This document shows positions 1 to 64,000 of a DNA stretch of 64,000 nucleotides, piece by piece; position 1 is the first letter of the stretch; every line of letters begins with the position of its first letter. This DNA is from Bacteroidota bacterium (GTDB lineage: Bacteria; Bacteroidota; Ignavibacteria; UBA10030; SZUA-254). The notes under the pieces are model-generated. The model saw nothing but the letters and a program-made list of their open reading frames with translations. It did not search any database and had not been told where the DNA came from. Location: positions 310,001 through 374,000 of the forward strand of contig DATDFQ010000056.1 in NCBI GenBank assembly GCA_036522515.1. The letters run 5' to 3'. A program made the translations under genes and the position numbers.

Positions 1-648
1 AAGCGAGCCGATATCGTCGTAGCGGGCGGCGATGTTCTCAAACGCTTCGAGGTCCTTTTTTCGTTTCGTGTGATCGTCGTACTGCTTCCTGAACATCGGA
101 TGATAGTAGGTGATGAGGCGCGAGACCTTGTCGGCGGGCGAGGACCGGTCCGCGCTCATCGAGCGCAAGAGCTCAAAGAGTTCTTTCACGCTCGCCGGAT
201 ACGAGGTGTATTCGGCCCAGAAGGCCGACGACTGTCCGGAGCGCCGCTCGAGGATATCGTCGATGATCTTCTCCGCGCTCCTCGGACCGATCCCGTCGAT
301 CAGGAGCAGGATCCGGTTCCACGCGACGACGTCCCTCGGGTTCTCGATGACGCGAAGATACGCGATCATATCCTTCACGTGGGCGGTTTCGATGAACTTG
401 TACCCCCCGAACTTCACGAACGGGATATTCGCCTTCGTGAGCTCGATCTCGAGATCGAAGGAATGGAAGGAGGAGCGGAAGAGCACCGCGATCTCCTCCA
501 GCGGGACGCCCTCCTCGCGCAGGTCCAGGATCTTTTGGACGACGAATTTCGACTGGTTGTTTTCGTCTTCCGCCACCACCAGCTGCGGAAGCGAGCCGCC
601 GGATTTGTTCGTGAAGAGTTTCTTGGTGTACTTGTGGCGCACGGGCAT
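1..648 (-). CDS. UvrD/PcrA-type helicase, downstream (frameshifted) part, runs off the window
   Basis: Minus-strand frame open from an ATG at 648 to the window edge (216 codons, no stop). It reads MPVRHKYTKKLFTNKSGG and continues through a region resembling the part of UvrD/PcrA that follows helicase motif IV (for example FVKFGGYKFIETAHVKDMIA and LLLIDGIGPRSAEKII). It continues directly the protein encoded by 650-1633, but in another reading frame. The two frames are separated only by a TAG at 650-652; removing one base there would give one continuous helicase. Motifs V and VI lie beyond the window. This is therefore the second half of a split gene or of a gene with a sequence error, not an independent protein. 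Identity as UvrD family is secure; whether the break is biological is unknown. Confidence 0.75.
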   Translation of the reverse strand, partial: MPVRHKYTKKLFTNKSGGSLPQLVVAEDENNQSKFVVQKILDLREEGVPLEEIAVLFRSSFHSFDLEIELTKANIPFVKFGGYKFIETAHVKDMIAYLRVIENPRDVVAWNRILLLIDGIGPRSAEKIIDDILERRSGQSSAFWAEYTSYPASVKELFELLRSMSADRSSPADKVSRLITYYHPMFRKQYDDHTKRKKDLEAFENIAARYDDIGSL

Positions 649-649
649 C

Positions 650-1633
650 CTAGTCGAGCGCCCGCCTTAAGATCTCGTTCGCAACATCGAGGATCGCCTG
701 CGTGCTCCGGTAATTCTCCTCCAGCGTAATGACCTTGCACTCCGGGAAGTCTTCCGGAAACTCCAGGATGTTGCGGATCGTGGCGCCCCTGAAGGAATAG
801 ATCGACTGTGAGTCGTCCCCCACGACCATCAGGTTCTGGTGGCGGTAGGCGAGCAGTTTCACGATCTCCGACTGCAATTTGTTCGTATCCTGATACTCGT
901 CCACCATGATATACCGGTACTTTCCGGAGATCTCGGCTCTGACCGGCTCATGTTCCTTCAAAAGCCGCACGAGGTTCAAAAGGAGATCGTCGTAATCCAT
1001 CAGGTTGTGGGCCGACTTGTAATCGGCGTAGGAGTGAAAGACCGAGCAGATGTCGTCGAGCTGCTCGAGGTAATGCGGATAATCCGCCGCGAGGATGTTC
1101 TCGACGGGGGTGATGGTATTGATCGACCGGCTGTAGAGATCGTACAACGTCTCTTTCCGGGGAAACCTTCGCTCCTTGGTGTCGAGTTTGAGGCGCGTCC
1201 GGATCAGGCTGACGACATCCTCCGCGTCGCGCTGGTCGAGTATCGTAAAGGCCCGGTCGTAGCCGAGAAGGGATGCGTGCCTGCGCAGGACGTAATTTGC
1301 GAACGAATGGAACGTTCCTCCGGAGACCTTTTCACACCGGTGGTCGAGGAGGATGGATGCCCGCCGGAGCATCTCCTGGGCGGCTCTCCGGGTAAAGGTC
1401 AGGAGGAGAATGTGTTCGGGCCTGGCTCCGAGCTCGACGAGGTAGGCGACCCGGTAGACGATCGTCCGCGTCTTCCCGGTCCCCGCTCCGGCGATGATCA
1501 GATGGGGCCCGTCGATCGAGGTGACGGCGTCGTGCTGGGCGGAATTCAGCTGATTCTTGTAATCGATCAGAAAACGCTGCGGGTGAACGAGGTGAAGCTC
1601 ATCCGGGCGCTTCTTCAGTTCGTATCGTTTCAT
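650..1633 (-). CDS. UvrD/PcrA-type ATP-dependent DNA helicase, N-terminal part, frameshifted
   Basis: Superfamily 1A 3'-5' DNA helicase acting in repair and replication. The 327-residue product carries Walker A (GAGTGKT, about residue 50), motif Ia (TFTRRAAQEM), motif II (VDEYQDTN), motif III (GDDSQSIYSFRGA) and motif IV (LEENYRST), then ends abruptly at RRALD-stop. Full-length UvrD/PcrA proteins are about 700 residues, so half is missing; it continues in another frame at 648-1. ATG start, divergent from the flavoprotein gene at 1720. Alone this fragment could bind ATP but lacks motifs V and VI, so it is probably not a functional helicase unless the frame is restored. Confidence 0.85.
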   Translation of the reverse strand: MKRYELKKRPDELHLVHPQRFLIDYKNQLNSAQHDAVTSIDGPHLIIAGAGTGKTRTIVYRVAYLVELGARPEHILLLTFTRRAAQEMLRRASILLDHRCEKVSGGTFHSFANYVLRRHASLLGYDRAFTILDQRDAEDVVSLIRTRLKLDTKERRFPRKETLYDLYSRSINTITPVENILAADYPHYLEQLDDICSVFHSYADYKSAHNLMDYDDLLLNLVRLLKEHEPVRAEISGKYRYIMVDEYQDTNKLQSEIVKLLAYRHQNLMVVGDDSQSIYSFRGATIRNILEFPEDFPECKVITLEENYRSTQAILDVANEILRRALD

Positions 1634-1681
1634 TCAGAATAAATATATGAAAAAGGAAATGGGAATGCGAGAACTCTTGAT

Positions 1682-1710
1682 TTGCAATTGATGGCCCGAA
1701 TCGATATTTC
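1682..1710 (+). promoter_or_regulatory. possible promoter for the BaiN-type gene
   Basis: TTGCAA (1682-1687), 17 bp, TATTTC (1705-1710). Transcription would begin near 1717, only about 3 nt before the ATG at 1720, giving a leaderless or nearly leaderless mRNA. A second pairing, TTGATG (1688-1693) with TATACA (1711-1716), also has 17 bp spacing. Pattern match only. Confidence 0.3.
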
Positions 1711-1719
1711 TATACACCA

Positions 1720-2883
1720 ATGACTGACGTGATCATACTCGGCGCAGGGGCGGCGGGCCTCATGTGCGCGATCGAGGCGGGCAAGAGGGGAAGATCGGTC
1801 CTCGTGCTCGAGCGGAATAAGAGGATCGGTGAGAAGATACGGATCTCGGGGGGCGGGAGGTGCAATTTTACCAACAGGGTGACCGAACACGAGCATTATA
1901 TTTCGGAAAACCCCCATTTCTGCAAGTCGGCCCTTGCCCGGTTCACCCCCGATGATTTCATCTCCCTCGTCAACAAACACCGGATCGCGTATCACGAAAA
2001 GACTCTCGGCCAGCTCTTCTGCGACGGGTCGTCGCTCGAAATCATCAAAATGCTCGAAAAAGAATGCGGCGATTCAGGCGTTCGCATTGTTTCCGATTGC
2101 CGGATATCGGACGTGCGCAAGCGGGACCGGTTCGTGGTCACGACGGGCGCAGGGGAGTTCGAGTCCGGTTCGCTGGTCATCGCAACGGGCGGATTGTCCA
2201 TCCCGAAGCTCGGAGCGACGGACTTCGGATACAGGATCGCCCGACAGTTCGGTTTGAAGACTACGCAAACGGCCCCGGGGCTCGTCCCGATCACGTTCGG
2301 CAAGGAAGATCTCCCGTTTTTCAAGTCGCTCAGCGGCGTCTCCCACGAAGCAGTCGTCCGCTCCGACGGGGAGGAGTTCCGGGAGAATATCCTCTTTACG
2401 CATCGCGGTCTCAGCGGCCCGGCGATACTTCAAATATCCTCGTACTGGAAGGGAGGGGATGCGATTACGATCGATCTGTCTCCGGATGCCGGAGTTCAGG
2501 AATTCCTTTCCGGGAAACGCAAAGCCGGAGGGGAGCTTTCGACGGCCCTCTCAGAAATACTCCCGAGACGACTGGCGAAACAGTTGTGCGAACTGTACGG
2601 ATGGTCGAAGCCCGTTCAAGGATACACAAACGAGGAACTCCTGTCGATTGCAGCCCGGCTCCACGACTGGAAGCTGAAACCGGATGGCACCGAAGGCTAT
2701 GGGAAGGCGGAAGTCACACGGGGCGGCGTCGACACGAACGAGCTCTCCTCCAAGACCATGGAAGCAAGAGAAGTCCCCGGGTTGTACGTAGTCGGGGAGG
2801 TGGTGGACGTTACCGGGCACCTGGGTGGGTACAATTTCCAGTGGGCGTGGGCATCGGGGTTTGTGGCAGGGCAGTATGCCTGA
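1720..2883 (+). CDS. NAD(P)/FAD-dependent oxidoreductase, BaiN/HI0933 (YhiN) family
   Basis: Flavoprotein of 387 residues. The FAD-binding Rossmann start is VIILGAGAAGL (residues 4-14), followed by LVLERNKRIGEKIR and the family signature GGGRCNFTN (about 46-54). The C-terminus carries the second nucleotide-contact block GEVVDVTGHLGGYNFQWAWA. Members of this family are annotated as aminoacetone oxidases or, for BaiN, as a flavin reductase of bile-acid metabolism; the physiological substrate here cannot be told. Length is normal for the family. ATG start 86 bp from the divergent helicase gene. A degraded copy of this gene's last 36 codons lies at 5920-6030, which shows that this locus took part in a rearrangement. 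Confidence 0.9.
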   Translation: MTDVIILGAGAAGLMCAIEAGKRGRSVLVLERNKRIGEKIRISGGGRCNFTNRVTEHEHYISENPHFCKSALARFTPDDFISLVNKHRIAYHEKTLGQLFCDGSSLEIIKMLEKECGDSGVRIVSDCRISDVRKRDRFVVTTGAGEFESGSLVIATGGLSIPKLGATDFGYRIARQFGLKTTQTAPGLVPITFGKEDLPFFKSLSGVSHEAVVRSDGEEFRENILFTHRGLSGPAILQISSYWKGGDAITIDLSPDAGVQEFLSGKRKAGGELSTALSEILPRRLAKQLCELYGWSKPVQGYTNEELLSIAARLHDWKLKPDGTEGYGKAEVTRGGVDTNELSSKTMEAREVPGLYVVGEVVDVTGHLGGYNFQWAWASGFVAGQYA

Positions 2884-2948
2884 TCTTTGAACCTGCAGAG
2901 CACCTGCTTCAAATTACCAGTAGTGCCTCAGTTTGGCCGTCTGACTCT

Positions 2949-3046
2949 CCAGCTCGTCATGCTGACATGCTTTAGGTCAGCATCTTCCAACTCTTTTGGT
3001 AAGATCCCGACCTGAAACATGTCGGGATGACGGCAAAAGATGAAAA
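2949..3046. repeat. 98-bp palindromic repeat, family A, copy 1
   Basis: Near-identical to 52383-52480. It has two hairpins, ATGCTGAC...GTCAGCAT (2959-2966/2976-2983) and ATCCCGAC...GTCGGGAT (3004-3011/3021-3028). Their loops are near reverse complements of each other, so the element resembles a pair of inverted REP units bounded by CGTCAT/ATGACG. It sits in the 242-bp gap between the flavoprotein and SulP genes; the rest of that gap shows nothing recognisable. Confidence 0.8.
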
Positions 3047-3125
3047 TGCGACACTACCAAATTGCCCGGTCCTGCTTACATTATGAAACTATTTTCTTAT
3101 ATTTCCAGACTTTGAATTCATACTC

Positions 3126-4832
3126 GTGCTGAAACCTAAACTCTTTACAACACTCGAGCACTACTCCCGGGAACAATTTGTCGCTGATCTCACGGCAGGG
3201 CTGATCGTCGGCATCGTCGCCTTGCCGCTTGCGATAGCGTTCGCAATCGCTTCCGGTGTTTCGCCGGAGAAAGGGCTCTTCACTGCCATTGTCGCCGGCT
3301 TCATTGTGTCCGCACTGGGAGGGAGCAAAGTCCAGATTGGCGGCCCAACCGGCGCCTTCGTTGTCATTGTCTATGGCGTTATTCAATCCTATGGGATGAA
3401 CGGATTGATCATCGCCACAATCATGGCCGGCATCATCCTCATGATTATGGGTTTCGCCCGATTTGGCTCCGCAATCAAATTCATTCCATATCCCGTCATC
3501 GTCGGGTTCACAAGCGGTATAGCGCTCATCATTTTCTCGTCGCAGGTCAAGGACTTTCTCGGATTGCAGATGGGCGCGGTTCCGGCGGATTTTATCGAGA
3601 AGTGGGCCTCCTTTGGCCGGCATCTTGATCTGGTAAATCCGTTTTCTATCGCGATCGCAATCGGCTCCCTTTTGATCATCATGCTCTGGCCACATGTTTC
3701 ACACAAAATCCCCGGACCTCTCGTCGCGCTCGTTCTTTCCACGCTTGTCGTGCAATTGTTCCATCTTCCCGTAGAGACAATCGGTACCCGGTTTGGCGAA
3801 ATTCACTCGATGTTGCCGGCACCTTCGATCCCATCCGTGGATTTCGCCACTATGAAGCATCTCATCGCGCCCGCGACGACCATAGCGCTCCTTGCGGCGA
3901 TCGAGTCGCTCCTCTCCGCCGTTGTCGCCGACGGGATGATCGGAAGCAAACATCGGTCAAATATGGAGCTAGTCGCGCAGGGCGTGGCGAATGTTGTCGC
4001 GCCGTTGTTCGGAGGTATCCCGGCTACCGGCGCAATCGCGCGCACGGCAACGAATATCAAAAATGGCGGGCGTACTCCGGTCGCCGGAATGACTCATGCG
4101 GTCGTTCTCCTTGTTATCATGGTGTTTTTCGGCCGGTGGGCGACTCTCATTCCGCTTTCGTGCCTGGCCGCGATTCTCGTTGTGGTCTCGTATAACATGA
4201 GTGAATGGCGCTCATTCAAAGCCCTCCTCAACAGCCCGCGCAGCGATGTTGTTGTCCTTCTCACGACGTTCGGCCTCACGGTGATCTTCGATCTGACTGT
4301 TGCAATCGAAATCGGCGTAGTGCTTTCGGTCTTCCTGTTTATGAGGAGGATGGCGCTGGTGACAAACGTGGGAGTTGTGACGCGCGAGTTACAGGATGAA
4401 GACGAGAGTGATGATCCAAATGCCATTGACAAGAGGATCATTCCCGACGGCGTCGAGGTCTACGAAATCAACGGTCCGTTCTTTTTCGGCGCAGCGTATA
4501 AATTTGAGGAAGCGATGAACCTCATTGAAAAAGCCCCCAAAGTCCGGATCATCCGCATGCGAAACGTCCCATCGATCGATTCAACCGGCATGAATACTCT
4601 GAGCAGAGTGCATCAGAATTGTGAAAAGCGCCACATCGCGTTTCTGATATCCGATATCCATACCCAGCCGCTCTACGCTCTGGAACAATCGAAATTGTTT
4701 GATAAAATCGGAGAGGATAATATATTCGGCAATATCGACGACGCCCTCAATCGCGCGCGGGAAATGCTCGGCGTCGCCAGGGTTGAAAGACCTTCCTCTG
4801 CCACGCCGACGGTTAAAAGAGAGATGAAGTAG
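3126..4832 (+). CDS. SulP-family anion transporter with C-terminal STAS domain
   Basis: Inner-membrane SLC26/SulP transporter (sulfate, bicarbonate or other anion; substrate not readable from sequence). The 568 residues give about a dozen hydrophobic segments between residues 20 and 420, with SulP hallmarks near the N-terminus ([20 protein letters not shown], then [14 protein letters not shown]). A cytoplasmic STAS domain occupies about residues 440-550 ([30 protein letters not shown]). The GTG start at 3126 gives a sensible N-terminus, but no clear Shine-Dalgarno precedes it. Base composition and codon choice look more AT-rich than neighbouring genes, and the gene sits between a family-A repeat and a terminator that also exists in the second copy of the region, without a SulP gene. 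Late insertion here is plausible. Confidence 0.92.
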
Positions 4833-4857
4833 AAGGCGTGACCGGGTTTGATAATGG

Positions 4858-4898
4858 AAAGCCCACATTTCCGGGAACTTCCCGGGCATGTGGGCTTT
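4858..4898. terminator. bidirectional hairpin between SulP and SYLF lipoprotein 1
   Basis: Perfect 11-bp stem AAAGCCCACAT (4858-4868) / ATGTGGGCTTT (4888-4898), with a further CCGGGAA/TTCCCGG stem inside. It lies between the convergent stops at 4832 and 4962. T-tracts are short on both sides. An equivalent hairpin at 6066-6101 follows the baiN fragment. Confidence 0.7.
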
Positions 4899-4961
4899 GT
4901 AGTTTGAAGTAATTCTCTTATTCGAACTTACCGGCCGAGCTTGAACTGACAACCAGTCCGA

Positions 4962-5516
4962 TCACCGGGGCGACATGGCCTGGTAGCTGAACTTCTGCCC
5001 GCCGACCGAGGCTTCGTACATCAGGCCGGCTTCGTCGAGAGTGAACACGGCTACGCCGTTGGTATATTTGGCGTTGGCGCTGGCACCCGATTTGAGCGCC
5101 ACAACCGTGACCTGGGCGTCAAAGGCAAAATTACCGGTCTTGAAGTTGTCGAAGGCTTCCTTGGTTGTGAAGGCGATAATCTCCGCATATTTCTGGCCGC
5201 CGAGCGACAAGCCGATCGAAGCCTGCGTCATCGCGCAATATCCTCTGGCTGTGCCCTTCCCATAGAGAACGCCCTTCCCATATGCCCCGCCGACTCCGAT
5301 GGCGCCCTTGCCGATCGATGGGAACACAGCATATCCATAGGCGTCGTTTAAGACCTTGGTAAAAGTCGGGTCATTAGTTTGGGCCGTGGCCAGAACCGCG
5401 GCGGATTCATCCTGAATGGCGGACCTTCCTTCAGCGGACGTGGGGGCAGTCGAGCAGCCGTTGAGCGCCAGGAAGCATATGATCGACACCGCGAGGAAAC
5501 AAATTGATCTTTTCAT
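4962..5516 (-). CDS. SYLF/Ysc84-domain lipoprotein, copy 1
   Basis: Predicted lipoprotein of 184 residues: signal peptide with lipobox ALNGC (Cys21), then a SYLF (YSC84-like, lipid-binding) domain filling the rest. Hallmarks are LNDAYGYAVFPSIGKGAIGVGG, with the glycine-rich GAYGKGVLY, and EIIAFTTKEAFDNFKTG; the C-terminus is GGQKFSYQAMSPR. Bacterial members are secreted or lipid-anchored proteins of poorly known role; eukaryotic SYLF domains bind phosphoinositides. ATG start preceded by GGTAGAG on the minus strand. It is about 84% identical to the mature part of the protein encoded at 6116-6661, so the pair is a tandem duplication. The 247-bp upstream gap (5517-5763) shows no gene. Confidence 0.88.
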   Translation of the reverse strand: MKRSICFLAVSIICFLALNGCSTAPTSAEGRSAIQDESAAVLATAQTNDPTFTKVLNDAYGYAVFPSIGKGAIGVGGAYGKGVLYGKGTARGYCAMTQASIGLSLGGQKYAEIIAFTTKEAFDNFKTGNFAFDAQVTVVALKSGASANAKYTNGVAVFTLDEAGLMYEASVGGQKFSYQAMSPR

Positions 5517-5763
5517 GGGGACTCTACCTTTTGTGGTAAGTGTGGTTGAGCAAATGAATTGGGTAAATATAGTGATGATTCTTTCAGGAGGACATAGCCC
5601 TTAGGAACGAAAGATGGGTTAATACCGGCGGCCAGATTTTTCGCCCATACTTCTTCTATTCGAAGAATTAGTATGAATCGCAGGAGAAAAGGGGGTTGAA
5701 GCGAGAGGGGGGCCTTATTACAGACGAGTTGTAAAACCGCTTGAGAAGAAGATTGCCGCGGTT

Positions 5764-5894
5764 ACTAGGTTCCTTGTTCCCGGGCCAGCTGCCCAAGCAG
5801 ATTGACAACGTCCTTCGGGGTGCGGAGGCTTGATCGGGCCTGTGTGCGGCCGATTCCCACCCGGATCGATAAGGCGTCAGGGGGCGTCGCGGCC
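5764..5894 (-). pseudogene. 3' remnant of the trehalose-6-phosphate phosphatase gene
   Basis: About 110 bp match the 3' end of the fused otsA-otsB gene (6674-6800) with about five mismatches in the best-aligned stretch. On the minus strand it encodes the C-terminal 40 or so residues in frame, including SIRVGIGRTQARSSLRTPKD and LLGQLAREQGT followed by its own TAG stop (5764-5766). There is no start and no upstream part. It abuts a baiN 3' fragment on the other strand at about 5894-5920. Remnant of a duplication or recombination event. Confidence 0.85.
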
Positions 5895-5919
5895 TTTGCG
5901 GGCCGGCGATACTCCAAAT

Positions 5920-6030
5920 GTCTCCGGGTTATATGTAATCGGGGAGGTTGTGAATGTCACCGGGCATTTGGCTGGCTACAATTTCCAATGGGCATGGTCA
6001 TTAGGGTTTGTCACAGGACAATATGTGTGA
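5920..6030 (+). pseudogene. 3' remnant of a BaiN/HI0933-family gene
   Basis: Encodes VSGLYVIGEVVNVTGHLAGY and continues to GFVTGQYV-stop, matching the last 36 codons of the flavoprotein gene that ends at 2883 (28 of 36 residues identical by eye). Homology begins at about 5920; upstream sequence belongs to the trehalose-phosphatase remnant. It is followed at 6066 by a terminator hairpin and the SYLF copy 2 gene, exactly as an ancestral baiN-terminator-SYLF order would predict. It is less similar to its parent than the adjacent otsB remnant is to its own. Confidence 0.85.
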
Positions 6031-6065
6031 TTTCAGGATTCGACGAACTCCGTGAGAATGAAGAA

Positions 6066-6101
6066 AGCCCGCACGACCAGCAATTCACCGTCATGCGGGC
6101 T
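6066..6101. terminator. bidirectional hairpin between the baiN remnant and SYLF lipoprotein 2
   Basis: Stem AGCCCGCA (6066-6073) / TGCGGGCT (6094-6101), preceded by an A-run on the plus strand (a U-run for the minus-strand transcript). It is the positional counterpart of the hairpin at 4858-4898. Confidence 0.6.
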
Positions 6102-6115
6102 CTGCCATTTGCATG

Positions 6116-6661
6116 TCACTTGGCCTGGTAGCTGAACTTCTGCCCGCCGACTGAGGCCTCGTACATCAGGCCGGCTTCGTCCATGGTGAAGACGGCCACG
6201 CCGCTCGAATACTTAGCGTTGGCGCCGGCGCCCGATTTGAGCGCCACAGCCGTTGCTTGAGCGTCGAAGGCAAAATTACCGGTCTTGAAGTTGTCGATCG
6301 CTTCCTTTGTCGTGAACGCAATAATCTCCGCATACTTCTGCCCGCCGAGCTGCAACCCGATCGAAGCCTGTTTCATATCGCAGTATCCTATGGCAGTGCC
6401 GTTTTCATAGAGAACCCCTCTTCCATACGCCCCGCCGATCCCTATGGCGCCCTTGCCGATCGAGGGGAACACCGCATACCCACGAGCATCGTTCAAGACC
6501 CTGGTGAGGGTCTGGTCATTGGATTGAGCCTTCGCAAGGACCGAGGCGGATTCATTCTGGATCTCTGACCTTCCCTCTGATGATGTGGGTGCGGTCGCGC
6601 AGCCCGTCAATGCCGACAGGCAGATGGCAAGCACGGCGAGGAAACCTGATGAGCTCTTCAT
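6116..6661 (-). CDS. SYLF/Ysc84-domain lipoprotein, copy 2
   Basis: 181 residues with lipobox ALTGC (Cys21) and a full SYLF domain (GYAVFPSIGKGAIGIGGAYG, EIIAFTTKEAIDNFKTGNFA, YEASVGGQKFSYQAK at the end). Its ATG is 12 bp beyond the otsA-otsB stop and is preceded by AAGGAGA with good spacing, so it is very likely the last gene of the trehalose operon. That raises the possibility of a role in envelope stress together with trehalose, but this is inference. Differences from copy 1 are mostly conservative, so both copies look functional. Confidence 0.9.
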   Translation of the reverse strand: MKSSSGFLAVLAICLSALTGCATAPTSSEGRSEIQNESASVLAKAQSNDQTLTRVLNDARGYAVFPSIGKGAIGIGGAYGRGVLYENGTAIGYCDMKQASIGLQLGGQKYAEIIAFTTKEAIDNFKTGNFAFDAQATAVALKSGAGANAKYSSGVAVFTMDEAGLMYEASVGGQKFSYQAK

Positions 6662-6673
6662 AGGTGATCTCCT

Positions 6674-8911
6674 TTATGTTATTTGTTCTTTGGCTAACTG
6701 CCCAAGCAGATTGACAACGTCCTTCGGGGTGCGGAGGCTCGAGCGGGCCTGTGTGCGGCCGATTCCCACGCGGATCGATACGGCGTCAGGGGGCATCGCG
6801 GCGAAGAGGTCCTCGTCCGTGGAGTCGTCTCCGATCGCCATGATGAATTCAAACGACCCTTTCGAGAACCAGTGGAGTGCCGCCAGCCCTTTGTTGATCC
6901 CGCTGTTCCGGACCTCGATAATCTTCTTTCCCTGAAGGACCTGGAGGTCGATGTTCGCCGTGAACCTGTGCAGATCGTCCATCAGTTCCATCGCCGTGAG
7001 CTTCCCCTGCTCGGGGTCGGTACCCCGGTAGTGCCAGACGAGCGAATAATCCTTCTCCTCCACGGTCGATCCCGGAAACCTGTCCGAGTAGGCCTCGAGG
7101 ATCGGTATGATCTTTGGTTTCCAGTCGCTGGTGAGAGTTTTCAGCATGGTCCATTCGCCCCCCAGTTCCCTCATCCACGCGCCATGTTCGGCGACCAGAC
7201 CGACGGGCAGTGAGCCGAGAAAATCCTGGAGGTCGGATTTTCTACGCCCGCTGACGATGACCACTTCGTTTCGGGGATCTTCGCCGAGCTTTCTCAGGAT
7301 CGCAAGGACTTCGTCGCCGGGGCGCGCGAGTACCGGGCGCCTGGTAAAGCCGACCAGCGTCCCGTCATAGTCAAGGAAGAGCAGACGCCGGGAAGCCCGT
7401 CCGTACTTCCGGACGATCTCCGCCCGCCCGGGCGCGGTGATCTGGTTGGAAAAGAGCGTCTCTTCGCGCCTTCGGATACCCGTCAGCTCCTGGATGATGT
7501 CCTTCGCCCATCGCCCCACCGTATACCGCTGGAGCCGGCTTTGCATGATCTGGTTTCTCCGGACCTGCTCATCCAGAGGCATCTCCAGCGCCTCCTTCAG
7601 TGCCTGCACGATTTCCTCCCGGATATTCGGATTGACGAGGACGGCTTCGCCCAGCTCCTTTGCCGCTCCGGCCATTTCACTCAGGATCAGGACTCCGGTT
7701 TTATCGGGCCGGCTTGCGATGTATTCCTTCGCGATGAGGTTCATGCCGTCGCGCAGGGGGGTCACGAGCGCAATATGGCTCACGGTGTAAATCGAGACAA
7801 GCGAAGTGAACGGCAGCGACCTGAATTGATAGATGATCGGTGTCCACGACACCCCGCCGAACCTGCCGTTGATTCTTCCGACGACTTCCTCGATCTGCTT
7901 CTTCATCAGTTCGTAGTCTCCGACTCCGATCCGGGAGGGGACCACGATCACGAGGAGCGTCACATTCCCTCTCCATTCCTCGTGCTGTTCCAGAAGGGTC
8001 TCGAATCCCTGAAGGCGGTTCAGGATCCCCTTGGAATAATCGAGGCGGTCCACCGAGAGGATGATCCGCGATCCGCCGAGCGACTTGAGCAGTTCTTCCC
8101 GCTCGTGCGCGACCTCGGGGCTTGACGCGGCGCTCTCAAACCGCTGATAATCGATTCCCATGGGATACGACCCGACCCTGACCAGACGGTCGCTCAGGAC
8201 GATCTCCCCCATGTTGTTTTCGGTCCCGAGGATCCGGAGCGTGCACCGGAGAAAGTCCTGCATGTAGTCGTAGGTGTGAAAACCGATCTGGTTTGCCCCG
8301 AGCATTCCTTCGAGGAGCTCCCGGCGCCAGGCACCGGGCAGCAGCCGGAAGAGTTCAAAGGTCGGAAAGGGGATATGGAGAAAGAATCCGATCGGGACGT
8401 CGGGGAAGTGGGCCCGCAGCAGCCCGGGGAGGAGCAGAAGGTGGTAATCGTGGATCCAGACGATATCGCCGGGTTGGATTAGTCCGGTGAGTGCTGCGCA
8501 AAACGCCTCGTTCACCTTCCGGTATTGTTCCCAGTATTCCGGGACATACTGAACGATTCCCGGGAAGTAATGGAAGAGAGGCCAGATTGTCTTGTTGCAG
8601 AAACCCTGGTAAAAGTTCTCGAAATCCTGTTCGGAGAAGAAGACCGGCAGACAGCGGTGTTCCGCAAGCGCTTTCGACCGGACCCCCTCCCTGAGCTCCT
8701 CTTCGATCGTGCTTCCCGGCCATCCGACCCAGACATACTCTTCGATCCCGGTCTGGGAATTCTGAAGCGAGGAAAGAAACGTCCGGAGTCCCGTGGCGAG
8801 GCCTCCCACGCTTTCGCTGAATTTCAGCTCGCCCCGCTCGTGTGTGATCGTAAAGGGAAGCCTGTTCGAAACAATGATCATCCTCCGGGCGGAGGGCTCC
8901 TGCGGGCTCAC
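6674..8911 (-). CDS. bifunctional trehalose-6-phosphate synthase/phosphatase (OtsA-OtsB fusion)
   Basis: 745 residues in two parts. The GT20 synthase (about 10-480) joins UDP-glucose and glucose-6-phosphate; visible motifs are SNRLPF, VWIHDYHLLLLPGLLR, GFHTYDYMQDF and VDRLDYSKGI. The HAD-type phosphatase (about 500-745) releases trehalose; motifs are LFLDYDGTLVGF (nucleophile Asp near 515) and MAIGDDSTDEDLF (near 690). The fusion is common in Bacteroidota and makes cytoplasmic trehalose by itself. GTG at 8911 is taken as start because it lies 30 bp behind treT and gives ten residues before MIIVSNRLPF; an ATG at 8881 is the alternative. The gene lies in an operon behind treT, and its 3' end is duplicated at 5764-5894. 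Confidence 0.95.
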   Translation of the reverse strand: MSPQEPSARRMIIVSNRLPFTITHERGELKFSESVGGLATGLRTFLSSLQNSQTGIEEYVWVGWPGSTIEEELREGVRSKALAEHRCLPVFFSEQDFENFYQGFCNKTIWPLFHYFPGIVQYVPEYWEQYRKVNEAFCAALTGLIQPGDIVWIHDYHLLLLPGLLRAHFPDVPIGFFLHIPFPTFELFRLLPGAWRRELLEGMLGANQIGFHTYDYMQDFLRCTLRILGTENNMGEIVLSDRLVRVGSYPMGIDYQRFESAASSPEVAHEREELLKSLGGSRIILSVDRLDYSKGILNRLQGFETLLEQHEEWRGNVTLLVIVVPSRIGVGDYELMKKQIEEVVGRINGRFGGVSWTPIIYQFRSLPFTSLVSIYTVSHIALVTPLRDGMNLIAKEYIASRPDKTGVLILSEMAGAAKELGEAVLVNPNIREEIVQALKEALEMPLDEQVRRNQIMQSRLQRYTVGRWAKDIIQELTGIRRREETLFSNQITAPGRAEIVRKYGRASRRLLFLDYDGTLVGFTRRPVLARPGDEVLAILRKLGEDPRNEVVIVSGRRKSDLQDFLGSLPVGLVAEHGAWMRELGGEWTMLKTLTSDWKPKIIPILEAYSDRFPGSTVEEKDYSLVWHYRGTDPEQGKLTAMELMDDLHRFTANIDLQVLQGKKIIEVRNSGINKGLAALHWFSKGSFEFIMAIGDDSTDEDLFAAMPPDAVSIRVGIGRTQARSSLRTPKDVVNLLGQLAKEQIT

Positions 8912-8941
8912 GGCGAGTCCACCCCCTCCCGGGTGATGATC

Positions 8942-10162
8942 TCAGAGATAGACAAGGTCGCCTTCGTGGAGGAGGGAGAGAAAGACGAGCAGATAATCCT
9001 TGATGTGCCGGGTGATCAGAAAATTGTTCTTGATATGCTCGCGGCCGTTTTTCCCGAGCGATTTGGCGTAGTGCGGCTCGTTGAGGAGCTGCTTAATCCA
9101 ATACGCGGTCCCGTCGATGCTGTGGGTCAGGATCCCGGAATACTTGTGCGCGATCTGAAGTGGAATTCCCCCCACGGAGGATGCGATCACGGGTTTTGAC
9201 TTCCAGAGGGCTTCAGAAACCGTCAGGCCGAACCCTTCCTTCAGCGACTTTTGCAAGACGACGGTCGAGCCGCGCTGAAGCGCGTTGATCTCGATATCGC
9301 TCGCCGGAGGGAGGAAGAGAATGAAGATGTCCTTGTCGGATGCCGCTTCGTTTTGCACCTCCTCCATGATCCTCGGCCCCTCCGGATCGTCGGTCGCGCC
9401 GCCCCCGGCGAGGACGAGTTGCAGATTGGCATACTTCTTCACTTTCTTGTACGCCTTGATAACCCCGACGGGATCTTTCAGATAGTCGAACCTCGAGATC
9501 TGCGTGACGATCGGCCTGGAACGGTCGATCTTGAATCTCCGGAACACCTCGTCGACGGTTTCCTCCGGAAGTTCCTTGTTCTTGTCTGCCAGCGGATCGA
9601 TGGAGGGGGCGATCAACACCTGGCGGATCGCGAGTTCCCTGGCAAACGAGGGAGCCGAGAATACCGCCGTCTCATAGAGATTGACGTACTCCGCGAGGAA
9701 GTTCCACACGGAGGGATGCGGCTTCGAGAAATCGACATGGCCCCTCCAGACCCAGTGGTCGAGGTGGTTTTTGCGATGCTTGATGAGGCCGATCGGCTGG
9801 GGGTCGTGCACGAACACGAAGTCTCCCGACAGGTCCATCTGCTTGGCGTTGTTGTCGTTGATTTCCTGAAAGTAGCTCATATCGTCGGCCGAGAGGTCGA
9901 TCGGGGCTCCGTGAAGAGCGTTATGGATCCCTTTCGTAATCGCGAAGAACCTCTCGTCCCCCTTGATCACGTCCCATCGGGTCTTCACGCCCAGCTGGTT
10001 GAGAAGCGGGACCATCCGCGTGAGGATTTCGGCGACGCCCCCGCCGACAGCCGTCGAGTTGATGGTCTGGATTGATCTCCCATCCATTTTTTGGGCGAGC
10101 AGGCGAAGTTCCTCCAGATCGCCCGCTCCGACGATGGGGGCGTAGTCTTCAATCTTTATCAT
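8942..10162 (-). CDS. treT: trehalose synthase, TreT-type GT4 glycosyltransferase
   Basis: GT4 glycosyltransferase of 406 residues, resembling TreT, which makes trehalose reversibly from NDP-glucose and glucose. Visible: N-terminal acceptor domain with INSTAVGGGVAEILTRMVPL and WDVIKGDERFFAITKGIHNA; the HDPQPIGLI segment; donor-domain SRFDYLKDPVGVI and QKSLKEGFGLTVSEALWKSK (the ESFGLT-like nucleotide-sugar block). Length fits TreT (about 410) rather than the longer fungal trehalose phosphorylases. ATG start lies inside the end of the DUF5752 gene (14-nt overlap) and the stop is 30 bp before otsA-otsB. It thus shares an operon with a second, independent trehalose route. Direction of the reaction in vivo cannot be read from sequence. 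Confidence 0.9.
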   Translation of the reverse strand: MIKIEDYAPIVGAGDLEELRLLAQKMDGRSIQTINSTAVGGGVAEILTRMVPLLNQLGVKTRWDVIKGDERFFAITKGIHNALHGAPIDLSADDMSYFQEINDNNAKQMDLSGDFVFVHDPQPIGLIKHRKNHLDHWVWRGHVDFSKPHPSVWNFLAEYVNLYETAVFSAPSFARELAIRQVLIAPSIDPLADKNKELPEETVDEVFRRFKIDRSRPIVTQISRFDYLKDPVGVIKAYKKVKKYANLQLVLAGGGATDDPEGPRIMEEVQNEAASDKDIFILFLPPASDIEINALQRGSTVVLQKSLKEGFGLTVSEALWKSKPVIASSVGGIPLQIAHKYSGILTHSIDGTAYWIKQLLNEPHYAKSLGKNGREHIKNNFLITRHIKDYLLVFLSLLHEGDLVYL

Positions 10163-10802
10163 GGCGCTTGACCAGTATGATGATTCGGTTCCGCAATCCC
10201 TCCAACGTGTGCGTATAGGGGTCGAGCCTCAGCATTTCATCGGCAAGCGTTTCCTTGCCGAGCTTTCTGAACCAGAGGGAAAAGTCGTTTTCCTCCCTCT
10301 CGAGCCTCAGGCGCGCGTCGAAGACATGGTAGTAAAGGGAATGGATGCTCACGGCTTTAAGGCCCTCCACGAATTCCCTGAGCGACGCCGCGCGGTGGGG
10401 GGTGGCGACCACAAACGTCCTCGAACCCATGAAATAGAATTCCTCGCCGGGCGGCGCCTCGGCGGTGCGGCCCGGTTGCTTCATCCGATCCTCCAGGATC
10501 CGGATGAATGCCGCCCGGAGGTCTGATATCTGTTTGAACTGAACGATATCGACGCTCGAGAGTATTTCCCCGAGAGCCTGCTCGTTCAGCACATTCGAGA
10601 TCCAATACGCGAAATCGTTGGGGGGTTCGGGCGAGAGGTAGTGGTGTTGCTGAAGGAATTTGTGGGTGTGGAAATAGATGGAGGAGCCGGGCACTTCGCG
10701 GATCCCCTCCAGTAGCTCTTCCGCGCTCGCGGCTTTCCTGCCGAGAAGAATGGTCTGGTCGAATTTCGTGCTGAAGACGAAGGGCGAAATATCGGCGGAC
10801 AT
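10149..10802 (-). CDS. DUF5752-family protein, first gene of the trehalose operon
   Basis: 217-residue soluble protein with no signal peptide or membrane segment. The sequence (FSTKFDQTILLGRKAASAEE, IYFHTHKFLQQHHYLSPEPP, FYFMGSRTFVVATPHRAASL, HSLYYHVFDARLRLEREEND) matches my recollection of the DUF5752 family, which has no known function. An apparent internal duplication is visible: both halves have an 'SIYFHTHKF / SLYYHVFDA' block followed by a D/N-F-xxW segment, suggesting two copies of one unit. Overlaps treT by 14 nt, so translation is probably coupled. A helper or regulator of trehalose or glucan enzymes is plausible, not shown. Confidence 0.8.
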   Translation of the reverse strand: MSADISPFVFSTKFDQTILLGRKAASAEELLEGIREVPGSSIYFHTHKFLQQHHYLSPEPPNDFAYWISNVLNEQALGEILSSVDIVQFKQISDLRAAFIRILEDRMKQPGRTAEAPPGEEFYFMGSRTFVVATPHRAASLREFVEGLKAVSIHSLYYHVFDARLRLEREENDFSLWFRKLGKETLADEMLRLDPYTHTLEGLRNRIIILVKRHDKD

Positions 10803-10846
10803 AGTTCGTTCAAGACATTGTGATCGGCTCCGTGACGTTACTTCGT

Positions 10847-10860
10847 GCCCCGCTCGGGGC
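10847..10860. other. short perfect hairpin upstream of the trehalose operon
   Basis: GCCCCG-CT-CGGGGC, 6-bp stem, between the RDD gene stop (10866) and the start of DUF5752 (10802). No T-tract follows on the minus strand, so a terminator is doubtful; it could be a weak terminator for the RDD gene or chance in a GC-rich genome. Confidence 0.25.
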
Positions 10861-10865
10861 GGCGT

Positions 10866-11384
10866 TCAACGCTTGACGACAACCAGGCTCCCGGCAAGAA
10901 TGTCGTGAAGAGCCTGCTTTTGCTGGGTCCAACCGGCCATCAGATACCCGACGCAGAGAATCAAACCTGAGAGTATTTTACCGAAATACCTCCCTGTCGC
11001 CCGCCCGAATGAAATGGGATTTCCCTGCAAATCGGTCACCCGGATGTTCATCGCCATCTTCCCCAGTGTGGCGCCCTTTTTTGATTCCATCAGGGAGAAA
11101 TAGAGCCATTCCGAAACGACGAGGAGGAGGATCAGCATGAACCATGCGCCGATAAATGCCATCATGAGCGGCGCGAAGGACTCGGAGCCATTATCCTCGT
11201 AGGAATGTTCCCCCGCGGTGAATGCCCCAACGCCGATAATGAAGACGAACGGGAGGACCAGGATCAGGCTCAGAACCGAGAAGATAAACTTGTCGATCAG
11301 GTACGCCACAAACCGTTTCCAGAACCCGGCGTACTCCGCAATCTCCGGGTGGAGGGGCGGCGGTTGGACGATCATCTGTTCCAT
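10866..11384 (-). CDS. RDD-family inner-membrane protein
   Basis: 172 residues. Opens with FWKRFVAYLIDKFIFSVLSL, the Arg/Asp-containing first helix of RDD proteins, followed by hydrophobic segments (about 35-55, 80-100 and 135-155) and the second conserved block GATLGKMAMNIRVTDLQGNP. RDD proteins are small polytopic membrane proteins; some have been linked to Na+/Li+/H+ exchange, most are uncharacterised. A good promoter lies 98-126 bp upstream, so it is transcribed separately from the TonB receptor gene. ATG start. Confidence 0.85.
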   Translation of the reverse strand: MEQMIVQPPPLHPEIAEYAGFWKRFVAYLIDKFIFSVLSLILVLPFVFIIGVGAFTAGEHSYEDNGSESFAPLMMAFIGAWFMLILLLVVSEWLYFSLMESKKGATLGKMAMNIRVTDLQGNPISFGRATGRYFGKILSGLILCVGYLMAGWTQQKQALHDILAGSLVVVKR

Positions 11385-11481
11385 GGCATCCTTCTCTGAA
11401 GTGGTGTGTTCGGCTGCGAGATTCTCTCACGGCTTCAGCGGCCGGGAAACTCGCGGCGACCGGCGCTGCGTTCTCTCAAAG

Positions 11482-11510
11482 ATTGTACGAAAAATTAGAG
11501 GGCATGTCAA
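11482..11510 (-). promoter_or_regulatory. near-consensus -35/-10 promoter upstream of the RDD gene
   Basis: On the minus strand TTGACA (11510-11505), 17 bp, TACAAT (11487-11482). Six of six and five of six consensus positions with ideal spacing. Transcription would start near 11475, about 90 nt before the RDD gene's ATG. Confidence 0.65.
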
Positions 11511-11537
11511 GTTGGGGATCCGGATCTCGTTGAAGGC

Positions 11538-13616
11538 CTAGTTCATGAAATCCCAGCTCACGCCGAACCTGATGCTTCGATCGGGCATCGGGTAAAAGAC
11601 CCGCATGATATACTGCCGGTTGGTCAGGTTTTCCCAGACAAAATGAACGTACGCGTTGCCGAGGTGTGCGATGAGGAAGAAGTCGCCCTTGCCGGATGGA
11701 TCGATGGGAAACGGCGCGCCGGTGGGGACGTCCGTCATCGCCAGATCGTCGAAGCCTCTCCCTTCGTAGGCGCTGAAGAAACTGCCGCGCACCCCGACCT
11801 TCAGATTCAGATGGCCGCCGAAGAGCGTATCCCAAAAATAGATCCCGCCCGATCCTGTCCAAAGCGGAAACCCTGCGGTGCCATTTTCAGTCCCCGGTGT
11901 GTTGAGGTACTGAACGACTCCCTCCACAAAAAAACTCCCGAGACGGAGCGCGCCGGAGCCGTCGACCCCCCTCAGAACCAACGTGCCGGAGCGGCTGAAG
12001 GCATACGGGGTTGCCGGAAGGGGCAGGAGTTGCGGGACGATGGTGACCACATCTTCAATTGTTCGATGGAACGCCTTCAGTTCGAGTTTGGAGCCGCCCG
12101 AGGGATTCAAACGGATACCCGCCTCGACGAGCCGGTGCTCTTCCGCGTCATTCCCGGGGAGCGCCGCCAGAACGGGAGGTGTCCCCTCGATCTCCTGGAT
12201 GGTCGGGAAACGAAAGGACCGTGAAACGCCTCCGAAGAGTTCGATCGAGCCTGGGAACGAGATCGCTCCGTCGGCCCCTGCGGCAAAACGCTCCTGGTCA
12301 TCGGCGTGGTCGAACCGGCCGTACGCCGAAGCCGTTACAGCGCCCGGAAAACGGAACCCGGCTTTCCCGAAGAAATCATACCGGCTGGAGGCGAGTTCCT
12401 CTCCGTTCGTAAACGAACCCCCGTCTCCGGGCGGTCCCGCGCGGACCCGGCGGTGTTGAATTTCCCCCCCGAAGTCGAGCATCGAATTCCCGATTATGCG
12501 GTGCCCGGACGCCCGCATGCCATACCAGCGGGACTCCTGATTCTGCTGGAGAAAGGTCCCGTTCGCGCCAGGCCGGTTCTCCTCGTCGCGGAATTCCCGG
12601 AGGTTGTTCGAATAGTAGAGGGTCAGCGTATGAATCGCATTGGAATCAGAGGGAGGATTGAGCGCGAACCCGAGCCGGAGCTCGCTCCGTGTCCGCTTCT
12701 CGTAGGAGTCGGTGTTACGCACGCTCGCCTGAAAGCCCTCGGCCGGAATTTCGTTGAGCGTCGAGGCGTCGAGTCCTCCGTTCAGATCGAGGCGCGATTG
12801 GTCGTACATCCCGGAGCCGAAGAAGTTTAGACCGCTGGTCAGGTCGTACCGGAGCCTCAGCCGCCCGCTCCATGCGTCATAGTCGCTGTTCGGAAATCTT
12901 CCCCCGGTCGTCGTGTGGTTCACTCCCGCGGTCGTGTTGAGCCCGCGTATGATGTCCTCGCTGATCATTCCGTCGAGGAGGCTGTAACCGTATCCGTCAT
13001 CGCTGTACCGGATATGGGAGAACGGATGAACGGCCCGCCGGCTCCTGTTTACGATGTTGATCGCGCCCCCGGCTGCATTGAATCCATAGAGAAAAGACCG
13101 GGTATCGGGGATGATCTCCACCCGGTCGGCATCTTCGAGCGGGTAGAGGTTCAGGTCATGAGTGCCGGAATAAGGTTCGTTGAGCAGGATTCCATCCGAA
13201 AGGATCGCGATCCCGCGGGCCCCGACTCCCTGCATGGTGAGACCCTGATACTCTCCCGGGGTTCCGAGCCCGAACGTGAAGACACCCGGTGTCATCGAAA
13301 GAAGATCGGCCAGATGTTCATACTCCATGAAGTTGCGCTCTGAATCATCGATCACCTGAGCCGGCTCGATCGACCGGTCGACGGACCCCAGGTAGGGAAT
13401 TGAAATCAGCGGCTTTACGAGGGAGTCGGGCCGGAGCGCGGTTGCCCGCTCCGCTCTGCCTCTCTCAGCGGCGGAGGTATCGGTCCTGACCGTATCGGCC
13501 CGGGTCGTGTCGGAACGGACTGATTGCGAGGCTGCCGGGGGCGTACAGAAGATGCAAGGGAGGAGTATGAGAAGCGGTAACGCCGCGCCGGGGCGGAGAT
13601 TCATGTGCACTCTCAC
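11538..13616 (-). CDS. TonB-dependent outer-membrane receptor
   Basis: 692 residues: signal peptide (LPLLILLPCIFCTPPAASQ), a Ser/Thr/Arg-rich linker, a plug domain (about 85-190: YEHLADLLSMTPGVFTFGLG, MQGVGARGIAILSDGILLNE, NAAGGAINIVNRSRR) and a 22-strand-type barrel ending in an aromatic residue near the terminus (FGVSWDFMN). The plug resembles BtuB/vitamin-type receptors; no carboxypeptidase-like N-terminal domain of SusC type is present. Ligand unknown. GTG at 13616 overlaps the ispE stop by 4 nt (GTGA), as at other junctions here; ATG at 13604, with GAGAG before it, is equally possible. The start of this gene directly behind ispE suggests co-transcription without an evident functional link. 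Confidence 0.92.
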   Translation of the reverse strand: MRVHMNLRPGAALPLLILLPCIFCTPPAASQSVRSDTTRADTVRTDTSAAERGRAERATALRPDSLVKPLISIPYLGSVDRSIEPAQVIDDSERNFMEYEHLADLLSMTPGVFTFGLGTPGEYQGLTMQGVGARGIAILSDGILLNEPYSGTHDLNLYPLEDADRVEIIPDTRSFLYGFNAAGGAINIVNRSRRAVHPFSHIRYSDDGYGYSLLDGMISEDIIRGLNTTAGVNHTTTGGRFPNSDYDAWSGRLRLRYDLTSGLNFFGSGMYDQSRLDLNGGLDASTLNEIPAEGFQASVRNTDSYEKRTRSELRLGFALNPPSDSNAIHTLTLYYSNNLREFRDEENRPGANGTFLQQNQESRWYGMRASGHRIIGNSMLDFGGEIQHRRVRAGPPGDGGSFTNGEELASSRYDFFGKAGFRFPGAVTASAYGRFDHADDQERFAAGADGAISFPGSIELFGGVSRSFRFPTIQEIEGTPPVLAALPGNDAEEHRLVEAGIRLNPSGGSKLELKAFHRTIEDVVTIVPQLLPLPATPYAFSRSGTLVLRGVDGSGALRLGSFFVEGVVQYLNTPGTENGTAGFPLWTGSGGIYFWDTLFGGHLNLKVGVRGSFFSAYEGRGFDDLAMTDVPTGAPFPIDPSGKGDFFLIAHLGNAYVHFVWENLTNRQYIMRVFYPMPDRSIRFGVSWDFMN

Positions 13617-14500
13617 AGCTCGACCGGCTGAAAGCTGGGCTCGAAGTGCGCCGGGGTAACCGAAACGAAGGAATCGCGTTCCAGTATGGCGGCGGCGGCC
13701 CGCGCCTCTTCTTCACCTGTGAAAAGTCCGTAGAGCGCGGAGCCGCTCCCGGACAAGTGTACGGCACCCGCACCGGCCTCATGGAGCGCACGCCTGGCCC
13801 GTTCGACACGTTCATGAGCTCCGAACACAAGGGGTTCAAAATCGTTCTTCAAATGACCGTTCAAATTTCGCAACTCATGCATATCGCGCCGCACCGCATC
13901 ACCGAGAGAGGCGCGAGGAACCACTCCCGCCGGCGCAGCGGGCACGGAGGCGGACTTGAGATGCTTGTATGCCCAGGCTGTCGAGACCGGAATGCCCGGG
14001 TAGACGACGACGATCCAGTAGGGTACTTCAAGGTGAATATACTCCAGGATCTCTCCGCGTCCCGTCGCGCAGGCGGACCCCTCCCTCAAGAAGTAGGGAA
14101 CATCCGAACCAAGCTTCAGCGCGAGACCGAGGATTTGCCGGAACGGAATGTCTGCGCGCCAGAGACGGACCAGACCGAGGAGCGTCGCCGCCGCGTCGGA
14201 GCTTCCTCCTCCCAGTCCTGCACCGGCGGGAATATTCTTACGCAGGAGTATCTTCACTCCATCTTCCCCCCGGAGGCATTCCCGAAGAAGGAGGGCCGCC
14301 CGAACGCACAGGTTCCTCTCATCGGTGGGTAATCCCTCCGGCACGCATTGCATCGAGATCCCGTCCGAGGGCTCGAGCTCCAGTTCGTCGAACAGGTCGA
14401 TCCGGTGGAACACGGTTTCGAGATCGTGGTATCCGTCATCCCTCTCACCGAGGATGCGAAGGCCAAGGTTGATCTTCGCATAGGCCCTGAGTTTCAGCAT
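13613..14500 (-). CDS. ispE: 4-diphosphocytidyl-2-C-methyl-D-erythritol kinase (IspE)
   Basis: GHMP kinase of the MEP isoprenoid pathway that phosphorylates CDP-methylerythritol in the cytoplasm. Starting at the internal ATG (14500) gives MLKLRAYAKINLGLRILGER, the canonical IspE start with the catalytic Lys/Asn block; an upstream start at 14572 would add 24 residues without homology and run into the kdsA promoter. ATP-binding glycine loop IPAGAGLGGGSSDAA lies about residues 92-106, the LGSDVPYFL catalytic Asp region about 133-141, and the C-terminal GAVHLSGSGSALYGLF block follows. 295 residues, normal length. Divergent from kdsA. Confidence 0.95.
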   Translation of the reverse strand: MLKLRAYAKINLGLRILGERDDGYHDLETVFHRIDLFDELELEPSDGISMQCVPEGLPTDERNLCVRAALLLRECLRGEDGVKILLRKNIPAGAGLGGGSSDAAATLLGLVRLWRADIPFRQILGLALKLGSDVPYFLREGSACATGRGEILEYIHLEVPYWIVVVYPGIPVSTAWAYKHLKSASVPAAPAGVVPRASLGDAVRRDMHELRNLNGHLKNDFEPLVFGAHERVERARRALHEAGAGAVHLSGSGSALYGLFTGEEEARAAAAILERDSFVSVTPAHFEPSFQPVEL

Positions 14501-14538
14501 GGCTCCAAAATACGCCGAAGCGGAGAGAGAAGCAATCT

Positions 14539-14566
14539 TTGAAATTCCTCCATTTTTTTGTACTTT
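14539..14566 (+). promoter_or_regulatory. putative promoter of the kdsA-lptB operon
   Basis: TTGAAA (14539-14544), 16 bp, TACTTT (14561-14566), placing the transcript start near 14573 and leaving a leader of about 33 nt before the kdsA ATG. The same bases can be read as a Bacteroides-type TTTG / TA-TTTG promoter. Confidence 0.45.
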
Positions 14567-14605
14567 GAGCACACATGGACGCTACGGCAACCCGAAAAAC
14601 CGTGA

Positions 14606-15427
14606 ATGGTACGAATCGATAAGATCAAAATCGGCGGAGGGAACCCGGTTGTCCTTATCGCCGGGCCGTGCATCATCGAGGGGCGCGAGATGACCTTGAG
14701 AATTGCCGCACGCATCCAGCAAATAGCCCGCAAACTACGCACTCCTTTTATCTTCAAGGCTTCCTACAAGAAAGCGAACCGCACGAGCGGGACCTCCTTC
14801 ACCGGCCTGGAAATGGAAAAGGCGCTTTCGATTCTCGCGGAAGTAAAGAGAGAGTTTGGAGTGCCGGTCCTCACCGACATTCACTCTGCCGCCGAAGCAT
14901 CCGCCGCCGGAGAGGTGGCGGACGTGATCCAGATCCCCGCATTTCTCTGCCGCCAGACGGAGATTCTCCGCGCGGCGGGGCGTACGGGGAAAACCGTGAA
15001 CATCAAAAAGGGGCAGTTCATGGCGCCGGAAGATATGCGTCACCAGGCGCGCAAAGTCGCTTCAACCGGAAACAAACGCATACTTCTGACCGAGAGGGGT
15101 GTCACGTTCGGTTATCACAATCTGGTTGTCGATATGCGCTCGCTGAGCATCATGCGGGAGTCCGGATACCCCGTGATCCTGGACGCGACGCATTCGGTCC
15201 AGCTGCCCGCGAACGGCACGATCACGGGCGGCCAGCCCCAATTCATCTTCCCGCTCGCCCGGGCTGGAGCGGCTGTGGGGATCGACGGACTTTTCGTCGA
15301 AACCCACCCAAACCCTGCGCGCGCGCTTTCCGACGCGGCCAGCCAGTTGAAATTGGACCGCCTCGAAGACCTGCTCCGGCAGGTGGTGGCTCTCGACCGG
15401 ATAGTCAAGGAGAAGTTTGCGGTCTAA
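14606..15427 (+). CDS. kdsA: 3-deoxy-8-phosphooctulonate synthase (KdsA)
   Basis: Condenses phosphoenolpyruvate with arabinose-5-phosphate to give Kdo-8-phosphate for the LPS inner core. 273 residues. Visible: VVLIAGPCIIEGREM (PEP-binding, about 15-29), FKASYKKANRTSGTSF (about 49-64; the KANRTS block typical of KdsA), AAEVADVIQIPAFLCRQTE-like phosphate-site segment, and the C-terminal FVETHPNPARALSDAASQL. The Cys in AGPCII and the Asn/Cys at the metal site decide metal dependence: the KANRTS motif is usual in the metal-independent class, but I cannot settle this. First gene of a tight operon; kdsC begins 11 nt before its stop. Confidence 0.96.
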   Translation: MVRIDKIKIGGGNPVVLIAGPCIIEGREMTLRIAARIQQIARKLRTPFIFKASYKKANRTSGTSFTGLEMEKALSILAEVKREFGVPVLTDIHSAAEASAAGEVADVIQIPAFLCRQTEILRAAGRTGKTVNIKKGQFMAPEDMRHQARKVASTGNKRILLTERGVTFGYHNLVVDMRSLSIMRESGYPVILDATHSVQLPANGTITGGQPQFIFPLARAGAAVGIDGLFVETHPNPARALSDAASQLKLDRLEDLLRQVVALDRIVKEKFAV

Positions 15428-15935
15428 AAACGGGCCGGCGGCCGACATACTGAAGAAGTGCAGGGGGATCAGGATGGTTGCCATGGATGTCGATGGAGTC
15501 CTCACCGACGGGCGCATCATCTACTCCGCGGACGGGATCGAATACAAATTATTCGATGCGCACGACGGCTACGGGATCGACAGGGGGGCGGGGAAGGGGC
15601 TGAAATTCGCCGTCGTTTCGGCGAGATCTTCGAAGGCCACGGCGAAGAGGGCGCGCGAACTGGGGGTGCTGGAAATCCACCAGGGGGTGAGTGAAAAGAT
15701 GGCCGTCATCCGCCGGCTCCTCAAGAGATACGGTCTCAGGAACGAGGAACTCTGTTATATCGGGGACGATGAACTGGACCGTCCCGCCCTGGAGGCGGCC
15801 GGACTAAGCGCGGCGCCTGCCGATGCGATGCCGGAGATCCGGAGCCTTGTCGACTATGTTGCGAAGTCGGGAGGAGGGCGCGGAGCCGTTCGGGAAGTGG
15901 TGGATATGATCCTGCGGGCGAAAAAGTTGATTTAG
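15417..15935 (+). CDS. kdsC: 3-deoxy-D-manno-octulosonate 8-phosphate phosphatase (KdsC)
   Basis: HAD-superfamily phosphatase (C0 type, no cap) that dephosphorylates Kdo-8-phosphate. 172 residues: motif I MDVDGVLTDG (about 23-32), motif II VVSARSS, motif III Lys in VSEKMAVIRRLL, motif IV IGDDELDRPAL. The TTG at 15417 overlaps kdsA's end and gives a normal N-terminus; the next in-frame ATG would begin immediately before motif I. Next to kdsA and one gene away from kdsD, so all three Kdo-phosphate enzymes sit in one operon. Confidence 0.95.
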   Translation: MRSKNGPAADILKKCRGIRMVAMDVDGVLTDGRIIYSADGIEYKLFDAHDGYGIDRGAGKGLKFAVVSARSSKATAKRARELGVLEIHQGVSEKMAVIRRLLKRYGLRNEELCYIGDDELDRPALEAAGLSAAPADAMPEIRSLVDYVAKSGGGRGAVREVVDMILRAKKLI

Positions 15936-15943
15936 GCCTGAGC

Positions 15944-16720
15944 ATGACCGAAGCTCGAAACGATATGCAGTTTCCCAGACCGCTTCTGGTCCGCGAGCGC
16001 GAATGGATTGAGTGGGTTCTCCCGGCGGACCGGCCGGGCTACCGGGCGTACCGGGATCTCATCGGAGGGATGCTCGTCCTGGGCGAGGGAAGGCGGGGTG
16101 AGGGCGAACTCATACTCGGACATCCGGGGACGGCGCCCGATTTTTCAAGCCCGCTGGCGCCGCTCTTCGCGTACGGGGCAATCGACACCTCCGGCGGAAT
16201 CGTTTCCATTTCGCTCCGTGAGATGATGGACGAGCAGATATCGATCGAGATCGTCGGGCACGGGACGGGCGAAATCCCTTCGCAGCTCGAAGAACGCGCG
16301 AGATGGACCTATTCCCTCTGGAACCCGGGGGATGCGTGCCCTCAATGCGGCCAGGGCCTTCGCGAGGTTCCGATGCACTCGACCGCCCCCGAAGCCGGCC
16401 GGCTTGTCCTTGCGCTGTGTGCGACCGACCGGCGCCTCTGGGTGTACGATCCAACGACGGGGGTGAACCGGCTCATTCCGGTAACCAATTTTTATAACGA
16501 GCTGATGCTCCATAAGAATATTCGGGAGCCGGAAATTGCGCTCAACTCGCGGCGGTTGTTCACCGACCTGCCCCGCTTCTCCGATTCCGATCTCGCGTAC
16601 GCCTTCTTGACGTACAACAAGATCAGGACAAAGGTTCACGTTTCCGGGACGATCGAAGCGGACCGCAAGGAGAAGCGCGGTTTCGGCCATGGACTTCTCA
16701 AACTATTCACCGGAAAATGA
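15944..16720 (+). CDS. unrecognised protein within the Kdo operon, with a CPQCG motif
   Basis: 258 residues, no signal peptide or membrane segment, hence probably cytoplasmic. I do not recognise the family. Visible features: an N-terminal tryptophan-rich block (REREWIEWVLPADRPGYRAY), a segment GGIVSISLREMMDEQISIEI, a CPQCG pair (about residue 124) preceded by RWTYSLWNPGDA that could bind metal with other ligands or act in redox, and a C-terminal RRLFTDLPRFSDSDLAYAFL. It starts 8 bp after kdsC and overlaps kdsD by 4 nt (ATGA), so it is surely co-expressed with the Kdo genes. A role tied to Kdo or LPS synthesis is inferred only from position. Confidence 0.85.
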   Translation: MTEARNDMQFPRPLLVREREWIEWVLPADRPGYRAYRDLIGGMLVLGEGRRGEGELILGHPGTAPDFSSPLAPLFAYGAIDTSGGIVSISLREMMDEQISIEIVGHGTGEIPSQLEERARWTYSLWNPGDACPQCGQGLREVPMHSTAPEAGRLVLALCATDRRLWVYDPTTGVNRLIPVTNFYNELMLHKNIREPEIALNSRRLFTDLPRFSDSDLAYAFLTYNKIRTKVHVSGTIEADRKEKRGFGHGLLKLFTGK

Positions 16721-17703
16721 CAACCCAGAAAAAGATCATTAAGAAGGGGAGGGAGGTCGTCCGGATCGAGGCGGAGGCGGTCGCAGCGCTCGAGCGCCGG
16801 ATCGACGCCTCATTCGCGCGCGCCGTCGAGCTTCTCTTCTCCTGCAAGGGGCGCGTGGTCGTCACCGGCATGGGAAAGTCGGGTAACGTCGCGCGCAAGA
16901 TCGTGGCGACGTTCAACTCCACGGGCACACCCTCGCTCTTTTTGCACCCGTCCGACGCTCTGCACGGCGATCTGGGGATGGTCCGGAGGGAGGATGTGGT
17001 GCTTTGCATCTCCAAAAGCGGCGATACCGCCGAGCTCCAGAGTTTGCTGCCGATGTTCAAGCGCATCGGGGTGCCGATCATTTCGATGGTCGGGACGCGG
17101 AACTCCAAGGTCGCACAGCATTCGGACATCGTGCTGGATGCCGGCGTCAGGGAGGAGGCGTGTCCCTACGATCTTGCACCCACCTCCTCGAGCACCGCGG
17201 CGCTTGTCTTCGGCGACGCGCTCGCGATGGCCCTTCTGGACCAACGGAATTTTACGGTCGAGGACTTCGCCCGGTATCACCCGGGCGGTTCCCTCGGCCG
17301 GCGGCTCCTGCTCGAAATCGGCGAGCTCATGGTGAAGAACGACGCCGTGCCGAAAGTGCGGCGGGATATTCCGATCCGGGACGCAATCATCGAGATGACC
17401 TCCAAGCGGCTCGGGGCCACGTGCGTGGTGGGCGCGGACAGGAAACTCCTCGGCATCATCACCGACGGTGATCTCCGCCGCTTTCTCCAGAAAGCGGGCG
17501 ACGTCACAGACATCACCGCCGAGATGGTCATGACGCGGCACCCGAAAACGATCACGGAGAACGTTCTCGCTGCGGTGGCGTTGCAGGAAATGGAGACGCA
17601 CAATATTTCGCAGTTGATCGTGGTCGACGCGGCGAACCGGCCGGTGGGGATGGTTCATCTCCACGAGCTCGTGAAAGCAGGGTTGGGCGGGGAAACCCCT
17701 TGA
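16717..17703 (+). CDS. kdsD: arabinose-5-phosphate isomerase (KdsD/KpsF family)
   Basis: Converts ribulose-5-phosphate to arabinose-5-phosphate, the KdsA substrate. 328 residues, normal length: SIS sugar-isomerase domain (about 40-175; VVVTGMGKSGNVARKIVATF, SDALHGDLGM, SKSGDTAEL, APTSSSTAALVFGDALAMAL) followed by two CBS domains (about 205-325; TDGDLRRFLQ in the first, HNISQLIVVDAANRPVGMVH in the second). The ATG overlaps the preceding gene by 4 nt, and lptC begins on its stop codon (TTGA). Confidence 0.96.
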   Translation: MTTQKKIIKKGREVVRIEAEAVAALERRIDASFARAVELLFSCKGRVVVTGMGKSGNVARKIVATFNSTGTPSLFLHPSDALHGDLGMVRREDVVLCISKSGDTAELQSLLPMFKRIGVPIISMVGTRNSKVAQHSDIVLDAGVREEACPYDLAPTSSSTAALVFGDALAMALLDQRNFTVEDFARYHPGGSLGRRLLLEIGELMVKNDAVPKVRRDIPIRDAIIEMTSKRLGATCVVGADRKLLGIITDGDLRRFLQKAGDVTDITAEMVMTRHPKTITENVLAAVALQEMETHNISQLIVVDAANRPVGMVHLHELVKAGLGGETP

Positions 17704-18245
17704 CGGGTTCGTCCACGTCGGCCGGGATTCTGACGCTGGCCGTTCTTCTCACCGGGTGCACGGAGGAGAGAGTGAAGCCCCCCGTCTCGTCGGTCGGCAT
17801 GGGGCAGGACGTTCCCTCGCAGGAAAGCTGGAACGCGTCGATCACGTTCACCGACTCCGGCAGGACGACCGCCATCCTCCGCGCCGGGCATATCTCGATG
17901 TTCAACGACAAGCGGATGACGCGGCTCGATTCGGGCATCGTGGTCGATTTTTTCGACCGGGACGAGCGGCATACTTCCGTCCTGACCGCGCGATGGGGGA
18001 GGGTGAATGACGTGACGCACGATTTTGAGGCGCATGACAGCGTCGTCGTGGTGTCCGATAGCGGCAGGACGCTCCGGACCGAGGTGCTCTACTGGAGCAA
18101 CGCCACTCAAAAGGTCACCACCCCGGCCTTTGTCGATATCACCTCACCGACGGAACATATCCAGGGTCACGGATTGGAATCAGACCAGGGATTGAAGCAG
18201 TACACGATCCTCAAAGTGACCGGACAAGCCAAGACGAATGAATGA
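17700..18245 (+). CDS. lptC: LptC-like LPS-export component, predicted lipoprotein
   Basis: 181 residues with an OstA/LptC-type beta region (SITFTDSGRTTAILRAGHIS, FDRDERHTSVLTARWGRVND, VEVLYWS-like strands) and a short N-terminal signal ending in LLTGC (Cys20). In E. coli LptC is held by a transmembrane helix; here the lipobox predicts a lipid anchor. LptC bridges the LptBFG transporter and the periplasmic LptA bridge. The TTG start overlaps the kdsD stop by 4 nt; the resulting signal peptide supports it. Followed by lptA with 8-nt overlap. LptF and LptG are not in the window. Confidence 0.85.
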   Translation: MTGSSTSAGILTLAVLLTGCTEERVKPPVSSVGMGQDVPSQESWNASITFTDSGRTTAILRAGHISMFNDKRMTRLDSGIVVDFFDRDERHTSVLTARWGRVNDVTHDFEAHDSVVVVSDSGRTLRTEVLYWSNATQKVTTPAFVDITSPTEHIQGHGLESDQGLKQYTILKVTGQAKTNE

Positions 18246-19527
18246 GTTCCGCACGGTCCTTCTTCCGCATCTGCTCTTCCTTGCGGCCTGCCTCGCATCG
18301 AACGGGAGGGCGCAGGAGGCGGGAAAGGTCGTCGTGCTGAACCATGCAGACAGTCTCGTCGGCAGGGAAATCAACGGGGAGCAGGTGAAGGAGTTGATCG
18401 GAAACGTCCAGTTCACGCAGGGGTCCACCGTTGTGACATGCAGGAGGGCGATGCAGTATATCGCGGCGAACAAGATCTCCCTCGAAGGGGAAGTGGTGGT
18501 GGAAGACAGCAGCATGAGAATGCTGTGCACCCGGGGAATGTACTACGGCAACGACAGGAGTGCGGAAGCCTTCGACCATGTGGTGGTCGAGGACCGGAAC
18601 ACCTCCGTGACGGCGGAGTACGGAAAGTATTTCTCCAGGGAGAAAAAAACTTTTTTCCGGGGAAACGTGAGGGTCCAGGATACGGCCTCGATCATGACGG
18701 CGAACGAGCTCAGGTACGACCGTGCGGATGAGCACTCGGACGCAACCGGAAACGTGCGGATTATGAGCCCACGGAACCGGATGACGGTTTCCGGAAACCA
18801 CTTCGAGGACTTCAAGCGGCAGCGCTTCAGCAGGATGACGGAGCACCCGAAGCTGCTACAGATCGACACACTTTCAGGGGGAGGCGGGGATACCATGGTC
18901 GTGACCGGGGGCGTCATGGAATCCTACCAGGACACGCTTGAACGCCTGGTGGCGCGGGACAGCGTGAACATCGTGCGGGGTACGCTCGCCGCGGAGTCGG
19001 GAGTCGCAATCTTTTATCCTCAGCGCGACAGCATCATCCTGCGAACGTCGCCGTTCGTCTGGTACGCGGCAGACCGCTCCCAGGACAATCAGATTTCTGG
19101 TGATTCCATCTTTATCCGGCTCAAAGAACGAAGACCGGAGACGATTACGGTTCGGGGTGACGCGTTCGCGGTCTCGAGGGCGGACTCGCTCTACCCGGCC
19201 CGCTTCAACCAGATGAGCGGACAGGAGATCATCCTGAGCTTCGCGGGGAAAGCGATCCAGCGGATCGATGTGGAGAAGACTGCGACGAGCCTCTACTATT
19301 TATTTGACGGGAAGAGCCCGAACGGGTTGAACAAGGCGTCGGGGGATCGCGTGACGATCCTCTTTAAGGAAGGACGGCTGGACGAGCTGAAAGTGATCGC
19401 CGGGCCGGAGGGGCAGTACCTGCCGGAGAAAATGGTCAGGCACAAGGAGGCCGAACAGAATCTGCCCGGCTTCAACTGGCGGGAGGCCGCAAAAAGACCC
19501 TCCCGCAAGCCCGAGGGGGCCCGGTGA
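18238..19527 (+). CDS. lptA: LptA/OstA-like periplasmic LPS-transport protein
   Basis: 429 residues, much longer than E. coli LptA (about 185). Signal peptide to about residue 25 ([15 protein letters not shown]), then repeated short beta-strand units of the OstA type, such as [60 protein letters not shown] and [19 protein letters not shown]. The extra length probably makes a longer beta-jellyroll, and this long form is usual in Bacteroidota relatives. It is expected to carry LPS across the periplasm. ATG start overlaps lptC by 8 nt; lptB overlaps its end by 4 nt. Confidence 0.88.
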
Positions 19528-20273
19528 CGACTCCAGCCGTGCGTACGCTCCGGTCCGAAGGTTTGTGCAAGAGGTACAAGAAGCGTCTCGTCGTGGAAAA
19601 CGTGAGTGTGGAGCTCAGACAGGGTGAGGTGGTGGGATTGCTTGGACCCAACGGTGCCGGCAAGACGACGACGTTTTACATGATCGTGGGGATGATCAAG
19701 CCCGCGCTCGGGCGGGTTTTCCTCGACGAACTGGAGATCACCCGCGAGCCGATGTATAAGCGGGCGAGGATGGGAATCGGGTATCTGTCCCAGGAGGCGT
19801 CGGTGTTCCGGAAACTGAGCGTGGAGGAGAATATCCTCGCGGTGCTCGAGCTCACCGAAACGCCCCGCTCGGCGCGCCGCGAACGCTGCGAACAGTTGAT
19901 GGAGGACTTCGGCGTCACCCAGGTCGCAAAAAGCAAGGGATACATGCTCTCAGGTGGGGAGAGGCGCAGGACCGAAATCGCCCGCGCCCTCGCCACCGAT
20001 CCGAAGTTCATTCTCCTGGATGAACCGTTCGCGGGAATAGACCCGATCGCGGTGGAGGATATCATGAAAATCGTGCATGACCTCAAGAACAGGGGTATCG
20101 GGGTCCTTGTCACGGACCACAACGTCCATGAAACGCTCTCGATTACGGACCGGTCGTACCTCCTCTTCGAGGGGAAGATCATCAAATCCGGATCTGCGGA
20201 GTTCCTTGCGAACGATCCCGATGCGAGGCGGCTCTACCTGGGGGAGAAGTTCAAGCTGGACAGGTATGATTGA
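19524..20273 (+). CDS. lptB: LPS-export ABC transporter ATPase (LptB)
   Basis: Cytoplasmic ATPase that powers LPS extraction with LptF/LptG. 249 residues: Walker [12 protein letters not shown] (about 40-50), Q-loop [19 protein letters not shown], signature [16 protein letters not shown], Walker [14 protein letters not shown], switch His in VTDHNVHE. The LSGGERRR and DHNVHET segments are typical of LptB. GTG start overlapping the lptA stop (GTGA). Last gene of the Kdo/Lpt operon; a palindromic repeat with a TTTATT tail follows and may terminate transcription. Confidence 0.96.
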
Positions 20274-20312
20274 GAGGCGGGTAGTGGGTTGGATTCGTTG
20301 CGCCGTCGATAC

Positions 20313-20373
20313 GCGACCTGAAGGTCGCGCCTACCGATTCCTCGGGCCTGGTAGCCGCAGCCTTTAGGCTGCG
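20313..20373. repeat. palindromic repeat, family C, copy 1
   Basis: Two hairpins: GCGACCT-GA-AGGTCGC (20313-20328) and CGCAGCCT-TT-AGGCTGCG (20356-20373), the second followed by TTTATTC. The 3' half recurs at 42145-42206. It lies between the convergent lptB and SGNH genes and may act as a terminator. Confidence 0.75.
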
Positions 20374-20391
20374 TTTATTCGGTTCGGCAGA

Positions 20392-21489
20392 TCAATTGCG
20401 CCCCATCCTCATCGCCTCTCCGAACTTCTCGAACAGAACCCTCCCCACCACAGCGTTTCCCTCCCTGTTCAGATGGCCGTTCAGGCGGAAAAAAAGGTCC
20501 GTATGCGCGGTCCGGTACCGTTCGCTAAGCGCGGGCAGGGCCGGAATCCATGCGAAGGAATGATCGTGCGCGAACGACGAAAACTCCCTGTCGACGAAAT
20601 CGACGTCGATGCCCTCCGGCGCACTCCCCCCCGCCTTCACCAGCACCTGGATCTGCTGCGGAATCGACAACACGACGAAGGCCGTCTGGTTCGCCCGGCA
20701 GAAGGAGAGCGCCCTCGCGAGAAGTTGACGTGTGACTTCCATCTGCCCCCTGAGCCGGTCGTTCGCCGGGAGTGCGAAGTACTGTGAGCGGTCGGTGTTG
20801 AAGTAGAGTTTCGAATAGAAGGCGTCGTTCGAGAGGAGCAGTCGCTTCAGCAACGAGACGAGCTGCAGCCGGGAATCCTTGTCCCCCTGGTTCCTGACAA
20901 GGAGTGAATCCTGTTTAAGGGCCTGAAGCGTTTCGAGCGAATCGTTTCCGGCGACCGGCAGATTGGTCGCAAGATCGTTCGGCAAAAAGGCGAGGATGAC
21001 CGCGTCGGGTTTGTAGACCGGGAGGAGGCGCTCCAGATAGAGGACTTCCTGCCTGGTGTCGTACCCGGAGACCCCCGCCTTTATGATATCGCAGCGCATC
21101 CCCGCCCCGGCGCACGCCCGCTCGAAGACCACCGGCCATATCCCCCCGTACTCCACCCCGGCCCCCCAGGCGAATGAATCTCCCAGGAGAAGGATCCGGA
21201 GAAGGCTGTCCGGTTTCACGGGAGTGTGAACGATGGTATCCCGGAACCCCTGATCTCCCACCCGGTAGTCGACGGAGAATTCGGGGCCCTCCAGAACGAG
21301 GTGCGCCCCGGGCCTGTTCAGATGCCCGAGCACGCTGTCGTCCATTCCGAGAGACAGACCGTTGACGGAAGTCGTACGGTAATCTTGCGGCAGAAAGAGG
21401 CGTACGAACAGTTCCGCCAGGAGCAACAGGGCGGCGCTGATCGCCAGGATGAGGAGGGTGTCTCGAAAAGCGCGGCGGGTTCCGGTCAC
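20392..21489 (-). CDS. membrane-anchored SGNH/GDSL-family hydrolase
   Basis: 365 residues. One N-terminal membrane helix (LLILAISAALLLLAELFVRL), then an extracytoplasmic SGNH fold: block I ILLLGDSFAWGAGVEYG (catalytic Ser near 101), a Gly block (KAGVSGYDTRQE), the Asn block AFLPNDLATN and a C-terminal His in RLNGHLNREGN. Such proteins are esterases or O-acetyl hydrolases, often on glycans or lipids; the substrate is unknown. GTG start overlaps the stop of the DinB-type gene by 4 nt (GTGA), making it the last gene of a run that begins with the exporter adaptor at 25658. Confidence 0.85.
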   Translation of the reverse strand: MTGTRRAFRDTLLILAISAALLLLAELFVRLFLPQDYRTTSVNGLSLGMDDSVLGHLNRPGAHLVLEGPEFSVDYRVGDQGFRDTIVHTPVKPDSLLRILLLGDSFAWGAGVEYGGIWPVVFERACAGAGMRCDIIKAGVSGYDTRQEVLYLERLLPVYKPDAVILAFLPNDLATNLPVAGNDSLETLQALKQDSLLVRNQGDKDSRLQLVSLLKRLLLSNDAFYSKLYFNTDRSQYFALPANDRLRGQMEVTRQLLARALSFCRANQTAFVVLSIPQQIQVLVKAGGSAPEGIDVDFVDREFSSFAHDHSFAWIPALPALSERYRTAHTDLFFRLNGHLNREGNAVVGRVLFEKFGEAMRMGRN

Positions 21490-22004
21490 CGCTTCCCGCG
21501 CAGTGATTCGATCTGCGCGACATGGTGGCGCCCGTGCCAGGCATAGAGGTCGACCAACCCGTCGAGCCGGTCGTCGCCATGTTCCGGATGGTGAAATGTG
21601 CGTGAGAAGTCGGCGGGTTCGAGAGACTCAAGGAACAGCACCCACCGGTTGTGCACCGCATCCAGCAGTCCGAGCGAGAGCTCGACCGGGGCTTTCCTGG
21701 CATCGTGAAGTTCCGCCCATACGCTCTGGTCGTACGGTTTGACGGTCGGCTCGCGCTCGGTCACGATAAACTTCGACCGGAGATACGCATGAAGATGGCT
21801 GTCGGCCAGGTGGTGGACGACCTGCCGGACCGTCCAACCGCCCGGGCGGTAGGGCGTTTCAAGCAGCTCTTCGGATGCGCCCCTGACCGCTTCCCGGAGT
21901 CTGGCAGGCGCCTCCCGGATCTGGCCGATCAATGTGCTCCGCAGACGTTCGTCGATGGATGAGTGCCTCTCAAATGGACCGATGGGATAGCGTGGGTCGG
22001 GCAT
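21486..22004 (-). CDS. DinB/YfiT-family putative metal-dependent hydrolase
   Basis: 172 residues, a four-helix DinB-superfamily protein of the YfiT/BstA type. Likely metal-ligand histidines are in VVHHLADSHLHAYLRS and at the C-terminus in YAWHGRHHVAQIESL; WTVRQVVHHLADS is the typical family segment. Members include thiol-S-transferases and uncharacterised hydrolases. 24 bp downstream of an exporter permease and overlapping the SGNH gene. Substrate unknown. Confidence 0.85.
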   Translation of the reverse strand: MPDPRYPIGPFERHSSIDERLRSTLIGQIREAPARLREAVRGASEELLETPYRPGGWTVRQVVHHLADSHLHAYLRSKFIVTEREPTVKPYDQSVWAELHDARKAPVELSLGLLDAVHNRWVLFLESLEPADFSRTFHHPEHGDDRLDGLVDLYAWHGRHHVAQIESLRGKR

Positions 22005-22028
22005 GGGAAAACTCCTCTCGATAGTTCG

Positions 22029-23270
22029 TTATTCGTAACGCAGGGACTCCACAGGGTCGAGGCTGGCCGCCTTCCGCGCGGGGAAGAATCCCGCCAGAAG
22101 CCCGATGAGGGCCAGTATTGTCGTCGTCACGATCATCACAGCCGGGGAGAGGATCGGACGTCCGAGAAACTGCATGGGGCCGTCGTCGGCGGGAAAGAGC
22201 CATACCGCCGAAATCACCCCCCAGGAAAAAAGGATCCCGGCCGCGCCGCCGATGAAGGCGATCAGAAGCGACTCAAAGATGAATTGCGCGAGAATGTACT
22301 GCCGCCGGGCGCCCACGGCGAGCTTGATTCCGATTTCCCGGGTGCGTTCCTTCACGACGACGTACATGACGTTTGCCACGCCCACCCCGGCGATCAGGAG
22401 CGTGAGGGCTCCGACCGAACCCAAAAAGATCGACAGGCCGAGATTGATCTTGCGTCCGATTTTCTCGTCTTCGATGAAATCCCAGATTCCGAGCGCCCGT
22501 TCGTCGTCGGGAGCGAACTTATACTTTTTTCCCAGCACCTGGTACAACTGGGCCTTGATGAATTCCTGCTGTCCGGGATCGGAAGGGCGTATTACCAGGG
22601 AGTTGACGTTCGTCCTCCCGTATGCGCTCCGGAGGGTCGTATAGGGGATGATCGCCCTCCTCGAGTCGGGTCCGTTGTTCATGCTCGTCTGCAGCTTATT
22701 CTGGATGATGCCGACGACGGTGTACGGAGTGCCGTCGACGAGCACCGTCTTGCCGATCGGATCGGCGGTGTGAAAGACGTCCTTCGCGATTTCCGAGCCG
22801 AGGACAAGCGTTCGGCGCCTCTCCGCGACATCGACCTCGTTGAGGAACCGGCCCCCCAGCACGGGATACATCCGCCTCATTTCCTCGAAGGCAGAATTGA
22901 CTCCCTCGCACTCGGTGGTGGTCGACGATTTCCCGTATGTCAGGGTGATCCCCGCGCGGTATTGCGGGCTTGCCATCTCGATTCCGGGGATCGATTGCCG
23001 CACCAGATCGACATCGTCTTCGGAGAGGCGTACCCGCCTCCCTTTCGCGAGCCCTTCAAAGGCGAGCCCCGTTTGACCGCCGTACACGATCATGATCCGG
23101 TTGCCGGCGTTCATTTCGCCGTTGAGCAGCCGGTTGCCGAGGCCTTCCCCGAACGAGAGGAGCAGGACGACCGAGATCGTCCCCCAGGCGATCGCCACGA
23201 GAGTGAGGGACGCCCGCACCCTGTGGATCTTCAAATCGTGAAAAAACTCCTTGAGTAATTCAGCCCACAT
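22029..23270 (-). CDS. MacB-like ABC exporter permease (FtsX fold), no ATPase domain
   Basis: 413 residues: N-terminal membrane helix preceded by MWAELLKEFFHDLKIHRVRA, a large periplasmic MacB-type domain (about 45-260), then three C-terminal membrane helices with the FtsX block (VMYVVVKERTREIGIKLAVG) and a final EA-like ARKAASLDPVESLRYE. The FtsX permeases move substrate by mechanotransmission rather than through a channel. Unlike true MacB it has no fused ATPase. Encoded 51 bp after a second permease and an adaptor, but no ATPase gene is present at this locus. Confidence 0.9.
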   Translation of the reverse strand: MWAELLKEFFHDLKIHRVRASLTLVAIAWGTISVVLLLSFGEGLGNRLLNGEMNAGNRIMIVYGGQTGLAFEGLAKGRRVRLSEDDVDLVRQSIPGIEMASPQYRAGITLTYGKSSTTTECEGVNSAFEEMRRMYPVLGGRFLNEVDVAERRRTLVLGSEIAKDVFHTADPIGKTVLVDGTPYTVVGIIQNKLQTSMNNGPDSRRAIIPYTTLRSAYGRTNVNSLVIRPSDPGQQEFIKAQLYQVLGKKYKFAPDDERALGIWDFIEDEKIGRKINLGLSIFLGSVGALTLLIAGVGVANVMYVVVKERTREIGIKLAVGARRQYILAQFIFESLLIAFIGGAAGILFSWGVISAVWLFPADDGPMQFLGRPILSPAVMIVTTTILALIGLLAGFFPARKAASLDPVESLRYE

Positions 23271-23321
23271 GGCGGATCAGGGACGGATTGTCATACCGGT
23301 TCGGGAGCGCGTCCGCGAGGT

Positions 23322-24554
23322 TCATCGGAGGCATTCGACGACGTTGAGGTTCGCCGCGCGCTTCGCCGGCATCAGCCCCGCTGCGAGCCCGACGATCGAC
23401 AGGACGAAGACGGTGGCGACCACCACCTCCCAGGAGAGCTCCGGCGTCCCGACGAACTCCTTGATCGGGATGTACTGAAGCAGCTTGAGGATCCCCAACG
23501 CGGTCGCGAATCCGATCAGCGAGCCCGATCCGATCAAAAAAAACGTCTCCAGAAAGAATTGGGTCAGAATATTCGACCGTTTCGCGCCCACGGCCCGCTT
23601 GACGCCGATCTCGCGAACCCGTTCCTGGACGACGATGTACATGATGTTTGCGACCCCGATGCCGGCGACCCCGAGCGTGAAGCTCCCGATCAACCCCATG
23701 AAGATATTGAATGCGAGGAAGAAATAAAAGAGAAATTTATCGAATTGCGTCGTATCCCATACCCAGATGGCGTCCTTGTCGGCCGGATCAAACTTGTACT
23801 TCTTGCCGAGGACCTCGCGGACGCCGGTAATCACGCTTTCCGCTTCCCTTGGATCCCGGGGCGTAAAGATGATGTTGTTGACATGGATGTCCCCGTAGAT
23901 GCCTGAAAACGTGCTGGCGGGGATGAAGATCCGGTCCTGGTCGCGGGAGTTGTAGGAGGAGTTCTGGGTTTTCTTGATCATCACCCCCACGACGGTGAAC
24001 GGGATCCCCCCCACGTCGATGAGCTTTCCGATCGCCTCCGACTCGCCGAAGAGAAATTCCTTGACCTTGTTGCCGATGAATGCCACTCGGCGCCGGCTCT
24101 GCATGTCCGGTTCGTCGATGAACCGGCCCCCGGCGGCGGGGATGATGTTCCGCATCTCGTGGTAGACAGGGTAGACGCCCGTGACGAGCGGAATCAGGAT
24201 GTTTTTCCCGAGACGGACGGATATGTCGCGCTTGCTGTACTCGGGGCTGATCCGGTCGATCCCTTTCACTTCCGTCGCCAGCAGGTGCGCGTCCTCTTCA
24301 AGGAAGCTGATCGGCCTGCCGGTCCCGAACCCTTCGAAGACTTTCGTCGTCTTGCCCGGGAACATGATGGCGATCCGTTCACCGACGCCGTGCATGTTCT
24401 GGGCGACCTGTTTCTTAAACCCGACCCCGAACGAGATCAGCACCACGATGGCGACCGTCCCCCACACGATGCCGAAGGTCGTCAGAAACGCCCGCAGTTT
24501 CTGGGCCCGGAGGTCGACGAGAAACTCGGAGACGATTGTCAGCAGCCGATCCAT
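23322..24554 (-). CDS. MacB-like ABC exporter permease (FtsX fold), second subunit
   Basis: 410 residues with the same layout as the protein encoded at 22029-23270: first helix near residues 20-40 (FLTTFGIVWGTVAIVVLISF), periplasmic domain (about 45-265, GRFIDEPDMQSRRRVAFIGN) and three C-terminal helices with VQERVREIGVKRAVGAKRSN and the ending AKRAANLNVVECLR. The two permeases probably form a heterodimer. It starts 12 bp from the adaptor stop, so co-transcription is clear. Substrate unknown; macrolides, lipoproteins, peptides and siderophores are all handled by relatives. Confidence 0.9.
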   Translation of the reverse strand: MDRLLTIVSEFLVDLRAQKLRAFLTTFGIVWGTVAIVVLISFGVGFKKQVAQNMHGVGERIAIMFPGKTTKVFEGFGTGRPISFLEEDAHLLATEVKGIDRISPEYSKRDISVRLGKNILIPLVTGVYPVYHEMRNIIPAAGGRFIDEPDMQSRRRVAFIGNKVKEFLFGESEAIGKLIDVGGIPFTVVGVMIKKTQNSSYNSRDQDRIFIPASTFSGIYGDIHVNNIIFTPRDPREAESVITGVREVLGKKYKFDPADKDAIWVWDTTQFDKFLFYFFLAFNIFMGLIGSFTLGVAGIGVANIMYIVVQERVREIGVKRAVGAKRSNILTQFFLETFFLIGSGSLIGFATALGILKLLQYIPIKEFVGTPELSWEVVVATVFVLSIVGLAAGLMPAKRAANLNVVECLR

Positions 24555-24566
24555 GGCCGGATTCGC

Positions 24567-25658
24567 CTACTCGATCTTTTTCACGGGCTTTTCAAGCACC
24601 TCGTCGCCCGCCTTGAGACCCGAGAGCACCTCGACGCTGATCGCGTCGCTGAGCCCGGTCTTGATCTTTCGCTCCTCTTCCTTTCCGTCCGCAAGCGCAA
24701 CTTTCACGAACGCGGAGTCGTTCCGGAATGTCACGGTCCGCTCCGGAACCGTCAGGACGCTATCCTTCCTCTGGATGATAATGCTGGCGCTCGCGGAATA
24801 ACCGGCACGCAGCGTGATCTTGGAGCCGGCCGGTATCACGATTTCGATCGGAAAGACCGTCGCGTTTTCCTTTTTCTCCGCCTTCAGGGAAATCTTGCGA
24901 AGAAACCCCTTCACGGTGTCGTTGGGAAGCGCGCCGACTTTGATTTCGGCCACCATCCCTTCCTTCAGTTTGCCCACGTCGATCTCATCGACGCTTCCCT
25001 TGAAGAGCAATTGGTTCATGCTTGCCATCTTCATCAGGACGGTCCCTTCCTGGTAGGTGGTCAGGGGTGTCACAGGATCGCCCACCTCGACGGTCTTGCT
25101 CAACACATGCCCCTCGATGGGGGCCTTCACGATCGACTCGATCTCCGTCTCGTCGATCTTGACGCGCCCGCTTTCCAAAAGCGCGAGCTGCTCCTTGGCT
25201 ATTTTTAACCTGAGCGCGGATCCCTGGAACTGCCGTTGAAACTCTTCATACTCCCTGGTGGAGATGAGTTGCTTCTTCACCAGCGACTCCTGCCGCACGT
25301 CGTCCTTGGTGAGGTTGTCCAGGTCGACCTGCGCGAGCTGGACCTGCCGCTTGGCGCCCGCAAGCTCCAACGGGGTGGGATCCGGGCGAACCTCGAGGAG
25401 AGGCTGCCCCTCCTTCACGTGCGCTCCGGCGTCGGCGAAGATATGCTTCACCACGCCCGACACCTTCGACTTGATGGAGATCTCGTTTTCCGGCTCGATC
25501 GTTCCGACCGCGAGGGCCTTGTCGACGATGTTGCCTTTCTGGACTTTCACTTTCGGGAGGAGGGTATCTGAGGAGTTTTTCGATCCCCCCAGCAGGAAAA
25601 AGGCGCCCGCCGCTATGACGACGAGGAATGCGGAGGAGATCAGGATTTTCTTTTTCAT
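24567..25658 (-). CDS. periplasmic adaptor (MacA/HlyD-type membrane-fusion protein)
   Basis: 363 residues: N-terminal signal-anchor (ILISSAFLVVIAAGAFFLLG), barrel-sandwich lipoyl half-motifs (SGVVKHIFADAGAHVKEGQP and APIEGHVLSKTVEVGDPVTP), an alpha-helical hairpin between them (about 100-160) and a C-terminal beta-barrel with SASIIIQRKDSVLTVPERTV. Links an inner-membrane transporter to an outer-membrane factor. First gene of the minus-strand run; an outer-membrane TolC-type gene is not in the window. Confidence 0.9.
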   Translation of the reverse strand: MKKKILISSAFLVVIAAGAFFLLGGSKNSSDTLLPKVKVQKGNIVDKALAVGTIEPENEISIKSKVSGVVKHIFADAGAHVKEGQPLLEVRPDPTPLELAGAKRQVQLAQVDLDNLTKDDVRQESLVKKQLISTREYEEFQRQFQGSALRLKIAKEQLALLESGRVKIDETEIESIVKAPIEGHVLSKTVEVGDPVTPLTTYQEGTVLMKMASMNQLLFKGSVDEIDVGKLKEGMVAEIKVGALPNDTVKGFLRKISLKAEKKENATVFPIEIVIPAGSKITLRAGYSASASIIIQRKDSVLTVPERTVTFRNDSAFVKVALADGKEEERKIKTGLSDAISVEVLSGLKAGDEVLEKPVKKIE

Positions 25659-25774
25659 GGCGGTCTACTCGTGATGAGCGGAAACCCCTTATCGCCGGGG
25701 GGGGAGTGGCAGTTCATGGTACGATGTGGGGGGTGGAAATGTTGCGGGGAGGGGTGTCATCCTGGGCGTTTCTG

Positions 25775-25851
25775 TGTCATCCTGAGGGAGCGCAGCGACC
25801 GAAGGATCTCCCTGCCGGAAGCGTTGAGATCCTTCGCTACGCTCAGGATGA
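25775..25851. repeat. 77-bp palindromic repeat, family B, copy 1
   Basis: Bounded by GTCATCCTGAG / CTCAGGATGAC, with internal AAGGATCTC / GAGATCCTT arms, so the whole element can fold into one long hairpin. It recurs inverted at 54539-54615 with the same length. It lies in the 223-bp gap between the adaptor and the type IX cargo gene; the rest of the gap shows nothing else. Confidence 0.85.
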
Positions 25852-25881
25852 CAGGACGGAAAGGGAGCCCCGGGTCGGGGA

Positions 25882-28800
25882 TTATTTCAGAACGACCAGT
25901 TTCCTCACCTGCCGGAACACCGTCCGATCGTTGCCGGTCGCTTCCATCCTGTAAAAATAGACCCCGGACCCGAGCCCGGCCGCGTTCAGAATCGCCGTAT
26001 GGCTCCCCGCGGAGAACTTCTGGTGATCGGTGAGCACCGCAACCTGTTGGCCGATCGGATTGTAGACTGTGAGCGAGACGCTCGCATCCACTGGCAGGTC
26101 GAATTCGATGAACGTGGTCGGGTTGAAGGGATTGGGATAATTCTGCCTGAGCGAGAAATGCGCCGGCAGGGGGGCCGAAAGTTGGAGATGGACGCCGACA
26201 ACCCCCGCGGCGGGTTCGCCGATATCGATGCTTCCCTCCCGCTCCGTGCGGGCCGAGCCGGACAGTGAGCCCGGGTTGCCGTTTGCGAAGGAGATCGACC
26301 GGACTTCGTCCTGGCAGAGGCTCCAGGTGAGAGAAACCGGATAGGATTCGGATTGTATGCGAATCTCGAACGACCGGGCTGTATCGGACAGAAGTTTCAC
26401 CATGCTTCCCGATGTGAACCGGGCGTCGAGGAGCTGACCCGGCGGAGGAGGCGGAAGTTCAAACCATGACATGGCGTCCGGGGAGGCCGTCGCTTTTCCA
26501 AAGTAGAGGGTTTGCCGGTGCCCGTGCCGGTCGTCGATCCTGAGCTGGTTCAGGTGGGAGAGCAGTTCCGATGCGGGTGGCTCCGCCGCCTGCTTGTCGG
26601 CGGGGCCCGGAGAGGAAAGGATGAGTTTTCCGCCACCCCGCACTTTGACCCAGTATCCCTTCGAGGGGCGGATGGAGTCGGCCACCGTGTAGGCGTTTGT
26701 GTATCCGAAATAGTTCGAGGTGACGATGCCCGGCGGGACCTGCACGATGCTCCCGCGCGCCACGGGACTGGAAATCGATCCGATCAGATTCCAGCCGTCC
26801 GCTACCGTGACGGTGTCGGCGGTGCGCGCCGACCCGTCGAACCCGGTAACTCCGCTCGCCGGGAGTTTGATCCAGTATCCGGGACCGTTGCGCATCGAGT
26901 CGGAGATGTAATAACTCCCGCTATAACCGAAGAGGGGGGAACTTGCGGAAGGAAAGAGCTTGATCCTTGTCGTGCTGCCCGTCCGCGTGAGCGGAAATGC
27001 GATCAGGTTCCACGATTGATTGAAGGAATAATAGATGGGGGGTTTCTGGACGATCTGAAGCGTCTTCACGGAGGAGTTCGACACAACGAGCGAGCCCTGA
27101 AGCTTCATGCTCACCGAATAGAGTCCTCCTTGCGTTGCCTGATCCTGAAGGAAGAAGGTACCGGATGCGAGGCGCGACCGGTTCCAGGTGATCGTAAACG
27201 GGTACCCGCCGGGTCCCGGTTGGATCGTGAACGAATAGACGCGTTGGGGGCCGGACGGCTCGAACAGGTTGCGTATGTCGACGCTCGTTCCCCGGGTGGG
27301 CGGAATAACCCACCGCGCGTCGAACGTTCCGGCCGGGGGGGTCGGGCCCAGCTCGAACTCTCCGAACGCATCGTCGATCCCATCCGTCGCGCCGGCTTCC
27401 GCGCCGATGAGGAGCTGGCCGCTCGCGTTGCCCTGATCGGTGATCGTCAGCGTGTCGAGGAACGCGAACGGATGGACCGGCACGTAATCGTACCGTCCGA
27501 GATACCACTTTGAGAAAGACCTGACAGAATCAAGGGAAACAGCCACCACATCGGAGTCGAGAAAGTCCGTGCTCCCCAGGTCGAAGATCACCCCGGCGGA
27601 GTCGCGGAACAGGGAAAGGTCGTTGATCGCCACCGGCGATTCGGCGCTGTCATACCGGAGAGAGATGCTTGCCTCATAATTGCTGCCCCCCACAAGGGTG
27701 GTTGTATAATACCGCTTCGCGAACATCGAATCGGGGAGCCCCGGGGGGAGGAGGTTCGGATAGGTCGTCATGAACACGGTATCCGGGGTGACCCCGACGG
27801 GATAGAATTGCAGATAGGTGACCGGGCTCTCGAAGCGGTAGGGGGCGGAGGATCCATGCCTGAGGGCGCGTTTGATCGTTCCGGCCGTGACGAATGCAGG
27901 CCCGTCGAGGGAGGCCGGGTCCGGGTTCAACATCGTCAGCGTGTCGATCGAGCGCTGATTCAAATTCGAAAGGAGTGTGACGCCGTCCCTGATGCTGATG
28001 TTCCCGAGTGTCGACATGCTGGCGTTCTCTCTCAGGACGATGCTGTTAAACGATCCCTTGATCTGCCCCCGGCCGGTGAAGATGATGGTCGAATTGCCGG
28101 GGATGAACGACCCTCCCACAAACGTGGAAAAGTTTCCTCCCACCGTGATCTTGGGGGAAGCGGCCGGGTCGATTTCGAGCGTCCCGAACATGCTGACGCT
28201 TCCCTTGACGAGAAGGTTGGCGAGCCCGCTTCTGATCGTGAGTTTCGCACCTGCCGCAATCGCCAATCCGCCGATGTCCACCTGCTGCAGGACCGATCGG
28301 AAGACGGGCTTGTTGACCGTGGAGGGAATGACGACGCTGTCCGCCTTATCGGGCACGCCGGGGGGACTCCAGTTCCCCGGACTCGACCAGAGCGAATCGA
28401 ACGCGCCCGTCCATGTTCTGATCGGCAGGGGGGAAATTGCCGAACAGATGATCGTCCCGCCCAGGCCGGTGGCGAACACGACTCCCCCGGAAGATGTCTT
28501 CAGGACCTGCACCTCGAAGAGGGTATTGGTGGTCGGACTGTACGGAAGGTTCCAGCTTGCGCCTCCATCCGTCGTGCTCACGATCGTTCCGTCGTCTCCG
28601 ACGCCCCACCCGACGGTGGGCGAAAAGAAGGAGAGCCCGTACAGGGTCGCGTCCGTGTTCGTCGGATGCGATACCCAGGTCGCACCGCCGTTCGTGGTCT
28701 TCACCAGCGCGCCAAAGTCGCCGCCGGCATAGACCGTGTTCGCGTCGATCACCTCCAGGGAATAGAGAGCCTGGGGGGTCCCGCTGTTTTGGTTGATCCA

Positions 28801-30234
28801 GGTCGTGCCGCCGTTCGTCGTCTTGATGATCGTTCCGCCGTAACCGACCGCCCAACCGGTGAGCGTGTTGGCGAACTTCACCCTGAGGAGCGATTGAAAG
28901 GTCTGCGCCGTCTCGGGCAGCCACGTCACGCCGGCGTTCTTGGTGGCGAGAATTGTGCCCAGGTCGCCCACGGTCCAACCGGTGGTGGAATTCACGAAAT
29001 GCACGGAGTAGAGGGTGGGATCGGTGTGGCTGTGCTGAACGAGCCAGGTTGCGCCGCCATTCGTCGTCTTGAGAATATTGGCGCTGTCACCGACCGCAAA
29101 GCCGGTCGTATTGTTGAGGAAATAGACTCCGTAGAGATTCTGAAAGGTTCCGCTGCTCAGCAGGCTCCAGGTCATCCCCGCGTCTGTCGTGGTCACAATC
29201 GTCCCGACATCGCCCACGGCGAATCCGGTCGTCACCCCGGGGAACGAGACAGCGCTGATGAGTTCCTTCACCCCGTTCGACTGCGAAATCCATGTCGTGC
29301 CGCCGTCGGTGGTCTTGAGCATCGTTCCCAGATCCCCGACCACCCAGCCGGTGGTCTGCGAAACAAAGCGCGGCGAGAAGAGGTCGTTATAGGTCGGGGT
29401 CTGCTGGGTGAACCATGAGGCGCCTCCGTTTGTGGTCTTGATGATGCTCCCGAACTCGCCGCACGCCCACCCGTTTAACGACGAGGTAAATTGCAAGCCG
29501 TAGAGACTGAGGTTGGTGCCGCTGACCACCGGGCTCCAGGAAGTCCCTCCGTTGGTAGTCTTGTACATGAGACCGAACGCTCCGACAGCAAATCCGACAA
29601 CGGGGGAGGTGAAGGTGACCGAGAAGAAGGGCTGATTCGAACCGATCGATTGATGGGTCCAGGTGGCCCCGCCGTCGGTGGTTTTCGCGATCGTGCCGTT
29701 CACCCCCGCGGCCCATCCGGCGGACGCGGATGAAAAAAAGAGCGAATAGAGCGTCGAGGTCGTGCTGCTGTTTTGCACGTTCCAGGTCGCCCCTCCGTCC
29801 GTCGTTTTCAGCATTGTCCCCTGAAACCCGGTGACCCATCCGGTGGTCGGGGAAATGAAATTGATCGCGTAGAGATCGTAGGGGGTGACCGTGTTCTGGA
29901 TACTCCACGAGAGCCCCCCATTCGTGGTCTTCAGAATCCTGCCGGATTCGCCCACCACCCAGCCGACCGAGTCGGAGAGGAATTGGACAGCGAATAATTG
30001 CTCGACGATCCCCGCGGCGTTGAAATCGACATTCCAGGTGCTGCCGCCGTTTGTGGTCCGCAGGATTGTGCCGAGGTCGCCCACCGCGACAGCGGTGTTC
30101 GCGTTGATCCCCCAAACGCCGTTAAGGAGGTTCCCCTGCGGGAGCGGATTGATCCACTGCCATGGAGTCGATTGGGACGACGCCGGCCGGAAAGAGAGGA
30201 TCACACACGAAAGTATCAGCAAAAACCGTTTCAT
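25882..30234 (-). CDS. secreted YCF48-repeat (beta-propeller) protein with type IX secretion sorting tail
   Basis: 1,450 residues. Signal peptide (LLILSCVILSFRPASSQ), then 13 repeats of about 43 residues (about 45-595), each closing with a unit like LKTTNGGATW after a GWxVG turn, as in YCF48/photosystem-II-stability-factor and sialidase-like propellers. A middle region (about 610-1350) opens with WTGAFDSLWSSPGNWSPPGV and contains beta-rich segments of unknown class. The C-terminus holds the type IX (Por) sorting domain: NYPNPFNPTTFIEFDLP, SLTVYNPIGQQV, GSGVYFYRMEA. The product should cross the outer membrane through the type IX system and stay at the surface or be released. The YCF48 match describes fold only and does not imply photosynthesis. 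ATG start. Confidence 0.93.
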   Translation of the reverse strand: MKRFLLILSCVILSFRPASSQSTPWQWINPLPQGNLLNGVWGINANTAVAVGDLGTILRTTNGGSTWNVDFNAAGIVEQLFAVQFLSDSVGWVVGESGRILKTTNGGLSWSIQNTVTPYDLYAINFISPTTGWVTGFQGTMLKTTDGGATWNVQNSSTTSTLYSLFFSSASAGWAAGVNGTIAKTTDGGATWTHQSIGSNQPFFSVTFTSPVVGFAVGAFGLMYKTTNGGTSWSPVVSGTNLSLYGLQFTSSLNGWACGEFGSIIKTTNGGASWFTQQTPTYNDLFSPRFVSQTTGWVVGDLGTMLKTTDGGTTWISQSNGVKELISAVSFPGVTTGFAVGDVGTIVTTTDAGMTWSLLSSGTFQNLYGVYFLNNTTGFAVGDSANILKTTNGGATWLVQHSHTDPTLYSVHFVNSTTGWTVGDLGTILATKNAGVTWLPETAQTFQSLLRVKFANTLTGWAVGYGGTIIKTTNGGTTWINQNSGTPQALYSLEVIDANTVYAGGDFGALVKTTNGGATWVSHPTNTDATLYGLSFFSPTVGWGVGDDGTIVSTTDGGASWNLPYSPTTNTLFEVQVLKTSSGGVVFATGLGGTIICSAISPLPIRTWTGAFDSLWSSPGNWSPPGVPDKADSVVIPSTVNKPVFRSVLQQVDIGGLAIAAGAKLTIRSGLANLLVKGSVSMFGTLEIDPAASPKITVGGNFSTFVGGSFIPGNSTIIFTGRGQIKGSFNSIVLRENASMSTLGNISIRDGVTLLSNLNQRSIDTLTMLNPDPASLDGPAFVTAGTIKRALRHGSSAPYRFESPVTYLQFYPVGVTPDTVFMTTYPNLLPPGLPDSMFAKRYYTTTLVGGSNYEASISLRYDSAESPVAINDLSLFRDSAGVIFDLGSTDFLDSDVVAVSLDSVRSFSKWYLGRYDYVPVHPFAFLDTLTITDQGNASGQLLIGAEAGATDGIDDAFGEFELGPTPPAGTFDARWVIPPTRGTSVDIRNLFEPSGPQRVYSFTIQPGPGGYPFTITWNRSRLASGTFFLQDQATQGGLYSVSMKLQGSLVVSNSSVKTLQIVQKPPIYYSFNQSWNLIAFPLTRTGSTTRIKLFPSASSPLFGYSGSYYISDSMRNGPGYWIKLPASGVTGFDGSARTADTVTVADGWNLIGSISSPVARGSIVQVPPGIVTSNYFGYTNAYTVADSIRPSKGYWVKVRGGGKLILSSPGPADKQAAEPPASELLSHLNQLRIDDRHGHRQTLYFGKATASPDAMSWFELPPPPPGQLLDARFTSGSMVKLLSDTARSFEIRIQSESYPVSLTWSLCQDEVRSISFANGNPGSLSGSARTEREGSIDIGEPAAGVVGVHLQLSAPLPAHFSLRQNYPNPFNPTTFIEFDLPVDASVSLTVYNPIGQQVAVLTDHQKFSAGSHTAILNAAGLGSGVYFYRMEATGNDRTVFRQVRKLVVLK

Positions 30235-30345
30235 AGTTCCCTTGCCCCTGCGATTTGGTTCAGAAAACCGTTGCCTCCCGATCTACCGCGCGGATCCCCG
30301 GAAGTTCGATACTTGGGCTTAAATGAAGGGAGTACACCTGTAAAA

Positions 30346-30376
30346 CCAATATAGAGAATGCATTATTGAATCTCAA
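30346..30376 (-). promoter_or_regulatory. putative promoter of the YCF48-repeat gene
   Basis: On the minus strand TTGAGA (30376-30371), 17 bp, TATATT (30353-30348), extending to CC at 30346. This predicts a start near 30341 and a leader of about 105 nt. Pattern match only. Confidence 0.4.
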
Positions 30377-30378
30377 GA

Positions 30379-30407
30379 CCGGAACATTAAAAATGTCCGG
30401 ATTTTTG
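30379..30407 (+). terminator. terminator-like hairpin in the divergent intergenic region
   Basis: CCGG-A-ACAT / ATGT-CCGG (30379-30387/30393-30400) with a one-base bulge and an AT-only loop, followed by ATTTTTG. It has the form of an intrinsic terminator on the plus strand, yet no plus-strand gene ends upstream. It could insulate against transcription entering the hydrolase gene. The 280-bp gap 30235-30515 otherwise holds one promoter and the family D palindromes. Confidence 0.4.
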
Positions 30408-30417
30408 CCCGTTTCGG

Positions 30418-30490
30418 TAGGGGCGACGCATGCGTCGCCCGAAAGGATTCTGGAATCCGAAATGCCGGGCGGGGCATGCCCCGCCCCTAC
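30418..30490. repeat. composite palindrome cluster, family D
   Basis: Two perfect 20-bp palindromes, GGGCGACGCATGCGTCGCCC (30421-30440) and GGGCGGGGCATGCCCCGCCC (30467-30486), flank a smaller hairpin GGATTC-TG-GAATCC (30445-30458). The whole is framed by GTAGGGGCG (30418-30426) and its complement CGCCCCTAC (30482-30490). Only one copy in the window. Confidence 0.85.
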
Positions 30491-30539
30491 AACGTGTACC
30501 GGTTGAGGGAATTGGATGAAAGTGCATCACCCCCCATTC

Positions 30540-30568
30540 TTGACAAGGGGTGGACGATTTCGTATTAT
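30540..30568 (+). promoter_or_regulatory. near-consensus -35/-10 promoter for the hydrolase-bioY pair
   Basis: TTGACA (30540-30545), 17 bp, TATTAT (30563-30568): eleven of twelve consensus positions. Transcription would start at about 30575-30576, on top of the ATG at 30576, implying a leaderless mRNA if this promoter is real. It argues against the upstream ATG at 30516. Confidence 0.55.
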
Positions 30569-30575
30569 GGTCACG

Positions 30576-31436
30576 ATGGTCGGGCCTCTCCTCGCTCACG
30601 AGTCATTCGAACTGCTGAATTCAGGCCAGGATCCGATTCGGGGCGATTTGCGATACTCCAGGGACGACTTCCCGCACAAGCCGGTCGTCATCGTTTGCCA
30701 CAGTTTTATGGCCTTCAAGGATTGGGGCTTTTTCCCCCGCCTGGGCGAGCAGCTTGCGCGACGGGGTTTTGCGTCGATCACGTTCAACTTCTCAAAGAAC
30801 GGCGTCAACGGGGACGGCGCGAGAATCACCCGGATGGACCGGTTTGCGGCCAACACGTTTTCGCAGGAACTCGCAGATCTCGGGACGGTGATCGAGGCCG
30901 TCGGGGAGAAGCGGCTGGGATCGGGTGTCATTGACAGTGATAAAATAGTTCTTCTCGGGCACTCGCGGGGCGGAGGCATTGCCATTGTCCGCGCCTCTTT
31001 CGATCGGAGGGTAGCCGCGCTCGTGAGCTGGTCCGCAGTCTCGACGTTCGATCGATGGACCGCCCACCAGAAGGAGAGATGGAGAGCCAACGGATATCTC
31101 CCGTTGTCGAGAGATACCACGGCGAGTCCCCTTCGGCTCGGCATCACCCTGTTGGAAGATCTCGAAGAGCACGGGAGCGCGCTGAGCGTCCTCGATGCGG
31201 CCTCCAGGGTCGCAGTTCCGTGGCTCATTCTCCACGGTGAAGCCGATGTGATGGTTCCGCACAGGGAGGCGGAAGCGTTGTATGCGGTCTCTGCCCGGGC
31301 CACTACCGAGTACCTGTTGCTTGAGAAGGTCGGGCACCTCTATAATGCGGCCTCGGAAACGGCGGATTCTTACAGGACATTGGACGGCATCATTGAACTC
31401 ACGGCGGATTGGATACACCGCAATCTCACTACGTAG
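30576..31436 (+). CDS. alpha/beta-hydrolase (dienelactone-hydrolase-like)
   Basis: 286 residues from the ATG at 30576; longer versions starting at 30567 or at 30516 (GAGGG seven bases upstream) would add up to 20 residues lacking homology. Fold markers: oxyanion loop ICHSF-like VVIVCHSFMAFKDWGFFPRL, nucleophile elbow LLGHSRGGGIAI (Ser about residue 129), acidic residue in LILHGEADVMVPHREAE and His in LEKVGHLYNAA. A cytoplasmic serine hydrolase, no signal peptide, substrate unknown. BioY follows after 8 bp, so the two are likely co-transcribed; some organisms use a serine hydrolase to cut the methyl ester in biotin synthesis, but the link here is only positional. Confidence 0.85.
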   Translation: MVGPLLAHESFELLNSGQDPIRGDLRYSRDDFPHKPVVIVCHSFMAFKDWGFFPRLGEQLARRGFASITFNFSKNGVNGDGARITRMDRFAANTFSQELADLGTVIEAVGEKRLGSGVIDSDKIVLLGHSRGGGIAIVRASFDRRVAALVSWSAVSTFDRWTAHQKERWRANGYLPLSRDTTASPLRLGITLLEDLEEHGSALSVLDAASRVAVPWLILHGEADVMVPHREAEALYAVSARATTEYLLLEKVGHLYNAASETADSYRTLDGIIELTADWIHRNLTT

Positions 31437-31444
31437 GAGCAGAC

Positions 31445-32026
31445 ATGCAACCTCATCATGACGGGACAGTCCTCGCAAATCCGCCGGGTACAATTGACAG
31501 CCGGTCCACGGCCATCCAGGCGGTACTGGTCTTCGCCTTTGCGGCGGGAACGGCGATCGGCGCTCAGATCGAGCTTCCGCACCAGCCGGTTCCTTATACG
31601 CTTCAGACGTTTTTCGTTCTCCTCTCCGCTGCGGTGCTCGGGGCCCGCAAGGGAGCGGTGAGCCAGCTCCTCTATTTGACGATGGGAGCGATCGGTCTTC
31701 CGGTCTTCGCGCACTGGGGAGCGGGATTCGCCGTCCTCGCGGGGCCGACCGGGGGATATCTCCTGAGTTTTCCTCTCGCAGCGCTCGTGGCCGGCTGGAT
31801 AGTCCGCCGGAACGGAAGCATGTTCTCGACGGTTGCCGGGATGGTCTGCGGGCTCCTGGTTATCTTCAGTGTCGGGACCCTCCAGCTGGGACTTCTTTAC
31901 TATCACGATGTTGCAGGTGCGATCGTCAACGGGTTCCTGATATTTTCATGGTGGGATCTCCTCAAGCTTGCCGCGGCCGTCCTCGTCGCCCGCCGCTGGA
32001 GCGGAGGATCATCGCGCCGGTCGTGA
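31445..32026 (+). CDS. bioY: biotin transporter S component (BioY)
   Basis: Inner-membrane substrate-binding subunit for biotin uptake (ECF type, or alone). 193 residues with six hydrophobic segments; the family signatures IELPHQPVPYTLQTFFVLLS, GARKGAVSQLLYLTMGAIGL and GPTGGYLLSFPLAALVAGW are clear. ATG at 31445 is preceded by AGGAG with ideal spacing, which decides against the longer frame beginning at 31409 inside the hydrolase gene. BioM/BioN partners are not in the window. Confidence 0.95.
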   Translation: MQPHHDGTVLANPPGTIDSRSTAIQAVLVFAFAAGTAIGAQIELPHQPVPYTLQTFFVLLSAAVLGARKGAVSQLLYLTMGAIGLPVFAHWGAGFAVLAGPTGGYLLSFPLAALVAGWIVRRNGSMFSTVAGMVCGLLVIFSVGTLQLGLLYYHDVAGAIVNGFLIFSWWDLLKLAAAVLVARRWSGGSSRRS

Positions 32027-32086
32027 CGCGACGCTGCGTCCGCGTAGAGGCAACCCAACTTATCGTAGCACAAAGGGAGACAGGGT

Positions 32087-32758
32087 ATCCGAATCCTGCT
32101 TGTCGAGGACGAGAAGAAGCTCGCCCGTTCCATAAAGCAGCAGCTCGAGCGCGCCGGAAACACCGTGGAAATTGCGGGAGATGGCGTTGCGGCTGAAGAG
32201 AGAGCCCGGAGAGGGGAGTTCCATCTCATTGTTCTCGATCTCAATCTCCCGAGGAAGTCCGGCCTCGATGTCCTTCGCGATCTCCGGGCTGATTCTTACA
32301 TGACGCCGGTTCTCATCCTCACGGCCGTGGATGGGGTGGAACACCGGATCGAAGGGTTGAAACTGGGAGCGGACGACTATCTCATCAAGCCCTTCGACTC
32401 AGGCGAACTCCAGGCCCGGATCGACGCCGTCGTGCGCCGCTCGGGCTCCTCGAAAACATCGATTCTGCAGGCTGCGGATCTGCTGATGGATGTCGTGAAG
32501 CGAACCGTGGAGCGGGCCGGGCAGAGGATATCGCTCAGCGACAAGGAGTTTGCATTGCTCGAATTCCTGTTGAGAAACAAGAATCAGATTCTGACACGCA
32601 AACGGCTCATCGAGCAGGTGTGGGGTTACCAGTTCGACACGGGAACCAACATCGTCGATGTGTATATCAGCTATTTGCGGCAGTCCGTCGACAAGGGATA
32701 CCCGAAGAAACTCATCCACACCATGCACGGTGAAGGGTTTATCCTTGTCGACGACTGA
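32087..32758 (+). CDS. OmpR/PhoB-type response regulator with an apparent ATC start
   Basis: 223 residues from 32087. Receiver domain (1-115): ILLVEDEKKLARS, phospho-acceptor Asp in LIVLDLNLPRKSGLDVL, Thr/Ser in LILTAVDG, Lys in YLIKPFDSGEL; winged-helix DNA-binding domain (about 125-220: LSDKEFALLEFLLRNKNQIL, VDVYISYLRQSVDKG, LIHTMHGEGFILV). The first conventional start in frame is GTG 32165, which would delete beta-1 and the acidic pocket (VEDE). The evident start is ATC at 32087 (family proteins begin MRILLVEDE), seven bases behind AGGGAG; an in-frame TAG at 32066-32068 rules out a longer form. It forms a two-component pair with the kinase gene that follows. Confidence 0.85.
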   Translation: MRILLVEDEKKLARSIKQQLERAGNTVEIAGDGVAAEERARRGEFHLIVLDLNLPRKSGLDVLRDLRADSYMTPVLILTAVDGVEHRIEGLKLGADDYLIKPFDSGELQARIDAVVRRSGSSKTSILQAADLLMDVVKRTVERAGQRISLSDKEFALLEFLLRNKNQILTRKRLIEQVWGYQFDTGTNIVDVYISYLRQSVDKGYPKKLIHTMHGEGFILVDD

Positions 32759-32856
32759 GAGAGCACTCGCTGCCCCGCCGTGCCTGATCTCCCGGACGCC
32801 TCCCGTGGCGGACGGTGGGGCCCGGAACTGAACCCCCCTCCCTGATCAGCCTGAAC

Positions 32857-35800
32857 ATGCCTCTCTGGATCCGACGCATCTTCGAAATCCTTGGCTTCGC
32901 GGCCCTCTATTTCGGCCTGGGAAGGCTCGGGCTTACGATCGGCGCCGTCTCGGGCTTTGCCACGCTCGTCTGGCCGCCCACCGGAATTTCGCTTGCGCTT
33001 CTTCTCCTCGTCGGGTACCGCCTCTCGCCCGGAATCCTCCTGGGGGCGTTTCTGGTAAACGCTTCGGTCGGCGCACCGCTCCTTGCCGCACTCTCCATTG
33101 GAACGGGAAACATGCTGGAAGCGGTTGCCGCCGTGTACCTCCTCCGGGCATTCGGATTCCGGAACTCGTTCGAGCGGCTTCAGGACGTCCTGGGGTTTGT
33201 GATCTTCGGCGTCCTGGTAAGCACGATCGTGAGCGCGACCGCCGGTGTGGCGACCCTGTCGGCGGCGGGCCTTGTCCCGGCTTCCAATGCGGCGTACACC
33301 TGGATTGCCTGGTGGGTGGGGGATGCGTTGGGCGCCCTCGTCCTCTGCCCCCTGATTCTCGCCTGGTTTCCGGCACGCGGCCCGGTGTTGCCCTTTCCCC
33401 GTTTCCTCGAAGCCATCTTCCTCGTTGTCATTCTGATCGGAGCAGCCGCGTTCAATTTCGGCGATTGGTTCGGTCCCGCGCTCGGACGCTACTTCCGGCC
33501 GTACTGCATCTTCCCCGTCCTGATCTGGGCTTCTCTCCGCTTTGAGCAGCGCGGCGCCACCAGCTCGACCTTCCTGCTCTCGATCATCGCGGTCTGGTTC
33601 ACCGCGGCGGGTGCGGGACCGTTTACGAGCGTGAGCCTCAGCGACCGCTTGATTTCGTTGCAGATGTTCATGGGCGTCCTGACGCTCACGACGCTCACCC
33701 TCGCCGCCGCGAGCGCCGAGCGGAGAGTCGCACTCGACTCCGTGCGAACCGGCCGGGATGAGCTCGAGGAGCGCGTCCGCCTGCGGACGCTCGAGTTGAC
33801 GGAGGCCAACAAGATGCTGAGCGAAGCCCAGGCGCAGGCGCACATCGGAAGCTGGTCGTGGGACGTCCTCTACGACAAGATTACATGGTCGGATGAGCTC
33901 TATGCAATATTTGGACTCGACCCCCGCGGGTTCGCCGGAACGTACGAGTCGTTCCTTCGGTCCGTTCATCCGGACGACCGGCACATGATCAAGCAGGGGA
34001 TCGAAGAATCCCTTCGCACGGGGGAGCCGTTCGCTCACGATCACCGCATCATCCGTCCGGACGGGACGGTCCGCGTCGTGCATGGGGAGGGGGCGGTGTT
34101 CAAATCGCCCGCCGGGGAAGTGCTGCGCCTGGCCGGCACGGCGCAGGATATCACCGAGCGGACCCTCCTCGAGGGGAAATTCCGCGAGTTGCTGGAATCG
34201 GCGCCCGACGCGATGCTGATCGTGGACAGGGCGGGACGCATCAGCCTGGTGAACTCCCAGACCGAGCGGCTCTTCGGGTTTGCGCGCGAGCAGCTGCTCG
34301 GGCGCGACTTCGAACTTCTCCTGCCGGAGCGGTTTCGGGCGAAACATGCGGAGCACCGCCGGGCCTATGTCTCCGATCCGCACGTCCGTCCGATGGGAGT
34401 GGGGATGGAATTGTTCGGTCTCCGGAAGGACGGCTCCGAGATTCCGGTCGAAATCAGCCTGAGCCCGAGCCAATCGGATAACGGCGTCCTCGTGATCGCC
34501 GCGATCCGGGATATCACGGAGCGAAAAAAGACGGAACTCGAGATCAAGCTCCTGAACGAACAACTTGAGCAACGGGTCCGGGAACGGACCGCCGAGCTGG
34601 AGGTGGTCAACAAGGCTTTCGCGGAGGAGATCCATGAGCGTATCGAGGCGCAGCAGCTTCTCCAGGGGATCATCGACAATTCCCCCGCCGTCGTCTATGT
34701 CAAGGACACCGACGGCCGGTATCTCCTGGTCAACAGGCGTTTCGGGGAGCTGTTCCATGTCTCGGGCAAAGCCGTCGTCGGAAAGACAGACCAGGATCTT
34801 TTCCCGGCTCCCATGGCGAGGCAGTTCCGGGTGAACGACCTGGAGGTTCTCCGGAGCGGAGGGGCCCTTGAGAAGGAGGAGACTGCCCCCCACGACGACG
34901 GGCCGCACACGTACATATCGCTGAAGGTTCCGCTGTATAACGAATCGGGGAGTCCGTTCGCAATCTGCGGCATCTCCACGGACATCACCGACCGGAAACA
35001 CGCCGAGGAGGAGACGAGCCGGAGCCGGGAGCGATACCGGGGGTTCTTCGAAAACTCCCCCATCTCTCTCTGGGAGGAGGACTTTTCGGAAGTCAAAGCG
35101 GAGATCGACCGGTTAAGACAGGAGGGGGTCTCGGACTTCAGATCCTATTTCAGTTCTCATCCGGAGTCGGTGGCGGATTGCGCCGCGAAAGTCAGGGTGG
35201 TGGAGGTGAACAAGGCGACGCTCCGCATGTATGAGGCCGGGAGCACGTCCGATTTTTTTGCCGGCCTCCGGAAAGTCCTGAGCCGCGATTCCTACGACGT
35301 CTTCCGCGAGGAACTCGTGGCGATCGCCGGCGGGCTGACGGAGTTCGAAAGCGAGGACATCAATACCACCTCGCTCGGCAAGCGGATCGACATCTATCTG
35401 AAATGGTCGGTCGGTCCCGGGAACGAGAGAACCTACTCCAGGGTGCTCGTCTCGATCATCGATATCACGGAGAGAAAACGGATAGAAAAGCAGATCCGGT
35501 TGCTCGCGCAGGCGCTGGAGAGTACGACGGAGATGATCTGTATAACGAACCTTGAGAACCGGATCATCTTCGCCAACAAGGCATTCCTGGGCGCGTACGG
35601 CTATTCGGAGAAGGAGATCCTCGGGGCCGATCCGGCGATTCTCCGTTCTCCGAGGAACCCCGCGGAAATCTCGGCCCAGATTTTCGAGCACACACGGTCG
35701 GAAGGGTGGACCGGTGAGCTTCTCAACCGGAAGAAGGACGGAAAGGAGTTTCCGGTCTACCTGAACACTTCGCGCATTCTGGACACCGACGGCACCCTTC

Positions 35801-36708
35801 TCGGCCTGATCGGCGTGGCTCGTGATATCAGCGACATCCGGAAGGCGGAGGATGTTCTCTGGGAGGCGGCGAGCAAGATCGAACGGCTGTTTGAGGCCTC
35901 CGCGGAACTGCCGCCGGTCCCCGTCAAGAACCACGACCCGTACAGCACCGATCCGGCAAAAAGGAAGCACGACCTTGCGCGGGATATCAGCGAGGTCATC
36001 GGCATGCTGCGGACCCGGGCGCAGCAGACCCTCAGCTTTTCCTCCCTCGCCTCGCACCAGTTGCGCACGCCGCTCACGATCCTGCGGAGCCAGCTGGAAA
36101 ACGCCCTTCGACCGGACCTCTCCGCCGCATCGCTCCGGAAAACCCTGAGTTCAACATACGACGAAATCCTCCACCTGAGCCACGTCGTCGATGTCCTCCT
36201 CAGCCTGAGCAGAATGCAGGCGGGGACCGCCAGGCCTGCTGTTCAGGAAATCGATTTCTACCACCTGTTGAAGGAGTTCCACCGCGAATCCCTCCTCCTG
36301 GCCCGTGAAAAGAAAATCTCTGTCGTGTTCGAAAAAGGGCCCCGCGCTTCGATCCACGCGGACCCCGAGCAGATTCGCCAGGTCCTCCTCAATCTGCTCG
36401 ATAACGCGATCAAATATACTCCCGTCAGGGGCCGGATCGGATTCATGTACACGGTCGGGGAGAGCGAACTTCTCTTTCAAATCGAGAATTCCGGCGATGG
36501 GATCGGCCCCGGAACCCTGCCGCATATCTTTGATCCGTTCAGGAGCGGGGAATCGGAGAAGAGCGCGGAGCAGGGGACGGGGCTCGGACTCGCTCTCGCG
36601 AAGTGGATTGTGGAAAGCCATCGGGGAACGATCGAGGCGCGAAGCATCCCCGGAGAGAAGACGACGTTCTCGATCCGGCTGCCGGTGGGGACGCCCTCGC
36701 GGGAGTGA
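32857..36708 (+). CDS. MASE1-domain multi-PAS sensor histidine kinase
   Basis: 1,283 residues from ATG 32857 (a GTG at 32815 would add 14). Order: MASE1 membrane sensor with about eight helices (about 1-290; LTIGAVSGFATLVWPPTGIS, WIAWWVGDALGALVLCPLIL), coiled coil, PAS1 (about 325-433), PAS2 (441-556), second coiled coil, PAS3 (599-713), PAS4 (726-873, longer, with ENSPISLWEEDFSEVK), PAS5 (881-998), HisKA (SLASHQLRTPLTIL, His about 1067) and HATPase (LLNLLDNAIKY, ENSGDGIGP, GTGLGLALAKWI). It phosphorylates, presumably, the regulator encoded 98 bp upstream. Signals unknown; PAS3 resembles PAS_4-type ligand pockets. No receiver domain is fused. It converges on recX. Confidence 0.93.
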   Translation: MPLWIRRIFEILGFAALYFGLGRLGLTIGAVSGFATLVWPPTGISLALLLLVGYRLSPGILLGAFLVNASVGAPLLAALSIGTGNMLEAVAAVYLLRAFGFRNSFERLQDVLGFVIFGVLVSTIVSATAGVATLSAAGLVPASNAAYTWIAWWVGDALGALVLCPLILAWFPARGPVLPFPRFLEAIFLVVILIGAAAFNFGDWFGPALGRYFRPYCIFPVLIWASLRFEQRGATSSTFLLSIIAVWFTAAGAGPFTSVSLSDRLISLQMFMGVLTLTTLTLAAASAERRVALDSVRTGRDELEERVRLRTLELTEANKMLSEAQAQAHIGSWSWDVLYDKITWSDELYAIFGLDPRGFAGTYESFLRSVHPDDRHMIKQGIEESLRTGEPFAHDHRIIRPDGTVRVVHGEGAVFKSPAGEVLRLAGTAQDITERTLLEGKFRELLESAPDAMLIVDRAGRISLVNSQTERLFGFAREQLLGRDFELLLPERFRAKHAEHRRAYVSDPHVRPMGVGMELFGLRKDGSEIPVEISLSPSQSDNGVLVIAAIRDITERKKTELEIKLLNEQLEQRVRERTAELEVVNKAFAEEIHERIEAQQLLQGIIDNSPAVVYVKDTDGRYLLVNRRFGELFHVSGKAVVGKTDQDLFPAPMARQFRVNDLEVLRSGGALEKEETAPHDDGPHTYISLKVPLYNESGSPFAICGISTDITDRKHAEEETSRSRERYRGFFENSPISLWEEDFSEVKAEIDRLRQEGVSDFRSYFSSHPESVADCAAKVRVVEVNKATLRMYEAGSTSDFFAGLRKVLSRDSYDVFREELVAIAGGLTEFESEDINTTSLGKRIDIYLKWSVGPGNERTYSRVLVSIIDITERKRIEKQIRLLAQALESTTEMICITNLENRIIFANKAFLGAYGYSEKEILGADPAILRSPRNPAEISAQIFEHTRSEGWTGELLNRKKDGKEFPVYLNTSRILDTDGTLLGLIGVARDISDIRKAEDVLWEAASKIERLFEASAELPPVPVKNHDPYSTDPAKRKHDLARDISEVIGMLRTRAQQTLSFSSLASHQLRTPLTILRSQLENALRPDLSAASLRKTLSSTYDEILHLSHVVDVLLSLSRMQAGTARPAVQEIDFYHLLKEFHRESLLLAREKKISVVFEKGPRASIHADPEQIRQVLLNLLDNAIKYTPVRGRIGFMYTVGESELLFQIENSGDGIGPGTLPHIFDPFRSGESEKSAEQGTGLGLALAKWIVESHRGTIEARSIPGEKTTFSIRLPVGTPSRE

Positions 36709-36719
36709 CGCGAAGCCGG

Positions 36720-37364
36720 CTAGGGCGCGTCTTCGCCGAACAGCCTGTTCATCACCGCCGTGATGGTCTGCCAGTCGAATCCCCTGCGGCCGAGGAACTG
36801 TGCCGCCCGGTTTCGTTGCCGGTCGGTCGGGCTTTGTTTCCGGGAAGAGCGGTACCGTTTGAGAAGTTTGGAAGCCGCCTCGAAGGCAACCGCCTCCTCC
36901 TCGTCCTGCGCCGCAGCGTCGAGTACCTCCCGTATCACCTGTTCGGGGACGCCCTTCCGCCGGAGCTCCAGCTGCAAGAGAATGCGGCCGAGCGCCCTTC
37001 GCATGCGCGCGTCGTGAACGAATGCCCGCGCGAAACGCCTGTCGTCAAGCATCCGGAGCTGGCGCAACTGTTCGATGACGGATTCGACGGTGGCGGGATG
37101 GAATTCATGTTCGAGGAGGTCGGTCCTGAGCTCGGCTTCGCTCCGGAGTCGCCCGCTGAGCAGCTTCAGCGCGCGGTTTCTGGCAAGACTTGATTCCTGC
37201 GAAGCCCGGATCCCGTCCAGCTCCTCCCCGGTGAGAGAATCACCCTTCCGGAGGCCGGACCGGAGCAACACCTCCTCGTTCAGGCCGAACGCGAATTCAC
37301 CGTCGATAAACAGGTCCACCCGGCGGCGGTCCCGTTTCCGGCGCTCGATGTTCGTCACGATCAT
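36720..37364 (-). CDS. recX: regulatory protein RecX
   Basis: 214 residues, three-helix RecX repeats (ALKLLSGRLRSEAELRTDLL, LRMLDDRRFARAFVHDAR, LGRILLQLELRRKGVPEQVI). RecX binds RecA filaments and limits their activity. Encoded 24 bp downstream of recA on the same strand, the usual arrangement. The C-terminal third (about 165-214, RNRAAQFLGRRGFDWQTITA) matches the last repeat. ATG start. Confidence 0.95.
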   Translation of the reverse strand: MIVTNIERRKRDRRRVDLFIDGEFAFGLNEEVLLRSGLRKGDSLTGEELDGIRASQESSLARNRALKLLSGRLRSEAELRTDLLEHEFHPATVESVIEQLRQLRMLDDRRFARAFVHDARMRRALGRILLQLELRRKGVPEQVIREVLDAAAQDEEEAVAFEAASKLLKRYRSSRKQSPTDRQRNRAAQFLGRRGFDWQTITAVMNRLFGEDAP

Positions 37365-37388
37365 GAGCGGGCGATCGTCCCCCGGTGG

Positions 37389-38477
37389 TCAGACCTTTGC
37401 GGGCTTTTTCAGCGACGACTCCAGCTTCGGGGGGGGCGCTTCGGTTTTTACGTGCTTCGCCTGCCCGTCCTCTTCGATCAAGCCGAGCTTCCTCCGCATC
37501 ACCTGGTCGATCTCTCTGGCAACCTTCTCGTTTTCCTGCAGATACCGCTTCACCGCGTCCCGCCCCTGGCCGATCCGTTCGGGTCCGTAAGCGAACCATG
37601 ATCCGCTTTTGGTGATCACGTTCTGGTCGACCGCGATGTCAATGAGGTCTCCGAGCCTGGAGATCCCCTCGTTGTAGAGGATGTCGAATTGCGCCTCCCT
37701 GAACGGGGGGGCGACCTTGTTCTTCACCACTTTGACCTTCACCCGGTTGCCGACGACGTTCTGGCCGTCTTTGATCGCCTCGATGCGGCGGACGTCGAGG
37801 CGGAGCGAGGCATAAAACTTCAGGGCATTGCCGCCGGTCGTGGTTTCCGGATTTCCGAACATGATGCCGATCTTCTGGCGGAGCTGGTTCGTAAAGATCA
37901 CGGTAGTTTTCGATTTGCTGATCGCCGCAGTGAGCTTCCGCAGGGCCTGCGACATCAGGCGAGCCTGGACGCCCATCGTGGGGTCGCCCATCTCTCCCTC
38001 GATTTCCGCGCGGGGAGTGAGCGCCGCGACCGAATCGACGACGACCACGTCGAGCGCTCCGCTGCGGACGAGGGTCTCCACGATTTCCAGCGCCTGCTCG
38101 CCGTATTCGGGCTGGGAGAGCATCAGGTTGTTCACGTCGACGCCGAGTTTCTTCGCGTAGCCGAGGTCCAGCGCGTGCTCGGTATCGATAAACGCCGCGA
38201 TCCCGTGTTTCCTCTGCGCTTCGGCGATCACGTGGAGGCAGATCGTCGTTTTGCCGGACGCCTCGGGACCGAAAATCTCCACGACCCGGCCCCGCGGAAT
38301 CCCGCCGATGCCGGTGGCGGCGTCGAGTGATATGGAACCGGTCGAAATGAATTCAATTTTTGCGATCGGCCCCTCGCCGAGCTTCATGATCGCGCCTTTG
38401 CCGTGCTGCTTCTCGATCTGTTCGATCGCGATCCGCAGCGCCTGCAGCCGGGACTCCCTGTTCGTTGTTTCTTCCAC
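37389..38477 (-). CDS. recA: recombinase RecA
   Basis: 362 residues. Walker [10 protein letters not shown] (about 67-75), MAW-like L1 region [21 protein letters not shown]2 region [30 protein letters not shown], Walker [10 protein letters not shown]. The start is GTG at 38477, preceded by AAGGAGGT at good spacing. Central to homologous recombination and, where present, SOS control; no LexA box is obvious to me upstream. Intact and of normal length, lacking any intein. Confidence 0.98.
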
Positions 38478-38533
38478 GATGAATACCTCCTTAGGGGTGA
38501 GTGGGTGATTGAGGCATCTGTTTGCGGCAGTCC

Positions 38534-38950
38534 TTACGGGGCGTGGTGCTTGAATCGTGTCAATAATTTCAGGACGATCGACTCGACCTGCTCGGTGTCG
38601 ATCGGTTTTTCCACGTAATCGTCCGCGCCGATTTCCTTTGCGGTCCGCCGGGCGTCGTAGTCGTCGATCGAGGACATAAACACGTAGGGGACATCGCGGT
38701 AGCGGGGATCGCTCCGGATTTTTTCAAAAAGGTCGAATCCGTTCATCGTTGGCATTCGCACGTCGCTGAGGATGAGATCGGGTTTCTTTTTCCTGATTTT
38801 CCTCAACGCCGACTCGCCGCTGTCCGCGGTCACCACCTCGAACGGGGCGTTCTCAACCGCAGACTTGATCATGCTCAGCCACGGCGCCTCGTCGTCAATG
38901 AACAGAACGGTCTTGGTCTTGCCTCTGGATCGTTCGACCATACGTGTCAA
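38534..38950 (-). CDS. single-domain response regulator (receiver only)
   Basis: 138 residues, just a CheY-like receiver: acidic pocket [14 protein letters not shown], phospho-acceptor Asp in [17 protein letters not shown], Ser in VFMSSIDD, Lys in [12 protein letters not shown]. No output domain, so it must act by protein contact or as a phospho-relay. Placed between thpR and recA in the pgsA-recX run, 56 bp before recA. No kinase gene adjoins it. ATG at 38950; a second ATG three codons on is possible. Confidence 0.92.
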
Positions 38951-38960
38951 GAGAATGCTG

Positions 38961-39527
38961 TTATGAGTGCAGGTGAAGTGACGTTAAGGCTGAGTACTCC
39001 CCTCCCTGAGGTCTCAACACGCTCTTCATAACCAGAATTTCGGAGATAGTTTCCTTCCGCGGTTCAAAGGTAAGCTTTTCCAGCTTGGGAGTCAAGTTGC
39101 GCAGGCCCCGCGGCCCGCGCACACGGCCAAGAGTGATGTGCGGGCGGAAGGGACGGTCCTCGATTGGAAACCCGAAGGAAGCCAGGGCCCTGTCGAGCGA
39201 GCTCTTGAGGCTTGCGAGCGATCCGTCGTCGTTCCGGCATCCGATCCAGATCACCTTCGGGTGGCGCCGGTCGGGGAAGGCGCCGATCCCCTCGTACGTG
39301 ACCTCGAACGGACGGAATTCGCGGCAGGCAGAGCCCGTCGCCGCCAGGACGCCCGGGAGGATGGATTCATCGACCGCTCCCAGGAACTTGACAGTGGTGT
39401 GGGATTTTTCCGGCGATTCCCATCGGACGTCGGCATCCGCCTCCGCGAGCGCCTCCTGGAGGGCGATCATCGCATCCCGGACCGGGGAAGGCGTGTCGAA
39501 GGCGATGAACGTGCGGATCGATCCCAT
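38961..39527 (-). CDS. thpR: RNA 2',3'-cyclic phosphodiesterase (ThpR/LigT)
   Basis: 188 residues of the 2H phosphoesterase superfamily. The two HxT motifs are HTTVKFLG (about 43-50) and HITLGRVR (about 129-136). Hydrolyses 2',3'-cyclic phosphates on RNA; E. coli ThpR also ligates tRNA halves weakly. Its ATG is 5 bp after the cinA stop, so the two are co-transcribed. Confidence 0.93.
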   Translation of the reverse strand: MGSIRTFIAFDTPSPVRDAMIALQEALAEADADVRWESPEKSHTTVKFLGAVDESILPGVLAATGSACREFRPFEVTYEGIGAFPDRRHPKVIWIGCRNDDGSLASLKSSLDRALASFGFPIEDRPFRPHITLGRVRGPRGLRNLTPKLEKLTFEPRKETISEILVMKSVLRPQGGEYSALTSLHLHS

Positions 39528-39532
39528 CCCGA

Positions 39533-40774
39533 CTACCCGATACCGAGCAACCCTCTTCGGACACGGTCGAGCGCTTCCTGGGCCGCGCGTTCCTTGACGA
39601 TGAGCCGCTCGGTGCCGAAGCGGAACTCGGCCGCGGACGTCGTGGCCGCGTCGGAATAGCCGATCCAGACGAGGCCGACCGGTTTTTCGGGGGAGCCTCC
39701 GTCCGGACCCGCGATCCCCGTGGTCGAAATCCCGATATCGGCGCCCGCGCGTGTCCGGACACCGCTTGCCATCGCTTCCGCCACTTCCCGGCTGACCGCG
39801 CCATGCTGTTCGATCAACCCGGGTGGGACGCCAAGGAGGTCGGTTTTTGAAACGTTGCTGTAAGCAACCACGACGCGGTCAAGATATCCGGACGCCCCCG
39901 GAACGTCGGTCAGCTTGTGGCCGATCAGGCCGCCCGTGCACGATTCGGCGACCGCGATTTTCAATCGACGCTCGCGGAGCATTTTTCCGACAACCTCTTC
40001 CAGGTCCTCCTCTCCGGTCCCGTAGACGTAGGAGCCGGCCTTCACGCGGATATGGGATTCTATCCTTCCGATCCTTTCTTCCGCGGCACGGCGGTCCGCG
40101 TCGACGACCGTGATCCGCATTCGAACACCCGAAGGGGAGGGAAGAAACGCGAGCCGGGCGCGGTCGAGGAAATCGCCGGTCGGGCCCAGCCGCGCCGCCA
40201 GCACCGTTTCTGAAATCCCGATCGTCTTGAGAGTCCGGTGGAGGATGAACGTTCCGCCCCCCTTCGATTTGAAATGGGGGACCACGAAATCGTCCATCAT
40301 GAATTCCATTTCGTGGGGAACGCCGGGCAGAACGATGAAGAATTTGTTCTCCCGTTCAAAGAGCTCCCCCGGGGCTGTCCCGTGATTGTTCGGAATGACG
40401 ACCGCGCCGCGCGGCACAAGGCTTTGCTCCTCGGAAGCCGCAGACCAGGCATAGTTGCGCTCCTTCAGAAAATTCTCGATCGACTTCCTGGCATCCGGAT
40501 CGGAAACGAGATCGGTATGGAAGAAGCGGCAGACCGCTTTTTTCGTAACGTCGTCGTGCGTCGGCCCGAGCCCTCCGGTCACCACGACAACATCGAACGC
40601 GGGAAAGGCCTCCTCGAACGCCTTCACGATTTCCTCCTCCTCATCGGCCACGGTCAGCATCCGAACGACCTCTATCCCCGCGCCGTTGAGCTTTCGGGCG
40701 ATGCTCGACGCGTTGGTGTTGACGACCTGCCCGATGAGCAGCTCGTCCCCGATTGTCAGGATGATGGACTTCAT
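39533..40774 (-). CDS. cinA: CinA-family protein (nicotinamide-nucleotide amidohydrolase/ADP-ribose pyrophosphatase type)
   Basis: 413 residues from ATG 40774; longer frames upstream belong to pgpA's shadow. N-terminal MoCF/COG1058 domain (1-170: SIILTIGDELLIGQVVNTNA, VVVTGGLGPTHDDVTKKA) and C-terminal CinA domain (about 255-410: VAESCTGGLIGHKLTDVPGA, ISTTGIAGPDGGSPEKPVG) carrying NMN deamidase activity in characterised members. The product recycles NMN formed by DNA ligase, which fits its frequent linkage to recA. Overlaps the pgpA stop by 4 nt. Confidence 0.95.
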   Translation of the reverse strand: MKSIILTIGDELLIGQVVNTNASSIARKLNGAGIEVVRMLTVADEEEEIVKAFEEAFPAFDVVVVTGGLGPTHDDVTKKAVCRFFHTDLVSDPDARKSIENFLKERNYAWSAASEEQSLVPRGAVVIPNNHGTAPGELFERENKFFIVLPGVPHEMEFMMDDFVVPHFKSKGGGTFILHRTLKTIGISETVLAARLGPTGDFLDRARLAFLPSPSGVRMRITVVDADRRAAEERIGRIESHIRVKAGSYVYGTGEEDLEEVVGKMLRERRLKIAVAESCTGGLIGHKLTDVPGASGYLDRVVVAYSNVSKTDLLGVPPGLIEQHGAVSREVAEAMASGVRTRAGADIGISTTGIAGPDGGSPEKPVGLVWIGYSDAATTSAAEFRFGTERLIVKERAAQEALDRVRRGLLGIG

Positions 40775-41268
40775 GAGAGCGCGGGAAGAAGGTAGAGCGC
40801 GAGCCTCGCCGCGACGTTCGCATAGAGGGCCGCGGCCACGTCGTCGAGCATGATTCCCCACCCGTGCTGGAGCGCCTCCAGGCGGCGGGCGGGCGGGGGC
40901 TTCACGATATCGAAGAGCCGGAAGAGGAGAAACGAGAGGCCCGCGATCCAGATCCCCTTGGGGAGAAAGAGGAGGGAGATCCACATGCCGACCACCTCGT
41001 CCACGACGACGACCGGCGGATCTTCCCCGAGTTCCTCCTCCATCCGGGCCGAAGCGAAGACGCCGATGAAGAACATCGCCACCGCGGCGGAGCACATCAG
41101 GACCGGTTGTTCGAACCCGGGGATCAGGTAGAAAGCGAGCCCGACGAGACTCCCCGCGGTTCCCGGCGCGACGGGAGAATACCCGGAGAAGAGCCCGGTG
41201 GCGATCATGCGGACGGGAAGGGAGGGCGGTGTCCTCTCAGGAACCTGCGGGACCGAAGTATCGGGCAT
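40771..41268 (-). CDS. pgpA: phosphatidylglycerophosphatase A (PgpA)
   Basis: 165 residues from ATG 41268 (MPDTSV), overlapping the pgsA end by 32 nt; starts at 41343 or 41208 are possible but less natural. Inner-membrane phosphatase converting phosphatidylglycerol phosphate to phosphatidylglycerol. Family marks: ATGLFSGYSPVAPGTAGSLV, VVVDEVVGMWISLLFLP (metal-binding Asp/Glu), FLLFRLFDIVKPPPARRLEA and GIMLDDVAAALYAN. Adjacent to pgsA, which makes its substrate. Confidence 0.93.
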   Translation of the reverse strand: MPDTSVPQVPERTPPSLPVRMIATGLFSGYSPVAPGTAGSLVGLAFYLIPGFEQPVLMCSAAVAMFFIGVFASARMEEELGEDPPVVVVDEVVGMWISLLFLPKGIWIAGLSFLLFRLFDIVKPPPARRLEALQHGWGIMLDDVAAALYANVAARLALYLLPALS

Positions 41269-41848
41269 AAAGTTCGCGCAGGAATTTTCGGTTGTCGAAC
41301 AGGTAGACGATGCCCGTTCCGATGGCTGAGAACGCCACGACAAGCATCATGCCGAAGAGCACCTGCCTGTTCATGAGCGTTTCGATGAGCCCGTTGAAGT
41401 TCCGCCGGACGAATTCGACCTGGCTCGCGACATAGACAATGAGAATATAGTAAATGATGGCAAACTCCCCGAACGTCTTCGCCTGGGCGGTCTTCGAAGT
41501 GACGATCGGCTGATTCCGCCATTCTGCGTAGCTGCGCAGCGAGGTGATGATAAGGTCCCGGGCGATGATGACCCAGACCATCCAGGCGTCGACGAGCTTG
41601 AGCCATACGAAGGCAAAGAGCGCCGCTCCGGCGAGGATCTTGTCGGCGAGAGGGTCGAGAAATTTTCCCCAGCGTGTGACGTAGCCATACCGCCGTGCGA
41701 CCCACCCGTCATACCAATCGGTGAGCGCGGCGATGATGTACGTTGCGAGGGCGAGTTCTTTGAGGAACGGCGAGTCGGAAAAAAGGAGGACAACGAAGAG
41801 GGGAGTGAGGACGATCCGGAGAATCGTGAGCGAATTCGGGATGGACAT
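41237..41848 (-). CDS. pgsA: CDP-diacylglycerol-glycerol-3-phosphate 3-phosphatidyltransferase (PgsA)
   Basis: 203 residues, integral membrane. The CDP-alcohol phosphotransferase signature D-x2-DG-x2-AR-x8-G-x3-D-x3-D is complete (DWYDGWVARRYG, KFLDPLADK). Commits CDP-diacylglycerol to phosphatidylglycerol synthesis. N-terminus SIPNSLTILRIVLTPLFVVL is standard, so the ATG at 41848 is safe. First gene of the pgsA-pgpA-cinA-thpR run. Confidence 0.96.
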   Translation of the reverse strand: MSIPNSLTILRIVLTPLFVVLLFSDSPFLKELALATYIIAALTDWYDGWVARRYGYVTRWGKFLDPLADKILAGAALFAFVWLKLVDAWMVWVIIARDLIITSLRSYAEWRNQPIVTSKTAQAKTFGEFAIIYYILIVYVASQVEFVRRNFNGLIETLMNRQVLFGMMLVVAFSAIGTGIVYLFDNRKFLRELYARYFGPAGS

Positions 41849-41870
41849 CAGCTCTTGATCGCGGGCAGAG

Positions 41871-42062
41871 CTACGCGGCTTTCTTCACCTTGCCTTGCTT
41901 GATACAGGTCGCGCACACGCGCATACGGTGGGTCCGGCCGTCGATCTGGGCGCGAACGCTGTGCAGATTTGGCAGCCAGCGGCGCCTCGTTTTGTTGTGG
42001 GCGTGGCTGACGTTGTTCCCGCTGATGGGTCTCTTTCCGCAGATCTCACATACTTTCGCCAT
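41871..42062 (-). CDS. rpmB: 50S ribosomal protein L28
   Basis: 63 residues, complete L28: [48 protein letters not shown]. It keeps four cysteines in two CxxC pairs, the zinc-binding (C+) type. ATG start; 22 bp upstream of pgsA. The 163-bp gap further upstream carries a family C repeat. Confidence 0.97.
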
Positions 42063-42144
42063 AATTTCCTCAAAGTTTAAAGGTGTTCCGACCGGGGTAG
42101 ATTCAATATAACTAAAAGTGCCTTCTCCTCCAAAACTATTTTCT

Positions 42145-42206
42145 GAAGGTCGCGCCTACCGATACCTCGACTGTTTCGTTCCGGTAGCCGCAGCCTTCAG
42201 GCTGCG
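42145..42206. repeat. palindromic repeat, family C, copy 2
   Basis: Matches 20320-20373: GAAGGTCGCGCCTACCGAT, then a variable spacer, then GGTAGCCGCAGCCT and AGGCTGCG forming the hairpin at 42189-42206. It lacks the first hairpin arm of copy 1. Between rpmB and an exporter permease stop. Confidence 0.75.
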
Positions 42207-42225
42207 GTCCTTGCGTTGGGTTCGG

Positions 42226-43395
42226 TCACGACGCCCTCAGGGCGTTCACGATGTTCAGCCGGGAGGCTCGCACCGCCGGGAAAAATCCGCCGATGATCCC
42301 CATGATAAGGGCAAACATGAGGGTGTACTTGATCACCGGGGGAGAAAGCGTGAACCCGAACGCGAGTTCCACGAACGTGCCGAAGTTGAGCGTCGAGATG
42401 ACGAACAATTGGAGGAATGAGGCCGCGAAGAGGCCCACCGCGGCCCCCAGGAGGGAAATCACGACTCCCTCGGCGAGGAACGCCGTGAGAATGCTCCCGC
42501 GCCGGAATCCGATCGCCCGCATCGTGCCGATCTCGACCGTCCGGTTCGCGACCGCGGCGTACATCGTGATCACCGCGCCGATAACGGCGCCGAATCCGAA
42601 CACGATGGTGATTCCGATCCCGAGCCACCGGATGAACGCCGACATGAACTCCGATTGCTTCGCATAGTAATCCTTTTCGCGGTCGACCTCAAGATAGTTC
42701 AACCGGGGGTCTCCCTCGATGGTTTTCTTCAAAGAAGTGAAGCCCTCCCGGTCCTTCAGACGAAATGTGATGGACGAGAAGACCGGCCTGCCGAAGGCGG
42801 GCAGCATGATTTCAACATCCCCCCAGATCTCGGAGCTGAATCCCGTTCCGTGCCCGTCGAACACTCCGACGATCGTCCACTGTCCGCCCCCGAACTTCAG
42901 CTTCTCTCCGACCGTACATCCCTTGAAGCGCTGGGCGATATTCGATCCCACGATGATCTCCGAGGTCCCGAAGGTGAACATGCGCCCCTCGGTCATGGTG
43001 ACCTGCGGGCGAAGGGGCATCGATGCCGGGGTGATGCCCCGGACCGTCACGTTCCCCATGTCGCCGCCGGCGATTTTCATGAGGTTGATGATGACGAAGA
43101 CCTCGTTCGTCGCGATCGGCTTCCCTCCGGCATCGAGCGCGACCTCGGGCTGGAGCTCCACGTTCCGTGCCGCATCCCTGTCGATCTGGCTCTGCAACTC
43201 CGACTGAGCCGCCCTCCTGATGACGATCACGTTGTCGTCCGAGCCGGTCGCGATCAGAGTCTTCTCGAGCCCGTACGCGAGCATCAGCACGGCCGCAAAG
43301 ACGAACGTCACGAGCGTGATGCCTCCGATCGTCAGGATCGTGGTGAGCCGCCGCGTCCAGAGGCTCCTGAGTATGTAGGTGAACGGCACTTTCAT
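42226..43395 (-). CDS. ABC exporter permease (FtsX/MacB fold), first of a pair
   Basis: 389 residues: first helix about 20-40 (ILTIGGITLVTFVFAAVLML), periplasmic domain to about 265, then three helices containing ANRTVEIGTMRAIGFRRGSI and the end SRLNIVNALRAS. Its start lies 5 bp after the neighbouring permease's stop. Together with genes through 46448 it makes a complete tripartite exporter. It is clearly diverged from the permeases at 22029-24554, so this is a separate system. Confidence 0.9.
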   Translation of the reverse strand: MKVPFTYILRSLWTRRLTTILTIGGITLVTFVFAAVLMLAYGLEKTLIATGSDDNVIVIRRAAQSELQSQIDRDAARNVELQPEVALDAGGKPIATNEVFVIINLMKIAGGDMGNVTVRGITPASMPLRPQVTMTEGRMFTFGTSEIIVGSNIAQRFKGCTVGEKLKFGGGQWTIVGVFDGHGTGFSSEIWGDVEIMLPAFGRPVFSSITFRLKDREGFTSLKKTIEGDPRLNYLEVDREKDYYAKQSEFMSAFIRWLGIGITIVFGFGAVIGAVITMYAAVANRTVEIGTMRAIGFRRGSILTAFLAEGVVISLLGAAVGLFAASFLQLFVISTLNFGTFVELAFGFTLSPPVIKYTLMFALIMGIIGGFFPAVRASRLNIVNALRAS

Positions 43396-43400
43396 TGGCG

Positions 43401-44561
43401 TCAGGCGATTTGCCGCAGGCCGTCGACAATTTTCATGCGCGACGTGCGGCGGATGGGAAACGCCGCGGCAACGGTCCCCGCGGCGACCGCCGAGAGAAAG
43501 GCGAAGAGAACCGTGCCCGGCTCGACGATGAACACCGGGAACATCCCGGTGGGTGCGACCTGCTGGATCAACGAACAGAGGGGAAACGTGACCGCGAGCC
43601 CGACTCCTCCTCCCACCAGGGAAATCAGGAGGGATTCCCCCGCGATCAGCTGGGTGAGATTCCTCGAGGAAAACCCGAGCGTCCTCATGACGGCATATTC
43701 GCGGATCCGTTCACGGGCCGTCATCGCCATCGTATTCGAGAGGACGAGGAGGATGATGCCGATAATCACGAACGAGACCACGTTGATCGCGCTCAAAATC
43801 GCCCCCGACATTGAAACGAAGCTTTGTTGAAATTCCTTTTCGGTTTGCGTCTTGGTCTCCGCGGGAGAATTGGCGAAGAGGTTGTCCACGGCGAGCGCGA
43901 TCTTCGCCCGGTCGTTCGGATTCTCGATCTGAAGGATGTACCATCCGACGTGACCGTCCCGTCCGGGTTCGTTCACCTTGAGCTGCTCGTCGAGGTAATG
44001 CCAGTTGAAGAGCATCTGCGTCTCATCGGCGGTCCGGTCCCTTCCGCGGTAGATCCCCACCACCTGCATCTGCCACTTGCCGGGATAAATGTCGCCTTCG
44101 ATATTCATGACGTCTCCCGGCTTCAGCTTATACTGGTTCGCGATCTTGATCCCGACGACGCAGCCGTTGCGCTGGCGCTTGAGCGCCTCCTTGACCGAAT
44201 CCGACACCAGGAACTCCGGGGTGACGTCCCAGAAGGTCTCCGGATCGATCGCGAGGCGGGGGAAAAACTGATACTGGTCGATATAGATGCCCGAGAACCA
44301 GTTCGCAAACGAAACTTTTTTCACTCCCGCGACCTTCGTTATCTGATCGCGGTAGGAAAGGGGGAGCGGAAAAATGAACGAGACGGAGTGGACGGTCACC
44401 ATGCGGTTCGCCTGCGACGATTCGACGCCCGAATTCCACGAGGTGATGACCGTTCTCAAAGTCCCGAAGGCCAGGACGGCGATTGCGATGCCGGCAACCG
44501 TCAGCGAAGTGCGGAGCTTGTGCCGCAGCGTGTTCCTGAGGATCAGCTTGAGGAGGTACAT
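43401..44561 (-). CDS. ABC exporter permease (FtsX/MacB fold), second of a pair
   Basis: 386 residues: N-terminal LILRNTLRHKLRTSLTVAGI with the first helix, periplasmic MacB-type domain (about 45-255, including FFPRLAIDPETFWDVTPEFL), then helices with MTARERIREYAVMRTLGFSS and a C-terminal SRMKIVDGLRQIA. Start overlaps the ATPase stop by one base (TAATG). Probably pairs with the permease at 42226-43395. Confidence 0.9.
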   Translation of the reverse strand: MYLLKLILRNTLRHKLRTSLTVAGIAIAVLAFGTLRTVITSWNSGVESSQANRMVTVHSVSFIFPLPLSYRDQITKVAGVKKVSFANWFSGIYIDQYQFFPRLAIDPETFWDVTPEFLVSDSVKEALKRQRNGCVVGIKIANQYKLKPGDVMNIEGDIYPGKWQMQVVGIYRGRDRTADETQMLFNWHYLDEQLKVNEPGRDGHVGWYILQIENPNDRAKIALAVDNLFANSPAETKTQTEKEFQQSFVSMSGAILSAINVVSFVIIGIILLVLSNTMAMTARERIREYAVMRTLGFSSRNLTQLIAGESLLISLVGGGVGLAVTFPLCSLIQQVAPTGMFPVFIVEPGTVLFAFLSAVAAGTVAAAFPIRRTSRMKIVDGLRQIA

Positions 44562-45229
44562 TACGACAATTCTCCCTTGTCGAGATGCCTGACTTTGTGC
44601 GCCCGTTCCGCGGCTCGCGGGTCGTGCGTCACCATCACGATCGTTTTCTTGAATTCGGCGTTCAGGCGTTCGAGGAGCTTCAGGATTTCGTCCGCGGAGC
44701 CCTTGTCGAGGTCGCCGGTCGGTTCGTCCGCCACCAGAAGGGTCGGGTCGGTCACGATCGCGCGCGCGATGGCCACCCGCTGCTCCTGGCCGCCCGAGAG
44801 TTGCTTCGGGTAATGGTCCATCCGCTCTTCCAGGCCGACCACCTTCAACGCGAACCCGACATGTTCCTTCCGCTCCTTCTTCGAAAGGTTTGAAAGGAGG
44901 AGCGGGAGCTCCACATTCTCGAAGGCGGTGAGAACCGGCAGGAGGTTATAGAATTGAAAAATGAACCCGACGTGCCGCGCCCGCCATCCGGCGAGTGCGG
45001 TTTCCTTCAGGTTCGTGATGTCGGTGCCGGAAACGCTGATGGATCCCTTCGAGGGTTTGTCGATCCCGGCGATCAGGTTCAGGAGCGTCGTCTTGCCGGA
45101 ACCCGATGGTCCCATCAGTCCGAGGAATTCCCCCTCGGGAATTTCGAAGGAAATATCGCTGAGAACAGGGACCTCATACGAGTCACGCCAGTACGATTTT
45201 GACACATTTTGAACGGAGACGATGGCCAT
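44561..45229 (-). CDS. ABC exporter ATPase (LolD/MacB type)
   Basis: 222 residues: Walker [16 protein letters not shown] (about 37-51), Q-loop [20 protein letters not shown], signature [15 protein letters not shown], Walker [13 protein letters not shown], switch VTHDPRAA. Drives the two FtsX-type permeases encoded directly downstream. It is the only such ATPase in the window and could also serve the permease pair at 22029-24554; that is speculation. Confidence 0.95.
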
Positions 45230-45269
45230 GTGAGCTCAGATTAACGTTTGATGATGAATAATGGAACTG

Positions 45270-46448
45270 CTATTCTTTGACCTTCACCTTGCTTCCTGAC
45301 TGAAGGTCGGGCGGCGGTTTCAGGACGACCCTGTCGCCGGGGGAGAGCCCCTTTCCCACTTCGACCATCCGGCCGAACGGATCTCCGAGTTCCACCGGCT
45401 CCGCGGTCACTGCGTCGTCCCTGACAAGGAACACAATTTTCTTTCCGTCCCTCACCGCGATCGCATCGGCGTCGACAGCAAGCCTCGGTTTCGAAGAGAG
45501 GGAGTCGCCGGTCCCTTTTGCGAGAAAATGGACCTTGGCCCCCATCTCCGGAAGGACCCGTTTATCGCGCTCAAGGAAGCGGATCTTCGTGAGCACGGTC
45601 GCTTTCGCCCGGTCGGCGGTCGGAACGATTTTGTCCACCATCCCCCGGTACCGCTTGTCGGGGTAGGCGTCGAGGGCGATTTCACACGGCTGCTCCTGCG
45701 CGATCCGCTCGATGTTGGACTCGGAGACGTCCGCCTCGACTTCCAGCGAAGACATGTCGGCGAGCGTCACGACCGCCACCTTGGAGCTGGCGCCTGCCGC
45801 GAACGGGGCGACCACTTCGCCGACGTCGGCATTCTTCGTGAGGATCGTTCCGTCGAACGGCGCGCGGATCATCGTATTCTCGAATTGCACCTGCGCCCAC
45901 TTCAGGGCGGCGTCTTTCGATTGGATGGTCGCCACGACCCTGTCGTAGCGCGCCAGCGCCCCGTCGTATTCGGCCTGCGAGATCAGTCCGCGGGCCAGCA
46001 GCGCCTTGGCGCGGTCGAGCGAACGGGAGGCGTCCGCGCGGTCGGCCCGGGCCAGTTCCAGGTCCGCCTTTGCCTGGGCCAGTGCGGCCTCGACGTCGGC
46101 GCTTTCGATCCTGGCGATAATGTCCCCCTTTTTGACACGGTCTCCTTCATGATATCCGAGAAAGACGATGCGGCCGGTGGCCTTTGAGGCGATCGAGGCC
46201 TTCTGTTGTGCCACGACGTAGCCGCTGGCGGTGAGGATCTCATTCGACTGGGAGGGCGAAACGAAGGCGACCGTCGTCACGTCCACGAGGACGGCGCCGC
46301 CCACCGAGCTGCGGATGAAAATGAATGCGACGAGTCCGAGGAAGAGCGCCCCGGCAAGATAGAGGATAAGCCCGCTCCTGGACCGCGGGGGTTCCCCGGT
46401 TTCGCGCCGGATTTTAAGTTTTGAGAGGTCTTCCTGTGCCGTTTGCAA
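45270..46448 (-). CDS. periplasmic adaptor (HlyD/RND-type membrane-fusion protein)
   Basis: 392 residues from a TTG at 46448; another TTG at 46526 would add 26 residues (SDFSIFPPPP...) that do not look like protein of this family. One membrane anchor (LILYLAGALFLGLVAFIFIR), lipoyl half-motifs (ATGRIVFLGYHEGDRVKKGD and APFDGTILTKNADVGEVVAP), a helical hairpin between them (LDRAKALLARGLISQAEYDG), and beta-barrel and membrane-proximal domains. First gene of the exporter operon, 40 bp before the ATPase. No good Shine-Dalgarno marks the start, so its position is uncertain. Confidence 0.87.
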   Translation of the reverse strand: MQTAQEDLSKLKIRRETGEPPRSRSGLILYLAGALFLGLVAFIFIRSSVGGAVLVDVTTVAFVSPSQSNEILTASGYVVAQQKASIASKATGRIVFLGYHEGDRVKKGDIIARIESADVEAALAQAKADLELARADRADASRSLDRAKALLARGLISQAEYDGALARYDRVVATIQSKDAALKWAQVQFENTMIRAPFDGTILTKNADVGEVVAPFAAGASSKVAVVTLADMSSLEVEADVSESNIERIAQEQPCEIALDAYPDKRYRGMVDKIVPTADRAKATVLTKIRFLERDKRVLPEMGAKVHFLAKGTGDSLSSKPRLAVDADAIAVRDGKKIVFLVRDDAVTAEPVELGDPFGRMVEVGKGLSPGDRVVLKPPPDLQSGSKVKVKE

Positions 46449-46580
46449 AACTCTGTACGAGAAAGTGAAGAGTGGAATGAATTGGGGCGGTGGCGGAAAG
46501 ATAGAAAAATCGGAAATGGTTTGCAAGTGGAGCTCTCCCGCTTGAATATCAGGCTAAGTTTTTGCTTATTTTAGCGAACA

Positions 46581-47618
46581 ATGTATATCCTGGGGATTGA
46601 GACATCATGTGACGAGACATCTGCGGCCGTCCTGCAGGACGGTGTGGTGCGATCGAACGTGATCTCCTCGCAACTTATCCACAGCCAGTATGGCGGAGTC
46701 GTCCCGGAGCTTGCATCGAGGGCCCACCAACGGCTGATCGTCCCCGTCGTGGACGATGCCCTCAGGATCGCCGGAATCCGGAAGAATCAGCTCGATGCCG
46801 TGGCAGTCACCTACGGCCCCGGCCTGATGGGGGCGCTCCTGGTGGGCCTCAGCTTCGCCAAGGCTCTTGCCTACGGTCTCCGGATCCCGCTCATTGGCGT
46901 GAATCACATGGAGGCGCATATCTATTCGAATTTCATCGGCGATCCCAAGCCGGAATTTCCCTTTCTCTGTCTGATTGTCTCCGGAGGACACACGCAGCTT
47001 GTCCTCATCCGGCAGCCGCTCGAACATGAACTGCTCGGGGAAACGCTCGATGACGCCGCGGGAGAGGCGTATGACAAGGTGGCGAAAATGCTGGGGCTCG
47101 GGTTCCCCGGGGGCCCGGCAGTCGATAAGCTCGCCCGGGAGGGGGATCCCCATTTTGTCGAGTTTCCGCGCTCCCTCCTGGGGGACGACAGCCTGGATTT
47201 CAGTTTCAGCGGGGTGAAAACCGCGATGCTCTACTGGCTACGGGATAACGGACATCTTCACCCGGGAAACCATGCGCCTGGAAGCGTCAAGCCTCCCGCC
47301 CCGGTGGCAGACCGGATACCTGACCTCTGCGCGAGTTTTCAATCCTCCATCATGGACGTGCTCGTCGAAAAGCTCCGGCGGGCGGTGGTCAGTACCGGCG
47401 TGGGGAACGTCGGCATCGCAGGCGGAGTCTCCGCGAATTCAGAGCTCAGGCGGCGGGCTGAAGCCCTGGCGCGAGAGAGAGGGTTCCGGCTCTTCATCCC
47501 CCGGCTGGAATATTGCACGGACAATGGCGCGATGATCGCAATGGCGGGAACTCTCCGGTTCATGAAAGGCATCACAGCCGGTTTGGAGCTGAACGCCGTC
47601 CCGAACCTGTCCCTCTGA
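46581..47618 (+). CDS. tsaD: tRNA N6-adenosine threonylcarbamoyltransferase (TsaD)
   Basis: 345 residues, Kae1/TsaD/Qri7 family. Transfers threonylcarbamoyl to A37 of ANN-decoding tRNAs with TsaB and TsaE. Marks: YILGIETSCDETSAAVLQDG at the N-terminus, metal ligands in NHMEAHIYSN, ISGG-type block IVSGGHTQLVLI, GVSANSELRRR and the Asp in EYCTDNGAMIAMAG. ATG start, divergent from the exporter operon with 54 bp between the long reading frames. Normal length; essential in most bacteria. Confidence 0.97.
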   Translation: MYILGIETSCDETSAAVLQDGVVRSNVISSQLIHSQYGGVVPELASRAHQRLIVPVVDDALRIAGIRKNQLDAVAVTYGPGLMGALLVGLSFAKALAYGLRIPLIGVNHMEAHIYSNFIGDPKPEFPFLCLIVSGGHTQLVLIRQPLEHELLGETLDDAAGEAYDKVAKMLGLGFPGGPAVDKLAREGDPHFVEFPRSLLGDDSLDFSFSGVKTAMLYWLRDNGHLHPGNHAPGSVKPPAPVADRIPDLCASFQSSIMDVLVEKLRRAVVSTGVGNVGIAGGVSANSELRRRAEALARERGFRLFIPRLEYCTDNGAMIAMAGTLRFMKGITAGLELNAVPNLSL

Positions 47619-47637
47619 TGGGGCGCAGGGGACTCCT

Positions 47638-49611
47638 GTGATCGATCGCGTGAGCGCGAGTCCTTCAGGCGATCGTCTCGTGGCGCGCGCGTTGCCTGTG
47701 ATACTTGCCGGAGGGGGAGCCATGTGCGTCTATGCGGCATGGAACGCCTTCCGGGTGAACGGGGCGTTCGGTTTCCCTCTCGACGATCCCTGGATTCACC
47801 TGCAGTTCGCAAGGAACCTGCACGATTATGGGGTGTTCTCATACTATAAGAATGAGATGGCGACCTCGGGATCGACTTCCCCGCTTTATACCGCGCTGCT
47901 CGCGCTTGGCTTTTTCATCATCCCGAACGAATTCGCCCTGAGTTACACATTCGGGATCGTTTTCCTGCTCCTCTCCGCCTTTGTTCTCTTTAAACTCGCG
48001 CGGCTCCTTCTCGGGAGCCAGCTCGCGGCCGTCGGAGCGGCGCTCCTCCTCCTCTTCGAGCCCCGGTTGGAATGGGTTGCCCTTTCAGGAATGGAAACGA
48101 CGCTCTTCGTACTGGCGATCCTTTCTGCCTGGTACTTCTACGCTACCCGGAACAGGCTCGCCCTCGGCCTTTGCGCCGGACTGGCGATATGGGTCCGCCC
48201 GGATGCGGTCATTTTCCTGGCGGCGCTCTCCATTGATGTCCTCTACCGGCGATCCCTCTCCCGACCCGCGGCGTCCGGCAGGAAAACGGCGCCGGTTGCG
48301 CCACAAGGATCGGCCTGGCTCCTCCGGCCAGTCCTGATCGCGGCTCTCCTCGCGTGCGCCTACATCGCGTTCAATCTCTGGCTGTCCGGGTCGATCTTTC
48401 CGAACACCTATGCGGCGAAGTTGAAGAAGTACTCGGGGGGCACCGAACATTTTCTGGCCGAGGTATGGACATTCATAACCGCCGGGCACCTCGTCCTGTT
48501 TTCGCTCTTCATGGCCATCGGGACTCTCTCGGTCGTCCGGTCCGTTGCCGGGCGAAAGGAGGAGGGTCTTCTCCTCGCTCTCCTCTGGCCCGCAGGGATG
48601 ATTCTTGCCTACTGGAAGAACCTGCCCTACCTCTACCAGGAGGGAAGGTACGTGATGCCGATTCTCCCCTTCATCATACTCCTGGGCCTCAGGGGAGTGT
48701 CAACATCACTCCTGGTGGCCGGGAAGGCTGTCAGGAGCCTCACACGGCGGAGAGTCATGTCCCTCGCCACGGCGGGGCTCATCGCTCTTTTCTGGATACA
48801 GTTTGCCTCGGCGTCATGGGAGATGAAGGAGAGGTACGCGGACTCGTGCAGATACATCGGCGAACGGCAGGTGCGAACCGCGATGTGGATCCGCGAGCAT
48901 CTCCCCGAAACCGCATGTGTCGCGACCCACGATATCGGGGCCATAGGGTTCTATTCCGGCCGGAGGGTGGTCGATATGGTCGGCCTCGTCTCCCCCGAAA
49001 TGATCGACAATATCGGAAGCCTCGACAAACTGATGCGCTTCCTGATCCGCAGGAAGGTCACGCACCTTGCGGTGCTGCGGAACTGGTTTGAGGTGGTCAA
49101 CGAAAACCCGCTGTTCCAAACGGATGAACTCTCTCCGGAAATTATGGAGGTGTTTCCATTCGATCCCGCCCGCACACACTTCACCCCCGGAGTCGTGGGC
49201 GAGATGACCGGGAGCGCTGAATATTACCTCTCGAAAGGCGACCCGCGCAGCGCGCGGTCCATCCTCGAGCAATCGCTGAGAAGCGATCCCCGTTCTTCGA
49301 GGACGCATTATCTGCTGGGCCGGGCGTATCTCGAGCTGGGCGACCCGGAGAAAGCCGACTGGGAGATCAGGGAAGCCCTCCGGTTGCATCCCCGGTTTTG
49401 GGATGCGCGCTCCGCGAGCGCGGAGATCTCGGTGAAGCGAAACCGGCCGGAGCAAGCGGTCGCGATCCTCGAAGAATTACTCCGTGAGAACCCCCGCTAT
49501 GCCGCGGGTTACAGGATGCTCGCCGGAGTGTACGGTTCGGTGCTCGGCGATACACTCAAGTCGAGGCAATACCTCGATCAGTACGACAGTATGATGAAGG
49601 GGGCGAAGTGA
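47638..49611 (+). CDS. polytopic membrane protein, GT-C/PMT-like, with C-terminal TPR region
   Basis: 657 residues. About ten hydrophobic helices up to about residue 390, with features of GT-C transferases: an acidic pair in a first loop (FPLDDPWIHLQFARNL, about 46-61), then SGSTSPLYTALLAL, VALSGMETTLFVL and AIWVRPDAVIFL. A soluble extracytoplasmic domain follows (AMWIREHLPETACVATHDIG), then three or four TPR-like helices (about 525-650, LLGRAYLELGDPEKADWEIR). A lipid-linked sugar transferase is the best guess; donor and acceptor are unknown. GTG start 19 bp after tsaD; mltG overlaps its stop by 4 nt. Confidence 0.8.
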   Translation: MIDRVSASPSGDRLVARALPVILAGGGAMCVYAAWNAFRVNGAFGFPLDDPWIHLQFARNLHDYGVFSYYKNEMATSGSTSPLYTALLALGFFIIPNEFALSYTFGIVFLLLSAFVLFKLARLLLGSQLAAVGAALLLLFEPRLEWVALSGMETTLFVLAILSAWYFYATRNRLALGLCAGLAIWVRPDAVIFLAALSIDVLYRRSLSRPAASGRKTAPVAPQGSAWLLRPVLIAALLACAYIAFNLWLSGSIFPNTYAAKLKKYSGGTEHFLAEVWTFITAGHLVLFSLFMAIGTLSVVRSVAGRKEEGLLLALLWPAGMILAYWKNLPYLYQEGRYVMPILPFIILLGLRGVSTSLLVAGKAVRSLTRRRVMSLATAGLIALFWIQFASASWEMKERYADSCRYIGERQVRTAMWIREHLPETACVATHDIGAIGFYSGRRVVDMVGLVSPEMIDNIGSLDKLMRFLIRRKVTHLAVLRNWFEVVNENPLFQTDELSPEIMEVFPFDPARTHFTPGVVGEMTGSAEYYLSKGDPRSARSILEQSLRSDPRSSRTHYLLGRAYLELGDPEKADWEIREALRLHPRFWDARSASAEISVKRNRPEQAVAILEELLRENPRYAAGYRMLAGVYGSVLGDTLKSRQYLDQYDSMMKGAK

Positions 49612-50624
49612 CCAAGTGGATTCTCCGCGCCCTGGTTCTTCTCCTGGTCGGCGGGATCGTTCTCATCTATGAAATCCTCTGGGGGCCGAACTCGTTCGGG
49701 AGCGACCGGTTTGTCATCGTCTCCAAGGGGGAGAGCTTTGTTCAGATCCTCGACTCGTTCGACCGCGAAGGCATCATCCGGAGCAGGCTTCTCTTCGACG
49801 CGGCGGGCCGGTTGCTCGGCCTCACGACAAAAATGCAGATCGGAAAGTACCGGTTCAGGAGCGGGATGTCGAACACCGAGATGCTGGAGGATCTGCGTTT
49901 CGGAAAAACCATCGAACCGATCACGGTCACCATTCCCGAAGGGTTGAAATCGTCCCGCCAGGCCCGGATTTTTGCGCGGAGTCTGGGGATCGATTCCCTC
50001 CGGTTCATGACGCTTGTCTATGATTCGACGTTCGCCCACTCGCTCGGGGTTCTCTCGCCCTCCCTGGAAGGCTACCTGATGCCCGATACCTACAAGCTCT
50101 ACTGGCAGATGGACGAAGAAGAGATCATCAAGGACGAAGTCGCCCAGTTCTGGAGGTTCATGAACGACACGCTCCTGGCGCACGCCGATTCGAGCGGGAG
50201 GTCGCTCAATGACATCCTCGCCATGGCCTCGATCGTCGACGCCGAAACGAAAATCGATTCCGAGCGGGCAGTCGTCGCCGGGGTCTACTATAACCGCCTT
50301 GAAAAGAAGATGAGGCTCGAGGCGGATCCGACCATCCAGTTCATTCTGGAAGACGGGCCGCGCCGCCTGAAGTTCAGCGACCTGTACCGCGAATCGGCCT
50401 ACAACACGTACCGGCATACCGGCCTCACCCCCGGACCGATCAATAATCCGGGAAGGGCCTCGATCCGCGCGGCGCTCTACCCCGTCAGGCACAAGTTTTT
50501 ATTTTTCGTCGCCAACGGGATGGGGGGGCACACGTTCACCCGGAGCTACAACCAGCACCGCCGGGCCGCCCAGCGCTTCCGGAAGTTCCGCGAAGAGCAG
50601 CAGGTCCTGAAAGAGGAGGATTAG
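49608..50624 (+). CDS. mltG: endolytic murein transglycosylase MltG
   Basis: 338 residues: N-terminal membrane anchor (ILRALVLLLVGGIVLIYEIL), LysM-like/YceG domain, then the catalytic region with LEGYLMPDTYKLYW, MASIVDAETKIDSER (the Glu of AET aligns with the proposed catalytic Glu of E. coli MltG), EADPTIQFIL, SAYNTYRHTGLTPGPINNPG and FVANGMGGHTFT. Cleaves nascent peptidoglycan strands at the inner membrane. GTG start in a GTGA overlap with the preceding gene. Confidence 0.95.
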   Translation: MTKWILRALVLLLVGGIVLIYEILWGPNSFGSDRFVIVSKGESFVQILDSFDREGIIRSRLLFDAAGRLLGLTTKMQIGKYRFRSGMSNTEMLEDLRFGKTIEPITVTIPEGLKSSRQARIFARSLGIDSLRFMTLVYDSTFAHSLGVLSPSLEGYLMPDTYKLYWQMDEEEIIKDEVAQFWRFMNDTLLAHADSSGRSLNDILAMASIVDAETKIDSERAVVAGVYYNRLEKKMRLEADPTIQFILEDGPRRLKFSDLYRESAYNTYRHTGLTPGPINNPGRASIRAALYPVRHKFLFFVANGMGGHTFTRSYNQHRRAAQRFRKFREEQQVLKEED

Positions 50625-50627
50625 AAG

Positions 50628-52346
50628 ACGCCCGTCCGAACCGTTCCGTCGCCCGCCCAGGCGCTGCTGCATGCTCTTCTCTGCGGCATCATCCTGACGA
50701 CCTCATTCTTTTGCGCCGGCCAGGTCGCACCCTCGGGCGGCCCGCCCGATACCACCCCCCCGGTGATTGTAAGCTCCTACCCGTCGCACGGAGCGCTCGG
50801 TTACCGGGACAACCGGCTGAACCTTGTGTTCAACAAGTATGTGGATCACTCGAGCGTGGAAGGATCGCTTTTCATTTCGCCGTCGGTCGGCGAACTGAAC
50901 ATCGCGTGGAGCGGGACGGAAGTGGAAATCCGGTTCTCGGATTCCCTGCGGCCGAACACCACCTATATCCTCACGGTCGGCACCGACGCGGTCGACACCA
51001 GAAAGAACAGGATGGCGAGCGCGTTCGCTCTTCCCTTTTCGACCGGCGAACATCTCGACTCCGCGAGCGTGTCGGGGAAAGTGTTCGACACGGCTCCGGG
51101 CGGTATCATGATCTTCGCCTACATCCTGGGGGGCCAACGGGGCGATACGCTCAACCCCACCCATACGAAGCCGGATTATGAGACCCAGACGGGGAAGGAC
51201 GGGTCGTTTGTTCTGACGAACCTAGCCCTGGGGAGCTATCGGGTGATCGCGGTCCGCGACGAATACAGGAATCTCCTCTACGACCGCCAGACGGACGAGT
51301 TCGGGATGGCGACCTCGGATCTTCTGCTCGACAGCGCGAGGATGAAGATCGCGGGGATCCAATTCCGGATGACGAAGGAAGACACCACCCGCCCCTTTCT
51401 CTCAAGCGCGAGACCGCTCGACCGCTCGCACCTGCTTCTCCGCTTCAGCGAGGCGATGGACACCACAGGCGTCCGTGGGAGCTCGATTTCCATTCTCGAT
51501 ACCGCAACACACGAGAGTCTTCCGGTCCGGGATTTTTCGTTCGTGGACGGCTCGCTCCTTGCCGCCCAGGCTGTCACTGCGGACCAGGAGAGCAGCAAAA
51601 CCTACCGTGCGGCATTATCGGGGATGAAGGACTTGCATGGAAACCCCCTGAATTCCCTTGCGGGAACGGGAGTCTTCACGGGTTCGCCTCTCGCCGACAC
51701 GTCGAAGCCGGCGATAAAGCTGAGAGAGATTGAGGAGGGGGGAAGGAACGTTCCGGTGGAGGACAGCGTCGAAATCTTCTTCAGCGAGGCGATTCATCCC
51801 GCGGGCTTCGAGCACGCGTTCCAGTTGAGGGATACGTCAAACAAGCCTGTCGCCGGAAGCTTCAGGTGGTGGAGTTCGGCGCAGGTATCGTTCATCCCTG
51901 CGCGCGCTCTCAGCCTGTCAACGAGCTACCTCGTGAAAGTCGCGCTCGATTCGGTGAAGGATTTTTCAGGAAACCGGGCGGCGGATACCGTCTGGACGAG
52001 AAGGTTTCAGACTCTCGAGGAAAAAGCGGTGGGGAGCATCAAAGGGAAGGTGGTGGACGATTCCGCCGGAGCCGCGGGAACGATTTACATTGTCGCCTCC
52101 AATATCGCCTCCAGGGATGTGAAACCGATGAACGAAGCCCTCTCTTCTCCGGGCGCGTTCGTCTTTGAGCGGGTTCTCGAGGGGAAGTACACGATCGCGG
52201 GCTTCAGGGATTCGAACGGCGACGGAGGGTATTCGTTCGGGATGCCGTTTCCCTATCGTCCCTCGGAACGGTTCGACGTCTTTCCCGACACTCTGAAGGT
52301 AAGGGCACGATGGCCGCTGGAGGGGGTCGTCCTCCGCTTCCGCTAG
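50628..52346 (+). CDS. Ig-like-domain lipoprotein with an apparent ACG start
   Basis: 572 residues if read from ACG 50628. The N-terminus then gives a hydrophobic signal (ALLHALLCGIILTTSFF), a Cys at a lipobox-like site (SFFCAGQ) and the family's characteristic SGGPPDTTPPVIVSSYP. Next come Ig-like beta domains (about 45-150, LNLVFNKYVDHSSVEGSLFI; another near 245-340; another near 350-450) and a C-terminal carboxypeptidase-regulatory-like part. The first conventional start, GTG 50763, would remove the whole export signal. GAGGAGG at 50613-50619 lies 8 bases before the ACG, and no ATG, GTG or TTG occurs in frame between the mltG stop and 50763. Envelope lipoprotein of unknown role common in Bacteroidota. 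Confidence 0.85.
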   Translation, partial: TPVRTVPSPAQALLHALLCGIILTTSFFCAGQVAPSGGPPDTTPPVIVSSYPSHGALGYRDNRLNLVFNKYVDHSSVEGSLFISPSVGELNIAWSGTEVEIRFSDSLRPNTTYILTVGTDAVDTRKNRMASAFALPFSTGEHLDSASVSGKVFDTAPGGIMIFAYILGGQRGDTLNPTHTKPDYETQTGKDGSFVLTNLALGSYRVIAVRDEYRNLLYDRQTDEFGMATSDLLLDSARMKIAGIQFRMTKEDTTRPFLSSARPLDRSHLLLRFSEAMDTTGVRGSSISILDTATHESLPVRDFSFVDGSLLAAQAVTADQESSKTYRAALSGMKDLHGNPLNSLAGTGVFTGSPLADTSKPAIKLREIEEGGRNVPVEDSVEIFFSEAIHPAGFEHAFQLRDTSNKPVAGSFRWWSSAQVSFIPARALSLSTSYLVKVALDSVKDFSGNRAADTVWTRRFQTLEEKAVGSIKGKVVDDSAGAAGTIYIVASNIASRDVKPMNEALSSPGAFVFERVLEGKYTIAGFRDSNGDGGYSFGMPFPYRPSERFDVFPDTLKVRARWPLEGVVLRFR

Positions 52347-52382
52347 CCCGCCGGTGATACCTCACTTTGGCGGCTTCCCTCC

Positions 52383-52480
52383 CCAGCTCGTCATGCTGAC
52401 ATGCTTTAGGTCAGCATCTTCCAACTCTTTTTGAATGATCCCGACCTGAAACATGTCGGGATGACGGCAAAAGATGAAAA
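52383..52480. repeat. 98-bp palindromic repeat, family A, copy 2
   Basis: Same orientation and length as 2949-3046; differences are confined mainly to a few bases in the spacer between the two hairpins. It lies between the convergent stops of the Ig-like lipoprotein (52346) and the SPOR lipoprotein (52504), where it could end transcription. Confidence 0.8.
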
Positions 52481-52503
52481 AGCCACGCTCCGAACCCGCC
52501 GGG

Positions 52504-53091
52504 TTACTGGCGGTGATGTTCGATCTGTTTCTCCGGCTCAATGTTCAACTCGGGCGGCTTCGGAGGGAGATTCTTCAGGATGTTGTCCGGAACGATCCAT
52601 GCCTGGTTGAAGCCGAGACCTCCCAGCCGTTTCAGCAGCCGGGCTGCGGAGGCCCGGTCCTCGTAATTGCCCACCCGCACCTTGTAGTAGGGAGAATCGA
52701 AGACAAGATAGGTCCATTCGTCCGGAAAACGGCTTTCCACGCTGTCCCTCACCTGAACCGCTTCGTCGATATCCTGCGTCAGCAACACCTGCACCCTGAA
52801 TCCGGGGATTGTCTCCGGCACCGCGGTTGTGATAACGTTTGCGGCTTCGACAGCCGAGCGCTGCGTGATCTCCGCCTGTTTTACCACTTTGATATCGGCA
52901 TCGTAGTCGGCGGGGTTGAACGACTTTTCGAACCGCTGGAGAAACCCGGCGTCGGACGGGATGCGCTCGGTCTTCGGTTCAACGGCCCTGGTGCCGGAAC
53001 AATTCCAGAGCGAAATTGTTCCGAGGAGGAGAATTCCCGTCAGGACGATGAACGGGCGGTCACTTCTGGGGAATGTCTGTGGTCCACGCAT
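52504..53091 (-). CDS. SPOR-domain lipoprotein, first of a pair
   Basis: 195 residues from ATG 53091, which overlaps the upstream SPOR gene by 32 nt; a start at 53172 would add unlikely sequence. Signal FIVLTGILLLGTISLWNC with a possible lipobox Cys, a linker with AEITQRSAVEAANVI, then a SPOR domain (about 95-170: FRVQVLLTQDIDEAVQVRDS, YYKVRVGNYEDRASAARLLK). SPOR domains bind denuded glycan strands at division sites. The lipobox (LWNC) is not ideal. Its stop faces the Ig-like lipoprotein gene. Confidence 0.85.
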   Translation of the reverse strand: MRGPQTFPRSDRPFIVLTGILLLGTISLWNCSGTRAVEPKTERIPSDAGFLQRFEKSFNPADYDADIKVVKQAEITQRSAVEAANVITTAVPETIPGFRVQVLLTQDIDEAVQVRDSVESRFPDEWTYLVFDSPYYKVRVGNYEDRASAARLLKRLGGLGFNQAWIVPDNILKNLPPKPPELNIEPEKQIEHHRQ

Positions 53092-53536
53092 CCTTGTAAT
53101 CGCCGGGGTATTTTTGGAGCATCTCGTCGCGGAACTTCCGCGCGTCGTCTTTCGTCGCAAAACTCCCGACAAGCACCTTGTACAGGTAGCTCGTCCGGTC
53201 GTAATAGGTGTTGACGCTCACCGAGAACCGCTCCCGCGCGAGCGCGGCGACGCGATCGGCGTTATCCTGTTTCTGATAGGCCCCGACCTGAACCGCGAAG
53301 CCGGACGCCTGGCCGGAGGGGGAGGATGGTTCGTAGGCGGGCCTGCTCGTATTGTCGACTTTTACGTCGAACGTATCGCTCTTGGCGGGGCCGCCGGCCG
53401 GATTCTGACCGGAGGGGCTTTGAACCGTCGAAGAGCCGCCCTTCTCAGCCGAGCTTTCCTTCGATCCGGAGCATCCCCCGGCGAGGAGCAGTGCGACGAG
53501 AGCCCAGAGAACGAGCGATGGCTTGAACACATTCAT
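53060..53536 (-). CDS. SPOR-domain lipoprotein, second of a pair
   Basis: 158 residues: clear lipoprotein signal ending LLLAGGC, a Ser/Gly/Pro-rich linker (about 23-78), SPOR domain (about 80-150: FAVQVGAYQKQDNADRVAAL, YLYKVLVGSFATKDDARKFR). First of two tandem SPOR genes, probably translationally coupled through the 32-nt overlap. Located 24 bp after deoC, so the three may form one transcript; expected to sit in the periplasm on peptidoglycan. Confidence 0.93.
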   Translation of the reverse strand: MNVFKPSLVLWALVALLLAGGCSGSKESSAEKGGSSTVQSPSGQNPAGGPAKSDTFDVKVDNTSRPAYEPSSPSGQASGFAVQVGAYQKQDNADRVAALARERFSVSVNTYYDRTSYLYKVLVGSFATKDDARKFRDEMLQKYPGDYKDAWTTDIPQK

Positions 53537-53560
53537 GGTAACCTCGGATTGTGATGAACG

Positions 53561-54457
53561 TTAATATGATTGAGCCGCTTTCACCGCGGGAGCCTCTTTG
53601 CTCTCGCCGTTCCCGCCCACGATCTTCACGCTCGCGCTTGCGCCGATGCGGTCGGCTCCGCTTGCGACGAGTGCGAGGGCCTCTTCCCGGGTCCGCACTC
53701 CTCCGGAGGCTTTCACTCCCATCGCGGATCCGACGACATGCCGCATAAGCGCGATATCGCCGACGGTGGCTCCCCCTTTCGCGAAACCCGTCGAAGTCTT
53801 CACAAAATCCGCCCCCGCACGCTTCGCCAGAATACACGCCTTTATTTTCTCTTCGTCCGTAAGGAGGGAGGTCTCAAGAATCACCTTGGTAAGAGCCCGG
53901 TAGCGCCGGGCGGTGGTGACGACCCCGAAGATGTCATTTTCCACGTAATCGTATTCGCCGGATTTGAGCATCCCGACATTCACCACCATGTCGAGCTCTG
54001 TCGCCCCGTCGCGGAGCGCCTGTTCCCCCTCGAATGCCTTTCCCGCGGAGGTGATGGCGCCGAGGGGAAACCCGATCACCGTGCAGACCTTCACGGGCGT
54101 ATCCCGGAGCAGCTTTGCGCAGAGTGAGACATAGCAGGGGTTGATGCAGACGCTTGCAAAATTGTATTTCTTCGCCTCCCGGCAGAGCACGGTGACCTGC
54201 TCTTTTGTGGCTTCGGGTTTGAGAAGGGTGTGGTCGATCATCCGGGCCAGTTCCGTTTCGATCCCGCCGGCGGCCTCGATCCCCATGCCTGCGCTGACAC
54301 GAGCGGCCCCGGTGTGGACGATGGTCTTGACGCCTTCCCTGTTGTGGATGACGCAGAGGCCGTCGCTGCAGATACCGTCCTTACAGCACGATTTCCCGCC
54401 GGAGCTTTCGTGAAGGATCGATTCGACGAGCCGTTCAACCTCGCCTGGCAGCATCAT
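53561..54457 (-). CDS. deoC: deoxyribose-phosphate aldolase (DeoC) with Cys-rich N-terminal extension
   Basis: 298 residues from ATG 54457 (the next codon, 54454, is also ATG). Catalyses reversible cleavage of deoxyribose-5-phosphate. Core TIM barrel from about residue 70: [18 protein letters not shown], Schiff-base Lys in [16 protein letters not shown], second Lys in [14 protein letters not shown]. The first 65 residues form an extension with five cysteines in [12 protein letters not shown], followed by [12 protein letters not shown]. An upstream TTG (54499) is excluded because a predicted promoter overlaps it. The Cys cluster could bind metal. Confidence 0.93.
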
Positions 54458-54497
54458 TCCCTTCGGACAAATTGAGAAAATCCCACTATTCAGCTTC

Positions 54498-54525
54498 AAT
54501 ATACAACTTTATGAAAAAGAAACAA
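54498..54525 (-). promoter_or_regulatory. putative deoC promoter
   Basis: On the minus strand TTGTTT (54525-54520), 16 bp, TATATT (54503-54498); start expected near 54491, leaving about 34 nt of leader before ATG 54457. It sits just inside the family B repeat's flank. Confidence 0.45.
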
Positions 54526-54538
54526 GCCCGCGTATTTT

Positions 54539-54615
54539 GTCATCCTGAGCGAAGCGAAGGATCTCGCAGGTCGGAAAGACGAGATCCTTCGGTCGCTACG
54601 CTCCCTCAGGATGAC
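54539..54615. repeat. 77-bp palindromic repeat, family B, copy 2 (inverted)
   Basis: GTCATCCTGAG (54539-54549) to CTCAGGATGAC (54605-54615), the inverted counterpart of 25775-25851. Located in the divergent deoC/porQ gap. AAGGATCTC / GAGATCCTT arms inside. Confidence 0.85.
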
Positions 54616-54712
54616 ACGTTGGGTGAAATCGAGACACGACTGGTGCTTCTTGTATCTCTCGGGGCATTTTCTTAGATTCCCTTCGGTTTGACACCCATAA
54701 CCTGAACCTTCC

Positions 54713-55657
54713 ATGCGAATCTGCACCCGGACTCTATTTTTTCTCCCGGCGCTCGTCTTGTTGTGCGGCCCGGAGGTTCGCGCACAGGATAATAGCGCGT
54801 ACAACTTTCTCCAGCTCGATGTCGGCGCGCGCGCCGCGGCGCTAGGCGGCGGTCCGGTGGTGATGGTCGATGATCCGAACGCCATCTTTTACAACCCCGC
54901 CGCGCTCGGGACGCTGACCCAGCGCAGAGTCTCCTTCGGTTTTTTCAAGCACCTTCTCGATATTAATGCGGGGCACGCCAGCTTCGGGACGGAAATTCCC
55001 AACCTGGGGTTTGTGGGCGCGGGGATCGTCTATATCAATTACGGCGAGTTTAACCGCACCGGCGAAGAGGGGGAGGATTTAGGGACATTCCATGCGGGCG
55101 AGCTCGCGGTGACCGCGGGCTATGCAGGGGCATTGCGGCCGGGGCTCGAGTATGGAGTGAACGCAAAATTCATCTACTCGTCGATCGCAGAGGCGCACTC
55201 TTCCGCCGCGGCTGTCGATCTGGGGTTGCAGTATGTGGCGATCCCCGACAGAATCACGCTCGGGATAAGCCTGCTCAACCTGGGGACCCAGCTCAATCCT
55301 TACGTCAACACACGGGAAGATCTCCCGCTCAACCTGCGCGTCGGGGCCGAGATCTACCCGGAACACCTCCCGGCGGCTCTCCTACTGAGCCTGGACCGGC
55401 TCAACGAGAAACAGGACTCCTTCGGTGAGAGGTTCAGGGCCTTCTCGGTGGGGCTCGACCTGCTTCCCGGGCCGAACGTCCACCTCCGGATCGGGTACAA
55501 TAACGGACAGAGGCAGGATTTGAAAGTCCTTTCGAGTTCGGGGCTGGCGGGGTTTTCGATCGGAGGGGGGATCAACACGGACATGTACAGCGTCGATTAT
55601 GCCTACTCGTCGCTCGGCCAGATCGGCGCCGTGCACCGGATCAGCATAACGTTCTGA
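54713..55657 (+). CDS. porQ: PorQ-like type IX secretion outer-membrane protein
   Basis: 314 residues: signal peptide (FFLPALVLLCGPEVRAQ) and a beta-barrel of the PorV/PorQ family (NSAYNFLQLDVGARAAALGG, PNAIFYNPAALGTLTQRRVS, GIVYINYGEFNRTGEEGEDL, YGVNAKFIYSSIAEAHSSAA). The closest recalled match is PorQ, which with PorZ handles attachment or processing at the type IX system. Consistent with the type IX cargo at 25882-30234. ATG start; no porZ or porU neighbour. Confidence 0.88.
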   Translation: MRICTRTLFFLPALVLLCGPEVRAQDNSAYNFLQLDVGARAAALGGGPVVMVDDPNAIFYNPAALGTLTQRRVSFGFFKHLLDINAGHASFGTEIPNLGFVGAGIVYINYGEFNRTGEEGEDLGTFHAGELAVTAGYAGALRPGLEYGVNAKFIYSSIAEAHSSAAAVDLGLQYVAIPDRITLGISLLNLGTQLNPYVNTREDLPLNLRVGAEIYPEHLPAALLLSLDRLNEKQDSFGERFRAFSVGLDLLPGPNVHLRIGYNNGQRQDLKVLSSSGLAGFSIGGGINTDMYSVDYAYSSLGQIGAVHRISITF

Positions 55658-55667
55658 CCGGCGCGGC

Positions 55668-56876
55668 TCAGAATTTCTTGTAGGGGGTTTTCAGGTACCG
55701 CCCGGCCTGCTCGTGGGCGCCCTGGTAGTCGTCGAGCGCAAGCACCTTCCGGTACTGCTTCACCGCAAGATCCCGCTTCATCTGCAGGTCGTAAATCATC
55801 CCGATTTTCAGATTCACTCCCACCATGAAACCGGTCGGATCCTTATCGAGGAGCCGTGAAAGCTCGTCGCACCGGTAGAAGTGCTCGAGGGAGGCGGGAT
55901 AGTTTGCCGTGTTCATCTCCTGCACGCCCAGATAATAGCGCGCCTCCCGTTCGAGGAGCCGGTCGTATCCGCGGTTCTTGTGCTCGACTCTCTCCAGGAT
56001 CTCCCTGAAGGCAGTTGCACACGCTTCCCAGTTTCCGAGCGAGGCATAGCAGCGCCCGACATACTTGTGAAAGATCGGGTTGTTCGGGAACCGCGCGTGG
56101 AGTCTTAACGAAAGGGGGAGGGCCTGGTCCGGTTTTTTCTCGTAATTCTGCAAGACCTGCAGGAGAAAATAGGTCGCTTCAATGCTCGCGTACGTCCCGT
56201 TGGAGGCCGTCCTCGCGAGCTCTTTCAGGCCTTTCTTCTTGTTGCCTTCCGGAAAAAAAATCATGAAGGGTTTCACGAAAGGGTAAAGGTCGGGGATGAT
56301 AGCGGCATAATAATGGTACAGACCCATGCCGAGGAGGACGTCGTTGTTCTCCGGCGCCAGTTTGTACGCCTCCTCCACGATGGGAAGGGCCGCGCGGCCG
56401 TCGCTCGCCGCCTTGAGCCAATCCTCCCGGTTGCCGTGCAACCTTCCCCGAAATCCGAGCGCTCCCCCTTTGAAAAAGAGCGCCGCTGTGTCGTGTTCGT
56501 TCTTATCGAGCCGCTTGTCGCACAGATCGATCACCCGGTCCAGTTCGGAAAGGAAGCGGTCGTCGTAGGCCGTGTTCTCAATGTCCGTGACGATTCTCCA
56601 CCAGTCGACCATCGCGAGGAAAAAATAACCCGCCGGATGATCAGGCATCCGGCGGGCGATGTATTGAAACTCGGTCTTTGCGCTGTCGAACGAGAGATTG
56701 TAGACCTCCTCGATCCCCCGGTGAATGCGCGCTTCGGTTGCGGAATCGCCGATCCATTGGGCCGGCGAGGCGACGACAGAGAGCGCCGCAAGGAGCCCGA
56801 TGCACATGCCCCTCGGTACTTTAAGGGACGGCCGGACGGATCCCGCTCTCAGAAGCTCCGGACTACGCGAAATCAC
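55668..56876 (-). CDS. secreted TPR-like protein
   Basis: 402 residues. N-terminal hydrophobic stretch (MCIGLLAALSVVASPAQW) looks like a signal peptide; the rest is helical with TPR-like repeats (FPNNPIFHKYVGRCYASLGN, EARYYLGVQEMNTANYPASL, GMIYDLQMKRDLAVKQYRKV). GTG 56876 overlaps the ompA stop (GTGA) and is kept; ATG 56807 would put the start right at the signal peptide. Function unknown; a periplasmic scaffold is plausible. Confidence 0.8.
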   Translation of the reverse strand: MISRSPELLRAGSVRPSLKVPRGMCIGLLAALSVVASPAQWIGDSATEARIHRGIEEVYNLSFDSAKTEFQYIARRMPDHPAGYFFLAMVDWWRIVTDIENTAYDDRFLSELDRVIDLCDKRLDKNEHDTAALFFKGGALGFRGRLHGNREDWLKAASDGRAALPIVEEAYKLAPENNDVLLGMGLYHYYAAIIPDLYPFVKPFMIFFPEGNKKKGLKELARTASNGTYASIEATYFLLQVLQNYEKKPDQALPLSLRLHARFPNNPIFHKYVGRCYASLGNWEACATAFREILERVEHKNRGYDRLLEREARYYLGVQEMNTANYPASLEHFYRCDELSRLLDKDPTGFMVGVNLKIGMIYDLQMKRDLAVKQYRKVLALDDYQGAHEQAGRYLKTPYKKF

Positions 56877-57544
56877 TCGAGCTGGTTGTTCGCCGCGGCT
56901 TCCTTCAGCTTGTCGTTGGCGAAGATCGCCACTTCGACCCGCCGGTTCTGCTGCCGCCCTTCGGCGGTCGTATTCGAGGCGACCGGTGCGGTTTCACCGA
57001 AGCCCCTCGTCGTAATCCGGGACCCGGCGACGGAAAGGCCCTTCAGGTAGTCGGCGACCGACTGGGCCCGGCGCTCGGACAGGCGCTGATTGTAATCGGC
57101 TGTACCGGTCGAGTCGGTGTGGCCGTCGACCAGGATGTTCGTGTCGGGGTACTTGTTCAGGATCTTCGCGAGACTGGAGATGTTCGATTCTGCGGTGGGT
57201 TGAAGATCGGATGCGTTCGTCTTGAAGAGAATCCCGGAATCGAACGTGATCTTGATTCCCTCGCCGACCCGCTCAATCTTTGCGTTCTTGATGTCATTTC
57301 TCATCTCCTCGGCCTGCTTGTCCATATAATGACCGATCAGCACGCCTGCGGTGCCTCCGACCGCGGCCCCGATGATGACCCCGGCGGCAGTATTCCCCGC
57401 CGCGTGTCCGATGATCCCGCCGATAATTCCCCCGGCAGCAGCTCCTATTCCACCCCCCTTGACGGTGTTGCTCGCCCCGCAGCCCATCATGAGAAGGGAA
57501 GCGCAGATCACCAGAACGGTGAAGAGTTTGATGGGAGTTGTCAT
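56873..57544 (-). CDS. OmpA-family lipoprotein with glycine-zipper segment
   Basis: 223 residues from ATG 57544 (AGGAGAG upstream); a longer frame to 57781 overlaps glyS and is rejected. Signal with lipobox LLMMGC, a glycine-zipper stretch (about 28-70: GGGIGAAAGGIIGGIIGHAA, GAAVGGTAGVLIGHYM), then an OmpA peptidoglycan-binding domain (about 110-205: ITFDSGILFKTNASDL, ILVDGHTDSTGTADYNQRLS, ERRAQSVADYL, GRQQNRRVEVAI). The conserved Asp and Arg that contact diaminopimelate are present. Resembles the YiaD type. Operon with the TPR protein. Confidence 0.95.
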   Translation of the reverse strand: MTTPIKLFTVLVICASLLMMGCGASNTVKGGGIGAAAGGIIGGIIGHAAGNTAAGVIIGAAVGGTAGVLIGHYMDKQAEEMRNDIKNAKIERVGEGIKITFDSGILFKTNASDLQPTAESNISSLAKILNKYPDTNILVDGHTDSTGTADYNQRLSERRAQSVADYLKGLSVAGSRITTRGFGETAPVASNTTAEGRQQNRRVEVAIFANDKLKEAAANNQLE

Positions 57545-57590
57545 GGCGTCTCTCCTCTGAAATGATGTAAGTGTTGAGTTTGGATGGTTG

Positions 57591-59063
57591 CTATGCAGCT
57601 GAAATCCTTGAGGTAAGATATGAAACCACCCTGTCACTCGCAATTCGCTCCTGGGCCATCGAGTCGCGTTCCCGCACCGTGACAGTCTGATCCTCCAGCG
57701 TTTGCGAATCGACGGTGATGCAGAACGGTGTCCCGATTTCGTCCTGCCGCCGGTAGCGGCGCCCGACCGCGCCGCTCGCATCGTAAGAAACCCGGAGAGC
57801 GCTTCTCAACTCCTGTTCGATCTTCTTCGCTATTTCGGGCATTCCGTCCCGGTTCACGAGCGGAAAGACCGCGGCTTTGATCGGGGCGAGTCTCGGGTGG
57901 AGCTTCAGTACCACGCGGGTCTCCGCCGTCCCTTCGGCCGTGGGCGCTTCCTCCTCGGCATAGGCGTTCACGAGAAACGCCATACACGACCGGCTCGCTC
58001 CGGCCGATGTTTCGATGATATACGGCGTGAATTTCTCCTTCGATTCCTCTTCGAAATACTTGAGGCTTTTCCCGGAAAACTGCTCGTGCCGGGAAAGATC
58101 GAAATCGGTGCGGTTGTGCACCCCTTCGATTTCGCCCCAGCCGAACGGGAAGGAATATTCAACGTCGTAGGCATCCTTGGCGTAATGGGCGAGCTTCCCG
58201 GGCTCGTGGCGGTGCCAGCGGAGCTTGCCGGACTCCATCCCGAGCCGGTTGAACCAGCTCATCCGCTGTTCGCGCCAGTATTCGAACCATTCGACGTCGG
58301 TTCCCGGTTTCACAAAGAACTGCATCTCCATCTGCTCGAACTCCCGCGTCCGGAAGAGGAAGTTCTTCGTGTTGATCTCGTTCCTGAACGCCTTGCCGAT
58401 CTGGGCGATGCCGAACGGGATCTTCTGGCGGGAGGAGGACTGAACGTTGAGAAAGTTCACGAAGATCCCCTGGGCCGTCTCGGGGCGTAGGTAGACGACG
58501 GCGCCCGAATCCTCGACCGGCCCGACGAATGTCTTGAACATCAGGTTGAATGTCCGGGCCTCCGTGAAGGTCCCCTTGTTTCCGCAATTGGGACAATTCA
58601 GGACCGGGAGGAATTTTTGGGGTTCAAGCTCCGCGCGCCTGCGGAATTCTTCCGTCATCAGAGTCTCGTCCGCGGGGAGCGCGGCCCCCGGCTCGACGGC
58701 GCGGAGAAGTTCCTTCTGCTTTTTGACCGACAGCTCCTCGAAGAGGATGTCGACGCGATAGCGGGATTTGCACTGCCGGCAATCGACCATCGGATCGGTG
58801 AAATTCTCCACGTGGCCGGAGGCCTCCCACACTTTCGGGTGCATGAGAATCGCCGCGTCGATCCCCTCGACGTTTTCCCGGTATGTCATTTCCTTCCACC
58901 ACTCGGCCTTGATATTGTTCAGGAGCTCGACGCCCAACGGGCCGTAATCCCATGCGCCGTTCAAGCCGCCGTAGATCTCGCTCGACTGGAAGACGAAGCC
59001 CCTCCGTTTGCAGAGCGAGACCAGTTTATCCATCGATACCGTGCCGGGTTTCTCTTTTGCCAT
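57591..59063 (-). CDS. glyS: glycyl-tRNA synthetase (class II, homodimeric type)
   Basis: 490 residues from ATG 59063 (MAKEKPGTVSMDKLVSLCKR). Charges tRNA-Gly. Marks: YGGLNGAWDYGPLGVELL, Zn ligands CRQC (about 93) and CPNC (about 157), motif 2 AQIGKAFRNEINTKNFLFRT, motif 3 region in the FFVKPGTDVEWF to ETSAGASRSCMAFLVNAYAE stretch, and anticodon-binding domain LHPRLAPIKAAVFPLVN. It is the eukaryote/archaeal-like alpha2 enzyme, not the alpha2beta2 GlyQS form. 46 bp before ompA. Confidence 0.97.
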   Translation of the reverse strand: MAKEKPGTVSMDKLVSLCKRRGFVFQSSEIYGGLNGAWDYGPLGVELLNNIKAEWWKEMTYRENVEGIDAAILMHPKVWEASGHVENFTDPMVDCRQCKSRYRVDILFEELSVKKQKELLRAVEPGAALPADETLMTEEFRRRAELEPQKFLPVLNCPNCGNKGTFTEARTFNLMFKTFVGPVEDSGAVVYLRPETAQGIFVNFLNVQSSSRQKIPFGIAQIGKAFRNEINTKNFLFRTREFEQMEMQFFVKPGTDVEWFEYWREQRMSWFNRLGMESGKLRWHRHEPGKLAHYAKDAYDVEYSFPFGWGEIEGVHNRTDFDLSRHEQFSGKSLKYFEEESKEKFTPYIIETSAGASRSCMAFLVNAYAEEEAPTAEGTAETRVVLKLHPRLAPIKAAVFPLVNRDGMPEIAKKIEQELRSALRVSYDASGAVGRRYRRQDEIGTPFCITVDSQTLEDQTVTVRERDSMAQERIASDRVVSYLTSRISAA

Positions 59064-59118
59064 TGAACGTACTCTCTCTTTCGTTGATGATGGTGCGGAA
59101 AATTCGTGTGGTCCGGAT

Positions 59119-59682
59119 TCAGACTTTCTTAGGGGGCCGGTCCCGGGCATCCCGTCTCAGATTGGGGGTCGGGCGGAGGATGATCGTCTGAACGATCGCT
59201 CCCCCCACCTCGATGTGAATTGTAACATGATTCTCCCGGAGGTTCTCCGAAGCGATTGCCCTGCCGTTAAACCTGGCCGCCATTGCGTTGAAGGCGCCGT
59301 TCAGCACGACCGTGGCAAGGTCTTTGGGGATCAGGACCCGCCGCTCGATCCTCGAAAACCTGGAATTCGGCACCGCGATTTCCTTCCTGCGCGTCCACGA
59401 TTCGTCGATGCCGAAATGGACGAGGACCGAATCGACCTCGTGGTCGATTTCCGCGAGCACGGCGGGCGAAGCCTCCGGGACCGGCTCGGACCTCTGCTCG
59501 CCGGGATGCCCGGTAGTGTCCGCCAACCCCGAACTTGCCGACACCGGTCCGGCTTCGCCATGGCGGGGCGGGGTCAGGCTGGTGCGGTTGAGAAAGAACA
59601 AGCCGGCCGCCGCGACTCCCATGAGAAGCGAGATCACCAGGCGCACGACGATCGGGTGATCGACCAGAGGGCCCCGGCTCAT
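59119..59682 (-). CDS. small membrane-anchored protein of unknown family
   Basis: 187 residues from ATG 59682, which overlaps the crotonase stop by 4 nt (ATGA). One N-terminal helix (VRLVISLLMGVAAAGLFFLN), a Pro/Ser/Gly-rich linker, then a periplasmic domain with DHEVDSVLVHFGIDESWTRR, VLIPKDLATVVLNGAFNAMA and VTIHIEVGGAIVQTIILRPT. The latter order loosely recalls the N-terminal domain seen before divergent polysaccharide deacetylases, but no deacetylase follows. Unknown function. Confidence 0.75.
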   Translation of the reverse strand: MSRGPLVDHPIVVRLVISLLMGVAAAGLFFLNRTSLTPPRHGEAGPVSASSGLADTTGHPGEQRSEPVPEASPAVLAEIDHEVDSVLVHFGIDESWTRRKEIAVPNSRFSRIERRVLIPKDLATVVLNGAFNAMAARFNGRAIASENLRENHVTIHIEVGGAIVQTIILRPTPNLRRDARDRPPKKV

Positions 59683-60464
59683 CGGCCGGCGAACGAAGGT
59701 TTGCGCTTTTCGATGAACGCTTTGGTCCCTTCCGAGAAGTCTGCCGTGCCGCAGCATTCTCCGAACATCGATGCCTCCACCTTCAGACCCTCGCTCAAAG
59801 GCATTTCCATGCTGATGTTGATCGCCTTCAGGCTCATGCGCACCGCGATCTGGCCCTTCGAGAGAATCGTCCGGGCGAGCGATTCGGCCTCCGCGAGCAA
59901 ACGGGAGCGGGGGACGACGAGGTGTACCAGTCCGATCCTGAGCGCTTCCTGGGCATCGATCGGGCTCCCCGTGAGGATCATGGCCGTCGCCCGGCCCGGC
60001 CCGATCAATCTCGGCAGCCGCTGGGTTCCGCCATAACCCGGAATAGTCCCCAGGTTCACTTCCGGCTGGCCGAAACTCGCGTTCTCCGATGCGATCCGCA
60101 AATGGCAGGCAAGCGCGAGCTCGCAGCCCCCGCCCAGCGCGTAGCCGTTGACCGCGGCGATCACCGGCCTGCCGAGGTGCTGGATCCGGTCGAAGAGCGC
60201 CTGGCCGGAGAGCGAGAATTCCTTGCCGGACTCGGGAGTAAGGGAGGAAAGTTCCCCGATGTCCGTCCCCGCGGCGAAGGCCTTCTCCCCCGAGCCCGTC
60301 AGAATTGCGGCGTCCACCTCGTGCCCGGACCGGATCTGTCCGAACACCTCGCCCAGCTCCTTCTTGCAGAGCGCGTTGAGGGCGTTCAGTTTATCGGGAC
60401 GGTTGAGGGTGATGAACGCGATCCGTTCCCTCGTCTCGAACAGCAGCGTTTGATAGTTTGTCAT
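59679..60464 (-). CDS. enoyl-CoA hydratase/isomerase (crotonase) family protein
   Basis: 261 residues: oxyanion-hole segments (KAFAAGTDIGELSS and VNGYALGGGCELALACHL), catalytic glutamates in GGGCELAL and FGQPEVNLGTIPG, then the trimerisation helices. Both Glu residues are present, as in true hydratases such as short-chain enoyl-CoA hydratase or crotonyl-CoA forming enzymes. Exact substrate not decided. ATG start, 29 bp after rmlA. Confidence 0.93.
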   Translation of the reverse strand: MTNYQTLLFETRERIAFITLNRPDKLNALNALCKKELGEVFGQIRSGHEVDAAILTGSGEKAFAAGTDIGELSSLTPESGKEFSLSGQALFDRIQHLGRPVIAAVNGYALGGGCELALACHLRIASENASFGQPEVNLGTIPGYGGTQRLPRLIGPGRATAMILTGSPIDAQEALRIGLVHLVVPRSRLLAEAESLARTILSKGQIAVRMSLKAINISMEMPLSEGLKVEASMFGECCGTADFSEGTKAFIEKRKPSFAGR

Positions 60465-60493
60465 CGATCCTTCTCCTTAACACGCTTCCGGCG

Positions 60494-61561
60494 CTACCAT
60501 GCGACCTCGACCCTGCTCTGGTCGCCGATCATGAAGCGGTGGACGTGCGGTTTTCCGACGGCGTCCACGATCTCCACGTCGTTGCCGAGGATGCTTCCCT
60601 CAATCCGGATGCGGACGTCGAGCACCTTGCAATCTCTCAGGACGATGCTGTACTCCACTTCCGAATTCCGGATCTGGGTCCCGTCGCCGATCGAGGTGAA
60701 GGGTCCGATATAGCTGTTCTCGATCACGCAGTTCCTTCCGATGATGGCCGGCCCGCGCACCACGCTGTTGAGGATTTTCGACCCTTCCCCGAGCTGCACT
60801 TTCCCCGCCACCGTCGAAGTCTTGTCGATGTGCCCCTCGAGTTGGGGACGGAGATTGTCGAGCACGAGCCGGTTCGCTTCCAGCAGGTCCGAGGGCTTGC
60901 CGGTGTCCTTCCACCAGCCGGTGATCTCGCTGAATCCGACCTTATAGCCCTTGTCGATCAGGTACTGGTGCGCATCGGAGATCTCCAGCTCGCCGCGCTT
61001 GCTCGGTTTGATCTTTCTCGCCGCCTCGAAAATATGGTGGTCGTAGATGTAAATGCCCGCGACCGCAAACTGGCTTCTCGGTTTGGAGGGTTTTTCCTCG
61101 ATGCGGACGATCCGCCCTTTCTTGATCTCCGGCACGCCGAAGCGCTCCGGATCGCGAACCCGGGCAAGCGTCAGGAAGCAATTGCAGCCGCTCCGCTCGA
61201 ACTCCTCGATGAATCTCTTCACCCCGCCGACCACCATATTGTCGCCGAGGTAGAAAATGAAGTTGTCCTTCCCGACGAACCTCTGAGCGATCTTCACGAC
61301 ATGCGCGAGGCCGAGGGGCGCGGTTTGGGGAATATACGTAATCCGGGCGTTCCACCGCTTCCCGTTCCCGATCGCCTTCTGCACCTCATCGTTGTCGGCG
61401 TTGCAGACGATGCCGATCTGCTTGATTCCCGCATCGACCGCGGCCTCGATCGCGTAGTGCAGAATCGGCTTGTTGGCGATGGGAATCAGGTGCTTGTTTT
61501 GGGTGTGGGTCAGAGGCCTGAGGCGCGTGCCGCGGCCGCCGCTTGCGATGAGTGCTTTCAA
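60494..61561 (-). CDS. glucose-1-phosphate thymidylyltransferase, long (RmlA-long) type
   Basis: 355 residues. Nucleotidyltransferase domain (1-240): LIASGGRGTRLRPLTHTQNK, HLIPIANKPILHYAIE, YLGDNMVVGG, GWWKDTGKP. C-terminal left-handed beta-helix (about 245-355: VVRGPAIIGRNCVIENSYIG). Forms dTDP-glucose, the entry to dTDP-rhamnose and related sugars; no rmlBCD genes are next to it. ATG overlaps the DUF2520 stop by 4 nt. Short RmlA forms are about 290 residues; the long form's role is less well defined and UDP-glucose/other sugars are possible. Confidence 0.93.
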   Translation of the reverse strand: MKALIASGGRGTRLRPLTHTQNKHLIPIANKPILHYAIEAAVDAGIKQIGIVCNADNDEVQKAIGNGKRWNARITYIPQTAPLGLAHVVKIAQRFVGKDNFIFYLGDNMVVGGVKRFIEEFERSGCNCFLTLARVRDPERFGVPEIKKGRIVRIEEKPSKPRSQFAVAGIYIYDHHIFEAARKIKPSKRGELEISDAHQYLIDKGYKVGFSEITGWWKDTGKPSDLLEANRLVLDNLRPQLEGHIDKTSTVAGKVQLGEGSKILNSVVRGPAIIGRNCVIENSYIGPFTSIGDGTQIRNSEVEYSIVLRDCKVLDVRIRIEGSILGNDVEIVDAVGKPHVHRFMIGDQSRVEVAW

Positions 61562-62514
61562 TTCTTCACCTTCGCTCGATTATTGAGTGGATGGTTCTTT
61601 AGTATTTGCCTGAATTGTCCGATCAACCGTTCAAAATTCTCCTGGCTGAGCTTCTGTTGTTCTTTTCCGACCCGCGCAACCTCGATTCCTCCGGAGATAT
61701 AGGCCGGGAGAAACTTCGGGGCGTAGGCCAGGAGCGCTTTGAGATGGAGGTCCACCGTCTCGAAATCGCCTCTTACGATCGGCCCGGTAAGCGAGTCGGC
61801 GGCGGGCGGGTGCACCGCGTTCTCAAGCGTCGCCGTGATCAGGGGCCCGAACATTTCCTCCCAGGTCGCCGCCACGCCGAGTCGCAGGGTCAACTGCTCG
61901 ATTGAATGGAGGTGCACCATCAGATAATTCGACGCAAACACGCATATCACGTGGTAGAGGGGCCTCAGTTCTTTCCGGATAATCAGGGCTCTCCCGCCCA
62001 GGTCCCCGATCAAACGCTCCGCCCGCCCGACCGCCTCCCGCTCGCCGTCGATCCCGTAGAAGATTCCCTGAATCTTCGCCCGGCTCCTCCCGGGCCCGCG
62101 CTGCCTCCCCGGTGGCCTCATGGAGGGAAACGTCTGGATCGGGTGCATCGACGCCACCAGCGATCCGCGCCGGCGGAGCGGTTCCAGCACGTCTGCAGAA
62201 TGCACTCCGGAACAGTGGACGACGAACAGCTTTTTGAAGTTGATCGCCTTCAGTTTCGAGACGCTGAGCGCCACCTCCGCGATCGCCCCGTCCGGGACGG
62301 TGAGGAGAAGGCATTCGGTCTTCGGGGAAAGGTCGCCGATCTCCGTCGAAGCCCTGCCGCATTGCAACGCCTTCGCGAGCGCGATCGCCGGAGCGCCGCT
62401 GCGGCTGATGACGGAGACGAACGGATAACCCCTGTCGTGCAAGGCCCGCCCGAGCGAGGAGCCCACCGCTCCGGCGCCGACGATGGAAACCCTGGGAGGA
62501 CGCGGTGCCGGCAC
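61558..62514 (-). CDS. Rossmann-like and DUF2520 domain protein
   Basis: 318 residues: N-terminal NAD(P) Rossmann fold (VSIVGAGAVGSSLGRALHDR), a middle VVHCSGVHSADVLEPLRRRG and SMHPIQTFP, then the helical DUF2520 domain (KELRPLYHVICVFASNYLMV, GPLITATLENAVHPPAADSL, LTGPIVRGDFETVDLHLKAL). Related to ProC/oxidoreductases; reaction unknown. GTG or ATG start at 62514, 6 bp after the MEMO gene. Confidence 0.9.
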   Translation of the reverse strand: MPAPRPPRVSIVGAGAVGSSLGRALHDRGYPFVSVISRSGAPAIALAKALQCGRASTEIGDLSPKTECLLLTVPDGAIAEVALSVSKLKAINFKKLFVVHCSGVHSADVLEPLRRRGSLVASMHPIQTFPSMRPPGRQRGPGRSRAKIQGIFYGIDGEREAVGRAERLIGDLGGRALIIRKELRPLYHVICVFASNYLMVHLHSIEQLTLRLGVAATWEEMFGPLITATLENAVHPPAADSLTGPIVRGDFETVDLHLKALLAYAPKFLPAYISGGIEVARVGKEQQKLSQENFERLIGQFRQILKNHPLNNRAKVKN

Positions 62515-62520
62515 GGGAGG

Positions 62521-63354
62521 TCAGTTCGTATTGAGAAGAACGGCGGAAAGGTATCCCACGACGCTCGAGCGGTCGCCGGTCACGTCCCCGGAATTACAGT
62601 GGGAGAGGATTCCGGCGCGATTCGCGCCGAGACGCCGGGCCGCAGCCATCACCGCGACCATCGGACCGCCCCCGCAGGCTTCGGTGCGCCTTGTCTCCAG
62701 GTCGGTCATGATTTTCTCCTCGTCGAATCCGGCGACGTCCGCGACGATAATGCCGTCGAGCGATTCCGCAACTTCATAGCGATGGTAGTGGGAAAGATCG
62801 GTGCTTGCAATGAGCAATACCCGGGTGCCCGCGAACACCTGGGCGAGCCTTCCCGCAAGGTGGAAGCAATACTCTCTCCGTTGTTCGCCCATCACGATCG
62901 GCAGTATGTTCACCTCGCCGAGGACCTCCTGGATGAAGGGGAGATGCACCTCGATCGCATGTTCGTTCCGGTGGCCCATCCGGGACGCCTCGATGAGCGG
63001 ATCACCGGAAACGAGGAGCTCGCGGAAGCGATCGTCGACCGGCAGATCACCGAGCGGAGTGCGGTATCCGCTTCCTTCATAGACGGAAATGCCGTCAAAG
63101 TATTCCCGGTGGCTCGGGGAGACAATGACCACGCATTCAAACGATTTTCCGCCGAGCAGTTTGTATCCCAGGGATGCCGCGTCGCCGGAGTACTCGTATC
63201 CGGCATGCGGCAGGATCAATCCGAGGATGACTCCCTCTTCGGGCCGTGCGTCCGCGCGGGCCAGGCGCGCGCCGATTTCCGCGCGGAGGGCCTCCGGATC
63301 CGCCGGATAGAACATACCGGCCACGGCCGGTTCGCGTATGAGCGGCGGGGTCAC
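62521..63354 (-). CDS. amrB: AmmeMemoRadiSam system protein B (MEMO1 family)
   Basis: 277 residues of the MEMO family, related to extradiol dioxygenases. Metal-site residues: LPHAGYEYSGDAA, EHAIEVHLPFIQ, STDLSHYHRYE, and Cys in TEACGGGPMVA. Bacterial MEMO proteins are encoded with AMMECR1 and a radical SAM protein; the biochemical role is unsettled (redox and metal chemistry). Sits 27 bp from the AMMECR1 gene. The radical SAM partner is not in the window. Confidence 0.92.
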   Translation of the reverse strand: MTPPLIREPAVAGMFYPADPEALRAEIGARLARADARPEEGVILGLILPHAGYEYSGDAASLGYKLLGGKSFECVVIVSPSHREYFDGISVYEGSGYRTPLGDLPVDDRFRELLVSGDPLIEASRMGHRNEHAIEVHLPFIQEVLGEVNILPIVMGEQRREYCFHLAGRLAQVFAGTRVLLIASTDLSHYHRYEVAESLDGIIVADVAGFDEEKIMTDLETRRTEACGGGPMVAVMAAARRLGANRAGILSHCNSGDVTGDRSSVVGYLSAVLLNTN

Positions 63355-63381
63355 CGGCAGAGGTTCAATGCGCGCCGTGAT

Positions 63382-63969
63382 TCACCGTTTCCCACGGGCC
63401 TCCGATTCCTCTTCGAAGATCTCCGCCGTGAAGAGGTAGGTTTCCGCGCCTGGACGTTCCCAGATCCGGGGAGGCAGGCCGGCCTTTTTGGCGGTCTGGG
63501 AGAGAAAAGTCTCACGGTCCCACCCGTGTTCCAACGGCACCTGCGGCAAGAGGAGGCCGCGATTTCCCCCATATCCGATCAGCAGACCGTGTGTTCCCAC
63601 TTCGATGTCGGTAATCTGTTCCATCTTGATTAATGGCGAGAGGACGGAAATTTCAATCGCGAGAGCGTCTAATTCATCCGGCCCGACGGGTGGAAATCGC
63701 TGGTCGTCGAGCGCGGCTTTCACCGCAGCCTCCTGGACGGTATGCGCCAGCGGCTTGAGGGGATCGACGTACCCGATGCACCCGCGCAATTCCCCGCTGA
63801 TCCGCAAGGTCACGAACGCCCCCTGCGGACGGAGCAGAGCGGGCTCGCAGGGTCCGATCGACGCCGGGGGTTTTCCCCTGACGGCCGACTCGATTGAATC
63901 GCGCGCCAACTCCAGCAGAAAGGCTTTTTCCGAGACTGATAGCACGATCTCCCCGGTCCGGTCGTCCAT
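63382..63969 (-). CDS. amrA: AmmeMemoRadiSam system protein A (AMMECR1 domain)
   Basis: 195 residues, AMMECR1 fold: AFVTLRISGELRGCIGYVDP (the conserved LRGCIG), VKAALDDQRFPPVGPDELDA, EISVLSPLIKMEQITDIEVG, and GLLLPQVPLEHGWDRETFLS. Pairs with the MEMO gene that follows. ATG at 63969; only 31 bp precede it in the window, so any upstream gene is unseen. Confidence 0.93.
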   Translation of the reverse strand: MDDRTGEIVLSVSEKAFLLELARDSIESAVRGKPPASIGPCEPALLRPQGAFVTLRISGELRGCIGYVDPLKPLAHTVQEAAVKAALDDQRFPPVGPDELDALAIEISVLSPLIKMEQITDIEVGTHGLLIGYGGNRGLLLPQVPLEHGWDRETFLSQTAKKAGLPPRIWERPGAETYLFTAEIFEEESEARGKR

Positions 63970-64000
63970 GGATCTGCGAAAACTTACGCAAATTCTGAGT

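Follow-up and report, generated by a model that had tools for sequence, protein, structure and literature searches.

The mltG-lipoprotein junction

We analysed a window of 64,000 nucleotides, which lies within a 399,729-base contig (C56) of a 3.50 Mb source genome (64 contigs, 99.89% complete). In this window, the gene for the lytic transglycosylase MltG is followed on the same strand by an open reading frame for an Ig-like lipoprotein. The stop codon of mltG shares its frame with the lipoprotein and with the first canonical start of the latter, GTG 50763. The features of the junction are as follows.

49608..50624, + strand: mltG (YceG-like lytic transglycosylase; PF02618, E 1.2e-77), stop TAG 50622-50624
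50613..50619, + strand: GAGGAGG, a Shine-Dalgarno-like (SD) stretch that doubles as coding sequence for the K-E-E-D tail of MltG
50625..50627, + strand: AAG, second near-cognate candidate start, SD spacing 5 to AGGAGG
50628..50630, + strand: ACG, best candidate start codon, with AGGAGG at spacing 8; faces the ATG of relative G010 in an ungapped alignment
50628..50714, + strand: predicted signal peptide and lipid Cys (codon TGC 50712-50714)
50628..52346, + strand: Big_5 Ig-like lipoprotein ORF (Pfam Big_5), 572 codons plus stop
50643..50651, + strand: GTTCCG-TCG; TCG 50649 matches the ATG, GTG or CTG that follows GTTCC in several relatives
50763..50765, + strand: GTG, first canonical start of the lipoprotein frame, 17 codons beyond the lipid Cys

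The Big_5 domain scores 124.7 bits against a Pfam cut-off of 23.6, and the predicted lipid Cys follows a hydrophobic stretch, as in a lipoprotein with Ig-like domains. Read directly, the sequence between TAG 50622 and GTG 50763 contains no ATG, GTG or TTG in the lipoprotein frame. The frame ahead of this GTG translates as TPVRTVPSPAQALLHALLCGIILTTSFFC followed by AGQ or, read from AAG 50625, as K-T-PVRTVPSPAQALLHALLCGIILTTSFFC followed by AGQVAPSGGPPD. The first-pass annotation had placed the signal peptide and the lipid Cys in frame upstream of GTG 50763, in a leader lacking any of the three usual start codons, and both the reading of the frame and the comparison with relatives (below) bear it out; its ACG 50628 does lie 8 bases after GAGGAGG, at 50613-50619. 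No ATG, GTG or TTG can therefore keep the conserved N-terminus, and near-cognate codons are found correctly spaced from the SD (8 for ACG, 5 for AAG). As in pairs of genes that undergo termination-reinitiation, TAG 50622-50624 precedes ACG 50628 by a few nucleotides on the same strand. A search of the window against Rfam gave no match at gathering scores, and RNA structure around the lipoprotein start was unremarkable.

The ribosome-binding site ahead of ACG had been described as strong. ACG is the best candidate in a leader with no canonical start, but GAGGAGG consists of the E-E codons of MltG, whose gene ends in AAA GAG GAG GAT TAG (KEED and stop), and AAG 50625 is equally near-cognate. Since GAGGAGG is coding sequence, the SD could be a coincidence: an SD of 6 nt occurs within the last 15 nt plus stop in 13 of the 312 genes that are closely followed by another. 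Near-cognate codons make up 15% of all codons, and 0.58% of in-gene codons are near-cognate and preceded, at spacing 4-9, by an SD of 5 nt or more. At these rates a single coincidence of SD and near-cognate codon is unremarkable, and the weight of the case rests on the missing canonical start and on its recurrence in other genes.

Conservation of the lipoprotein N-terminus

A scan of genome contigs found 109 relatives, of which the best 80 were kept; one was left out of the start survey because its N-terminus is absent. From the 79 loci examined, two without a recognisable lipobox and one cut by a contig end were dropped, leaving 76 complete. The genomes that bear the gene are metagenome-assembled and carry the titles Ignavibacteria, Ignavibacteriae, Ignavibacteriales, Bacteroidetes, Bacteroidota and similar. 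An ATG, GTG or TTG is present 14-45 codons before the lipobox Cys in 75 of the 76 relatives; a canonical start before the Cys is therefore the rule, and the comparison proposed by the first-pass annotation sets the window apart from it. The sole exception (L233, JAPUKJ010000280.1) reads GTTCCA-CTG where L235 has GTTCCG-ATG. The gene is absent from the one same-genus genome compared, which is 79% complete; the other relatives have canonical starts, apart from the CTG of L233.

In an alignment of the window with 16 relatives, Cys29-Ala-Gly at the lipobox is invariant (17/17) and the P-x-GGP that follows is common to all. Because these elements are conserved and 75 of 76 relatives start upstream of the Cys, a start downstream of it in the window is not credible.

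A second case in the window

The first-pass annotation had counted two such genes within 64 kb, leaving the other unnamed. We take it to be the following one, and the count holds.

32087..32758, + strand: OmpR-type response regulator, candidate start ATC, no SD of 5 nt

No canonical start is found in its frame before the conserved N-terminus. From ATC 32087 the frame reads IRILLVEDEKKLARS (IRILLVEDE...), a textbook response regulator N-terminus, and its alignments with relatives of solved structure begin at residue 1 or 2, so that ATC 32087 appears to be the best candidate start. The response regulator of the same-genus genome G001 (77% identical) has GTT at the position of this ATC and an ATG ten codons upstream, with the frame open in between; in the window such a start is out of reach, blocked by a TAG six codons ahead of ATC 32087.

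Genes without a usable canonical start

We then examined 1.02 Mb of the source genome for similar genes. A tally based on coding potential proved too noisy and was replaced by a homology screen and then by a strict leader rule, which demands a stretch free of ATG, GTG and TTG that begins at the in-frame stop and extends 10 codons or more beyond the coding onset. The strict rule matched 31 of 703 genes. Besides infC, a known exception that served as positive control, seven were judged true by eye, namely those in which the first canonical codon would delete conserved sequence or a signal peptide. Their best candidate starts are putatively ATC, ATC, CTG, CTG, CTG, ACG and ACG. In addition to the lipoprotein and the response regulator, they comprise:

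C56:185733, - strand: glycosyltransferase, ATC behind AGGAGG; start and upstream stop overlap as ATCGCTAA
C1:49492: DUF4032 protein, CTG behind AGGAGGT
C43:167960, - strand: SBBP-repeat protein, ACG behind GGAGG
C5:2226, - strand: AmiA-like amidase, CTG behind AAGGAG
C56:191865, - strand: hemG, CTG behind GGAGG; the weakest accepted case

A near-cognate codon served by an SD of 5 nt or more is present in the leaders of 6 of the 7 true cases and in 5 of 24 control leaders (Fisher p 0.004), a contrast that is suggestive only, because we divided the leaders into true and control by unblinded inspection, knowing their SDs. Three of the seven starts lie near an upstream stop: those of the lipoprotein, the glycosyltransferase and hemG, where the stop is that of a 12-codon frame from the end of hemE. 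At hemG (L170, C56 ~191865-191895, minus strand) the hemE stop shares nucleotides with an ATG in another frame, an arrangement also seen in G001; this ATG opens the 12-codon frame, whose TGA and the CTG that follows GGAGGAG overlap as CTGA. The locus may thus carry an indel, or ribosomes may re-initiate where CTG and TGA overlap.

The homology screen flagged 185 of 446 source-genome ORFs in its first pass, many of them shadow frames, and 42 of 212 after removal of overlaps; 16 were then kept and four accepted by eye (lipoprotein, hemG, glycosyltransferase and response regulator). The other flagged leaders belonged to the frame of the preceding gene or to a spurious frame, or had a workable canonical start. 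Likewise, dnaB on C5 (with GTG and ATG) and queE and truA on C56 (with usable starts) are not cases.

The strict rule matched 7 of 303 genes in the relative G003, where infC (ATC) and hpnC (ATT behind AAGGAG) look true. The latter gene (squalene synthase, TIGR03464; L122:16097, G003 C12, minus strand) shows no canonical start before its domain, and its ATT stands at spacing 7 from AAGGAG. The homology screen of G003, G011 and G006 (170, 87 and 67 genes) gave, on our reading, none besides infC, and its rates are biased because contigs were partly picked for orthologues of the source-genome cases. A G001 RND gene with ATC or ATT where the source genome has TTG was not counted, because the G001 assembly has errors. 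The genome-wide tally suggested by the first-pass annotation thus yields 7 of 703 genes in 1.02 Mb, but no significant excess over G003 (1/303, infC apart; Fisher p 0.45).

The translation apparatus

The 3' end of 16S rRNA is GGATCACCTCCTTTC, with the anti-SD CCTCCTTT, an ordinary sequence by which we rejected an altered anti-SD. ARAGORN reads an ordinary set of 46 tRNAs, three of them with a CAT anticodon; one (L328) looks like the initiator, which we presume from its unpaired first base and the GGG/CCC anticodon stem. A second initiator, or one with a changed anticodon, was rejected on the basis of this set. Loss of IF3 was rejected as well, as all but one of 15 family genomes, the source genome among them, have the factor. 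The 437 leaders of ATG starts contain the SD-like AAGGA 54 times where 14.9 are expected, although an SD of 4 nt is missing from 423 of the 708 chosen starts. In the same family, infC starts at ATC, ATT or ATA behind AGGAG or AGGAGG in the 7 loci that were read out of 14, the remaining 7 having been missed by the search motif.

Sequence error and choice of the start codon

In the alternative that we consider the most serious, and still unlikely, ACG is a base error or a strain variant: one T>C at 50629 has replaced an ATG that is the true or prevailing allele. A single substitution separates ACG from ATG, and ATG occupies the corresponding position in the same-family relative G010. To bound the error we aligned proteins of relatives by tblastn to 64,071 conserved codons of the source genome. 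Seven internal stops were flagged and all were rejected as real nonsense, since on our reading each falls at the edge of a gene or in a shadow frame. If there is indeed no real nonsense in these codons, substitution error is below 3.7e-4 per base; at that rate no more than 0.6 starts would be lost in 709 genes, whereas we see seven. Random base error is therefore disfavoured as the source of all seven cases, and the bound argues that most of them are real, without vouching for any single one. An indel-ridden genome was also rejected: no frameshift is backed by more than one relative, and three are possible from G001 alone. In G001 itself, an in-frame stop within a highly conserved stretch (L220:239, contig C200) is probably an assembly error.

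A little less probable still is that another codon of the leader is used, whether AAG 50625, GTT 50643, CTG 50664 or 50667, or TCG 50649. AAG has AGGAGG at spacing 5, and in relatives the start frequently lies 20-21 codons ahead of the Cys, a distance at which CCC and TCG stand in the window. The SD, however, serves only AAG and ACG, and the CTG starts leave no charged residue ahead of the hydrophobic stretch. Two anchors bear on the position. When the window and G010 (50% identity) are lined up without gaps, starting at the Cys, ACG 50628 and the ATG of G010 coincide exactly, and 11 of 31 residues are identical. By the other anchor, GTTCC, the ATG, GTG or CTG start of several relatives falls on TCG 50649. 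GTTCC occurs within 110 nt before the Cys in 28 of 77 sequences, with about 10 expected from a background of 0.13 per 110 nt in the loci. It adjoins the lipoprotein start codon in many Ignavibacteria (50643-50651 in the window; L227, L229, L233, L235, L238, L253, L269), frequently as ...AAAGGTTCC-N-ATG or ATG-GTTCC. As a genome-wide start motif GTTCC was rejected, being seen 11 times upstream of 437 ATGs where 17.5 are expected.

The two anchors differ by seven codons in a fast-changing segment, and we therefore make no claim that ACG 50628 was ancestrally ATG. The first-pass annotation had called this the ideal position for a start: the alignment with G010 agrees, but the GTTCC anchor would put the ancestral start at 50649. 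It had overlooked this landmark and the TCG to which it points, as well as AAG 50625 as a candidate and the coding of the MltG end by GAGGAGG. With its SD, ACG 50628 would be functionally a better candidate than TCG 50649, and we infer that it is the best single candidate start.

That the gene is untranslated, the loss of its start being a first step of decay, seems very improbable to us. A canonical start is absent and output from ACG may be negligible, but 572 codons plus stop are open throughout and identity to most family relatives is 45-53% over the full length. Least credible of all are readthrough of TAG into an MltG-lipoprotein fusion, for which the mltG stop is in the right frame but which would bury the signal peptide and the Cys and finds no TAG suppressor among the 46 tRNAs, and a start at GTG 50763 without signal peptide, an outcome that the first-pass annotation had named as contrary to its reading and that finds no support, since this GTG has no SD and its use would remove the lipid Cys and the greater part of the conserved stretch after it.

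A model for initiation at ACG

The lipoprotein gene, which lacks any usual start codon, most likely begins at low efficiency at ACG by means of the ribosome-binding site. We favour, with moderate confidence, a model in which the protein is made from ACG 50628 by the ordinary apparatus, in low amount and with translational coupling to the mltG stop. SD:anti-SD pairing would hold in place either a ribosome that has just reached TAG 50622 at the end of mltG or a 30S subunit that has bound at GAGGAGG, with ACG 50628 in its P site. The initiator fMet-tRNA (CAU) would pair with ACG at codon positions 1 and 3, two of three pairs, and the protein would therefore start with formyl-Met (MPVRTVPSPAQ...). 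It would then be exported and lipidated at Cys29, and its output would be IF3-sensitive and well below that of an ATG. What we observe at the locus is a frame with no canonical start, a conserved Cys with its signal peptide, an SD and its spacing, the distance to the stop, and an ordinary tRNA set, IF3 and anti-SD; the preference for ACG over neighbouring codons, the coupling to mltG and the low output are what we infer.

Tentatively, and as a possibility rather than a probability, near-cognate starts (ATC, ATT, ACG and CTG) may form a standing class in this Ignavibacteria family, serving ~0.3-1% of the genes and being SD-dependent, low in output and partly stop-coupled. A literature search confined to one paper collection found no report of near-cognate starts in Ignavibacteria. 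Gene callers usually admit only ATG, GTG and TTG, and for this reason such genes would be truncated or stripped of signal peptides in databases. If ~1% of the genes of the lineage start at near-cognates, their expression levels, like their signal peptides and the starts of their domains, are being misread, and the lineage would be a natural system for studying what IF3, the strength of the SD and the coupling of stop to start contribute to the persistence of weak starts.

Comparison with known systems

Near-cognate starts preceded by a strong SD are already known, from infC, pcnB and ccpN. The gene for IF3, infC, starts at AUU, AUC or AUA, and E. coli pcnB at AUU. The lipoprotein resembles them in having a near-cognate codon behind an SD, read by an ordinary initiator tRNA, and ATC, ATT and ATA starts of infC occur in the same family. 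The infC and pcnB starts are, however, conserved and regulatory, and the ACG differs from them in that the codon mismatch is at position 2 and not 3.

In Staphylococcus aureus, cvfC1 (AUU) and ccpN (AUA) have conserved weak starts that are rescued by a long SD, and weak starts with a strong SD yield ~10-30% of the output of AUG (PMC13009471). The lipoprotein shares with cvfC1 and ccpN the combination of weak start and long SD, but those starts were mapped by ribosome profiling and are conserved between species, whereas that of the lipoprotein is predicted from sequence; ACG is not among the codons named for S. aureus starts in the part of the report available to us (PMC13009471). Termination-reinitiation at such distances, with roles for SD and IF3, is documented (PMC6728339, PMC2268962). 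As in the 'close10' class of gene pairs, the mltG stop lies 3 nt before the next start and the SD is inside the first gene; the pairs described there use canonical starts, while coupling with an ACG would be particular to our reading (PMC6728339).

If upheld, the point of interest is the frequency of such starts. Among 61,358 ancestral AUG starts, three switched to CUG or AUU, and the portion of that study available to us names none to ACG or AUC (PMC5622118); near-cognate starts in ~0.3-1% of genes, if true, would be far above that rate.
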